Source: a virus. Taken from it: DNA of 35,566 nucleotides. The stretch lies in the IMG/VR virus record IMGVR_UViG_3300042518_000607, positions 1 to 35,566 of that record; one strand, given 5' to 3'. Position numbers and translations under genes: made by a program. Numbering within the stretch: the stretch's first letter is position 1; each line of letters begins with the position of its first letter. Shown one piece after another: positions 1-35,566 of the stretch. Below the pieces are notes generated by a model, which was given only the letters and a program-made list of their open reading frames with translations, ran no database searches and was not told where the DNA came from.

Positions 1-185
1 ATTTCACGAGTATTTACCTCCTTGATTAAGTACGAATCCACAAACCACGCCGCCCCAACTGCAAGTGCATACTTGCTAAGACCGACCGCGAATGTGCTAA
101 AACTCCCATCTCCCACTCCTAAGGTCGCACCAAGTGCAATAACTGATAATGCGACCAAAGGGACAAAGGTCTTCAATGCATCCAT
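1..185 (-). CDS. Holin-like gene, partial copy cut by the window edge
   Basis: This is the 5' part of the gene that is complete at 35261-35527. It starts at the ATG ending at 185 and runs off the window at position 1. The predicted protein is identical to the full copy over this stretch because all three base differences fall in third codon positions: GCA/GCT for Ala3, and two further silent changes in a Gly and a Val codon. It is not a second gene; on the circle it is the same locus, lying 11 nt downstream of the GT7-type glycosyltransferase. Confidence 0.85.
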   Translation of the reverse strand, partial: MDALKTFVPLVALSVIALGATLGVGDGSFSTFAVGLSKYALAVGAAWFVDSYLIKEVNTRE

Positions 186-224
186 TGTGATTATTCCTAA
201 ATAGAAACTAAAATACGCCTAAGC
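1..224. repeat. End overlap, left copy (circular-assembly redundancy)
   Basis: These 224 bases recur as 35343-35566 at a constant offset of 35342. Only three bases differ: positions 15, 117 and 177 against 35357, 35459 and 35519. The repeat cuts through the holin-like gene, so this copy holds only its first part. An overlap that breaks a gene open is expected when a circular or circularly permuted genome is linearised by an assembler. A physical terminal repeat cannot be excluded from sequence alone. Confidence 0.93.
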
Positions 225-832
225 TGTGGATTAAATTGCTTAGACTCTAGTATTGTGTATTTCGTTGTTGATATTCCGCTTCGCTCTTCAGTGTCTTCAA
301 GAGCGGCTTGAAATTTAGCAAGGTTTTCCGCTTGCCATTTGTCGTAGTTCTCACGATCATGGTCATCACTGTAGAACCAGCCTTTACGACGGACAAAACC
401 CGTCTTGACACATCTCCAATATAGATCGTCATCGTCTACAGCCCAACCAAGATACTCATTAGAGTAGCCGTTTATTTCTTTATATGATTGCTTATCAAAT
501 AAAGTCACACCGCCAAAGTAGGCACGATATGGCATTTTCCATTCGTACTGCTCTACATAGTGCGCCAAGTGTGTCGGCATGAAGACTGGTGAATAGTCCG
601 CGTCTTTGGCATACATATCCACATCATGAAAGCAAAAGTAATCAGCATGCTGCGACTCTAAAAACCCGATGTTTTTCATCATACCGGTATTAAAGAGCTT
701 GCCTTCTTCTTGCTCTACTATAGTGATCCCGAACTCCAAGCCCTGACTCTCAAGCACTTTAAATAAGTGAGGCACTTGCTTACGAATGTGAGCCTCGCGA
801 TTCCGGTAGGGAATAATGACTTCAAGTCTCAT
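197..832 (-). CDS. GT7-type (beta-1,4-galactosyltransferase-like) glycosyltransferase
   Basis: The 211-aa protein carries the ordered motif set of the eukaryotic B4GALT family. PYRNR at residues 8-12 matches the family's PFRNR. An asparagine-rich NTGMMKNIGF stretch (48-57) precedes FHDVDMY (68-74), which holds the DXD metal-binding motif. FGGVTLF (106-112) is followed by GYSNEYLGWAVDDDD (122-136), the acceptor and catalytic loop. A histidine in the DDHDREN segment is in place for the third metal ligand. By family knowledge it would transfer a hexose or hexosamine from a nucleotide sugar in a metal-dependent way; donor and acceptor are unknown. There is no signal peptide or membrane segment, so it should act in the cytoplasm. 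It overlaps the GT25-like gene by 11 nt, so the two are probably made together and may act on the same glycan. Confidence 0.85.
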   Translation of the reverse strand: MRLEVIIPYRNREAHIRKQVPHLFKVLESQGLEFGITIVEQEEGKLFNTGMMKNIGFLESQHADYFCFHDVDMYAKDADYSPVFMPTHLAHYVEQYEWKMPYRAYFGGVTLFDKQSYKEINGYSNEYLGWAVDDDDLYWRCVKTGFVRRKGWFYSDDHDRENYDKWQAENLAKFQAALEDTEERSGISTTKYTILESKQFNPQLRRILVSI

Positions 833-1427
833 TCAGTTCGCCTCTTGTTATTGATTCCCATTTGTTTAAAGACTCTCTTTCATTCAACTGAATGAAGTAC
901 GGCTTGCGAACTGCATAGATATTAAAGTCTTTTTGAATATACGCAAGCATCACATCCAAAGGAACCGCCTCTCTGTAGATTGCAGTCTTGATCGCATCCT
1001 CTGCATAGTCTTTGAATTTTTGACTCAAGTAGAGTATAGCATGTGCCGCCGCTAATCCCGTAACCTTTACTAAGTGCTCACTAAATGGAGTGACCGTCAT
1101 TTTCTTATTAGCCTTTGACCAACCTAAGTAGATAGCATCCGCGCCGTGTGGAATATCTATCTCTTCTCGGTAGTGCTCGGTAACTTGCGCATCGTCTTCA
1201 AGTATCAGTAGAGGAGCTTTGCTTGACTGCAGTGCATCGATATGAGACTGTCCACATCCGACAAAATGCTTATCGAATTTCGTGACTTCAGGCGGTGCTA
1301 TTACTCTTGCGCTTATCCGCTCGGTATATTCCATACCAAGCATTCCAAACTGACGCTCCATTGCAATCCGGTTGCTAAGAGCCGTATCCAAATTGATATA
1401 CCTAACCTCGCACTCGGATAGTCTCAT
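822..1427 (-). CDS. GT25-family glycosyltransferase
   Basis: The 201-aa protein begins with a RYINLD strand (9-14), the start of GT25 (LPS-biosynthesis type) enzymes. It has the GCGQSHIDA motif (57-65), which corresponds to the family's GCxxSH, and LILEDDA (74-80), the family's acidic donor-binding motif. It is shorter than many bacterial members but carries the core. It would add a sugar from a nucleotide sugar to a glycan or protein acceptor in the cytoplasm. Its start overlaps the stop of the 86-aa gene upstream, and its end overlaps the GT7-type gene. The pair could decorate virion proteins or alter host surface glycan; the sequence does not decide. No sugar-nucleotide synthesis genes are present, so donors must come from the host. 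Confidence 0.85.
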   Translation of the reverse strand: MRLSECEVRYINLDTALSNRIAMERQFGMLGMEYTERISARVIAPPEVTKFDKHFVGCGQSHIDALQSSKAPLLILEDDAQVTEHYREEIDIPHGADAIYLGWSKANKKMTVTPFSEHLVKVTGLAAAHAILYLSQKFKDYAEDAIKTAIYREAVPLDVMLAYIQKDFNIYAVRKPYFIQLNERESLNKWESITRGELNET

Positions 1428-1684
1428 TCTAAGTTCTCCAATACATAAAACTCCGCTTTTACCATCGCATCGTTAAGACTCATATTACGGAATCTAAGCT
1501 CCAAAGCGTATCGGCCTGTTACTTTGTTAGTCAGCTTCAGCTTCCATCCCGAACCCGCGAGAAACAGACGCGCCTCGAAAGGCACGCCGTTTTTCATGAT
1601 CTCGGTCTTGAAGTCTTTATCTTTGATCTCTTCCCAGTCAAGGGTAGGCATCTCATCAAAGCTATCGTTAAAATGGTATAGCAT
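1424..1684 (-). CDS. Small acidic protein of unknown function
   Basis: I do not recognise this 86-aa protein. It has an acidic N-terminal third and a basic, hydrophobic-alternating middle (GWKLKLTNKVTGRYALELRF) that looks like two or three beta strands, then a helical end. There is no signal peptide or membrane segment. The gene starts inside the last codons of the SSB-like gene (17-nt overlap) and ends with a 4-nt overlap with the GT25 gene, so it is translated from the same message. The tight overlaps and a clean alternation of polar and non-polar residues support a real gene. Its place between SSB and glycosyltransferases gives no firm hint of function. Confidence 0.7.
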   Translation of the reverse strand: MLYHFNDSFDEMPTLDWEEIKDKDFKTEIMKNGVPFEARLFLAGSGWKLKLTNKVTGRYALELRFRNMSLNDAMVKAEFYVLENLE

Positions 1685-1991
1685 CGGGGACCTCTACGGG
1701 CGCGGGCTTGTTTTCGTAAATCTTAGCGAGCTTGATACTTGTGATGTACCCAATCCCGCCCTCTTTCTTTTGATATTCCTTGCCACCGACAAAGCCCTCT
1801 GCAATTACTTGAGTACCAACTGGATACCCTCGCATGAGTTCGACTTTATCGTTAATCGCCTCGAACTTGATAAATTCAGGATACTTGCTTGTCGAATCTT
1901 TTACCACGATTTCCGCTTTGGTGAATTTATCGGAATACTTTACAGGCGCTCCGACATACACTACCTCGCCGCTAATCTCAATCTTTGCCAT
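1668..1991 (-). CDS. SSB-like protein (DUF3127-type OB fold)
   Basis: The 107-aa protein has an N-terminal run of beta strands opening with MAKIEISGEVVYVG and continuing with a KAEIVV strand, typical of the DUF3127 OB-fold family common in Bacteroidota and their phages. It ends in VPDAIPF, very like the acidic-then-IPF tail by which bacterial SSBs recruit partner proteins. The expected role is to coat single-stranded DNA during replication and recombination. I chose the ATG ending at 1991 over the upstream one at 2030 because the family starts there and a GGAG motif lies about eight bases ahead. It overlaps the methyltransferase gene by 14 nt. Confidence 0.8.
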   Translation of the reverse strand: MAKIEISGEVVYVGAPVKYSDKFTKAEIVVKDSTSKYPEFIKFEAINDKVELMRGYPVGTQVIAEGFVGGKEYQKKEGGIGYITSIKLAKIYENKPAPVEVPDAIPF

Positions 1992-2565
1992 TCTCTCCGC
2001 TCCTTGAAATGTATAACCATGACTTGCCAATTATTTGCAATTGGTAGTCGCTAAAATAAGAATCAACTGCAGTTTTTACGCCTTCATGCGTCGTATAATC
2101 GTGACCGCCGATCATACCGCCCGGCTTGAGCTTCGGAAGCCATATCTCAATATCGCTGCATACCGAGTCGAAGTCATGCGAGCCGTCGATAAAGATAAAG
2201 TCAACGCTCTGCTTTTTGAACTTCTTTGAAGCTTCTCCGCTTGGCATATCCAAAGTCTTGACTATCGATTTAACAGGCTCGATATTAGTCAAGTACTGAC
2301 CGCGAAGCTCGCCGCTTTGAGTCGCATAATCGTAGTGAGCCGATACGGGATTCCGGTGCTCTTCAGAGCCTAAGAAATGATCTACTGCATAGTAAGTGAT
2401 AGCCTTCCCACTATTCAGTATCTCAACGCCCGCAAACGCGGCGCTCTTGCCCTTCCATGCTCCGATCTCTACGAACTTTGCGCCGTCATCGGCTTTGTCA
2501 ATTGCTAGCTTGATTATATCTTCGTAGTCAAACCAGCCTTGGATGTTTTGGTAGTAATGATTCAT
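1978..2565 (-). CDS. Class I SAM-dependent methyltransferase (Methyltransferase_24 type)
   Basis: The 195-aa protein has motif I VEIGAWKGKS (32-41) for S-adenosylmethionine binding, a YYAVDHF strand end (58-64) for motif II, FIDGSHDFDSV (125-135) for motif IV, and PGGMIGGHDY (148-157). This spacing is that of the Methyltransferase_24 group, whose members often sit in glycan-synthesis clusters and methylate sugars or small molecules; DNA methylation is unlikely because no NPPY/DPPY motif is present. The open frame extends upstream to 2634, but that would run into the tRNA-like element, so I place the start at the ATG ending at 2565. Next to two glycosyltransferases, a role in glycan modification is a fair inference. 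Confidence 0.8.
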   Translation of the reverse strand: MNHYYQNIQGWFDYEDIIKLAIDKADDGAKFVEIGAWKGKSAAFAGVEILNSGKAITYYAVDHFLGSEEHRNPVSAHYDYATQSGELRGQYLTNIEPVKSIVKTLDMPSGEASKKFKKQSVDFIFIDGSHDFDSVCSDIEIWLPKLKPGGMIGGHDYTTHEGVKTAVDSYFSDYQLQIIGKSWLYISRSGENGKD

Positions 2566-2587
2566 AAGTGTCTCTTGTTGTTGTTTG

Positions 2588-2697
2588 TAGTCAGGGCAGG
2601 ACTTGAACCTGCAAAGTTTGGGAGCCTCTTTCATAAGCTGGGGTTGATTCTATCTCACCCTACTGTCCATGCGTTTAACCAATTACGCCACCTGACT
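2588..2697 (-). tRNA. Aberrant tRNA-like element, about 110 nt
   Basis: The minus strand has a perfect 7-bp acceptor stem (AGTCAGG with CCTGACT), the TG at positions 8-9, a D arm GCG/CGC whose loop holds TTGG, and a perfect T arm (GCAGG, loop TTCAAGT, CCTGC). A discriminator A follows and CCA is not encoded. Between the D and T stems lie 58 nt where an ordinary tRNA has 23. Within it a 5-bp stem AGCTT/AGGCT encloses the 7-nt loop ATGAAAG, with U33 and anticodon GAA (Phe), at 2623-2639. That leaves 31 extra nt after the D arm, containing another hairpin (GGGTGA, loop GATAGAA, TCAACCC with one bulge), and a 10-nt variable region. A second reading gives loop CTCCCAA (Gly CCC) with a mismatched stem. 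It may be a degenerate tRNA, a tRNA with an insertion, or a structured RNA that mimics tRNA. Confidence 0.6.
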
Positions 2698-2710
2698 AAG
2701 TGTAATATAC

Positions 2711-3031
2711 TCAAATATCTATGGACTTTACAAATTCTTCAAAATTTCTTATGATGCAATATCGGTATCCTGCATTCTCTACTTGGCTTTGCCACCACTT
2801 TTGGCGCTCCGATTGCCGACCCGTCGCAGTCTTGAACTCCAAGAATATCGGACCGCTCTTGCTTAGGTAGGTCATATCGGCTACTCCCGATATCATACCC
2901 ATCACCTTCAGCTGCGCGCCTTGCCTCGCGTCGCGGGGGTTATTGTGATTCATATACAAAAGCCCGCGCTCTCTTGGACAATTATTCCAATGCCATGTAA
3001 AGCAGTGCGCTTGTAGTTGTTGTTCACTCAT
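2711..3031 (-). CDS. VRR-NUC domain nuclease
   Basis: The 106-aa protein is a stand-alone VRR-NUC domain of the PD-(D/E)XK superfamily. GVAD (49-52) supplies the catalytic aspartate and FLEFKTATGRQSERQ (63-77) the E-x-K and the following glutamine; the family's QxxxxxxL-type helix (QKWWQSQVENAGY) comes next. Phage versions of this size act on branched or structured DNA, probably as Holliday-junction or flap nucleases in replication and recombination. It is cytoplasmic. The start overlaps the stop of a 53-aa gene by 8 nt (ATGAGTGA), and the SF2 helicase lies just upstream of that, so the three are translationally linked. Confidence 0.88.
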   Translation of the reverse strand: MSEQQLQAHCFTWHWNNCPRERGLLYMNHNNPRDARQGAQLKVMGMISGVADMTYLSKSGPIFLEFKTATGRQSERQKWWQSQVENAGYRYCIIRNFEEFVKSIDI

Positions 3032-3185
3032 TCAGCAAATAATCCATCATTGCGTAAAACTTCGGACTCCATCTTAGTAACTCTGCAAGCCAAGCAAAGA
3101 GCATAATACGCGCCGTATCATGAGACACGCCGTATTCCATGACTATGTCATCTATCATATCGTTAAGCCATTGCTCGGTAGTCAT
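3024..3185 (-). CDS. Small hypothetical protein, 53 aa
   Basis: This short frame starts MTTEQWLNDM and ends DYLLNE. Its ATG overlaps the stop of the SF2 helicase gene (ATGA), and its stop overlaps the ATG of the VRR-NUC gene by 8 nt, so it fills exactly the space between two certain genes in the dense operon. It is rich in hydrophobic and aromatic residues arranged as two amphipathic helices, with no clear membrane segment. I do not recognise it. A small partner or regulator of the helicase or the nuclease is possible but is only an inference from position. Confidence 0.7.
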   Translation of the reverse strand: MTTEQWLNDMIDDIVMEYGVSHDTARIMLFAWLAELLRWSPKFYAMMDYLLNE

Positions 3186-4609
3186 CGCAAATGTCCTGTT
3201 CTATCTTTGTGGTAATATAACCATCCTTTTTTATATCCCATGGCATCTCGGTAATTCTCTGCATCTTCCATGGTCTTACAGCATTTATGCAATACCCAAA
3301 AAGCACTTACCTTCTTTGCCTTGGTTAACAAAGCCCAATCCTTTGCATCTGAATTTACAGCCTTGCGCCTTGCTTCCCATTTTTCCAGCATCACATATTC
3401 TCGTATCTTTTCGTCATCGCTCTTCTCGAATACCATACCACACCATGCACAATCTTTTGCGCTTATGTGATTCATGCTCTCACATTGTGGACAATGCTTC
3501 ATCGGAGGGACGCCTGGTGTCTTCTTCTTTATCTTCTCGTCTAAACTCCACTCTCTATCTGCATCCCATAATCCGAACCTTGCTAAGTTATTACCAAAGT
3601 CAAGGACTCTGAAATCTTTTTTGCTTTCGGTAGTTCGAGATCCGCGTCCAATCATTTGCAAATATAGTGAAAGACTTTTAGTTGCACGGTATAAAATAAC
3701 TGTTTCCACTGTAGGCTCATCGAACCCCGTTGTAAAAAGCCCTACATTCACTAAAAACGATCCAGGCGTCTCTTTATACCACTTTAATGTATTTCGCCTT
3801 TCCTCGCGGCTTGCAGATGCGTCTAAGCTCTTTGCTTGATAACCTGCTTTCTGTATTTCTTGCAATACTTCATCTGCACTGGCTAAGTTAGGGGCAAATA
3901 GCAAAGCCTTCGTTCCATTCGCGTGCTTCTTGTAATTATTCACAACGCCCTTGTATAGCTCGGTAGTTTGGTAATGCCTTGCCAAAGCATCCATATCGAA
4001 GTCTCCTCCTTTTGTCCCTATGTTCTTCAAATCGACTCGGACTGAATAATAGTGAGGATTCGCAAGATAGCCTTCATCTACCAAGTGTGTTATGCTTGCA
4101 GCTTCGACAATATGTGTATAAATATCTTTCAATGCCTTGCCGGTTGTATCCCTTACCGGAGTAGCAGTCGCTCCAAGTATCATTGCATTTTCAGGTAATC
4201 GAGCTACGATCTTATCGAATGTTCGCTTATGGCATTCATCGAATATGAATAAGTCCACCGAGTTTAGCAGTTCGCTGTAGATCCGCTGTTCGCACCGGCG
4301 GTATATTGTCTCGATCATAGCGACAAAAATACGCTGACTTGAGTTAACTCTGGTAGTCTCGGCTGTAATAAGCTCGGGAACGATAGCAAGGTTATTAAGC
4401 GCCCCGCCTGCTTGCCATAGTAGCTCGCCTCGGTCGGTCAAGATCATGACTCTTTTGCCTTTCTGCAGTGCGCCTTGAGCGATTGCAGAGAACATCACCG
4501 TCTTGCCCGCTCCGGTCGGAGCGCAAAGAATGACTTTTTTATGGCCATCAGCATAGGCTTGTCTAAGGTTTTGAATAGCAATTTCTTGGTATGGTCTTAA
4601 CTTAATCAT
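3182..4609 (-). CDS. SF2 DEAD/DEAH-type DNA helicase with zinc ribbon
   Basis: The 475-aa protein has the RadD/RecG-like SF2 layout. The Q-motif region RPYQEIA opens it; Walker A APTGAGKT is at 30-37, motif II DECH at 124-127, motif III TATP at 148-151, and motif VI QMIGRGSR at 318-325. A CxxC...CxxC zinc ribbon follows (Cys 373, 376, 387, 390), as in RadD and phage relatives. It should unwind or remodel DNA during replication or recombination, using ATP. It is the first gene after the 232-bp spacer at 4610-4841 and is followed by the 53-aa and VRR-NUC genes with 4- and 8-nt overlaps, so helicase and nuclease probably act together on branched DNA. Confidence 0.9.
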   Translation of the reverse strand: MIKLRPYQEIAIQNLRQAYADGHKKVILCAPTGAGKTVMFSAIAQGALQKGKRVMILTDRGELLWQAGGALNNLAIVPELITAETTRVNSSQRIFVAMIETIYRRCEQRIYSELLNSVDLFIFDECHKRTFDKIVARLPENAMILGATATPVRDTTGKALKDIYTHIVEAASITHLVDEGYLANPHYYSVRVDLKNIGTKGGDFDMDALARHYQTTELYKGVVNNYKKHANGTKALLFAPNLASADEVLQEIQKAGYQAKSLDASASREERRNTLKWYKETPGSFLVNVGLFTTGFDEPTVETVILYRATKSLSLYLQMIGRGSRTTESKKDFRVLDFGNNLARFGLWDADREWSLDEKIKKKTPGVPPMKHCPQCESMNHISAKDCAWCGMVFEKSDDEKIREYVMLEKWEARRKAVNSDAKDWALLTKAKKVSAFWVLHKCCKTMEDAENYRDAMGYKKGWLYYHKDRTGHLR

Positions 4610-4841
4610 AGGCGTCTCCAGTGTCTCCAGATCGTCTCCGGTAAAATAAGTTACTGGAGACGGTTTAAATTGTTTGATTTCAATGGTTTAGAAAGAAGTG
4701 TATTCAGTTAACAGTAATATTGTAAAATAACTTTTATAGAAAATATACATACACACACATACGCACGCACTCACACACATCACGTATACTCTCAAAGTGC
4801 TTTTTTACTGGTTTACTGGAGACACCCCCATTTTTGGCGTT
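4610..4841. other. Repeat-bearing AT-rich spacer, candidate replication origin or control region
   Basis: This 232-bp gap between the primase/helicase and SF2 helicase genes holds five copies of an 8-bp motif: GTCTCCAG at 4614-4621 and 4623-4630, GTCTCCGG at 4634-4641, and the inverted form CTGGAGAC at 4654-4661 and 4816-4823. It also has a tandem direct repeat TTTACTGG at 4804-4819, an AT-rich core at about 4662-4745, and a CA/TG alternating tract at about 4747-4782 that could melt easily or adopt left-handed form. Iteron-like repeats plus an AT-rich stretch beside the primase gene are the usual layout of an origin, but a leader or operator controlling the helicase is equally open. No convincing promoter is visible here. 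Confidence 0.4.
4634..4661. repeat. 11-bp inverted repeat built from two GTCTCC motif copies
   Basis: GTCTCCGGTAA and TTACTGGAGAC are complementary over 11 bp with a single G-T pair, around the 6-nt loop AATAAG. The arms are two copies of the spacer's repeated motif, so this may be a protein-binding palindrome or a hairpin in the RNA leader of the helicase gene, whose start codon is 25 nt downstream on the minus strand. Confidence 0.6.
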
Positions 4842-7079
4842 TTATTGGTTCAAACTGCCAAGTTGAGTGTATCCAGTAAGTTCGACTCTGTAGCCTTTTT
4901 TCGGTTTTCCTTCGTCTCGCTTGTAAGTTTGGAGAAATCCGAGATTTTTCAGAGCGATTCCGAGCCTGTTAGGAAACACCTTAATTTTCGTGTTTGCTTC
5001 AATATGGACTAGAATTTCGGTTGCAGACCAGAAAAAAACATTAGATCCATTGTCATCATCTGCAGGAATTTTGAAGAACATATTGACGGCTTCTTCTATC
5101 GTATCGACTTGCTTATTTGTAGAGGTGCATTTTTCAAGTAGCTTTATATCCTTCGATGACATTTGCCATGCTTCTTTGCCGTTCTCTTGATAAAGCCAAT
5201 ATGCTTCCATGAGTAAGTCTATTTTATCAATGGCATTATATGCATCAAAGTCTATGTCAAGCACATTGATAGGAATGATGCGTCGGTTTCCTGTAGGATC
5301 ATTGATTACTTCGGACTCATTTGAAGTACCACAAAGCACGGCGTATCTCCTGTAGGTCTCATCTTTGCGCTCGTAGGGCTTTCTTAAGCTAAAATACTGC
5401 GTTGAAGCGTATTGCTTTAGTAGTTTATACTCGTTTTTAGACTTCCCGGAGAACTCGTCATCGCAAATAATCAATTTTTTGCACATGAGTACTTCATCGT
5501 CTTTACCGCGGTCAAGTTTTGACTCTGCATAGTAGCTTCTTAGCTCTTTTGGGAGTATCCACCTAAAGAAATTGGTTTTCCCGATGCCTTGATTGCCAAC
5601 AAGCACTAAAATGAGTAGTGAATAAGTCCCATGCATCGATGCAATGAGTGAAACAATCCATTTTTCAATAAATATGCCAATAAGATAGTTTTCGGTAATG
5701 ACTTCAGTGAATCCTTTGTCGTTTACATAGTTAGTTTTGGACTTTATAGTCTCTATCAGTGCTTTTATAGCTCCTTTGGGTTTTCTATCCTTATGTAACT
5801 CAAAAAACTCAAGAAATGGGTTGTAATTCGGTATGAAATCGGAGTGAATAATGGCATTAAAGTATGTTTGCGTGCATTTAGGCCCAAGAGATTCGGTCAA
5901 TTGGATATAGATGCTATTCATATCTGTATCAGTGATAGGCTTGCCTTTATATTCGATTTCGTGCGTCAATTCATTGCGTTTGAGGTCAAACTCTTTCAGC
6001 ATTACCTTCATGAGAGGTATGATATTATCGTCTTTTTCCTTTTTTAGCTGCTCTTTGGGTGTATTTATGACTTTATCTGCTATTTCAAGTGCTTCTTTGG
6101 GGTCTTCGCCTTCAGATTCGGCAAGTTGTTTCATAGATCGTCTGATATCCTCTTTATTCATGCGACCATTACGCACCATTGAAGTAGCTGAAGCCTCCCA
6201 CTTCTTTGTTCTTTCGGTTTGGATGTCAATGTTATACTTTTTGCATAGATAGAATAGAGTTCCAATACCTATGACGCCTTTATTAGTTGCAAGGATATTG
6301 TCATACTTTTTATCGGTCTTTTGAGCGTCGTATTTATTGCTATTAATTTCAGATATTTGATGAAAGAAGTCACGTCCACGTTCGCCGTATTCGGTTGCAA
6401 ATGCTCTACCGACATTAAGCCAATCGCCATAGTCATTCACTAAATCGATGCGTCTTGCTCGGAGTTGTTTGATCATGTGCTCTACATCCGGTTCGATTAT
6501 GGCGTGCATAACCTTTGGCGCTGTTTGAGTTACTTTTTTTCTATATCGTGTGAATACTGGTACTTTATCCGGATCATTGGTTACTATATTAGGATCATAG
6601 GATATAAAACGCAATCGGCTTATATCTTTGCATGATGGATCGCATTCGAGTTGATAGTTTTCGAGTAGATAGTCTTCAAGGCCTTCGAATGATTCAAGGT
6701 GCTTATTAGGGTCAATCTTGAAATAAGCAGCGTATCCATAGCCTCCGAGTGACATATGAAGTGCTAGGATATGCTTATCGGCTCGAAGTTTATCAATCTT
6801 TTCGTTTATGTCTATATTGTCTTGATCATCGATATCCATGCAGATGACGCCGTTATGTTTCACCAGTGATGCGACGCCCCTGCCTTGGAACTCTCCTGAC
6901 ATTGCAAAAGCTGGCATTTTGCTCTTAGCGGCTTTTTGTTCTTCTTTGGTTTTCATATTACGGTAGGGAGTTACTATATCCTCCCATCTCCCTCTTTTGA
7001 TATCCCAAAAGAACTGCACAATGTCTCTGAAGTCCTTTTGTTCAGTAGCTTGTGCGCTGGTGTATTCAGTGATTCTCAT
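4842..7079 (-). CDS. Primase/helicase-like replication protein with VirE_N/BT4734 and VirE P-loop domains
   Basis: The 745-aa protein has three recognisable parts. Residues 1-185 resemble the BT4734/VirE_N region, with ICMDIDDQ (79-86) as the metal-binding strand of a primase-polymerase-like fold. Residues 205-275 resemble a PriCT-2 segment, with the family's DWLNVGRA motif. Residues 440-700 are the VirE-type P-loop ATPase: Walker A GNQGIGKT (505-512), Walker B LIICDDEF (546-553), and GTSNESEVINDPTGNRR (584-600), a sensor-like stretch typical of this family. It probably primes and unwinds the phage genome at the fork. This architecture is mostly found in Bacteroidota elements and phages and is the best host clue in the window. 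The gene overlaps the upstream DnaA-like gene by 4 nt. Confidence 0.88.
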   Translation of the reverse strand: MRITEYTSAQATEQKDFRDIVQFFWDIKRGRWEDIVTPYRNMKTKEEQKAAKSKMPAFAMSGEFQGRGVASLVKHNGVICMDIDDQDNIDINEKIDKLRADKHILALHMSLGGYGYAAYFKIDPNKHLESFEGLEDYLLENYQLECDPSCKDISRLRFISYDPNIVTNDPDKVPVFTRYRKKVTQTAPKVMHAIIEPDVEHMIKQLRARRIDLVNDYGDWLNVGRAFATEYGERGRDFFHQISEINSNKYDAQKTDKKYDNILATNKGVIGIGTLFYLCKKYNIDIQTERTKKWEASATSMVRNGRMNKEDIRRSMKQLAESEGEDPKEALEIADKVINTPKEQLKKEKDDNIIPLMKVMLKEFDLKRNELTHEIEYKGKPITDTDMNSIYIQLTESLGPKCTQTYFNAIIHSDFIPNYNPFLEFFELHKDRKPKGAIKALIETIKSKTNYVNDKGFTEVITENYLIGIFIEKWIVSLIASMHGTYSLLILVLVGNQGIGKTNFFRWILPKELRSYYAESKLDRGKDDEVLMCKKLIICDDEFSGKSKNEYKLLKQYASTQYFSLRKPYERKDETYRRYAVLCGTSNESEVINDPTGNRRIIPINVLDIDFDAYNAIDKIDLLMEAYWLYQENGKEAWQMSSKDIKLLEKCTSTNKQVDTIEEAVNMFFKIPADDDNGSNVFFWSATEILVHIEANTKIKVFPNRLGIALKNLGFLQTYKRDEGKPKKGYRVELTGYTQLGSLNQ

Positions 7080-7516
7080 GCCTTGGCCTTGCGAATAAGT
7101 TGTAAGTAGATTTCGTTAAAGTTCGGATCTAGTATGCGTTCGTGTTTTATATTTCGGGCTGCAATTATAGGCAATTTACGATCACAATTAAATATAAAAG
7201 CGATATCCGTCATAGTGAATGCAAAGTCTTGATAGCATATTGTTATGGCCACATGACGCGCAAAGCTTTGGCGCTGGTAGATATGCTGAATACTAATTTC
7301 GTAGTATTCTGCTACTACTTTGCATACCCGCTCGGATACTTCATAGAGTTCGGCGGTGTTCATTTTTCGAACACGCCCGCGCGGTTTCTTTGTTCGATTT
7401 CCGAACAATTCCTCGCGTTCTATTTTAAGAATCGCTGAAAGCGGGAGCGTAGCCAGCGGCTTAGGGTTTGTATCTTGCGCGAGGTCACTGATGTGACCGA
7501 TCGGATGTAAGGGCAT
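7076..7516 (-). CDS. Small DNA-binding protein with DnaA domain IV-like helices
   Basis: In this 146-aa protein, residues from about 65 on resemble the C-terminal DNA-binding domain of DnaA: a first helix that sets the domain (VCKVVAEYYEISIQHI), the QRQSFARHVAITICYQDF helix in the place of DnaA's R-x-x-A-M-Y-L helix, then FTMTDIAFIFNCDRKLPIIAAR in the place of the helix-turn-helix and signature. The ATPase part of DnaA is absent. The N-terminus has an LPLSAILKIEREEL motif shared in outline with the next two genes upstream. It lies immediately before the primase/helicase gene, so origin recognition or loading is a reasonable inference, and transcription control is an alternative. Confidence 0.6.
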   Translation of the reverse strand: MPLHPIGHISDLAQDTNPKPLATLPLSAILKIEREELFGNRTKKPRGRVRKMNTAELYEVSERVCKVVAEYYEISIQHIYQRQSFARHVAITICYQDFAFTMTDIAFIFNCDRKLPIIAARNIKHERILDPNFNEIYLQLIRKAKA

Positions 7517-7555
7517 ATTTTTTCCTCTAAATAATATCCGACTTGTAAAGTAGTT

Positions 7556-8119
7556 TCAGGATCTAAGTTGTTCATGTCGAGTCCAAAGATAGTCTTCGAT
7601 TTTTTGCGCTGTTAGTTGCACTTGCGAGTATGTATCAAGCTCATCCATAGCCGCGTAAATATGATGCGAAAGAGTCGAGCGATTCATGTCTAAGTATTCG
7701 GCGATCTTGAATGATGTAAGCTTCAGATATACGGTCGCAAAGAATATAAACATCCGCTTTGCTGCTATTAGCTCTTGGAATCTTACCTTGTCTCTTAGCG
7801 TGTGTTTTGTCGGAAAATGTTTAAGCACTTCGACTTCAAGGCCTTCGAGTTCGCCGTATGGATTGACAAATGCAAAGTCAATACCTCGCTTCATAAAGTA
7901 AGCGCTTTTGGTTCTCGGGTCTATCCTTGCAAATTGAAGTTGCGGTCTTTTTTGTTTTGCAAAGTAATAATCTGCTAGGTTATTCTTAGTTTTTATTGCT
8001 TGTCTGGTTTTGCGTTCGAGTTCTTCGCGTTCCTCTCGAAGTTGCTCTGATAGGCTTTTGCCTTTGACGAAGGGGGTCGGTAGACCTTCCCCCTCGTCGT
8101 AAATAGCCGCGTAATTCAT
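7556..8119 (-). CDS. DNA-binding protein, LSEQLREER motif plus DnaA domain IV-like C-terminus
   Basis: The 187-aa protein has an N-terminal segment with the motif SLSEQLREEREELERK (about 23-38). This is followed by a middle part, with an FAFVNPYGELEGLEVEVLKHFP region that may be beta-rich. The C-terminal domain (about 105-165) includes RFQELIAAKRMFIFF, then TSFKIAEYLDMNRSTLSHHIY, a clear helix-turn-helix placed like the DnaA signature helix. The start overlaps the stop of the ribbon-helix-helix gene by 4 nt; 39 nt separate it from the next gene. Likely a sequence-specific DNA binder acting in replication or early gene control; the partner site is unknown. Confidence 0.6.
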   Translation of the reverse strand: MNYAAIYDEGEGLPTPFVKGKSLSEQLREEREELERKTRQAIKTKNNLADYYFAKQKRPQLQFARIDPRTKSAYFMKRGIDFAFVNPYGELEGLEVEVLKHFPTKHTLRDKVRFQELIAAKRMFIFFATVYLKLTSFKIAEYLDMNRSTLSHHIYAAMDELDTYSQVQLTAQKIEDYLWTRHEQLRS

Positions 8120-8424
8120 TTTACATCCTCGAATTCTTTAAAGTATTTTTTTAGTGCTCTTCTGAATAGCTCTCTTTGCGAGATATTTTGCGCCTTTGCG
8201 AGTTCTCGGAATCGAGCGGCCATTGCGTTTGGTATTTTAATCGCAAGCGCTGTAATGCCTTGTCTTTTATCGGGTGTAAGGCCTTCGCCTTTAGCTCTTT
8301 GGAATCCGATTGCAGTTTTCTCGATTACCCTGCGTTCCTCTCTTAGTTGTTGAGACAATGGAACTCCAAGCTTAAGCGAAGTCTCGATACCGGCGACTTC
8401 TTTGTATAGGGCGGATGTTTTCAT
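8116..8424 (-). CDS. Ribbon-helix-helix DNA-binding protein
   Basis: The 102-aa protein begins like its neighbour (an MKTSALYKE opening, then PLSQQLREERRVIEK) but ends in a different DNA-binding fold. ALAIKIPNAMAARFRELAKAQ followed by NISQRELFRRALKKYF (about 60-95) is a typical ribbon-helix-helix: a strand that contacts DNA, then two helices. Proteins of this fold act as dimers or tetramers on repeated operators. It overlaps genes on both sides by 4 nt and so is made with them. Autoregulation or a plasmid-style role at an origin are possible; the sequence does not choose. Confidence 0.65.
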   Translation of the reverse strand: MKTSALYKEVAGIETSLKLGVPLSQQLREERRVIEKTAIGFQRAKGEGLTPDKRQGITALAIKIPNAMAARFRELAKAQNISQRELFRRALKKYFKEFEDVK

Positions 8425-8741
8425 GCGGTTACTCCTTTGCTATTTTTCTTCTTATTCCAATAGTAATTGGATTTATGTCCTTCGCGGATTTTATTAAGCT
8501 TAATATCATCTTGCATGTAATACAAAACAGAGTGTGATTCAAACTTACAACCTCTCACAGTCCTATATCCTTTATTGTTTAGATATCTAGCTATCTCTTT
8601 ATGAGTTTTATTAGTTTTAATTCTGTTTATGTATTCTCGCCCTAATTCTACTGATTCAAACTTCTGAATCTTAATTCTTTGCTTGTTATTTGATTTGTTT
8701 TCAGTAGTTCCAAACCATCTTTTGAATAGCTCCTTAAACAT
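8421..8741 (-). CDS. Small basic protein with recombinase-like helix-turn-helix
   Basis: This 106-aa protein is very rich in lysine, arginine and asparagine. Residues about 34-75 (REYINRIKTNKTHKEIARYLNNKGYRT and the following GCKFESHSV) match the pattern of the 'recombinase' winged helix in serine recombinases and similar transposon proteins, where IAxxLNxxGxxT forms a helix-turn-helix. The catalytic serine domain is absent, so this is probably a DNA-binding protein and not a recombinase. A GGAG motif lies ten bases before the ATG. Its base composition is clearly more AT-rich than that of its neighbours, which hints at a separate origin. Confidence 0.6.
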   Translation of the reverse strand: MFKELFKRWFGTTENKSNNKQRIKIQKFESVELGREYINRIKTNKTHKEIARYLNNKGYRTVRGCKFESHSVLYYMQDDIKLNKIREGHKSNYYWNKKKNSKGVTA

Positions 8742-8768
8742 ATCTCATCTCCAAAAAAAAATAAATAA

Positions 8769-9389
8769 TTAAGCGAGCACCTTGCTCTCTTGTAATTGTA
8801 AAACTTCTTCTTTATCAAGCCCTCGAACTAAGATATACTCATGCAAGTAGTGTATCATATTTCGAACATATTCGTAATTGTACGCGGGTCTCGGAAATGA
8901 GTATTCCGCTTTGTTTTTAAAGTCCATCGCTTCAGGTGAATTGAATTCGAATATCTTGTAATGTACATACGGGGCGTTGAATAGCTCGCAATATACACGC
9001 CATTGCAGAGAGTTGTAATAGTCATCAAAACTAATTGTACTATACTTGGTTTTGATTTCTACGACATCAAGCCCGATAAGTTGGTCTGCGACGCCTGTTA
9101 CTGATATATCACCGAATTGAGTGCGGAAGACGCGGCGAACTTTATACTCAAATACTCGCGAGCGGTAATCCATGCAATTACGGGCGTTTAGAATGCAATC
9201 AGTGCTGAACTTGCCTTCAAACTCCATAGGGTAGTCGGTTTGCATCATTTCATGAAACTCTATTCCTCTTTGCATCATTGCATTAGGCGGATCGAGTCTT
9301 AGAAGCGAGCGCTCGAACTGCTCGACTGTTATTAGACCATCAAGAAAGCGGCGATACGATTCGAGCTGGGTGGCACTAATTTTGATCAT
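8769..9389 (-). CDS. PD-(D/E)XK exonuclease (RecB/Cas4-like)
   Basis: The 206-aa protein shows the RecB-family nuclease core: a histidine in RGIEFHEMMQ (41-50), GVADQLIG (99-106) with the first catalytic aspartate, EIKTK (111-115) as the E-x-K motif, and NSLQWRVY (126-133) as the QxxxY motif. Most of the cysteines expected for a Cas4 iron-sulphur cluster are missing, so this is a plain PDDEXK_1-type enzyme. With a Sak4-like ATPase and SSB-like protein in the same transcript, a 5'-end resection role in single-strand annealing recombination is plausible. It overlaps the upstream DUF551-like gene by 14 nt. Confidence 0.82.
   Translation of the reverse strand: MIKISATQLESYRRFLDGLITVEQFERSLLRLDPPNAMMQRGIEFHEMMQTDYPMEFEGKFSTDCILNARNCMDYRSRVFEYKVRRVFRTQFGDISVTGVADQLIGLDVVEIKTKYSTISFDDYYNSLQWRVYCELFNAPYVHYKIFEFNSPEAMDFKNKAEYSFPRPAYNYEYVRNMIHYLHEYILVRGLDKEEVLQLQESKVLA
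8775..8787 (-). terminator. Weak hairpin with long T-rich tail at end of nuclease gene
   Basis: On the minus strand GAGCA and TGCTC pair around a 3-nt loop just before the nuclease stop codon. A strongly T-rich run of about 20 nt follows (through 8752), ending close to the GGAG of the next gene. The stem is short, so full termination is doubtful; partial attenuation ahead of the DNA-binding cluster is possible. Confidence 0.3.
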
Positions 9390-9792
9390 CTTCGACCTCC
9401 TTCATGTCGTCAATTGCTTTGTCGTATCCGCTTGTAAAAGCAGCCCAAATATAGCCGTCTTCTTTATTTTTAGCGTCTTTAAGCAGTTGTTCTGCGCTCT
9501 CTTTGTCATACAAATTGCTTCTTAGTTGCTCATATAACCACTCTACTGCTCTCATACTTCCTCCTTTAGTAAATTTTTCAGGTAATGGTAGCCAGTACAT
9601 AGGCTCTTGAAGACCTTCTAAATAGCCCCAACTGTATGTATTCCCATAAGTAGTCCATCCTTCTTGAAATTTATCATCCTTATCAAGCCATGATGCAACA
9701 TGAACAAATGCTTCATCGCATATCTCATACATAACAATTATGCTAGTCCCGTCTTTCGGGGCTGTTTCGATAGGCATCCAATATTTACTCAT
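9376..9792 (-). CDS. DUF551-like domain fused to an AVEWL-family module
   Basis: The 138-aa protein has two parts. Residues 1-75 resemble DUF551: YWMPIETAPKDGTSI at the start and MYWLPLPEKF at the end, with a VASW strand between. From about residue 80, MRAVEWLYEQLRSNLY followed by a C-terminal acidic helix resembles the small AVEWL proteins encoded just upstream. DUF551 is common in phages and has no known activity. The fusion with a local paralogue suggests gene joining within this array. It overlaps its neighbours by 4 and 14 nt. Confidence 0.65.
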   Translation of the reverse strand: MSKYWMPIETAPKDGTSIIVMYEICDEAFVHVASWLDKDDKFQEGWTTYGNTYSWGYLEGLQEPMYWLPLPEKFTKGGSMRAVEWLYEQLRSNLYDKESAEQLLKDAKNKEDGYIWAAFTSGYDKAIDDMKEVEDDQN

Positions 9793-10022
9793 ACATCCTC
9801 CTGTCCATATACTAATCTATAATACGCTTCCGGCGTGCATGCTTCTTTGAGTTTTGCGCCCGCCTCGAAGGCTTTAATTATTTGCTCGCGTTCCTTTGCA
9901 ATTAAGTCAACTGTTTGGAATCTGATCTGCGATAGGACTTCGCCTGGAGTCCGAGTCACTGAAGCTTCATAATATGCGAAGTCGAGTGATTGCCGTAGGG
10001 TCTGCATTGCGGTCTTACTCAT
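9789..10022 (-). CDS. AVEWL-array protein 3 (divergent)
   Basis: The 77-aa protein starts MSKTAMQTLRQSLDF and holds AKEREQIIKAFEAGAK (about 44-59), then a YYRLVYG segment. This is the same plan as the next two genes upstream (MSKQ start, helix, EREQI-KA-G helix, aromatic end), although the AVEWL part is degraded to TAMQTL. I start it at the ATG ending at 10022 and not at 10061, because a GGAGGCGAAC sequence lies directly ahead and the paralogues start with MSK. It is probably a compact helical protein of unknown role. Confidence 0.65.
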   Translation of the reverse strand: MSKTAMQTLRQSLDFAYYEASVTRTPGEVLSQIRFQTVDLIAKEREQIIKAFEAGAKLKEACTPEAYYRLVYGQEDV

Positions 10023-10263
10023 GTTCGCCTCCGTAGGTTTCATAGTAGTAATCATATGCATTGCCTAAACATTCAGTGCCTTTATGCATATATTCTATTG
10101 TATTCAATTGCCCTTGCTGATATGCTTTTACTATTTGAATTTTTTCTATTTGTTTAGAATAATTAACTACATCTGCAATATAGTCCCATTTGCTTAATGG
10201 TATATAGTCTATTGCTTGGTTTATGTTAATTACCAACCACTCAACCGCCGTTTGCTTACTCAT
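10015..10263 (-). CDS. AVEWL-array protein 2
   Basis: The 82-aa protein opens MSKQTAVEWLVININQ and contains IEKIQIVKAYQQGQ, then an aromatic stretch YDYYYETYGGEHE. It resembles the product of the next gene upstream over its whole length. The last codons of that gene supply the GGAGGCGACC that precedes this start, and the stop and start overlap by 8 nt in ATGAGTAA. The same junction recurs at its own 3' end. I know this type only as short, abundant Bacteroidota phage proteins of unknown function. Confidence 0.7.
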   Translation of the reverse strand: MSKQTAVEWLVININQAIDYIPLSKWDYIADVVNYSKQIEKIQIVKAYQQGQLNTIEYMHKGTECLGNAYDYYYETYGGEHE

Positions 10264-10474
10264 GGTCGCCTCCATATGGTAATTCACCATGATAGAGTCT
10301 GTAATAATCATATCCGGTCACATCCATTGCCCTACGCTCCCATGCTTTTGCAATTTGCTCGCGTTCCATTTGTCTTGCTGTAATGAAAAATCCAACTAAC
10401 TCCTCAAGTTCATGTACATTATTTTCCAACATTTGCTGCCATAACCACTCTACCGCCGTTTGTTGCTTACTCAT
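10256..10474 (-). CDS. AVEWL-array protein 1
   Basis: The 72-aa protein opens MSKQQTAVEWLWQQML and contains MEREQIAKAWERRAMD, then YDYYRLYHG. The start is the ATG ending at 10474; a TTG codon just ahead is less likely. It overlaps the 68-aa gene upstream by 8 nt and the next paralogue by 8 nt. The protein is predicted to be two helices with an aromatic C-terminal tail and no membrane segment. Function unknown. Confidence 0.7.
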   Translation of the reverse strand: MSKQQTAVEWLWQQMLENNVHELEELVGFFITARQMEREQIAKAWERRAMDVTGYDYYRLYHGELPYGGDHE

Positions 10475-10673
10475 CAATATACTCCTGATACGGGTCTCTT
10501 AAATTGCGAATCTTAACTTGTTCGCGTTCGTGTATTGTAATGCGGGCAATTGATACCATTTCTTTCTCGAAGCGATCATAAGCCCACTCTCTGACATCCT
10601 CTTCGGATAGCGAGTAGTCAAGGAGCACATCGTCCTCGTCGAATGCGCCCCAGACTTCGAAGGTGTGACTCAT
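10467..10673 (-). CDS. Small acidic protein
   Basis: This 68-aa protein, starting MSHTFEVWGAFDEDDV, is strongly acidic in its first half and has an EREQV motif near the end, where the AVEWL array proteins have EREQI. It may be a distant member or simply co-transcribed. It overlaps the Sak4-like gene by 4 nt at its start and the first AVEWL gene by 8 nt at its end. I do not recognise the family; an acidic protein of this size might mimic DNA, but nothing shows that directly. Confidence 0.6.
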   Translation of the reverse strand: MSHTFEVWGAFDEDDVLLDYSLSEEDVREWAYDRFEKEMVSIARITIHEREQVKIRNLRDPYQEYIDE

Positions 10674-11563
10674 TTCACCACCTCTTCAAACTTACCGCTT
10701 TCTTTATTCCATTGCAAGCCGCGCTCTCCGAAGGTAGTTACGACTGAAGCCCAAACCGCGCGCTTTAAAGCATCCTCAAGGCCTGCTTTGCTAAGTTCTG
10801 CTACAAACTTATTAGCATCCTTTGCGGCTTTTGCCTTTTCGCTCCACTCTGATACTAAGGCAATGGCGGCCTCTTGCTCTTTGGAGCGTCGGCTTATTGC
10901 ACTCTTGGTATGTTCTAAAATATCAGCAAGGCAAGTAGTCATAGAGTGCAAGCCATCGACATGAACGGGTGCGATCTCCGCGCAGTTTTTAGCTACAATG
11001 CTATCACTAAGATCAAAAGTCAAGACGCGCTTATTGCCTTGTGTCGTATAGTAACCTACAAGGTCGCATGACTGCATAAGTAGGTCGTAACTTGCGCCTG
11101 GTATCAAAGGGCGCTTAATTCTCATATCGCCTTCTTCTTTTTCTTTTGCGTGTGCAATAAATACGACGTTCTTACCGGATAACTTCAAGGGCGTAAAAAA
11201 CTCTTGGAATATCCGCTTGGTCTCGCCCCAAAGTTTGATCGTATTACGCAAAAGTCCGGGGTTGTTTGCTACAAGGTGCATTTGCATAAGCTCAATAACA
11301 GTGCCCGCCGTATCGATAATGATCGTATCATGCTTTGCAAGTATTGCATCTAGCTCTTGCTTGTTATTCAGCAAGTCTTGCCATGACTCGAACTGCAAGC
11401 CGTTTTTTAGCAGTGAGGATCTATGAAGCCCTCGGTCGAAGTCCAATACAATTGGATTCGGCGCGGTATTCGCAAGTGTGGTTTTACCAATTCCAGGATC
11501 GCCGTATATTAGGACATTCAGCCCGTTTACTTGCATCCCGCCTGTTTGTGTGATTAGTCTCAT
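10670..11563 (-). CDS. RecA-like AAA_24 ATPase (Sak4-type annealing/recombination protein)
   Basis: The 297-aa protein has Walker A GDPGIGKTTL (21-30), a following PIVLDFDRGL strand, Walker B TIIIDTAG (80-87), and the NVVFIAHAKEKEEG strand with the sensor-like histidine. This is the AAA_24 / phage Sak4 layout, a minimal RecA-core ATPase that works with phage SSB in homology-directed annealing. A lysine-rich and acidic C-terminal helix ends the protein. It sits with a RecB-like nuclease, an SSB-like protein and two branched-DNA enzymes in one transcript, which supports a recombination role. Confidence 0.85.
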   Translation of the reverse strand: MRLITQTGGMQVNGLNVLIYGDPGIGKTTLANTAPNPIVLDFDRGLHRSSLLKNGLQFESWQDLLNNKQELDAILAKHDTIIIDTAGTVIELMQMHLVANNPGLLRNTIKLWGETKRIFQEFFTPLKLSGKNVVFIAHAKEKEEGDMRIKRPLIPGASYDLLMQSCDLVGYYTTQGNKRVLTFDLSDSIVAKNCAEIAPVHVDGLHSMTTCLADILEHTKSAISRRSKEQEAAIALVSEWSEKAKAAKDANKFVAELSKAGLEDALKRAVWASVVTTFGERGLQWNKESGKFEEVVK

Positions 11564-11772
11564 CTCTTTACTCCTAGTATTCTTTTTAATTCATTATAGT
11601 TTAGTAAATACATTGTCTTTTCGCCGTACGGTACTTGCTTTACTTTTCTTAGCACCGCTTCTTTCTCATTCCTTTCTTTGCTTGCAGGCCGTCCGACTGC
11701 CATATAGTGCAAGAGTCTTCGCGATACTTGGAATAATTCGGCGGCCTCGCGAATAGTCAGCCAGTCACTCAT
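11560..11772 (-). CDS. Excisionase/MerR-like helix-turn-helix protein
   Basis: The 70-aa protein starts with WLTIREAAELFQVSRRLLHYM (4-24), the helix-turn-helix of the HTH_17/excisionase group, followed by a wing containing KTMYLLNYNELKRIL. Such proteins bind DNA as small architectural or regulatory factors. With no integrase in the genome, excision is unlikely and control of early transcription is a better guess. It overlaps the 35-aa membrane gene and the Sak4-like gene by 4 nt each. Confidence 0.7.
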   Translation of the reverse strand: MSDWLTIREAAELFQVSRRLLHYMAVGRPASKERNEKEAVLRKVKQVPYGEKTMYLLNYNELKRILGVKR

Positions 11773-11876
11773 TGCAGTGCTCCGTACATATGCATTTCAA
11801 AGCGATTAAGAATGTAGTGTGCGAGTATGATAAATACTACGCCATGCCATAGCTTTAGTTCTAATCTTTTTTTCAT
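11769..11876 (-). CDS. Tiny membrane protein, 35 aa
   Basis: This frame encodes a basic MKKRLELKLW start, then a hydrophobic stretch VVFIILAHYIL, ending in EMHMYGALQ. A single membrane helix with a positive N-terminus is likely. Its start overlaps the stop of the 36-aa gene and its stop overlaps the start of the helix-turn-helix gene, each by 4 nt (ATGA). The perfect chain of overlaps is the main reason for accepting so short a gene. Function unknown. Confidence 0.55.
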   Translation of the reverse strand: MKKRLELKLWHGVVFIILAHYILNRFEMHMYGALQ

Positions 11877-11983
11877 CGTACAAGTCCATTAATGATTGCA
11901 TATACAATTAAGTAGCTTAGGAATAGGCCTCCGAAGAGTCCGACGGCCATCTCGAATATCGCCTGCTTGGTTTCGGGCTTCAT
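11873..11983 (-). CDS. Tiny membrane protein, 36 aa
   Basis: It begins MKPETKQAIFEM, then has a membrane helix AVGLFGGLFLSYLIVYAII and a short basic end. It overlaps the genes on both sides by 4 nt. Small early phage membrane proteins often interfere with host functions or superinfecting phages, but the sequence gives no direct sign of this. Confidence 0.6.
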   Translation of the reverse strand: MKPETKQAIFEMAVGLFGGLFLSYLIVYAIINGLVR

Positions 11984-12114
11984 TTTGCACCTCGTTTGAG
12001 GATTACCCATTTGCCGTTGTATGGCATTACTTGAGCTTCGCCTGCTGGATGCAAGAAGATTGCAGCCATTGCCTCGGCAAAAGAGTTGTAGATTTTGTGT
12101 GGTTTGAGTTTCAT
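11980..12114 (-). CDS. Small hypothetical protein, 44 aa
   Basis: It starts MKLKPHKIYNSFAEAM and ends YNGKWVILKRGAK. An AAAGGAG ribosome-binding site lies 7 nt before the ATG, one of the best in the genome, so expression should be strong. The stop overlaps the next start by 4 nt. The composition is basic with two probable strands; the family is not recognised. Confidence 0.65.
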   Translation of the reverse strand: MKLKPHKIYNSFAEAMAAIFLHPAGEAQVMPYNGKWVILKRGAK

Positions 12115-12142
12115 ACCTTCGCTCCTTTGAAGTGTGAATAGT

Positions 12143-12158
12143 GGGGGCCGTAGCCCCC
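12143..12158. terminator. GC hairpin between early genes
   Basis: GGGGGC and GCCCCC pair around a 4-nt loop (CGTA on the plus strand). No T-run follows on the minus strand, so this may be an mRNA-stabilising or processing hairpin ahead of the 44-aa gene and not a terminator. Confidence 0.4.
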
Positions 12159-12166
12159 GTTTGTAA

Positions 12167-12382
12167 TTATGCCATTCCTTTCTTTTGCATTAAGATGTAT
12201 GTTGCTGATCTCTCTGGTCCTGTCATGTAATCTAGTAAGTGCTCTGCTTCTTCTGATATTACTTCATCTAAGATTGTTACAAGTGAGGCTCCGTAGTGTT
12301 TTGCTATTGATTTGATTATTTCATAGCATGTTGTTTCGTCAGTTGATTCTAAGAATGCTTTGTTTGCTTGTCCGTTTGTCAT
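12167..12382 (-). CDS. Small hypothetical early protein, 71 aa
   Basis: The protein starts MTNGQANKAFLES and is mainly helical and acidic (SIAKHYGASLVTILDEVISEEAEHLL). There is no membrane segment or known motif. It overlaps the gene upstream by 4 nt and is followed by a GC hairpin. It would be among the first phage proteins made if the promoters at 12.6-13.0 kb are early ones, as I infer. Confidence 0.65.
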   Translation of the reverse strand: MTNGQANKAFLESTDETTCYEIIKSIAKHYGASLVTILDEVISEEAEHLLDYMTGPERSATYILMQKKGMA

Positions 12383-12567
12383 TGTTTTACTCCGGCCAGT
12401 TTGCTAAATAAATTTTTGTCGGTCTCAAGTAGGTATAAGTAGTCATTTAATTCGTACCATATATCCTCGTTCTGCTTATCATCAATCATTGCTTTTACTT
12501 TTTTAATTTCAGCATCAATTATTACTATTATATTCGCGTATCTTGTTTCGCACTGTAATTCTTTCAT
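12379..12567 (-). CDS. Small hypothetical early protein, 62 aa
   Basis: I start this at the ATG ending at 12567 (MKELQCETRYAN). A longer frame from 12630 would run into the candidate promoter at 12610-12640. The protein is helical, with alternating acidic and basic residues and a possible short coiled coil (DAEIKKVKAMIDDKQNED). The family is not recognised. It is the first gene after the proximal promoter. Confidence 0.65.
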   Translation of the reverse strand: MKELQCETRYANIIVIIDAEIKKVKAMIDDKQNEDIWYELNDYLYLLETDKNLFSKLAGVKQ

Positions 12568-12609
12568 CTTTTTACTCCGTTGTGTTATTGTGTGTCGTTG
12601 ATTACGGTG

Positions 12610-12640
12610 CGAACTTACGAACAAAATCAATACATGTCAA
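12610..12640 (-). promoter_or_regulatory. Candidate early promoter P2
   Basis: On the minus strand TTGACA (12640-12635) is followed after 17 nt by TAAGTTCG (12617-12610). The upstream box is a perfect -35 element. The downstream box fits the Bacteroidota TAnnTTTG pattern with one mismatch, and fits TATAAT less well. The 62-aa gene starts about 43 nt downstream of the second box. Confidence 0.6.
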
Positions 12641-12653
12641 GTCTTTTTTTTAT

Positions 12654-12866
12654 TTATCTAGTAATAATTACTTTGCTAGGTAGGTCAAGCGAGCCTAAGT
12701 AGTTGAATTCTCTAGGAGTTATGGCGAAAATAAAAATTTTCGAAATTGTAGAAATTTCGGCAAGATTTTGCACGGACTGCAGAGAGGGAAGGGCGGCGCG
12801 GTAGCTTTCGCCGTTTTTTTTATGTATTTCTATTTGAATCATTTTAGTATATTCGTATGTCATCAT
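12654..12866 (-). CDS. Possible small early protein, 70 aa
   Basis: This frame reads MMTYEYTKMIQIEIHKKNGE and goes on to IFIFAITPREFNYLGSLDLP. The strand pattern looks protein-like, and the third in-frame ATG (12842) is another possible start. The open frame continues upstream to 12977, but that part overlaps a promoter and a hairpin and is unlikely to be translated. The coding sequence contains a plus-strand terminator-like hairpin, an odd coincidence that lowers confidence. No family recognised. Confidence 0.45.
   Translation of the reverse strand: MMTYEYTKMIQIEIHKKNGESYRAALPSLQSVQNLAEISTISKIFIFAITPREFNYLGSLDLPSKVIITR
12794..12821 (+). terminator. Plus-strand intrinsic-terminator-like hairpin 1
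   Basis: CGGCG and CGCCG pair around a 10-nt loop and are followed by eight T residues on the plus strand. No plus-strand gene precedes it. It lies within the possible 70-aa minus-strand gene, where the A-run encodes lysines, so chance is a real alternative. Confidence 0.45.
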
Positions 12867-12910
12867 GCTGAATTTTGCAGGTGGCCAAATACTTAAAGCA
12901 TTGGCGTGCG

Positions 12911-12942
12911 AAAAGGCTACCCGGGGAAGGTAGCCTTTTTTT
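12911..12942. terminator. Strong bidirectional hairpin at the early leader
   Basis: AAAAGGCTACC and GGTAGCCTTTT form an 11-bp stem around a 7-nt loop. Seven T residues follow on the plus strand and four on the minus strand. On the minus strand it sits at the very start of a transcript from promoter P1, so it may be a 5' stabilising or attenuating hairpin; it may also stop read-through from the late operon. Confidence 0.7.
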
Positions 12943-12948
12943 ATTTGC

Positions 12949-12977
12949 ATTATACGGTTTTTTTGGTTAGGTTGCAA
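12949..12977 (-). promoter_or_regulatory. Candidate early promoter P1, near-consensus sigma-70 type
   Basis: On the minus strand TTGCAA (12977-12972) and TATAAT (12954-12949) are separated by exactly 17 nt. Transcription would begin near 12942, at the foot of the 11-bp hairpin. This is the best housekeeping-type promoter I found, and it lies in the only gap between the end of the late genes and the start of the early genes. Confidence 0.7.
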
Positions 12978-13022
12978 TCAGCGGCCCATCATAGCCGTAT
13001 CTTGTAACTCCCCCCAGAGCTG

Positions 13023-13056
13023 AAGCCCTGATTGTGTATGACTTTCAGGGCTTTTT
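13023..13056 (+). terminator. Plus-strand intrinsic-terminator-like hairpin 3 at end of late operon
   Basis: AAGCCCTGA and TCAGGGCTT form a 9-bp stem with a 13-nt loop; on the plus strand a T-run follows. On the minus strand it spans the stop codon of the 65-aa gene but lacks a T-run. It probably still marks the 3' end of the late transcript, or blocks antisense transcription entering it. Confidence 0.55.
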
Positions 13057-13242
13057 ATTATAGTAATCTTCTTTCATGACTTTCAGCATGAATCTGCAAG
13101 TTGCTATCTCGCCTTGCGCCATAAGAAGTTGATCGCATTCTTTTACAGCCAAAGCTACTGCCTTGTTTATTGGCAATTTCTTGCGAATAGCATAAGCTCT
13201 AATAGCCCGCTCTTCTTTTGGATCTGTAATGCGAATTACCAT
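13045..13242 (-). CDS. Small protein, possibly ribbon-helix-helix
   Basis: The 65-aa protein begins MVIRITDPKEERAIRAYAIR, followed by KLPINKAVALAVKECDQLL: a strand and two helices in the order of a ribbon-helix-helix DNA-binding domain. It is the last gene of the late operon and overlaps the preceding stop by 1 nt (TAATG). Being last before the early control region, it could regulate the promoters there, but this is inference. Confidence 0.6.
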   Translation of the reverse strand: MVIRITDPKEERAIRAYAIRKKLPINKAVALAVKECDQLLMAQGEIATCRFMLKVMKEDYYNKKP

Positions 13243-13733
13243 TAATCGCGTCTCAATACGATTTGCCCTTTGATGGTCGCACCGCTTGCGAATGTATCAG
13301 CGCTTTTGCATTCCGGCACGATATACAAAGTCTTGCTTGTAGCTTGCAGAGCGTAGTTAAGATTAGGGCTTGCTTGGACTGTACAAACGCCTGTAGCACC
13401 GTTTACCCAGTCGGCTTCAGCAATATCGATATAACCTATAAGAATATCGAGCTGAGCACTTGTAAAGGCTTGCGCGGCGTTTTGCGCGGCGGGTGTGATA
13501 GCACCACCGAAAAGCCAAAGGCGAAGCGCTGGCTTTTGCAGAGTTCCTGAGCTTGTTTCTTTGAGGATAATGCGGTCTATCGTTCCTGAGAAGCCGAGAA
13601 AGCGAGCAGCATCGACTGCAATAGCTCCCGAGGTTAGTATATCACCGCTTGCGTATGCATTTGTATCAAGCGTTCCAAAGTCGATTGCTTGAAGACGGCG
13701 GTCCGAGCCTGTTTGGCCTGTATAAAATTCCAT
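13242..13733 (-). CDS. Probable tail fibre or tail-tip protein
   Basis: The 163-aa protein starts MEFYTGQTGSDRRLQAIDFG. It has an alternating-strand pattern (GTLQKPALRLWLFGGAITPA, SAQLDILIGYIDIAEADW) like phage structural beta-sandwich proteins. I use the ATG ending at 13733 and not the longer frame from 13784, which would overlap the previous gene deeply. The order after hub and fibre genes supports a virion role at the tail end. The exact family is not recognised. Confidence 0.6.
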   Translation of the reverse strand: MEFYTGQTGSDRRLQAIDFGTLDTNAYASGDILTSGAIAVDAARFLGFSGTIDRIILKETSSGTLQKPALRLWLFGGAITPAAQNAAQAFTSAQLDILIGYIDIAEADWVNGATGVCTVQASPNLNYALQATSKTLYIVPECKSADTFASGATIKGQIVLRRD

Positions 13734-13734
13734 G

Positions 13735-14490
13735 TTATGCTCCGTTGTAGAATAGATCAGATTCCCATGGCATAAGCCATACAATCTGAATAAATGCGTA
13801 TGAGTTTGTTGATGTTATGTCTAGTACATTTTGATGAGGGCCGACTTGCCATACAACTTGAAAACCGCCTTGACCGTGTGATGCGTTTGGAGATGCTGGA
13901 TCTCCATTGGCATTGTAACCAGGTACGGGCACTAGTTGAGATATTCCTAGTGATGGATAACCAGTCACATAATTATATGCTACTCCCGTAGTGGTATCAG
14001 GACTATCCGAAGAAATAACATACAGACCGTTTTTATTATTATTCAGCGTATGATCGCCTTGATAAAAATGCACATTGACAAGATACCATCCTGCTTTTGT
14101 AACTCTGATAATTGTCGGATCAGCAGTATCGACATAAGCAAGACCGCTTCTTATATTGCCAAGATTATCTACATCATCAGCCCAATGAATTAGACTTGTA
14201 GTTGGGAATAAATTATTTGCATAATGAGTCCAATTGCGTATAGATTGCGTTCCCCAAATTCGATTAGTATTATTAGCCACTCCACTACTCGCCGCCGAAT
14301 ACGCTGCAACGCGTGCGAGCTTCATAGTTTCGGCAAGAGTTGCATTATCTTGACCTATTTGCGATTGTGAGTCATTATTATCATTATCATCATTCTCGAT
14401 TAAAGTTAGAGCGCTTGGATTATTGCCTATTTCGAAAGCAACTTGCTTGCGTCCTATGCTAGCAGGTCTTACGGGTTCGTTAAATTTCAT
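13735..14490 (-). CDS. Probable tail fibre protein with C-terminal jelly-roll-like domain
   Basis: The 251-aa protein has a short N-terminal part, a low-complexity acidic linker (ENDDNDNNDSQ, about 32-42), then a short helix and a region from about 90 on with ADPTIIRVTKAGWYLVNVHFY and a C-terminal SYAFIQIVWLMPW strand. This resembles C1q/TNF-like jelly rolls found in phage fibres. It overlaps the stop of the 600-aa protein at 14490 (TAATG). The likely role is host contact or fibre attachment at the baseplate. Bioinformatic support from fold only, so the assignment is moderate. Confidence 0.6.
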   Translation of the reverse strand: MKFNEPVRPASIGRKQVAFEIGNNPSALTLIENDDNDNNDSQSQIGQDNATLAETMKLARVAAYSAASSGVANNTNRIWGTQSIRNWTHYANNLFPTTSLIHWADDVDNLGNIRSGLAYVDTADPTIIRVTKAGWYLVNVHFYQGDHTLNNNKNGLYVISSDSPDTTTGVAYNYVTGYPSLGISQLVPVPGYNANGDPASPNASHGQGGFQVVWQVGPHQNVLDITSTNSYAFIQIVWLMPWESDLFYNGA

Positions 14491-16292
14491 TATTCTGGTT
14501 CCCCGTCGATTCGTAATGTAATATCGCACATACCTTCATAGATTTTGTGCGAGTGTTTTGTTAGGACTGCGAGCGCTGTAGGTTCGCCGTAAATAGACTC
14601 AAGTAAAGTATTATAATTTGCAAGATCGATAGTACATCTTTTTGCGACATCGTTAGTCTTAGCGGTTGTAAAGTTGGTAGTCAAAGTAGCCTCTGCTTGC
14701 TTTGGCCGTCCGAGAAAGTTTACAAGTCCTTGCGCGATGGTGCTACCGATTCCTGATTTTTGCTGCTCTAGTATCATTTGGTATTCTGGTAGTTGGTCAT
14801 ATGGTGAAACCGGCACGGTCAAAGCGAAGTCTTCGCCTCCGAAAAATATCGAGCAAAGTGTATTTACTTTTTTAGAATCGTAAATTCCTGTTTCAGGTGA
14901 TTCCCAAGATAACAAATATCCGGGATTTATTGTCTTACGAAACCATCTATTTAAATTATAATTATTACGATAGGTAATGATAGGCAAATTGTGAAACATG
15001 ATATTTAGATCTTTGCTATTATCACCGCTTGTGCCTTGCTTGCCATATCCATATTCGGTCGTATCCTGATCGCCGCTGATTGTCGATATATCTACATTGA
15101 CTTGATTAAGTCCCTCGGATAGCATCTTAATTTTGACCGAGCTATATGTATTATCTTGATCAAAAGTCACAAACGGCGTTGTAGGGTACGGATTATCAGC
15201 TACCATCGTGACTGTATATGCATCGGGCGTACCACTTGTAAAAGTATATGAAGCTTTTAGAGTCTCAAGTGAGCCTTCTACGATGTTTTTATAGACTTCA
15301 TAGAAATTAGTGTATTTCCCGAACATTTTAGGATCTACATGAGCGCCTCCGACAAGAGTCAAAGTTCCTTCAATATACGACCATATCTCCGAGATATACT
15401 GCAAATAAGGAGCTATCGGAGTTTGTGACTGATTCTTGTAGAAAACAAGCGTTTTAGTATAGAAATCAGCTGCTACAAATGAAGATGTTAGCTTTTGAGT
15501 CATAGCTCTCATATACGCACTATACATCGTGCCTATTTTGGTTGCAAGACGGGTAAACAATTGCATATGATAGTAGCTATTGCCATCGAGCACATCGACT
15601 GCATAATATGGGTCTAATGATTCGACTGTATTTATATATCCTTCGCCTATTTCTATTCCTCTTAATGCAGTTCCTTCACCAGTCGAGAAACTAGAATTCC
15701 ATGCGACCGTATCGGTCGTAGGCTTCAGCGCTTTAGTCCATATATCTTGATTTATGAGTTCTCCAATGCAACGAAATATATCGAATATCTCGATAGTATA
15801 TGTTATCACATTATCGAGCGCTGTTATTTCGAGTTCGTTTTCCGCGCTGTACTTTTGGCATCCAATGAATGCCGTCTTGAATCCGCTCCCGTCATTGTAT
15901 TGCAGAACAAAAGTATTGAATGCATCGAATTGTCTTTCAGCTTGATTAGGAATGTCCGATGCTAAATACTCCGTCCCGTCCGCGTTCAAGGGCACGCGTT
16001 TTGCGGTCGTGCCTCTAAGTAGGTCGGTTCTTAGGTCATTGAGCGCGTCAGAGCCCTGCAAGGCCGCTATATTGACATTTATCTTTAGTACTTGGCTAAC
16101 AAGCCCCGCGGGGATACTTCCAAGCTCGGTATCGAGACTCATATCCCTTAGTAAAAACTCACTCGGAAGCGTGACATTTGAGCTAATTCCCGAACTTACA
16201 TAATTCACACTACTCGGTATGATATACATACGCCATTGAATAGAGTCTTCGCTAGTCCAAGTAGTTACAAATCTTTGATTTGATAATGGCAT
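14490..16292 (-). CDS. Baseplate or tail-hub-like protein
   Basis: This 600-aa protein follows the tape measure and the 153-aa protein, the place of the tail hub or baseplate protein in siphophages. The sequence is rich in Thr, Ser and Tyr, with many strands (ITALDNVITYTIEIFDIFRC, YYHMQLFTRLATKIGTMYSA) and no catalytic motif. There is no sign of a peptidase or hydrolase domain. The next gene starts within its stop codon. I assign it by position and composition only. Confidence 0.6.
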   Translation of the reverse strand: MPLSNQRFVTTWTSEDSIQWRMYIIPSSVNYVSSGISSNVTLPSEFLLRDMSLDTELGSIPAGLVSQVLKINVNIAALQGSDALNDLRTDLLRGTTAKRVPLNADGTEYLASDIPNQAERQFDAFNTFVLQYNDGSGFKTAFIGCQKYSAENELEITALDNVITYTIEIFDIFRCIGELINQDIWTKALKPTTDTVAWNSSFSTGEGTALRGIEIGEGYINTVESLDPYYAVDVLDGNSYYHMQLFTRLATKIGTMYSAYMRAMTQKLTSSFVAADFYTKTLVFYKNQSQTPIAPYLQYISEIWSYIEGTLTLVGGAHVDPKMFGKYTNFYEVYKNIVEGSLETLKASYTFTSGTPDAYTVTMVADNPYPTTPFVTFDQDNTYSSVKIKMLSEGLNQVNVDISTISGDQDTTEYGYGKQGTSGDNSKDLNIMFHNLPIITYRNNYNLNRWFRKTINPGYLLSWESPETGIYDSKKVNTLCSIFFGGEDFALTVPVSPYDQLPEYQMILEQQKSGIGSTIAQGLVNFLGRPKQAEATLTTNFTTAKTNDVAKRCTIDLANYNTLLESIYGEPTALAVLTKHSHKIYEGMCDITLRIDGEPE

Positions 16293-16753
16293 TAGATCAA
16301 GTCCCTACGATAGCAAGTAATAGTAAACTTTTCGAGTCCTGAAGCCCATTGTTTTTCGTTACTGAAGTCGCATCGTGCAAAGACAAAGGGAATAAGCGCT
16401 TTTGAGTAAGTGAAAGAGCTTGTTGACTGATACCTTGTAGGCATTTGCTTTGGAGCGGTCGGCTCAACGATGCGAGTGTATTTCTTTTGCAGAATCTCTT
16501 GTAATAGGTAATACACATTATCACTATTTACCGTGCCATAATCCCAGGTACTTACCGGGATGCAATCTACTTCGAGTGCTATTCTTACTCGCCTTTGTCC
16601 GATTTCCGTTCCACTCATGCTAACTTCATTCGAGGACTCTACATTGAAAGTCGGCAATATCCCGAAAACAGGTAACTCAACTCCGAGTGTATTTATCGAT
16701 GCAAAGGTCGGATCGTCTGACCCTTCGAATTTTACCCAATATTTCCAAGGCAT
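16292..16753 (-). CDS. Probable distal tail protein
   Basis: The 153-aa protein starts MPWKYWVKFEGSDDPTF. It sits directly after the tape measure gene, where siphophages usually encode a distal tail or tail-tip protein. It is beta-rich (RRVRIALEVDCIPVSTWDY) and overlaps the 600-aa gene by 1 nt. The length suits a small baseplate adaptor. Position is the main evidence. Confidence 0.55.
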   Translation of the reverse strand: MPWKYWVKFEGSDDPTFASINTLGVELPVFGILPTFNVESSNEVSMSGTEIGQRRVRIALEVDCIPVSTWDYGTVNSDNVYYLLQEILQKKYTRIVEPTAPKQMPTRYQSTSSFTYSKALIPFVFARCDFSNEKQWASGLEKFTITCYRRDLI

Positions 16754-16756
16754 ATA

Positions 16757-19700
16757 TTATCCTCTCCTTGCATTACGGCGGCGATCTCTTTCGATTACGG
16801 CCTTGATTGAGTTATTATCGGCTACAAGCGCGCCGCTTATTTCTACATGAGTATTTCGGTTGATTTGCTTACCTAATCCGCGCGTCTCTTCGCGAAGTTT
16901 CCTAACCTCTTGGATTAGGTTGCCATCCTCTTGCACTGAATAGCGAATTTGCGGAGCGTTCGAAGTAAAGTAGTCTCGAATACTCATTCCGGGATTATTA
17001 TTCATCCATTCGAGTTCTTGACGGTTTGCTTTCGTGCCCGCGGCTGTGATAACTGACTCGCCTTTCGATAGCCATGCTGGTATAGAGTCGCTTCTTTCAT
17101 CGCCCGGACCTTCTAGGCCTACGACTCCGTCTTTGAAGCCTAGAGCGCCTCTGGCGCTTGCTAAAAGCAACTGAAGCCCTGCAGTTAGGGTAGCCGCAAT
17201 AATAGGCCCTGCAATAGGTCCTAGTGTGGTGATCGAGCTTCCCAAAATACCTACGACAAAAGACGGTATCATTTTAGAGACGGCATCAAACGCCGCGCCC
17301 GCGGCTGCATTTCCGAAGTCTGCTAGAGTTGCTTTACCTGAAGCTGCGAGCGTTCCAAATTGTTCTAAAGTTTGACCGACAAATTCATTAAATACTTTCT
17401 GATTCCCTTCCATGCCTTGAGCATTTTTCTTAAATATCTCGGATTGAGATTTTAGCACACTCGCGGCCGCTTGATCACCTGCAGTTTTTAATCTTTGCAA
17501 GAAAGTTACTTCGGTTTGCTCTTCGACTTGCTTTCTTTGCGCGTCGATTTCTGCAATCTTAGCAGCATAGTCTTCGAAGCTAATTTCTCGCTTTGCTAGG
17601 CTCTTTGTAAGATCGTCCTCTTGAGCATTGAGCGCTCCGAGGCGTTCCTCTCTTATGGCATCATTAGCCTCTTTTTCCTTTCTGATTTTGTCCGAGTTGA
17701 AGGCATCAAGAATGCTAGTCTGCAAGGCGGTCTGTATTTGGAATTCGAGAGTAGACTCGCGGGCGGCTTTCTCGATTGCCGTTTTGCTTTCAGTCCCGAA
17801 TCGCTCTAGCCTAGAACTCAGCAAGTTGATATTCTGGATATTGGTTTGGATTGACTCGCCGAACTTATCGGCCGCATCTTGATTACCCGCCGCAATTGCC
17901 TCTGCTTGCTTGAGTGCAATTTCGTCATTCTGAAGCTTTATGAAGTCGATATATTGCTGAACCGATGCAATAGTACCATCGAGCGCCTCTTGACTCGTAG
18001 CGAGGGTTTTAGGCACTAAGGATTCGCTTGTTTTGGCTATGTCTTTTGCAAGTGTATCGAATTCTTTAATTACATCTTTGAAGTCTGGTATCTTTACTGG
18101 TATATTTACCTCGAATTTACCTACTTCAGTAAGTAACTTACGAACATTAAGAGTCGCCTCTGCAATGTTTTCTGTCTTACCAAGTTTTACACCGAGTACT
18201 AGATTGCCTTGCGCATCTCTTGTAGTTCCGAATGTATTTTCTATGGTCTTAGTCAAAGCATCTGCAGTCGGTGCTGCATTAGGATCTTGAGATAGTTTGA
18301 GTTGTATCTCTTCTTTGTTTAGTCCTAGTTGCTCAAATTTAGTAATTTGCTCTTTGCGGTATATTTCGATACCATCAATATAGCTTTTATATCGTGCGAG
18401 TGCTTTCTTGTACTCGGAATCCGAAGGCTCGCCTGCGGGTTTCTTCCCAGCTGGATCTTTCTTTTTCTTTTCTTCTTCTAATTTCTTTTTTTCTTCTTCA
18501 GTAAGCTCTGTAAGTTTAATGTTTTCAAGACCTGTTTTCTTCGTATCTTCAACTGCCTTCTTTTGCGCCTCTGCAGTCGCTTTGATTGTTTCCTTTGTCT
18601 TATTAAATCCACGATCATAAGCATCATTGACCTTATCACCAAAACCAGTAAAAGCTTCTAGTGCTTTCTTGAGATCAAGTTGCGTAATAGCATCCCAAAA
18701 CTCACCAATAGTAGTTTTGATTTGAATAAATGACTCGCGAACGCCTCCGATAGTGCCTCGGATGTTATCGAATGCTTGTCTAAGTGTATCGATAAAGCCT
18801 TTGCTGTTTTGTGCGGCTTTTCCTGATTCCTTCATAGATTCCGTACTTGAATCATTTGTCGATATCCACCCTGCAATAGAGCGCGTCACATCGGCAATAA
18901 CTTCGATGAGCGTTTGGAATGGTGTGATAAGAAACTCGATAATAAGCCCGCCAATATCGGCAACTATACCGCCAACTTCGCGAATAACCTCACCAACAAA
19001 ATTCAAAGCCTCTTGGAATGATTGTACTACTGTTTTTCCTTGACCTACAGCTCCATCCTCTCCAAATGCTTGAGAAAAGACATCTATTAGCGGTCTTAGC
19101 GAGCTTGCAATAGAATCGAATATGCTTGTAAAGATATCAAGTACGGTAGTGACTACAGTAATTGCAATGTTAAAAGCTCCGACAATGTTAGTCATAATTG
19201 CCGCGCCGATTCCCATCACAATCGGACCGATTACAGTCCATATCCTCTCAAATACACCACTCAAAGTCGCACCAAGTTCGGAGAATGCAGGGCCTACTGC
19301 AGTCGCTATCATTCCGAATGCATCTGAAGCGCCTTTCACTACGACCGCGCTTGCTTTTGTGAATGCAAGTTCTAAGTTACGACTCACCATGTCAAAACTA
19401 AGATACTGACCTGCAGCATTCATTGCATCTTGACCCGCTTGCGCTGCTTTCTTCTTGATTTCTTCGACTGGTATTGGAGCGCCGAACATTTTAAAATAAG
19501 CTTCAGAACCTATATCTTCGGCGGGCGTTCCTGCAATGGCTGTTTGTAATTGACTTGTAATATCTTTGGACAATTGGCCAGCGTCTACGGCGGTTTTTAT
19601 AGCTTGCCCTGACTTTTGCAAAAATTCTTTAATTGAAATTTGACCTTTTGCGGCTAATTGCTCTAAACTTGTCAAACTTGTACCAAGAGCCTTAGGTAAT

Positions 19701-20623
19701 TGTGATTGTATATCTGCAAAAGCCTTTGCAGTATCACCTGCTTTGAGTCTGATTTGAGCTTCTTTGATTGAATCTCCAATCTTATCGGTATTAAATATAC
19801 CTTCTTGCCCTGCAATTGCTATTTGACCCGCAAAGTCCTCTGCACTAAATCCCGCTTCTTGAAATAATTGTGAATATTCTGCAATGGTATCAAGCACATC
19901 GTCTTGCGAAGTTTTTCCTTCCTTTGCTGCGAATGCTACAAGGTCAAAAGCTTCTTTACCATCAAGCCCGAACTGCTTAATAAACGGCGTTGACTTTGCA
20001 ATAACTTCGTTAACATCTTTGTCGTACAAATTACCAAGAGCTTGCGCGCCTTTTACGAATTCTCCGATTTGGTCGGTAGGCAAGGCATCTTTAAGAACTA
20101 CCTTTGCATTGCTTATTACTTTTGTAGCTTCGGCTACTGATTCACCAACACCACCGAGGAACGCCTCATCGGCTGCATTTTTTAGTGCCTCAAATTCCGC
20201 ACCCGTTGCACCTGTTTGTGCTTGCAAATCGCCTTGAGCCGATATAAGACCGCGTCCTGCATCAATTACCGCTCCAAAGCCATCAACGATAGCACCGACC
20301 CCCGCTTGCACGCCAGCGGCCAAGCCACCACCTACAAGCCCTCCAATCAAACCACCGCTAAGAGCGTCACCTAGCCCGCCTTTGAGTCCTTCAAATACGC
20401 CGCCAAGCCCGCTTGCAGAATCACCAACGCCATCAATCGCCGCGGATAGCTTATTTACATCTGCAACGGCTCCGGATGTATTTATATCGGCCATTTTATC
20501 AAGTGCTTGGTCGGTTTGCTTCGACTCATTTTGCACCTGATTAAGTTCGGTAGTGACTTTATTCAGACCGTTAAATAATTCGGTTGCATCCAGTCCTAGT
20601 TTGATTTTGATATCATCGGCCAT
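16757..20623 (-). CDS. Tail tape measure protein
   Basis: The 1288-aa protein is the largest in the genome. It begins with a coiled coil (about 8-50), then Gly/Ala-rich hydrophobic segments (GGLVGGGLAAGVQAGVGAIV, about 95-115), a TMP-type conserved region through residue 400, and more membrane-like helices at about 430-510. A very charged Lys/Glu linker lies near 695-725, coiled coils follow to about 1090, and a hydrophobic block near 1150 comes before a C-terminal part with a GPGDERSDSIPAWLSKGE signature common in tape measures. It sets tail length and probably reaches the host membrane during DNA entry. At about 0.15 nm per residue, a tail near 190 nm is expected. Its start overlaps the chaperone gene by 11 nt. 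Confidence 0.92.
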   Translation of the reverse strand: MADDIKIKLGLDATELFNGLNKVTTELNQVQNESKQTDQALDKMADINTSGAVADVNKLSAAIDGVGDSASGLGGVFEGLKGGLGDALSGGLIGGLVGGGLAAGVQAGVGAIVDGFGAVIDAGRGLISAQGDLQAQTGATGAEFEALKNAADEAFLGGVGESVAEATKVISNAKVVLKDALPTDQIGEFVKGAQALGNLYDKDVNEVIAKSTPFIKQFGLDGKEAFDLVAFAAKEGKTSQDDVLDTIAEYSQLFQEAGFSAEDFAGQIAIAGQEGIFNTDKIGDSIKEAQIRLKAGDTAKAFADIQSQLPKALGTSLTSLEQLAAKGQISIKEFLQKSGQAIKTAVDAGQLSKDITSQLQTAIAGTPAEDIGSEAYFKMFGAPIPVEEIKKKAAQAGQDAMNAAGQYLSFDMVSRNLELAFTKASAVVVKGASDAFGMIATAVGPAFSELGATLSGVFERIWTVIGPIVMGIGAAIMTNIVGAFNIAITVVTTVLDIFTSIFDSIASSLRPLIDVFSQAFGEDGAVGQGKTVVQSFQEALNFVGEVIREVGGIVADIGGLIIEFLITPFQTLIEVIADVTRSIAGWISTNDSSTESMKESGKAAQNSKGFIDTLRQAFDNIRGTIGGVRESFIQIKTTIGEFWDAITQLDLKKALEAFTGFGDKVNDAYDRGFNKTKETIKATAEAQKKAVEDTKKTGLENIKLTELTEEEKKKLEEEKKKKDPAGKKPAGEPSDSEYKKALARYKSYIDGIEIYRKEQITKFEQLGLNKEEIQLKLSQDPNAAPTADALTKTIENTFGTTRDAQGNLVLGVKLGKTENIAEATLNVRKLLTEVGKFEVNIPVKIPDFKDVIKEFDTLAKDIAKTSESLVPKTLATSQEALDGTIASVQQYIDFIKLQNDEIALKQAEAIAAGNQDAADKFGESIQTNIQNINLLSSRLERFGTESKTAIEKAARESTLEFQIQTALQTSILDAFNSDKIRKEKEANDAIREERLGALNAQEDDLTKSLAKREISFEDYAAKIAEIDAQRKQVEEQTEVTFLQRLKTAGDQAAASVLKSQSEIFKKNAQGMEGNQKVFNEFVGQTLEQFGTLAASGKATLADFGNAAAGAAFDAVSKMIPSFVVGILGSSITTLGPIAGPIIAATLTAGLQLLLASARGALGFKDGVVGLEGPGDERSDSIPAWLSKGESVITAAGTKANRQELEWMNNNPGMSIRDYFTSNAPQIRYSVQEDGNLIQEVRKLREETRGLGKQINRNTHVEISGALVADNNSIKAVIERDRRRNARRG

Positions 20624-20909
20624 TGATTCTGCGCTCCATTTTGCGGCGTTCTTTGTGATAGGTTATTGTATAGGCATAAGTACGGATTACATCCACGCGA
20701 GCCGTGTCGTAATATAGTCTTAGATACGCTGCAGGATCGCCGCCTGCAACGCCTTTGAATATCCAATATGAGCCTACAATTTCGCCAAGATAATAAGCAC
20801 TCTCATCTCCGTCCGTCTCTTCATATTCGTCATCGTCTGGATCGTTAAATACAGTCAAGTCCTCAAGGTAATACTCACATAATGCGGACTCTTCGGCATA
20901 CCGTTTCAC
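20613..20909 (-). CDS. Second tail-assembly chaperone frame (gpT-like), probably read by +1 frameshift
   Basis: The 98-aa frame starts at a GTG lying inside the proposed slippery site; an in-frame TAA is only three codons further upstream, so the frame opens exactly there. The protein is acidic at first (FNDPDDDEYEETDGDE) and basic at the end. In siphophages the gene before the tape measure is a second chaperone frame made only as a fusion. No ribosome-binding site precedes the GTG, so a fusion of the first 154 residues of the upstream protein with these 98 (252 aa in total) is the likely product. Independent start at the GTG cannot be excluded. Confidence 0.75.
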   Translation of the reverse strand: MKRYAEESALCEYYLEDLTVFNDPDDDEYEETDGDESAYYLGEIVGSYWIFKGVAGGDPAAYLRLYYDTARVDVIRTYAYTITYHKERRKMERRINGR

Positions 20910-21372
20910 GAAAAAACTTTAGTGAGTCCAAGATTCCGTCTAAGTCTTGGTTTTGCCAAAAGTCGCTTGAAGGCTCGGACTGAATACCACTCAAAAGCTC
21001 GGTATTTTGCACTTTGCTTTCATCTATTACGGCTTTGACAAATTGGAATACTTTTGGAATCGTAGTCTCATCGACATTGATAAGCTCGAATAGATTTGCT
21101 CGGACTTTTAGATATGCAGTCTTTACAATTTCCTGAAACTCGAACTCTTGCATAATGTCCTTAAAAGCGTCTTGCCCCTTTGTTAAGTCTATCTTTTTTG
21201 CAAGGCTCTCGCGGCTAAATACCTTCTCCATGATCTCGGTTTCGGCGGCTGCTTGAGCGCCTTTAGTATTTGCAAGTTCAGAGAGAAGCGGCGTAACCTT
21301 GTCATAAAGAGCGGGGGTCAATTTTGAATAGAGTGCTACTTCGTGTGCTGTTTCGTTTAGATATAATTTCAT
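20875..21372 (-). CDS. Tail-assembly chaperone (gpG-like)
   Basis: The 165-aa protein is mainly helical (LAKKIDLTKGQDAFKDIMQEF) and lies between the major tail protein and the tape measure, the standard place of gpG-type chaperones, which coat the tape measure during tail assembly. Codons 153-155 read TTT TTT CGT, where the ribosome may slip forward into the 98-aa frame; without slipping, it ends 11 codons later at TGA. It lies just after an intrinsic terminator, so its level relative to the major tail protein is probably reduced. Confidence 0.8.
   Translation of the reverse strand: MKLYLNETAHEVALYSKLTPALYDKVTPLLSELANTKGAQAAAETEIMEKVFSRESLAKKIDLTKGQDAFKDIMQEFEFQEIVKTAYLKVRANLFELINVDETTIPKVFQFVKAVIDESKVQNTELLSGIQSEPSSDFWQNQDLDGILDSLKFFRETVCRRVRIM
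20908..20916 (-). other. Candidate +1 programmed ribosomal frameshift site (UUU UUU CGU)
   Basis: In the zero frame the message reads AAG UUU UUU CGU GAA. A Phe-tRNA with UUU in the P site can move one base forward to UUC, and CGU in the A site is the same context as the influenza PA-X shift site (UUU CGU). After a +1 shift the frame continues as GUG AAA CGG into the 98-aa frame. A -1 shift would meet UGA at the second codon (20908-20906), so it cannot make the fusion. Confidence 0.75.
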
Positions 21373-21384
21373 GCTGTCTCCATA

Positions 21385-21416
21385 GTAAAAATAAGGGGGC
21401 GGGTTTTGCCCGCCCC
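21385..21416 (-). terminator. Intrinsic terminator after the major tail protein
   Basis: On the minus strand GGGGCGGG-type arms (21396-21403 with 21409-21416) form an 8-bp GC stem around a 5-nt loop, followed by CTTATTTTTA. It lies in the 51-nt gap between the major tail protein and the chaperone gene and would lower expression of downstream tail genes relative to the abundant tail tube protein. Confidence 0.85.
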
Positions 21417-21423
21417 GTGTGAA

Positions 21424-21963
21424 TTAAGGGGCTGTAAACCAGATTTCTTTGTAACCAATCTTTGCAGGGATTGTGACCGCAGTCGCACCGCTTACAAGAG
21501 TAGTCAAGAAATAGGTTGCAGGAATAACTAATTGTGTATCATTGTTTACCACATCGCCGCCTACTTTTGGCTTTGTGTATTTTCCTGATTCTTGGTCAAA
21601 CGCGCCCGCGTCTTGTGCTAATTTGCAAAGCATCAATACAACCTTACGCTTGTTTTCTACTGTATCAACACCACCGTAAACGATTTGCAAAAGTGTATCG
21701 CTTGTCGCTTGTGAAGAGTTGAATTTTGTCCCGTCTTCGTATTCCCCTTGATCTGCAGTGACTGTAGTTACAGGTGCATAGTTTTCAAGAAACGAAGTAA
21801 GTTCAGGATTGTCTTCGTTTTGATCGATTGTGAAAGTCGTGCGAGTCAAGGATGTCTTGATCTTGCGTCTCATTGTGTGAATTGCGGTAGCTCCTACTGT
21901 AGGATTAGTACCGAGTTCATTTGCTGTATAGAATACGCTAAGGTTAGCGCCGCCTACTACCAT
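21424..21963 (-). CDS. Major tail protein (tail tube)
   Basis: The 179-aa protein starts MVVGGANLSVFYTANELG, has many beta strands (KTSLTRTTFTIDQNEDNPE, NDTQLVIPATYFLTTLVS), and lies just before an intrinsic terminator and the chaperone pair. That order defines the major tail tube protein in siphophages. The size is typical of short tube proteins with no extra surface domain. It follows a GT2-type gene directly, which raises the question of whether the tube itself is glycosylated. Confidence 0.75.
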   Translation of the reverse strand: MVVGGANLSVFYTANELGTNPTVGATAIHTMRRKIKTSLTRTTFTIDQNEDNPELTSFLENYAPVTTVTADQGEYEDGTKFNSSQATSDTLLQIVYGGVDTVENKRKVVLMLCKLAQDAGAFDQESGKYTKPKVGGDVVNNDTQLVIPATYFLTTLVSGATAVTIPAKIGYKEIWFTAP

Positions 21964-21967
21964 GATA

Positions 21968-22663
21968 TTACCTCTTAGATAATTGTTTTAAATATGCGAA
22001 AGTGTTAACTAAATAATCCCAGTTTCTTTGCGATTTATCGCGTGTGTATTCTCTTACCATCAAGCCGCCGTTTCGTTCTGCTTTATGCATCAAGACTTCA
22101 GTGTCTTGGCTATATCCTTTGTGGTATAGCAATATGTCAGTATCAGCTACGACCGTTCCATTCGGATCTACTTCGAGTGTCTCATGGCATATTCTTTGCC
22201 ATTTGAGAAACGCGCTTCTTCTATGCAGTCGCATTGCCGGTATATTATACCTCTTTCGAATATGCGTATATTGCGGATCTAGATCATTATTGCATCCTCC
22301 AATGGATAGATAAGCCGCGACCGCTTCGGTATTGTTAAGCTCTTCGATGTATTGCCAAAACTCATCTTCAGGACTTGCAAGGCGCTCATCAGAATCCATG
22401 TGCAAAATCCAGTCTCCAGTCGCATACTCATCTAGCTTATTTCTGCAATAACTGAAGTCAAAATACTCTTCGAAGTCTGGATATTCCCATGACAAAACTA
22501 TATGGTCATCAATGCGACCGACTTCTTGAAAAACAGGCTCTTTAAGTTTCGGATTTACCGCCGTGCGAAGTGCTACGACTTCGACATTATCAGCCGGCAA
22601 AGAATCCCGCCATGCTTTCAGGTCATCTCCATCCTGAAAGATTACACATGCACTTAATCTCAT
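21968..22663 (-). CDS. GT2-type glycosyltransferase inside the tail operon
   Basis: The 231-aa protein has the core of family 2 enzymes: a first strand MRLSACVIFQDGDDL, the RNKLDEYATGDWIL helix and strand (74-87) that precedes the metal site, then HMDSDERL (88-95) with the DXD-like acidic group. An acceptor-side part contains RKRYNIPAMRLHRR. No membrane segment is present. It lies between the tail terminator and the major tail protein, overlapping the former by 4 nt and 5 nt ahead of the latter, so it is expressed with virion proteins. A role in glycosylating virion parts is attractive but unproven. Confidence 0.85.
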   Translation of the reverse strand: MRLSACVIFQDGDDLKAWRDSLPADNVEVVALRTAVNPKLKEPVFQEVGRIDDHIVLSWEYPDFEEYFDFSYCRNKLDEYATGDWILHMDSDERLASPEDEFWQYIEELNNTEAVAAYLSIGGCNNDLDPQYTHIRKRYNIPAMRLHRRSAFLKWQRICHETLEVDPNGTVVADTDILLYHKGYSQDTEVLMHKAERNGGLMVREYTRDKSQRNWDYLVNTFAYLKQLSKR

Positions 22664-23124
22664 ACATCTCCTCTATAATATACCGTTCTAAATGTCATGA
22701 AAGATATGCCTTTCGTTTCATCGTCATTGAATGTGACCGCTTGAGCGTCGACAAAATGCACGGGCGCAAAATAAGTGCGCTCATAATCGGACTCATAGAT
22801 ATCTGGCTTATAGTTTGTAAGCTTATTCTCAATTGCCTCGCATAAATCGGCAAGAGCTTCTCTTAAATTAGCTTTACCCGCCGTGCTATTCTTTTTTACC
22901 TGTACTCCGACAAGCAAATACATATCCAAAGTGCCTTTATTTGCAAAGGCTGAATCGTCTTCAAGTCCAATAACCTCGCGAGCGTCTGCACCTGACAAAA
23001 CACCGACAAAAGGAAATTGATAGGTATTCCATTTATCTAGCATTACTTGCTCATAGACTTTGACTCCACTCATTGTGCGAAGTCTATCTGCTATGGATTT
23101 GATCGCCGCTGACTCTCTTGCCAT
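22660..23124 (-). CDS. Probable tail terminator/completion protein
   Basis: The 154-aa protein starts MARESAAIKSIADRLRTM and has an alpha/beta pattern with a central helix NLREALADLCEAIENKL, typical of the lambda gpU-like tail terminator fold. It comes after the HK97 gp10-like gene, as in HK97-type phages, with a 34-nt overlap. It would cap the tail tube and join it to the head connector. The assignment rests on order and general pattern. Confidence 0.65.
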   Translation of the reverse strand: MARESAAIKSIADRLRTMSGVKVYEQVMLDKWNTYQFPFVGVLSGADAREVIGLEDDSAFANKGTLDMYLLVGVQVKKNSTAGKANLREALADLCEAIENKLTNYKPDIYESDYERTYFAPVHFVDAQAVTFNDDETKGISFMTFRTVYYRGDV

Positions 23125-23633
23125 TGTTGTATTCCGTTTATGACTTGTTGTTTTATATCGCTTGCGAACTTGGTATCATTTCGAAGTCTATCGACTGCAG
23201 GATTAAAGTACGGGCGGGCTGGTATGTTTACTCCGCCTTTCTTTTGCACACTTAATGCGATATTCCTAAAATACGGCTGTTTTGTCTCTGCAAATTTAGC
23301 CCAAAAGTACTTATGCATCCGTCCTTTGCTTGCAATGAATCCGCCGAACTCTTGGACTCTTGCATATGGCAAGTCTGACCCGTATTCTACTTCGAAGTTA
23401 TCACCATTTTGCGAGACTCTGAAAACATTTCCGGGCTGACCTTTCGAGAAGCTACGAAACAAAGTACCAGAATTTACCGCGAGCTTAGAACTTGTCGAAG
23501 GTGCTATTCTATCAGCCGCGCCTCGCATTTCCATATTAGCTCCGATATACGCTTGCATGACAAACGGCATCCGCTCCAAGCTCTTCATAATAACAGGCCG
23601 TAGAATGCCTTTTAAAGCTTCGCTATTAAGCAT
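23091..23633 (-). CDS. HK97 gp10-like head-tail or tail completion protein
   Basis: In this 180-aa protein, VNSGTLFRSFS followed by VEYGSDLPYARVQEFGG (about 90-140) and IPARPYFNPAVDR is the gp10/virion-morphogenesis signature: a strand, the LPYA-hxxEFGG turn, and the RPYFxPA motif. Members join the head connector to the tail in HK97-type virions. The gene starts 2 nt after the connector stop and overlaps the terminator gene by 34 nt, a longer overlap than most here. Confidence 0.85.
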   Translation of the reverse strand: MLNSEALKGILRPVIMKSLERMPFVMQAYIGANMEMRGAADRIAPSTSSKLAVNSGTLFRSFSKGQPGNVFRVSQNGDNFEVEYGSDLPYARVQEFGGFIASKGRMHKYFWAKFAETKQPYFRNIALSVQKKGGVNIPARPYFNPAVDRLRNDTKFASDIKQQVINGIQQWQESQRRSNP

Positions 23634-23635
23634 AA

Positions 23636-24262
23636 TTACACCGTTGGTATAACGAACTGCGCAAAGTACTTATGCCATCCTATATCGGTTTTGAGTGATT
23701 GGCTGACTGTTTGACCCGCGCCGCCTGTAGCGACGGAGTTAAGCCCAAACCAATTACCACCTTGAGGGCTTTGCTTATATGCAAGAGTGACCATTTCGGC
23801 TATGCCTTGCAAGATTGTATATGGCATTGACGCATCACTGAAGCCCGTCGTAAGCGTCGCCTTGAATTGTCCATTTGTCTTATCACGAAAGACTATGTAA
23901 TTAGCATACGGCTCGGCGTTCCATGCATAGTTACCCGCGTCAAAGTTCGCATAAGTTGCAAACTCATTCTCGCGCCACTGCAAAGCCGTAAGAGCCGTGT
24001 TTGCATTATAGGGGATATATTTCCAAGAGTGATTCGCTTCGAGGCCGCGTTGAGCTTTAGAAGCGTAAAATTGGTAATATATCGTCCCACTACGGAGAGG
24101 CTGACCGCAATAGCCTTCAGCCTCTACATAGCAAGTTGTAATAAGGTCATCAAACCAAGTATACAGCGCCGTATCCTCGGAGGTCGGATCGCCATTAACT
24201 TCCAAATTTAGAAAGGTCATGAGAGCATTAAACGCCCTCGGATTTGCGCTTGTATATGGCAT
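23636..24262 (-). CDS. Head-tail connector (HK97 gp6-like)
   Basis: The 208-aa protein follows the capsid and a small head gene. It is helical at the N-terminus (ALYTWFDDLITTCYVEAEGYCG, about 32-53), then beta-rich, with a C-terminal helix-containing TILQGIAEMVTLAYKQ. The helical start and an aromatic middle are the pattern of gp6-like connector subunits. It begins 2 nt after the 52-aa gene. Confidence 0.75.
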   Translation of the reverse strand: MPYTSANPRAFNALMTFLNLEVNGDPTSEDTALYTWFDDLITTCYVEAEGYCGQPLRSGTIYYQFYASKAQRGLEANHSWKYIPYNANTALTALQWRENEFATYANFDAGNYAWNAEPYANYIVFRDKTNGQFKATLTTGFSDASMPYTILQGIAEMVTLAYKQSPQGGNWFGLNSVATGGAGQTVSQSLKTDIGWHKYFAQFVIPTV

Positions 24263-24264
24263 GG

Positions 24265-24423
24265 TTATTTACCTGATTTCTTTGTTTCTACTTTCGGCGC
24301 GGGCTTTGCATCCTTCGCCTTGCCTTGTTTAATAAGAGCCTCGGCAATCTCGGCAGGGAGAGAAGTCTCATACCCTGCCGAAACACCTTTATACGGCTCG
24401 ATTAGAATTACATCTACGAGCAT
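24265..24423 (-). CDS. Small head-region protein, 52 aa
   Basis: The frame begins MLVDVILIEPYKGVSAGYE and ends in a Lys/Pro/Ala-rich tail. It fills the space between the capsid gene (11 nt away) and the connector gene (2 nt away). The N-terminal part has one strand and a helix (LPAEIAEALIKQG) followed by a flexible basic end. Similar small genes lie at this place in many HK97-type phages; a role in head completion or decoration is possible. Its position in the operon is the main support. Confidence 0.7.
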   Translation of the reverse strand: MLVDVILIEPYKGVSAGYETSLPAEIAEALIKQGKAKDAKPAPKVETKKSGK

Positions 24424-24434
24424 AAATCACCTAA

Positions 24435-25619
24435 TTAGGTTGTTGAAGTTTTGAGAACACCGATAGCACTTGGAGCTGGGAATGCGAAAGCAACGCGCTC
24501 AACAACTTCGATACCTTTTTGATGAGTACCACCCAAACCAGTCGCACCGAAATACTCTTTGTATTCGTTAACTGTTACATCCTCGCGGATACCCATAACA
24601 GTGAACTGATTAAAGTCAGCATAGAGCGCTGAAGTTGTATTCGCTGCACTTGTTGGGAAGAGTGCATCTGGTACGACATGCATCGGGCGGCCCGTTGGTG
24701 TGAAGTATGAATTACCTTGAAGTGCAGTCAAGCCAATTGATGTAACTTCGATAGGACGGATCATATCGAAAACAGGGCGTGAGCCTGCTGTTTCTTTCAT
24801 CAAGAAGCCGAATACGCTTTGAGGTACTACGAATACACCATTTGCACCAACGCCAGAATTTACACCGAGGCGCAAGTTCCAAAGGTCAGTCCATGAGATC
24901 TCGCCGAATGTATCTTTACCAGAGTTATTAGCACCACCTTGGCGAACTACTGTAGTTCCGGACAAAGTTGCAAGACCTGTAAAGTTTGGAGCTGTACCAT
25001 TACCATTGAAAAACTGCTTGTCTTCTGTTTCAGCAAGAGCGCGGCCAAGACCGTTTACAACATAATCCAAAAATGCAGGGGTTGCATCTTGAAGTTGCTC
25101 TTCAGAGATAATCGCACCACCGACAATCTTGCGAGCTGTCATTGCTGTAGCTGTAAAGAAGTTAGTTGAGTCAGTCAAAGTAAGACCAGAACCTTCGGCA
25201 ACTACCGCGCCTGTAAACGCGCCACTTGATACCAAGTTTTCAGTCTTACCACGCATTGGATAGATCTTCGCGAGTGCTCTTGCATATCCAAATTGATCTG
25301 CAAAATTCATGATCTCTTCTACCCAAAACTGAGGAACCGCCGCGCCACCTTGTGATGCTGTCCCTGTATTAAAGTCAGCTCTTGTGATGTACTTTTCGTT
25401 TGCTTTGCGTGCGATATCGTCTGCTTGTCCTTCGCGGCCTTTGTGAACTGCAAGGATGTAATCAGCTACGACGCGAGCTTGGTCACGGCGTGCATCATGA
25501 TCTGCTTTGATTGTTACAAAGCCATTGTTATTTGTTGGCTTTTGTGTACGAAGTTGATCGGCTACTTTGCGGTCAACAACTTCTTTAAGTTGGTCTTTTG
25601 TTACGATAATGTTTTCCAT
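24435..25619 (-). CDS. Major capsid protein (HK97 fold)
   Basis: The 394-aa protein has a charged helical N-terminal part (MENIIVTKDQLKEVVDRKV and on to about residue 95), likely a delta domain removed by the protease. The HK97-type core follows: AAVPQFWVEEIMNFADQFG, the E-loop and spine helix region TARKIVGGAIISEEQLQDA, and the conserved GRALAETEDKQFFNGNG. The P and A domains follow. An AAGGATAT motif precedes the ATG. It directly follows the protease/scaffold gene, as in HK97-type phages. Confidence 0.92.
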   Translation of the reverse strand: MENIIVTKDQLKEVVDRKVADQLRTQKPTNNNGFVTIKADHDARRDQARVVADYILAVHKGREGQADDIARKANEKYITRADFNTGTASQGGAAVPQFWVEEIMNFADQFGYARALAKIYPMRGKTENLVSSGAFTGAVVAEGSGLTLTDSTNFFTATAMTARKIVGGAIISEEQLQDATPAFLDYVVNGLGRALAETEDKQFFNGNGTAPNFTGLATLSGTTVVRQGGANNSGKDTFGEISWTDLWNLRLGVNSGVGANGVFVVPQSVFGFLMKETAGSRPVFDMIRPIEVTSIGLTALQGNSYFTPTGRPMHVVPDALFPTSAANTTSALYADFNQFTVMGIREDVTVNEYKEYFGATGLGGTHQKGIEVVERVAFAFPAPSAIGVLKTSTT

Positions 25620-25631
25620 TATGCAATATCC

Positions 25632-26075
25632 TTAGATTAAATTAATAAGATCTTCTGTTGTGAGTTTTTTAGGCATGTTCAAAGTAATTGAACGGCCTGC
25701 TTCGCCGGCTACTGCAGATTTGATAATCTTGTAACCATTTTGAATCATATCCATACCTTCATTGATTTGCGCTTGTGTTGAAGCTGCAATTTTCTTACCG
25801 ACGCGAGTTTCGGGTGCTTTGTATCCTTCTTCTACTACCTCAACTGGAGGCTCTGCAGCTTCGGGAGCTGGTGCAACTTCAGGCTCTACTACGGCTGGTG
25901 CTTCGCCTTTCAAAACTGCTAGCATAGGAGGAGCGCCTGCAGTAATAAAAGCGTTTACAGATGCTTCGGCTTCTTCAGGTGAAAAGCCTAGATTAATTAC
26001 CTCATTAACAAACGCTTCCTTGATTGCCGGAAGAAGTTCATCTTTGATCTTTTGCTCGATCTCTGGGGTTAACAT
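25632..26075 (-). CDS. Possible internally started scaffold protein (nested in the protease gene)
   Basis: An in-frame ATG at codon 178 (MLTPEIEQKIKDELLPAI) is preceded by AAGGAAAAGAGA, a ribosome-binding site better than many in this genome. Starting here would give a 147-aa protein with only the helical scaffold part. The same arrangement is well known in lambda, where Nu3 starts inside gene C. The sequence shows the site; production of the short form is inference. Confidence 0.5.
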   Translation of the reverse strand: MLTPEIEQKIKDELLPAIKEAFVNEVINLGFSPEEAEASVNAFITAGAPPMLAVLKGEAPAVVEPEVAPAPEAAEPPVEVVEEGYKAPETRVGKKIAASTQAQINEGMDMIQNGYKIIKSAVAGEAGRSITLNMPKKLTTEDLINLI

Positions 26076-26606
26076 TCTCTTTTCCTTTTTGTATTTATTG
26101 ATTGAATCTTGGAGTAAAGTCTTGATTGATTTCTTAAGCAAAGCTTGACGATTTGCAGGAACTGATACGACGCTAAATTCTACAAGCTCGGACTTTGTGT
26201 AAATAGTTACCTTTTGCCCGTCGATTGTTTTCTCTTCGTATTCTTTTGGAATGATACCAACTGATACGGCTTTTACATATCCGGCATTGATAAGCTTGTT
26301 AAGCTTCTTGCCTTCTTCAGTAATACACTCGATTTGAATTGTAGCTTCTAGGTTTTCGCCATTCATTGCAAAGCCTAAGCAGCGACCGATAGGCCACTTG
26401 TCCGAGTCATGTTGAGCTAAGACTATGGGATTATTTAGATATGCTGTATAGTCTATTCCACTTGGAACTATGATAGTCCCATACCGGTCAACTTCGGGAG
26501 TCGATACTACGAATGTATAGAGATCATTCTCTTTCTCTTCGTATTCCTTTTCCTTTTCGTAGCCGTCCCTGACTTGCAGATTCAGCTCGCGTGTTATTAA
26601 ATTCAT
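25632..26606 (-). CDS. HK97-type prohead protease with C-terminal scaffold-like domain
   Basis: The 324-aa protein has the U35 protease in its first half: DRYGTIIVPSGID, then LAQHDSDKWPIGR with the active histidine, AVSVGIIP with the serine, and ELVEFSVVSVPANRQA with the acidic residue of the triad. The rest (about 178-324) is helical, with a Pro/Glu/Val-rich linker and a C-terminal helix, and looks like a scaffold. It would shape the prohead and then cleave scaffold and capsid delta domains. It lies immediately before the capsid gene. Confidence 0.88.
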   Translation of the reverse strand: MNLITRELNLQVRDGYEKEKEYEEKENDLYTFVVSTPEVDRYGTIIVPSGIDYTAYLNNPIVLAQHDSDKWPIGRCLGFAMNGENLEATIQIECITEEGKKLNKLINAGYVKAVSVGIIPKEYEEKTIDGQKVTIYTKSELVEFSVVSVPANRQALLKKSIKTLLQDSINKYKKEKRMLTPEIEQKIKDELLPAIKEAFVNEVINLGFSPEEAEASVNAFITAGAPPMLAVLKGEAPAVVEPEVAPAPEAAEPPVEVVEEGYKAPETRVGKKIAASTQAQINEGMDMIQNGYKIIKSAVAGEAGRSITLNMPKKLTTEDLINLI

Positions 26607-26621
26607 ATTAAACCTTTATTT

Positions 26622-28640
26622 TTATTGCTTTTCAACTGGGAATAATTGACATCTGCAGTTCACTGCATTTGAAGCGCTAAGACCTGACCCGAGCGGGCGC
26701 TTTGTTTTTTCAGTCGTAGTGCTTACTATATTGCCTTCTGTATCTCTTTTCTCGGTCACTACCGTAAAGTATCCGTCCGCGCCTTGAGTTGAGCCTTCCA
26801 AAGCAGCATGAGCGGGTCTTACGCGGCCGTCTCTTTGTGTTAGCCATACCATTTTGAAACCCTCATCTTTGTACACGGCGTATTGCATTCCGCTTGTCAC
26901 ATTTGCGGCGGTCGTATTTGCAATCGCACGCGCTCTGCTTGTTTGAAGTGAGTCGAATTTGGTATTCAGGATCTTAAAAAGCTCTTCTTTATCCTTACCG
27001 GCGTTTGCAGTGAGAGTCGCTTGTACTTCTTGCTTGATTACTCCGATAGAATCTCGGATTTGAGCGCTTGACTCTTCGACCAAGGCGATAACCTCTGCAG
27101 TCGGAGGAACGCTACCCTCGATCGCAAGAGTTGCATAGAGTTCAGTAGCTACTTGATTTGCAGCATCGGCTATGATTGCATCGTACTTTGCTAATTCTTC
27201 AGGTGAAACATCTACAGTCGCAAGAGTTAACACGCCGTCATCTGCAAGCTGAAAGACTTGCTCTTTGATTTGAGCTATGATCATCTCAACTACATTCTCG
27301 AGGCTACCTGCATTCGCTTCAGTTATCCCGTCGAAGTTTCTCCAAAAGAGGTCCTTTGCATCGGCCGTAACTATAGGGAGCTTGGCATTTGCCCTTGTTA
27401 AGAGTTTTCGAGCCGCTACGGGCACGGGAGCGGGATTTACGGCGCTTTGAAGAGGGACAAAACCATTAGCAATAAGCGGAGTATTGCCCTCTGGTATCGG
27501 ATCATATCCGCGCTCGCCTCTTGCATCGTTTATTGTCTTAATTCCCCACTTTAGCTCGAACTCTTCTTGTCTCATATCAGCGTCGGGATCTGCGTATTCG
27601 TACGGATTAGCTTCGATTAAGACATCCTCTTCCCATCTACGGAAATGGCGTGTAAATTCTTCAGCAATGTAGAGCGCTTCGGGGTCGATTGTGTTTTGTC
27701 TAAAGATTGCAAACTGAACCTCTGCAGTCGCTCTGTTTTGAAATGACCCATCAAGCATACCAGGAGGCACGCCAAAGACTTGAGAGATTTGAGCTCTTAC
27801 ATCTTTGCTAACAGAGTCATAGCCTACCGATAGCTCGCCTTTCGGTGGTAACTCTAATTGCATTCCACCACCAAGCAAAGCGCGGAGCTTGTAATCCGGT
27901 AGCTCTTCATTCCAAGCGCTTTTCAGCTTTTGCCATTCGTCTTGGTCAAACCTTTCGGGGAACTTTGCAATAAGCGGCGGCACTGTATTATTAGCAAAGA
28001 GGCGTGCTAAATAAGCTGATACCTCGCGGTCTATATTCGCATATTCCAAAGCAGCTGATACCAAACCAACGCCGAAGATATTCATACCGATTATCTCTTC
28101 AGGACGCGCGGCGGGGTGTAACTTTGCAAGGTGTATAATCTCCTTTTCAGGAATCGCTATATTACCCTCTTGCGCTGACTGATAGACATACCCATCAATA
28201 AAGTTATTCTCGCCTTTAATGACTCGCATTCTTGTCGGATTTAATACCCACATTTGCAAGGGCACTCGGTATCCATTTGTCGGAGTCCATATAAACGCAT
28301 TGCCATTAATCGATAGCCAATTTTCAATATATCCGAAAACTTGCGAGCGTGTAAAATACGGATTCGGATTTGAGAGTAGTTCGTTAGTCCAATGACCGCG
28401 ACCGAGTTCCTCTTTTTCCCAGTTCTGCTCTTTGTATGCATCAAACTTGATACCGCTTAAAGCATTCGCTCTATGCTGCAAGCAAGCGAAGACCGTCCCT
28501 CGAAGAGAGGCGCTTAACTCATTACCGACTTGAGTCGCACCGATATTGCGAGTACCACCCGACCGAATATACGGTCTGTCGTTTCTTCGCGGTGCAACTG
28601 CGCTCGCGATTCTATCTCTAAGTTGGTCAAGTAGACTCAT
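26622..28640 (-). CDS. Portal protein fused to a MuF-like minor head domain
   Basis: The 672-aa protein has an HK97-type portal part at about 20-400, including a VSAYLARLFANNTVPPLIA helix and the VFGVPPGMLDG motif common to this family. From about 430 there is a long helical part, and from about 565 a MuF-like domain: RARAIANTTAANVTSG, then MVWLTQRDGRVRPAHAALEG, closing with NAVNCRCQLFPV. Portals gate DNA entry and exit; MuF proteins are injected or bind the head interior. The two are usually separate genes of about 400 and 250 aa, so the size fits a fusion. Confidence 0.88.
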   Translation of the reverse strand: MSLLDQLRDRIASAVAPRRNDRPYIRSGGTRNIGATQVGNELSASLRGTVFACLQHRANALSGIKFDAYKEQNWEKEELGRGHWTNELLSNPNPYFTRSQVFGYIENWLSINGNAFIWTPTNGYRVPLQMWVLNPTRMRVIKGENNFIDGYVYQSAQEGNIAIPEKEIIHLAKLHPAARPEEIIGMNIFGVGLVSAALEYANIDREVSAYLARLFANNTVPPLIAKFPERFDQDEWQKLKSAWNEELPDYKLRALLGGGMQLELPPKGELSVGYDSVSKDVRAQISQVFGVPPGMLDGSFQNRATAEVQFAIFRQNTIDPEALYIAEEFTRHFRRWEEDVLIEANPYEYADPDADMRQEEFELKWGIKTINDARGERGYDPIPEGNTPLIANGFVPLQSAVNPAPVPVAARKLLTRANAKLPIVTADAKDLFWRNFDGITEANAGSLENVVEMIIAQIKEQVFQLADDGVLTLATVDVSPEELAKYDAIIADAANQVATELYATLAIEGSVPPTAEVIALVEESSAQIRDSIGVIKQEVQATLTANAGKDKEELFKILNTKFDSLQTSRARAIANTTAANVTSGMQYAVYKDEGFKMVWLTQRDGRVRPAHAALEGSTQGADGYFTVVTEKRDTEGNIVSTTTEKTKRPLGSGLSASNAVNCRCQLFPVEKQ

Positions 28641-29797
28641 ACATATATCTGTGGAGTTTTGCGAATAGCGTTGAAGGCATAGCCCAACGCGTCAATAAAG
28701 TCATCATGCTTGTCTTGCGGAGTGCCCGTAAACGATAGCAGCTCCTCGGTAAATTCCGGATTGATATGAGGGACATGATATACAAGGCCTTGCTCATATC
28801 TTGCCTCTACAGGCTGAAAGCGTATTACCTTATCTCGATCCGCCCTCACACCTACGACATTCATCTTAGTATTTCTTTTCAGCTCTTGCACCATCCAAGC
28901 TTGAGCTTGATTTGATTCGACTGCTACGACTCTTGCATTCCATCTTTGTTCGGCTGACATGATCTTACGGCCTATCTCTTGGAATTGAGCTCTAAAATGG
29001 TCCGCTTCAACTACTACAACATCACCATCTTTTGTCGTACCTATTACCACAATTGCAGTATAATCTGCAGTCTCTTTTTGGCTAATTGCCAAATCCACTC
29101 CAATGTAATACGCCGTACATTCTTGGCCGTTTGTCGTGCGTAACCATTCGCGCTTGATCTTAGCCGCCGATCTATCGACATATTCTGCAAGAAACTCTTG
29201 AGCGAAAACCAAGCTCGGTAGTAATTCCTTTTGCCTATCAACTTCGCTTATCTTAATTTGCCCGCCGTCGTATGTCGAGTAGTGAAACGACTGCCAATCT
29301 TGCATCGTTTCGCTTAGCTGATCTAATTGCCAAAAGTGATTTTTTCCTTTCGGCGTTGAGAAGAAATACGCATCTCCTTCGTAATCTGCTAGCATCGGAC
29401 TAAGTACAAAGTTCCAATCGTCTTCAGCATTTGGGCAATGTGCCCACTCATCGCAAATCACTCGATGAAACTTATTGCCTCGAAGTCCATCCGCCCGGTA
29501 AATACCCTGCAAAACCAATGTACTGCGGCCTAGTTTAATCTGGCCTTGCTTGTAAGTTGCGCCAAGCGGTGCAAAGAAATTTTGTGCTTCGGTTTCTCTT
29601 CCTGAAAGCTCGGTGTATGAGGGCGCTGTATAGAGAACATACGACCCATCAATTTCAAGCATTTTCTCAAGGGCCAAAGCAAAAGCCAGATAAGACTTCC
29701 CAAAGCGACGGCCGCACCGAACAACATTAAAGCGCTTCCTATTCCGAAGTATCTCAAGCTGTTTATCATGCGGTTTTATCCGTATCACTGTATCCAT
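28637..29797 (-). CDS. Terminase large subunit
   Basis: The 386-aa protein has Walker A CGRRFGKS (28-35), with the preceding strand FNVVR, Walker B VICDE (113-117), and the coupling FFSTPKG motif (145-151). The nuclease part has GVDLA with Asp235, AVESN with Glu294 and DDFIDA with Asp365, Asp366 and Asp369, the RNase-H-like metal ligands. It cuts and pumps DNA into the prohead at the portal. It is somewhat short for the family but has both active centres. It overlaps the portal gene by 4 nt and the small-subunit gene by 32 nt. Confidence 0.93.
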   Translation of the reverse strand: MDTVIRIKPHDKQLEILRNRKRFNVVRCGRRFGKSYLAFALALEKMLEIDGSYVLYTAPSYTELSGRETEAQNFFAPLGATYKQGQIKLGRSTLVLQGIYRADGLRGNKFHRVICDEWAHCPNAEDDWNFVLSPMLADYEGDAYFFSTPKGKNHFWQLDQLSETMQDWQSFHYSTYDGGQIKISEVDRQKELLPSLVFAQEFLAEYVDRSAAKIKREWLRTTNGQECTAYYIGVDLAISQKETADYTAIVVIGTTKDGDVVVVEADHFRAQFQEIGRKIMSAEQRWNARVVAVESNQAQAWMVQELKRNTKMNVVGVRADRDKVIRFQPVEARYEQGLVYHVPHINPEFTEELLSFTGTPQDKHDDFIDALGYAFNAIRKTPQIYV

Positions 29798-30104
29798 TTT
29801 GCGAACCCCACTCTATTATCATTTTGCCTTTCTCTGCTACTTGATTATCCATGTGAGATAACAACTCCATTAGCAGTTTCATCGCTGTAATATCCTCTTT
29901 AAGCAAGATCTTTTTATGAATCAGCATTTCGATTATATCACCAGCTACAGTTTCTTTTGTTTTGCCGGGCTTTGATAGCTCTTCAGCTGCCATCTTTGCA
30001 AGATCTTTGACATACACGATACTACCCTTTGGCCTACCATTTCGATTGATACGCTCGGGCTTGTCTCTGAAGCTATGTCCTTTGAGATTATCAGCGCCTG
30101 CCAT
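29766..30104 (-). CDS. Probable terminase small subunit
   Basis: The 112-aa protein starts MAGADNLKGHSFRDKPERIN and has the NGRPKGS motif seen in DUF5681-type proteins, which are often encoded beside terminases. Helices follow (VKDLAKMAAEELSKPGK, DITAMKLLMELLSHM). It immediately precedes the large subunit and overlaps it by 32 nt. By position it would recognise packaging sites. The family link is reasonable but the function is assigned mostly by order. Confidence 0.6.
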   Translation of the reverse strand: MAGADNLKGHSFRDKPERINRNGRPKGSIVYVKDLAKMAAEELSKPGKTKETVAGDIIEMLIHKKILLKEDITAMKLLMELLSHMDNQVAEKGKMIIEWGSQNGYSDTDKTA

Positions 30105-30567
30105 AATAAACTCCCAAACCTAATCCAATACCAAGAGCACCAACGACCCATCCCCAGTTATTCTCGGTAACTACTTCAGTTGGAAGCGTAACTACCTTAA
30201 TTGAATCAGGGCGCGGGCGGTAAACAAGTGAAAAATGACCTTTGCGATTTGCATAGGCAAAAGCCATATTGATTGTATCTTGAGTCGCGGTAATTACCGA
30301 ATCGCTTTGAGCTACAAAAGCAGTATCTCCGCATGGGATAACTACGGGCTTATCAAGAAAGTAAATAGTGTCCTTAGTCTTGATAGTAACCGACTTCGTA
30401 TGTACTGAATCTCTAATCGTTACAGGGCGCTCTAAGACTTCGACGCGAGTAATTGTATCAGTTACTCTTTTTTGACTCGTACGGCCTACATGAAGCCCCG
30501 AAACAAAGCCGATAATTAAGAGCACTGCAAGAATAACCATCGCATTTAGTACATCATTGAATCTCAT
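30091..30567 (-). CDS. Membrane protein with two membrane segments, possible spanin-like
   Basis: The 158-aa protein has a membrane helix at about 8-27 (NAMVILAVLLIIGFVSGLHVG region), a long charged, Thr/Val-rich middle part with repeated VTIRDSV/VTIKTKD strands, and a second hydrophobic segment near the end (VVGALGIGLGLGVYY). The middle part is probably periplasmic. Proteins of this shape occur in Bacteroidota phages and are sometimes viewed as Rz-like lysis proteins. There is no lipobox, so it is not an outer-membrane spanin of the known type. It overlaps the terminase small subunit and phosphoesterase genes. Confidence 0.6.
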   Translation of the reverse strand: MRFNDVLNAMVILAVLLIIGFVSGLHVGRTSQKRVTDTITRVEVLERPVTIRDSVHTKSVTIKTKDTIYFLDKPVVIPCGDTAFVAQSDSVITATQDTINMAFAYANRKGHFSLVYRPRPDSIKVVTLPTEVVTENNWGWVVGALGIGLGLGVYYGRR

Positions 30568-31433
30568 TGTACTACTCCATTCTCAATGAAGAGATTATCT
30601 ACCATGCCATTCTCTTGAATGATTGCAAATCCGTGATTGCTATTTGAGTGAGGCATATAGTTTTGTCTTAGCTTGCAGAGGCATCCCGTTGTATAAGCCT
30701 TGTAGAATTTACCGTCCAAGCTCTTGATAGATGCAAAGGAAGTACGGTGTACATGACCCATCACTACATTAGCCGCCGCTTTGAGAATCAAAGCGCGGGC
30801 GGGATTTACGCCGCCGCTTACTTTCATCTCATGACCATGCACTATGTAGGTATTTTCTATTTTCATAAATTGCGTAGATTCGACAAAGCGTATTCCAAGC
30901 TCATCAAGTTTTAGTAGTTGGCGGTAATGGATCAGCTCCGCAACCGCGTCGGCTTTTGCCATTAAATATCGCTCTAATCGGTCTTCGTGATTCCCAAGCT
31001 TAAAGTAGATATTTTGCTCTTTGAATTCCGAGCGAAGACCTTCAAGAAACTGCTTGGTAAGTTCTAACTCATTTAAGAATTTTGGCGTATCAGCCGTCTT
31101 AGGATGTCCAGAGATTTGAGCCGCGTCTAAGATATCGCCATTCAGAATGATATTCTCGACTCGATCTTGCTTTGCATATTGAATCGCTGCAATAAGCGCC
31201 GCTTTGTCATGGATACCTAAGTGAATATCCGAGAATACCGCCGTCTTGCCTTGGATGCGAAGCGTCGGCATGACCTCCTCGCGTCCGTCTTCAAGAGTGT
31301 TAAGCCAATCAGGGACAATGCTAGGCTCTTTGATCTCTATGCCATCCGGATCAAAGCGCTTACCTTGTCGGTAGTTTAGAATAGCAGCGTATTCTTGCTC
31401 ATTTAAGCGCGGTCTGTATTCACTCACTCGCAA
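30564..31433 (-). CDS. Calcineurin-like metallophosphoesterase
   Basis: The 289-aa protein has all five family motifs: DIHLG (69-73), GDILD (99-103), GNHED (147-151), HGHE (199-202) and GHVHR (226-230). These hold two metal ions and hydrolyse phosphoesters. A 60-residue N-terminal extension has no known domain. Phage members may act on DNA ends, nucleotides or cyclic nucleotides. Placed between the fibre and terminase genes, it would be made late, so a role tied to packaging or to late nucleotide signals is possible. It overlaps both neighbours. Confidence 0.88.
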   Translation of the reverse strand: MRVSEYRPRLNEQEYAAILNYRQGKRFDPDGIEIKEPSIVPDWLNTLEDGREEVMPTLRIQGKTAVFSDIHLGIHDKAALIAAIQYAKQDRVENIILNGDILDAAQISGHPKTADTPKFLNELELTKQFLEGLRSEFKEQNIYFKLGNHEDRLERYLMAKADAVAELIHYRQLLKLDELGIRFVESTQFMKIENTYIVHGHEMKVSGGVNPARALILKAAANVVMGHVHRTSFASIKSLDGKFYKAYTTGCLCKLRQNYMPHSNSNHGFAIIQENGMVDNLFIENGVVQ

Positions 31434-31635
31434 TACTACCTAATATGATAATTGCGGCCTCTTCTTCAGTACCGTCGATTGCAGTTTCTGTATTCCACGA
31501 GTATTGAGTTAAATCTATTTCCTCAATTGGAATTGCAGTCATATTTTCAGGCGGCTGCCATACTGATAAATCGCCATTCCAGATAACTATGTTATGTATT
31601 TTGTTTTCGCTATTCAAAATTGCGTATCTATTCAT
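31420..31635 (-). CDS. Small protein after the adhesin gene, possible fibre-assembly helper
   Basis: The 71-aa protein starts MNRYAILNSENKIHNIVIW and is acidic in its second half. Its opening resembles the short strand pattern MxxYAIIDxxxxVxNVIxW seen in small proteins encoded next to phage fibre genes. It starts 2 nt after the glycine-rich adhesin stop. A chaperone role is inferred only from position. Confidence 0.55.
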   Translation of the reverse strand: MNRYAILNSENKIHNIVIWNGDLSVWQPPENMTAIPIEEIDLTQYSWNTETAIDGTEEEAAIIILGSIASE

Positions 31636-31637
31636 GT

Positions 31638-32642
31638 TTAGCCTATCTCAATGACTACGACAACACCATTGCCACCTGCTCCACCTGCTCCGCTTGGGAA
31701 AGGGTTATTTGCAGCGCTTCCACCGCCTCCACCTCCGCCATAAACACCACCCGCGCCACCTGATTGCCCAGACGCTCCGTTTGTATAATTACCACCATTC
31801 CCACCAGTGCCAAGTGTTGTATAATGATTTGGCAATGACAAACCCGCAGCGCCACCACCGCCAGAAGGCGCTGAAAATCCACCATTGATATTCAAAGCAC
31901 CGGCATTACCACCCGTTGTATTTGCCGTCACGTTTGCCTGCTGACCTGCACCACCTCCACCGCCACTGAAGTAATCTGCAGTGCCTGAGGTCCCACCACC
32001 TACAACACCACCCGCGCCACCACTGCCACCACCCAATATCCCCAACGAATTTGAAGAACCGCCTGAATAACTGCCCGGGTTACCTGTTGCATTCGTTCCG
32101 CCCGAACCCGCTCCACCGCCTGATGCTTGTATAAACGGTCTGTCGTTTGTTGTATTTCTAAAACTTGAGACACCGCCCGCCTGTCCATTATTACCATTGC
32201 CGTTTGTTCTCGCATTACCACCTGTGCCACCCGCTCCAACGGTAACAGTTATGCTTGATGCCAATGTTGTCGCGTCTAAAATCTTGTAATTCCCAGCACC
32301 TGACGCACCACCGCCGCCGCCTGAGCGCCCTGATGTCGTGGCTAAACTTGCACCACTCCCACCACCGCCACCGCCTGAAATTACAACAACATGAATAACT
32401 TTTGCCCAGCTCTCTTTTGTGAATGTGCCTGATGACTCAAATACGGTTCTTTTTACTTGCGCTCCACCACCCGCCGTTACCCAAGAGATATTACCACTAC
32501 CATCAGTTTGCAAAACCTGACCATTAGACCCGCCTGTTATTTTCAAGCGAGTCGTAGTGGTATTTATGTCATTGGTATTATCTACGGTTTTACTACTGAG
32601 CGTATCAGGCAATTGACCGTTTTTAAGTTTGGTTATTGGCAT
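31638..32642 (-). CDS. Glycine-rich tail adhesin
   Basis: The 334-aa protein has a short N-terminal part (MPITKLKNGQLPDTLSS), a fibre-like repeat TGGSNGQVLQTDGSGNISWV (37-56) common in phage and bacterial surface proteins, then a strand-rich stretch with VIHVVVISGGGGGGSG. From about residue 90 to the end, runs of glycine are separated by short loops. This matches glycine-rich adhesins such as gp38 of T-even phages, where polyglycine helices form a packed core and the loops bind the receptor. It probably decides host range. The glycine tracts are repetitive DNA that can vary by slippage. Confidence 0.8.
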   Translation of the reverse strand: MPITKLKNGQLPDTLSSKTVDNTNDINTTTTRLKITGGSNGQVLQTDGSGNISWVTAGGGAQVKRTVFESSGTFTKESWAKVIHVVVISGGGGGGSGASLATTSGRSGGGGGASGAGNYKILDATTLASSITVTVGAGGTGGNARTNGNGNNGQAGGVSSFRNTTNDRPFIQASGGGAGSGGTNATGNPGSYSGGSSNSLGILGGGSGGAGGVVGGGTSGTADYFSGGGGGAGQQANVTANTTGGNAGALNINGGFSAPSGGGGAAGLSLPNHYTTLGTGGNGGNYTNGASGQSGGAGGVYGGGGGGGSAANNPFPSGAGGAGGNGVVVVIEIG

Positions 32643-32646
32643 CTAT

Positions 32647-33471
32647 TTACTTCATGTAATCAGCAATCAAAACATCACCAGAAACAGGCGCTGTAGTCAT
32701 TGTAATTGTATTCGTTGTAATTGTATAATCATTACCCGCTCCGCTCTTTTGGCGAACACCATTCAAGAATAACTTAAGCGTTCCGCTTGTCGGAGTATTT
32801 GCCAAAGTGAAAGTAACATTCGAGCCGTTGATCGAACCGCTCGGAGTTTCTTCAGTTACAAAATTGGTAGGGGATAAAGTACCTGCAGTATCCTGTACAT
32901 AAGTGACCGCCGTCGAGCCGAGCGTTCCGCCCGTATTCGAAGTACAGTAGAATCTTTTATCACCATAAAGAGTACCAGCATCTACATAAACCAAAGTACC
33001 GGTAAGCTCATCCCATGCGTCCGAATCACCAGCGCGAACCAATGCAGTTGAGCTTGTATCGAAAACATAAATACCGTTTTGACTTTGCGTTGATTGCTGC
33101 CATACCAAAAGGCGCTGCCCTTGTGTCAAAGCATGACTATCAAAGGTATCAGTACCAGGATTTGACAAGTTGATATTTGCAGTCGTAGCCGCATGTACAT
33201 TTCGATACTTGTAAGCACTTGGAAGCGCTGCAATCAATGTATCGACATAACTCTTATTAGTTGCATCGCCATTTGCAGTCGGAGTACCTAGGCTAACTAC
33301 TTTGTTATTGCCTAAGTCTAAATTACCGGTCATTACAACCGTACCATCTTTCTTGACAAAGTTTGAGCCGTCTGCTAATTTACTTGAATCTATTGCCGCA
33401 CCCGCTGCGACCTTGGCATTAGTTATCGCACCATCGCGTATCTGGCGGCCTGCTATTGTGGTTTCTGCCAT
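32647..33471 (-). CDS. Tail fibre protein with C-terminal beta domain
   Basis: The 274-aa protein starts MAETTIAGRQIRDGAITNAK, then has a typical fibre stretch MTGNLDLGNNKVVSLGTPTA (47-66), a VDTLIAALPSAYKYRNV segment, and a domain in the middle with WQQSTQSQNGIYVFD found in phage fibres. The last 70 residues (ETPSGSINGSNVTFTL onward) form a beta domain also present in the next protein upstream. It lies 4 nt before the adhesin gene and likely forms the shaft that carries it. Confidence 0.75.
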   Translation of the reverse strand: MAETTIAGRQIRDGAITNAKVAAGAAIDSSKLADGSNFVKKDGTVVMTGNLDLGNNKVVSLGTPTANGDATNKSYVDTLIAALPSAYKYRNVHAATTANINLSNPGTDTFDSHALTQGQRLLVWQQSTQSQNGIYVFDTSSTALVRAGDSDAWDELTGTLVYVDAGTLYGDKRFYCTSNTGGTLGSTAVTYVQDTAGTLSPTNFVTEETPSGSINGSNVTFTLANTPTSGTLKLFLNGVRQKSGAGNDYTITTNTITMTTAPVSGDVLIADYMK

Positions 33472-33475
33472 TGTA

Positions 33476-33838
33476 TTATCCTAATTTATAATTTACTCTG
33501 ATATAGTCACCACTTACAGGCGATACATTTAGAATGATTGTCGTAGTGCCCGTCGTAGTATAATCAACTGCATTAGTCTGACTTACGCCGTTGATGAATA
33601 CTTGCACGGTTTCAGGTACGAAATTCTGCAAAGTAGTGAATGTAGCATTCGATCCATTCACCGCGCCCGTAGGAGTTTCTCCAATTACAAAAGATCCCGA
33701 AGCCGTTGTAACCGTCGCACCGACTTTTACTATGATCTCTTGAGGCATTGTGGTGATATCAATTCCACCACCTGCAATCCCTATATTGATTGCATCGGTC
33801 TTGGTAATGATCGTTACATTATCATTACTTAGACTCAT
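33476..33838 (-). CDS. Small tail protein with the shared C-terminal beta domain
   Basis: The 120-aa protein ends in ETPTGAVNGSNATFTT, then VQVFINGVSQTNAVDYT and SGDYIRVNYKLG. This aligns in outline with the last 70 residues of the neighbouring fibre (same ETPxG, NGSNxTFT, F(L/I)NGV and SGD marks). The N-terminal 50 residues are beta-rich and lack a known domain. It overlaps the upstream gene by 4 nt. Probably a virion protein at the fibre base or a fibre-associated cap. Confidence 0.65.
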   Translation of the reverse strand: MSLSNDNVTIITKTDAINIGIAGGGIDITTMPQEIIVKVGATVTTASGSFVIGETPTGAVNGSNATFTTLQNFVPETVQVFINGVSQTNAVDYTTTGTTTIILNVSPVSGDYIRVNYKLG

Positions 33839-34176
33839 GCAGTCACCGTATCAAGTATCTCGACATCGCCACCTAACCAATACTTAGTATCACCACCAGC
33901 CCAAGCAATTTTGACATCGTATATCAAGCCCTTTTGCGGAGTCAAAGGAGCGCTTGTCGCAGCGGGTAATGATAAGGTGAATTTACCATCGGTTGCAGGG
34001 GAACTAATAGCAGCATTAAAACTGAAAAGCGTCGTATTAGTAGACTTGACTTTGCATTGAGCCGTAATGGTCGCATTAGTCAAATCAATTGCAGATCCTG
34101 ACTCTGTATCAAGTTCTACAAGCACACTGAAAGTCTCGCCTCGGTAAATACCGATATTAAATCTATCTCTTCTCAT
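33835..34176 (-). CDS. Baseplate/fibre-attachment protein, BppU N-terminus-like
   Basis: The 113-aa protein has an immunoglobulin-like strand order: FNIGIYRGETFSVLVEL, DLTNATITAQCKVKS, KGLIYDVKIAWAGGDTKYWLGGDVEI. This pattern resembles the small domain at the N-terminus of BppU-like upper baseplate proteins and of phage fibre adaptors. It would attach fibres to the tail tip. It overlaps both neighbours by 4 nt. Confidence 0.6.
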   Translation of the reverse strand: MRRDRFNIGIYRGETFSVLVELDTESGSAIDLTNATITAQCKVKSTNTTLFSFNAAISSPATDGKFTLSLPAATSAPLTPQKGLIYDVKIAWAGGDTKYWLGGDVEILDTVTA

Positions 34177-34373
34177 GGCTTATCCGTAAATAACTTAGCA
34201 ATGAAAGATCCTCCGACCGCGAGCCCAAGCAAGGTAATAGCAAGAGTTACATTATCGCGTAAATAGGCAAAACCGCAACCGGCAATGCCAGCGGCGGCTA
34301 AAGCGCCCGCGACTCTGCGAATCTTCGCAGGCGTAGGCTCATTCCAATATTTGAAGCCAAAATGCAAACTCAC
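34173..34373 (-). CDS. Small membrane protein, possible holin-like
   Basis: The 66-aa protein has a basic start (KYWNEPTPAKIRR) and two hydrophobic segments, at about 20-37 (VAGALAAAGIAGCGFAYL) and 42-62 (TLAITLLGLAVGGSFIAKLF). Two helices in 66 residues is the shape of small class II holins. It is encoded next to a membrane-anchored coiled-coil protein, so the two could form a second lysis-related pair apart from the main holin and endolysin. Function not shown. Confidence 0.55.
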   Translation of the reverse strand: MSLHFGFKYWNEPTPAKIRRVAGALAAAGIAGCGFAYLRDNVTLAITLLGLAVGGSFIAKLFTDKP

Positions 34374-34666
34374 TTGTTAAGCCCTGCAATTATGGAGTAG
34401 ATCTGATCGAGTCTTGAGTGAACTAAAGCAAACTGCTTGTCTATCGATTCCGATTTCTCTTTCTCGGTCTTCTCGAGTTGCTGAACGCGGTTTTCGAGCT
34501 TCGATGTATTGAATACATGACTTGCCGTTTTTTCTATGACATCTGCAATTTGTTTTGCGTGTTGCAAGCGTTCCCTATTCATGAATCTGAAAAACATAAT
34601 AACAATCGTTACCGTACTTACCAGAGTCGCTAGAACATTACGCAAGAGTTCACTAAATATGTCCAT
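34370..34666 (-). CDS. Membrane-anchored coiled-coil protein
   Basis: The 98-aa protein starts MDIFSELLRNVLATLVS, has one membrane helix at about 8-27 (NVLATLVSTVTIVIMFFRFM), then a long charged coiled coil (QIADVIEKTASHVF through QLEKTEKEKSESIDKQF). I use the ATG ending at 34666; a longer frame to 34765 would run through a hairpin and a promoter-like box. The shape resembles XhlA-like or inner-membrane spanin-like lysis accessories. It overlaps the 66-aa membrane gene by 4 nt. Confidence 0.65.
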   Translation of the reverse strand: MDIFSELLRNVLATLVSTVTIVIMFFRFMNRERLQHAKQIADVIEKTASHVFNTSKLENRVQQLEKTEKEKSESIDKQFALVHSRLDQIYSIIAGLNK

Positions 34667-34674
34667 TGTATCTA

Positions 34675-34706
34675 TCTTAAAACAAGGGCTTCCCGAAAGA
34701 AGCCCT
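34675..34706 (-). terminator. Terminator-like hairpin just before the coiled-coil gene
   Basis: AGGGCTTC and GAAGCCCT form a perfect 8-bp stem around a 6-nt loop, followed on the minus strand by TTGTTTTAAG. The coiled-coil gene's ATG lies only eight nt beyond this tail. It may end the lysis transcript, or act as an attenuator in the leader of the fibre/head transcript. Confidence 0.7.
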
Positions 34707-34750
34707 CGCGGAGTGAAGGCATGAGATAAGGAGTGCCTATGTTGGCAAAA

Positions 34751-34758
34751 CAAATATA
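34751..34758 (-). promoter_or_regulatory. Candidate late promoter box (TATATTTG)
   Basis: On the minus strand, TATATTTG exactly fits the Bacteroidota -7 pattern TAnnTTTG and is close to a TATAAT box. It lies in the 125-nt gap after the endolysin gene. No good upstream box is seen at the usual distance, so confidence is low. It would produce a leader that carries the hairpin at 34685-34706. Confidence 0.35.
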
Positions 34759-34791
34759 AGCACAACCTAAACGGACTTAGAAATTATTTTT

Positions 34792-35349
34792 TTAATAAAT
34801 CACAAAATCCGTTATCCTGAAGTATGAAGTCGCGTTGATTACTCGCGTCCTTGCCCAAACGCCGTCCCCGTCATGTTGCGAGCCTCGAAGTCCCGAGCTA
34901 GTATTCCCTTCGACTGTAGTGCCCTTCTTCCCTTGCCATGTATCTACTATTCCAGCATGACCAAAGGGAGTAGTTCCTCTTCGCCATACAATGATTGTGC
35001 CCGGTGGTAGTGTCATGTTTTCAGCAATTACCTTCGTAGCCTTTATGGTCTTATTCCGAGTGGCAAAGTGCCTAGCAAGCCCTGATCCCGTAAACGGTAA
35101 GCCCTTGACCCCTGCAGAGTCTAAGCAAAAGTTGACAAAACTTGCACACCATTGAGCGCCTCGCGGGCTTTTGGTCGAAGCTTGAAAGCGGCGAACCCAG
35201 TACCCGCCGTTATTGCCCTCTTCTTTCGTGCCTATAAAGCCCTTGGCAATTAAGAGAACCTTAGGACTGACTGAAGCAGAGAGCGGCTGTAATGATATTA
35301 GCAGACAAGTAAAGAGCGTAAGCAATTGGATTTTGTGCGATAATTTCAC
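34792..35349 (-). CDS. Secreted CHAP-domain endolysin
   Basis: The 185-aa protein has a signal peptide: a basic MKLSHK start, the hydrophobic core IQLLTLFTCLLISL, and a likely cut after LSA near residue 25. The peptidase has Cys68 in GAQWCASF, His121 in FGHAGIV and the VEGNTSS strand (136-142), a CHAP-type triad. It should cleave peptidoglycan cross-links in the periplasm. It begins with GTG inside the holin-like gene (89-nt overlap), with AAGGAGGT eight nt ahead, an excellent ribosome-binding site. Export by the Sec pathway means the holin-like protein may only trigger its release or activation. Confidence 0.88.
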   Translation of the reverse strand: MKLSHKIQLLTLFTCLLISLQPLSASVSPKVLLIAKGFIGTKEEGNNGGYWVRRFQASTKSPRGAQWCASFVNFCLDSAGVKGLPFTGSGLARHFATRNKTIKATKVIAENMTLPPGTIIVWRRGTTPFGHAGIVDTWQGKKGTTVEGNTSSGLRGSQHDGDGVWARTRVINATSYFRITDFVIY

Positions 35350-35527
35350 GAGTATTGACCTCCTTGATTAAGTACGAATCCACAAACCACGCCGCCCCAA
35401 CTGCAAGTGCATACTTGCTAAGACCGACCGCGAATGTGCTAAAACTCCCATCTCCCACGCCTAAGGTCGCACCAAGTGCAATAACTGATAATGCGACCAA
35501 AGGGACAAAGGTCTTCAAAGCATCCAT
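35261..35527 (-). CDS. Holin-like membrane protein
   Basis: The 88-aa protein has three hydrophobic segments, at about 7-24 (FVPLVALSVIALGATLGV), 32-50 (FAVGLSKYALAVGAAWFVD) and 68-86, with short polar loops. This fits a class I holin. The endolysin gene starts within it in another frame, and the two are made from one message. The gene lies in the end overlap, and its three silent base differences between the copies confirm that the reading frame is under selection. On the circle it follows the GT7-type gene. Confidence 0.75.
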   Translation of the reverse strand: MDALKTFVPLVALSVIALGATLGVGDGSFSTFAVGLSKYALAVGAAWFVDSYLIKEVNTREIIAQNPIAYALYLSANIITAALCFSQS

Positions 35528-35566
35528 TGTGATTATTCCTAAATAGAAACTAAAATACGCCTAAGC
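35343..35566. repeat. End overlap, right copy
   Basis: This repeats positions 1-224 with three base differences (35357, 35459 and 35519). On the circle, one of the two copies should be dropped, leaving 35342 bp. The complete holin-like gene is taken from this end. Confidence 0.93.

Follow-up and report, generated by a model that had tools for sequence, protein, structure and literature searches.

What is an RNA that has the acceptor stem and the D and T arms of a tRNA, and a middle that is oddly long? The question is raised by positions 2588-2697 of a 35.6-kb IMG/VR virus record, which we analyzed over its whole length of 35,566 nucleotides (the window). An earlier note, made from the letters alone, had placed an oversized tRNA-like RNA there and had read its middle as a Phe (GAA) anticodon arm preceded by a 31-nt insertion and followed by a 10-nt variable region. 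The host of the window virus is probably one of the Bacteroidota, because the relatives of its primase infect Cellulophaga, Nonlabens, and Flavobacterium (nearest are Cellulophaga phage phi46:1 and the Nonlabens phages P12024, 39% identity, followed by Flavobacterium phages). No close match was found for the terminase of the window.

A tRNA frame between two phage genes

The element and its neighbors are listed below in the 5' to 3' order of the minus strand, where RNA position k corresponds to window position 2698-k. L numbers, here and throughout, are our own handles.

2711..3031, minus: upstream gene, VRR-type nuclease / Holliday resolvase-like (phrog_824, phrog_93); stop codon 13 nt before the RNA
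2588..2697, minus: whole tRNA-framed RNA, 110 nt; the discriminator A is 2588
2691..2697, minus: acceptor 5' strand AGTCAGG, 7/7 pairs with 2589-2595
2671..2688, minus: D arm GCGT-AATTGGTTAA-ACGC, with the GG for the elbow
2613..2670, minus: variable core, 58 nt, replacing anticodon and variable arms; family shared with L119, L200, L248-L251, and L253
2666..2668, minus: GGA, which may pair with TCC at 2621-2623 to close the core (3 bp); in all homologues, with no covariation
2636..2664, minus: core hairpin AGTAGGGTGAGATAGAATCAACCCCAGCT, five basal pairs intact in 12/12 sequences
2626..2635, minus: conserved TATGAAAGAG, predicted single-stranded; TATRAAAG invariant in 12/12, partly through the search pattern
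2596..2612, minus: T arm GCAGG-TTCAAGT-CCTGC; first pair G-C or A-T, depending on the homologue
2589..2595, minus: acceptor 3' strand CCTGACT, partner of 2691-2697, with compensatory changes in relatives
2566..2587, minus: CA-rich leader that separates the RNA from the following start codon, first base C; similar in L002, L003, L006, and L007
1978..2565, minus: downstream gene, Methyltransf_24 protein (PF13578, 2e-20); probable start ATG at 2565

Using cmscan, we found that the Rfam tRNA model RF00005 covers exactly 2697-2588 on the minus strand (42.1 bits; E 8e-6 over 35.6 kb) when a 49-nt stretch is skipped, so the covariance search that the earlier note had proposed returned the very coordinates it gave. 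Its description of the frame was also accurate: all 7 acceptor pairs, all 4 D-stem pairs, and all 5 T-stem pairs form, the D loop contains TTGG, and 58 nt separate the D and T stems. A decoding tRNA also has an anticodon arm (5-bp stem, 7-nt loop with U33), which the homologues of this core do not conserve. ARAGORN called nothing here without introns; when introns were allowed, it proposed a poor Pro(AGG) tRNA interrupted in the loop by a 31-nt intron, and in mitochondrial mode it reported Phe(GAA). The folding energy of the whole sequence was not unusual compared with shuffles (z -0.63), and the evidence for structure is therefore comparative. On that evidence, set out below, the element is a genuine tRNA-like RNA encoded on the minus strand.

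The element lies 22 nt before the methyltransferase ATG. A mechanically called ORF, 1978-2634, runs in frame through the RNA (2566-2634, minus) from an ATG inside the core; we take 2565 to be the true methyltransferase start because the beginning MNHYYQNI is conserved in relatives without the RNA. For the upstream gene, the VRR_NUC match was weak and under its cut-off, and PADLOC found nothing in six window proteins.

The core of the element in other phages

Patterns taken from the core, not the frame, retrieved it in 14 other phage contigs, one copy (L201) being cut off by the contig end. L011/L059 have the identical element, and L198, L199, L202, and L203 have a near-identical one in which a double change turns the acceptor into AGTTAGG/CCTAACT. 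In L200, the acceptor is the compensatory GTCAAGG/CCTTGAC, and double changes occurred in the T stem of this core family too. These are the compensatory changes that the earlier note had suggested seeking in related phages, and together with the recurrence of the core they uphold its argument against simple decay. The D-loop GG and the T-loop TTC.A were invariant in the 12 aligned sequences.

The base of the core hairpin, AGTnGG..CCnGCT, was paired in 12/12 sequences; one pair had changed on both sides (G-C/C-G), and G-U changes occurred too. Statistical support for this hairpin is modest because most pairs never vary. The Phe arm fared differently. Of its five pairs, three are broken in 4, 5, and 2 of the 12 homologues and a fourth in 1, and the triplet read as GAA is AAA in 7/12. 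The 31-nt insertion and 10-nt variable region are thus one possible fold of a single sequence, unconserved in homologues. One pair of the Phe arm did covary among the first seven sequences, and for that reason the core-hairpin stretch may have an alternative fold.

A second core family shows frame covariation

A different core, CACCTCCCCAAGGTTGAG..CTCTTTATGG, was present in 47 contigs, the longest of 318 kb. Among its 23 distinct sequences the frame is retained while the bases change: acceptors include AGTCAGG/CCTGACT, AATTATG/CATAATT, and AATCATG/CATGATT, T stems include ACAGG/CCTGT and ATTGG/CCAAT, one D-stem pair occurs in four types, and the pair closing the core in three. We counted 55 both-side-changed cells, compared with 16.4 in shuffles (0/500 shuffles reached 55) and 0-4 in slid controls. 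Judged from these alignments, the covariation of the frame is the mark of selection on RNA structure. What we conclude about covariation is drawn from the two samples collected by core, in which the acceptor was not fixed. The motif CACCTCC, which we take to match the anti-Shine-Dalgarno tail of 16S rRNA, lies inside the second core (e.g. L219), maybe by chance.

Cores are replaced at the same locus

We compared the window locus with that of its close relatives. Of 22 readable loci, the window's among them, 6 contain a single tRNA-like element or a pair and 16 contain none; this absence from 16/22 means that the element is dispensable. In nine loci compared, the flanking genes were 80-95% identical and nearly all core comparisons were no better than shuffled sequence. 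The exceptions were the identical cores of the window and L011, and those of L003b and L007, identical except for a length difference. L003 and L006 have two elements each, enclosing an ORF 98.2% identical in DNA; the cores are unalignable between the two loci. The enclosed ORF matched the anti-CBASS protein Acb2/Tad1 (PF24729, 28.6 bits, cut-off 27). L002 has a 74-nt version that ARAGORN called tRNA-Ala(CGC). Alanine identity of a tRNA requires a G3-U70 pair, and since this pair is missing, the L002 element is probably not a working Ala tRNA.

The earlier note had held that relatives with a normal tRNA at this site, and random changes here, would point to a pseudogene. The first part was partly borne out, as L002 has a tRNA-sized element and the 16 empty loci have none. 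The second was not: the differences at the locus are wholesale replacement of cores rather than random decay, and no random stem-breaking changes of the pseudo-tRNA kind were found in the window element.

The AGTCAGG-type family across phages

Searching with a pattern that describes the 3' end of the frame, we found the family in at least 120 IMG/VR contigs of uncultivated phages, with as many as 7 copies in 5 kb (L080) among the matches listed. When species genomes of bacteria and archaea, 84,980 in all, were searched with a similar pattern, it occurred in only 13 stretches, of which roughly half were from Bacteroidota. In the frame, whose acceptor is usually AGTCAGG/CCTGACT, the D arm is Leu-like, a T arm is present, and a C lies 3' of the discriminator; the sequence enclosed by the two arms, the core, is hypervariable. 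The window element, with its compensated frame and recurring non-anticodon core, belongs to this type.

Among the matches listed were 101 distinct AGTCAGG elements of 67-183 nt (54 nt for the shortest in a looser list), a sample in which the acceptor 3' strand and T loop were fixed and the D-loop GG was filtered, so that constancy at those places reflects how it was selected. A canonical anticodon arm was found in 4/101 of these elements (about 1 in shuffles) versus 69/84 ordinary tRNAs from the same contigs. Neighboring tRNA-like structures with other acceptors were mostly 70-87 nt, and oversize was tied to the AGTCAGG class, not to the ordinary tRNA neighbors. The class grades into tRNA-like forms, as some members, 71 nt long, resemble tRNA-Lys(UUU) (L074, L090, L130). 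The C 3' of the discriminator was present in 97/101 elements of the family and likewise in 84/84 ordinary tRNAs, and a T precedes the 5' end (position -1) in 86/101 members. ARAGORN called only 38 of 120 elements among the matches listed, with scattered identities. ORFs were mostly on the strand of the element, both upstream (63/70) and downstream (54/62).

The interiors group into recurring families, and near-identical cores recur in phages with different flanks. Stems within them are compensated, as in GTTGAA..TTCAAC of L082/L131 versus GAGCAA..TTGCTC of L135. Comparison of the contigs establishes the family, the pairing of its frame, the conservation of its cores, and their replacement at a fixed locus, and it supports the original idea of an odd-middled tRNA-like RNA within an operon.

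Some arrays had further features. In L080 (minus strand) and L125, dense arrays mix ordinary and oversized tRNAs, and the module CCTAGCCTTTGTTTGGGGCAAGCGCTCG directly follows elements, as do other repeated non-tRNA modules. Another module, CGCAAAAAACACGGATGGAGTTTCCTTACC or a close variant, adjoins elements on the 3' side in L069 and L092 and on the 5' side in L192. A module with GTGACNNCTCGGAAAGACG or a similar sequence follows elements of different cores in L198, L199, L203, L080, and L113. A small intergenic unit with a T-arm mimic occurs in L080, L089, and L125 (CTTAGGAGTAATTAACCTAAGACTGAGAGGTTCGAAACTCTC in L080). L125 also has an oversized element at 7002-7103 with the acceptor TTCTATT/AATAGAA and a second T-arm-like hairpin within its core. 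In the viral contig L079, a tmRNA match adjoins a group I intron match (7609-8193, minus). The contig CALMEO010000055.1 (L193/L196), labeled uncultured bacterium, has 15 tRNAs in 8 kb plus family elements; it is perhaps a phage contig in a metagenome-assembled genome.

A possible payload on a tRNA chassis

We favor, with a probability of roughly 0.48, the reading that the element is a non-decoding small RNA on a tRNA chassis, excised by the host tRNA-processing enzymes, whose core is a payload acting in trans. The parts of a tRNA that the family keeps are the ones recognized by RNase P, RNase Z, and the CCA enzyme. The enzyme-read parts stay and the decoding part is gone, and from this we infer excision as a stable RNA. 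Host enzymes would see a pre-tRNA in the retained acceptor stem, T arm, and D-loop/T-loop elbow. RNase P would then cut the 5' end and RNase Z or an equivalent the 3' end, CCA might be added to the latter, and a stable RNA of ~110 nt would be freed from a putative nuclease-methyltransferase transcript. The core, standing in the place of the anticodon arm, would act in trans. Phages hold many cores on one chassis and would swap them, probably by recombination within the constant ends of 26-27 nt.

As for the cores themselves, antisense pairing with their own contigs exceeded shuffled sequence by 0.0 on average (11 nt for the window vs 10.95 shuffled), and mini-ORFs were not enriched (52 vs a shuffle mean of 44, range 35-55). 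A search of 11 loci at a lax threshold for Rfam families inside cores gave only tRNA and sub-threshold chance matches, and no reverse-complement matches between cores were found. A broader proposal, that Bacteroidota phages share a modular RNA system of one chassis and swapped structured cores serving as trans-acting effectors, perhaps against host defense, is possible, and we offer it tentatively.

A tRNA-like fold could also act in cis alone. The fold might be a processing site that splits the nuclease and methyltransferase messages and leaves a short leader on the latter, the core being filler. Such a role fits the tight spacing (gaps of 13 nt to the gene upstream and 22 nt to the gene downstream), the same-strand bias of the neighboring ORFs, and the presence of elements even beside terminase genes. 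However, cores form motif-bearing families across different phages, one of them with a covarying closing pair, relatives with an empty site retain both genes, and in RNA arrays some copies are not separated by any evident ORF, so we regard cis punctuation as somewhat doubtful.

It is unlikely that the element is a decoy or antagonist, in which case it would mimic a tRNA so as to occupy a tRNA-acting host defense enzyme or another tRNA-binding protein, or to offer it a target. The locus is accessory and the Acb2/Tad1 gene lies between two elements in L003 and L006, which hints at such a role, and phage tRNAs rescue infection from retron-Eco7 and PrrC (PMC11555353). Yet the rescuing tRNAs are specific ones, Tyr and Lys, supplied with their identity, whereas the anticodon arm is absent here, and other copies adjoin structural genes instead of anti-defense genes.

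Folded DNA serving as an attC-like recombination site for cassette shuffling would account for conserved inverted ends around a variable centre, for the position between genes that come and go, and for the swapping of cores and genes. We consider it improbable: no cognate tyrosine recombinase was found in the window record and its domain was found in 1/26 records, with stop codons (many of these records may be fragments), and a DNA site would need neither the elbow bases nor the base following the discriminator, both of which belong to tRNA. A degenerate tRNA would explain the odd middle and the tRNA-sized element of L002, but is very improbable given perfect compensated stems, conserved core motifs, and a core shared with other phages. 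We rejected, as the least probable of all, an intron-interrupted tRNA spliced to a working one, to which the Pro(AGG) call pointed, because that reading has mismatched stem pairs, the anticodon stem is unconserved in homologues (no exonic part beyond GGA/TCC is kept), and group I and II introns are far longer than 31 nt.

Comparison with known systems

Blastn searches of a 50,697-record GenBank phage collection, using whole elements of different cores plus the window region, gave partial matches of the tRNA 3'-end type or nothing, and no recognizable copy. A literature search of limited reach, mostly outside subscription journals, found no description of the family. These phage tRNA-framed RNAs are apparently undescribed as a family; they fall within viral tRNA-like RNAs, and we file them under this known kind because tmRNA, plant-virus structures, and laboratory scaffolds are conceptual precedents. 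If our reading is true, annotation pipelines overlook a widespread class of phage non-coding RNA, and a natural tRNA scaffold with exchangeable cores would add an RNA layer to phage biology.

Phage tRNA genes (RF00005) share with the family the acceptor, the D and T arms, the elbow bases, the C after the discriminator, and the contigs in which they occur; the family differs from them in that the anticodon arm is missing, a single acceptor sequence is preferred from phage to phage, and the core varies in length. Integron attC sites also have constant paired ends and a variable centre between exchangeable genes, but the family keeps tRNA loop sequences and the tyrosine recombinase domain is nearly absent in the 26 records tested. 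tmRNA (RF00023) likewise combines a tRNA-like domain with a non-tRNA insert that replaces the anticodon arm. Family elements are much shorter, retain the D stem, and have no reading frame enriched over shuffles; in the window, RF00023 had no match. A tmRNA has a tag reading frame and a tRNA-like domain without a D stem, and the element does not fit that description. In plant RNA viruses, 3' tRNA-like structures (PMC4810235) are also viral RNA imitating tRNA, whereas the family is internal to an operon of a dsDNA phage, has D- and T-arm sequences near those of real tRNA, and holds many cores. The laboratory tRNA scaffold (PMC3753655) places a functional RNA where the anticodon arm was, as the family may do; the family, however, is natural, resides in phages, and carries a wide variety of cores.
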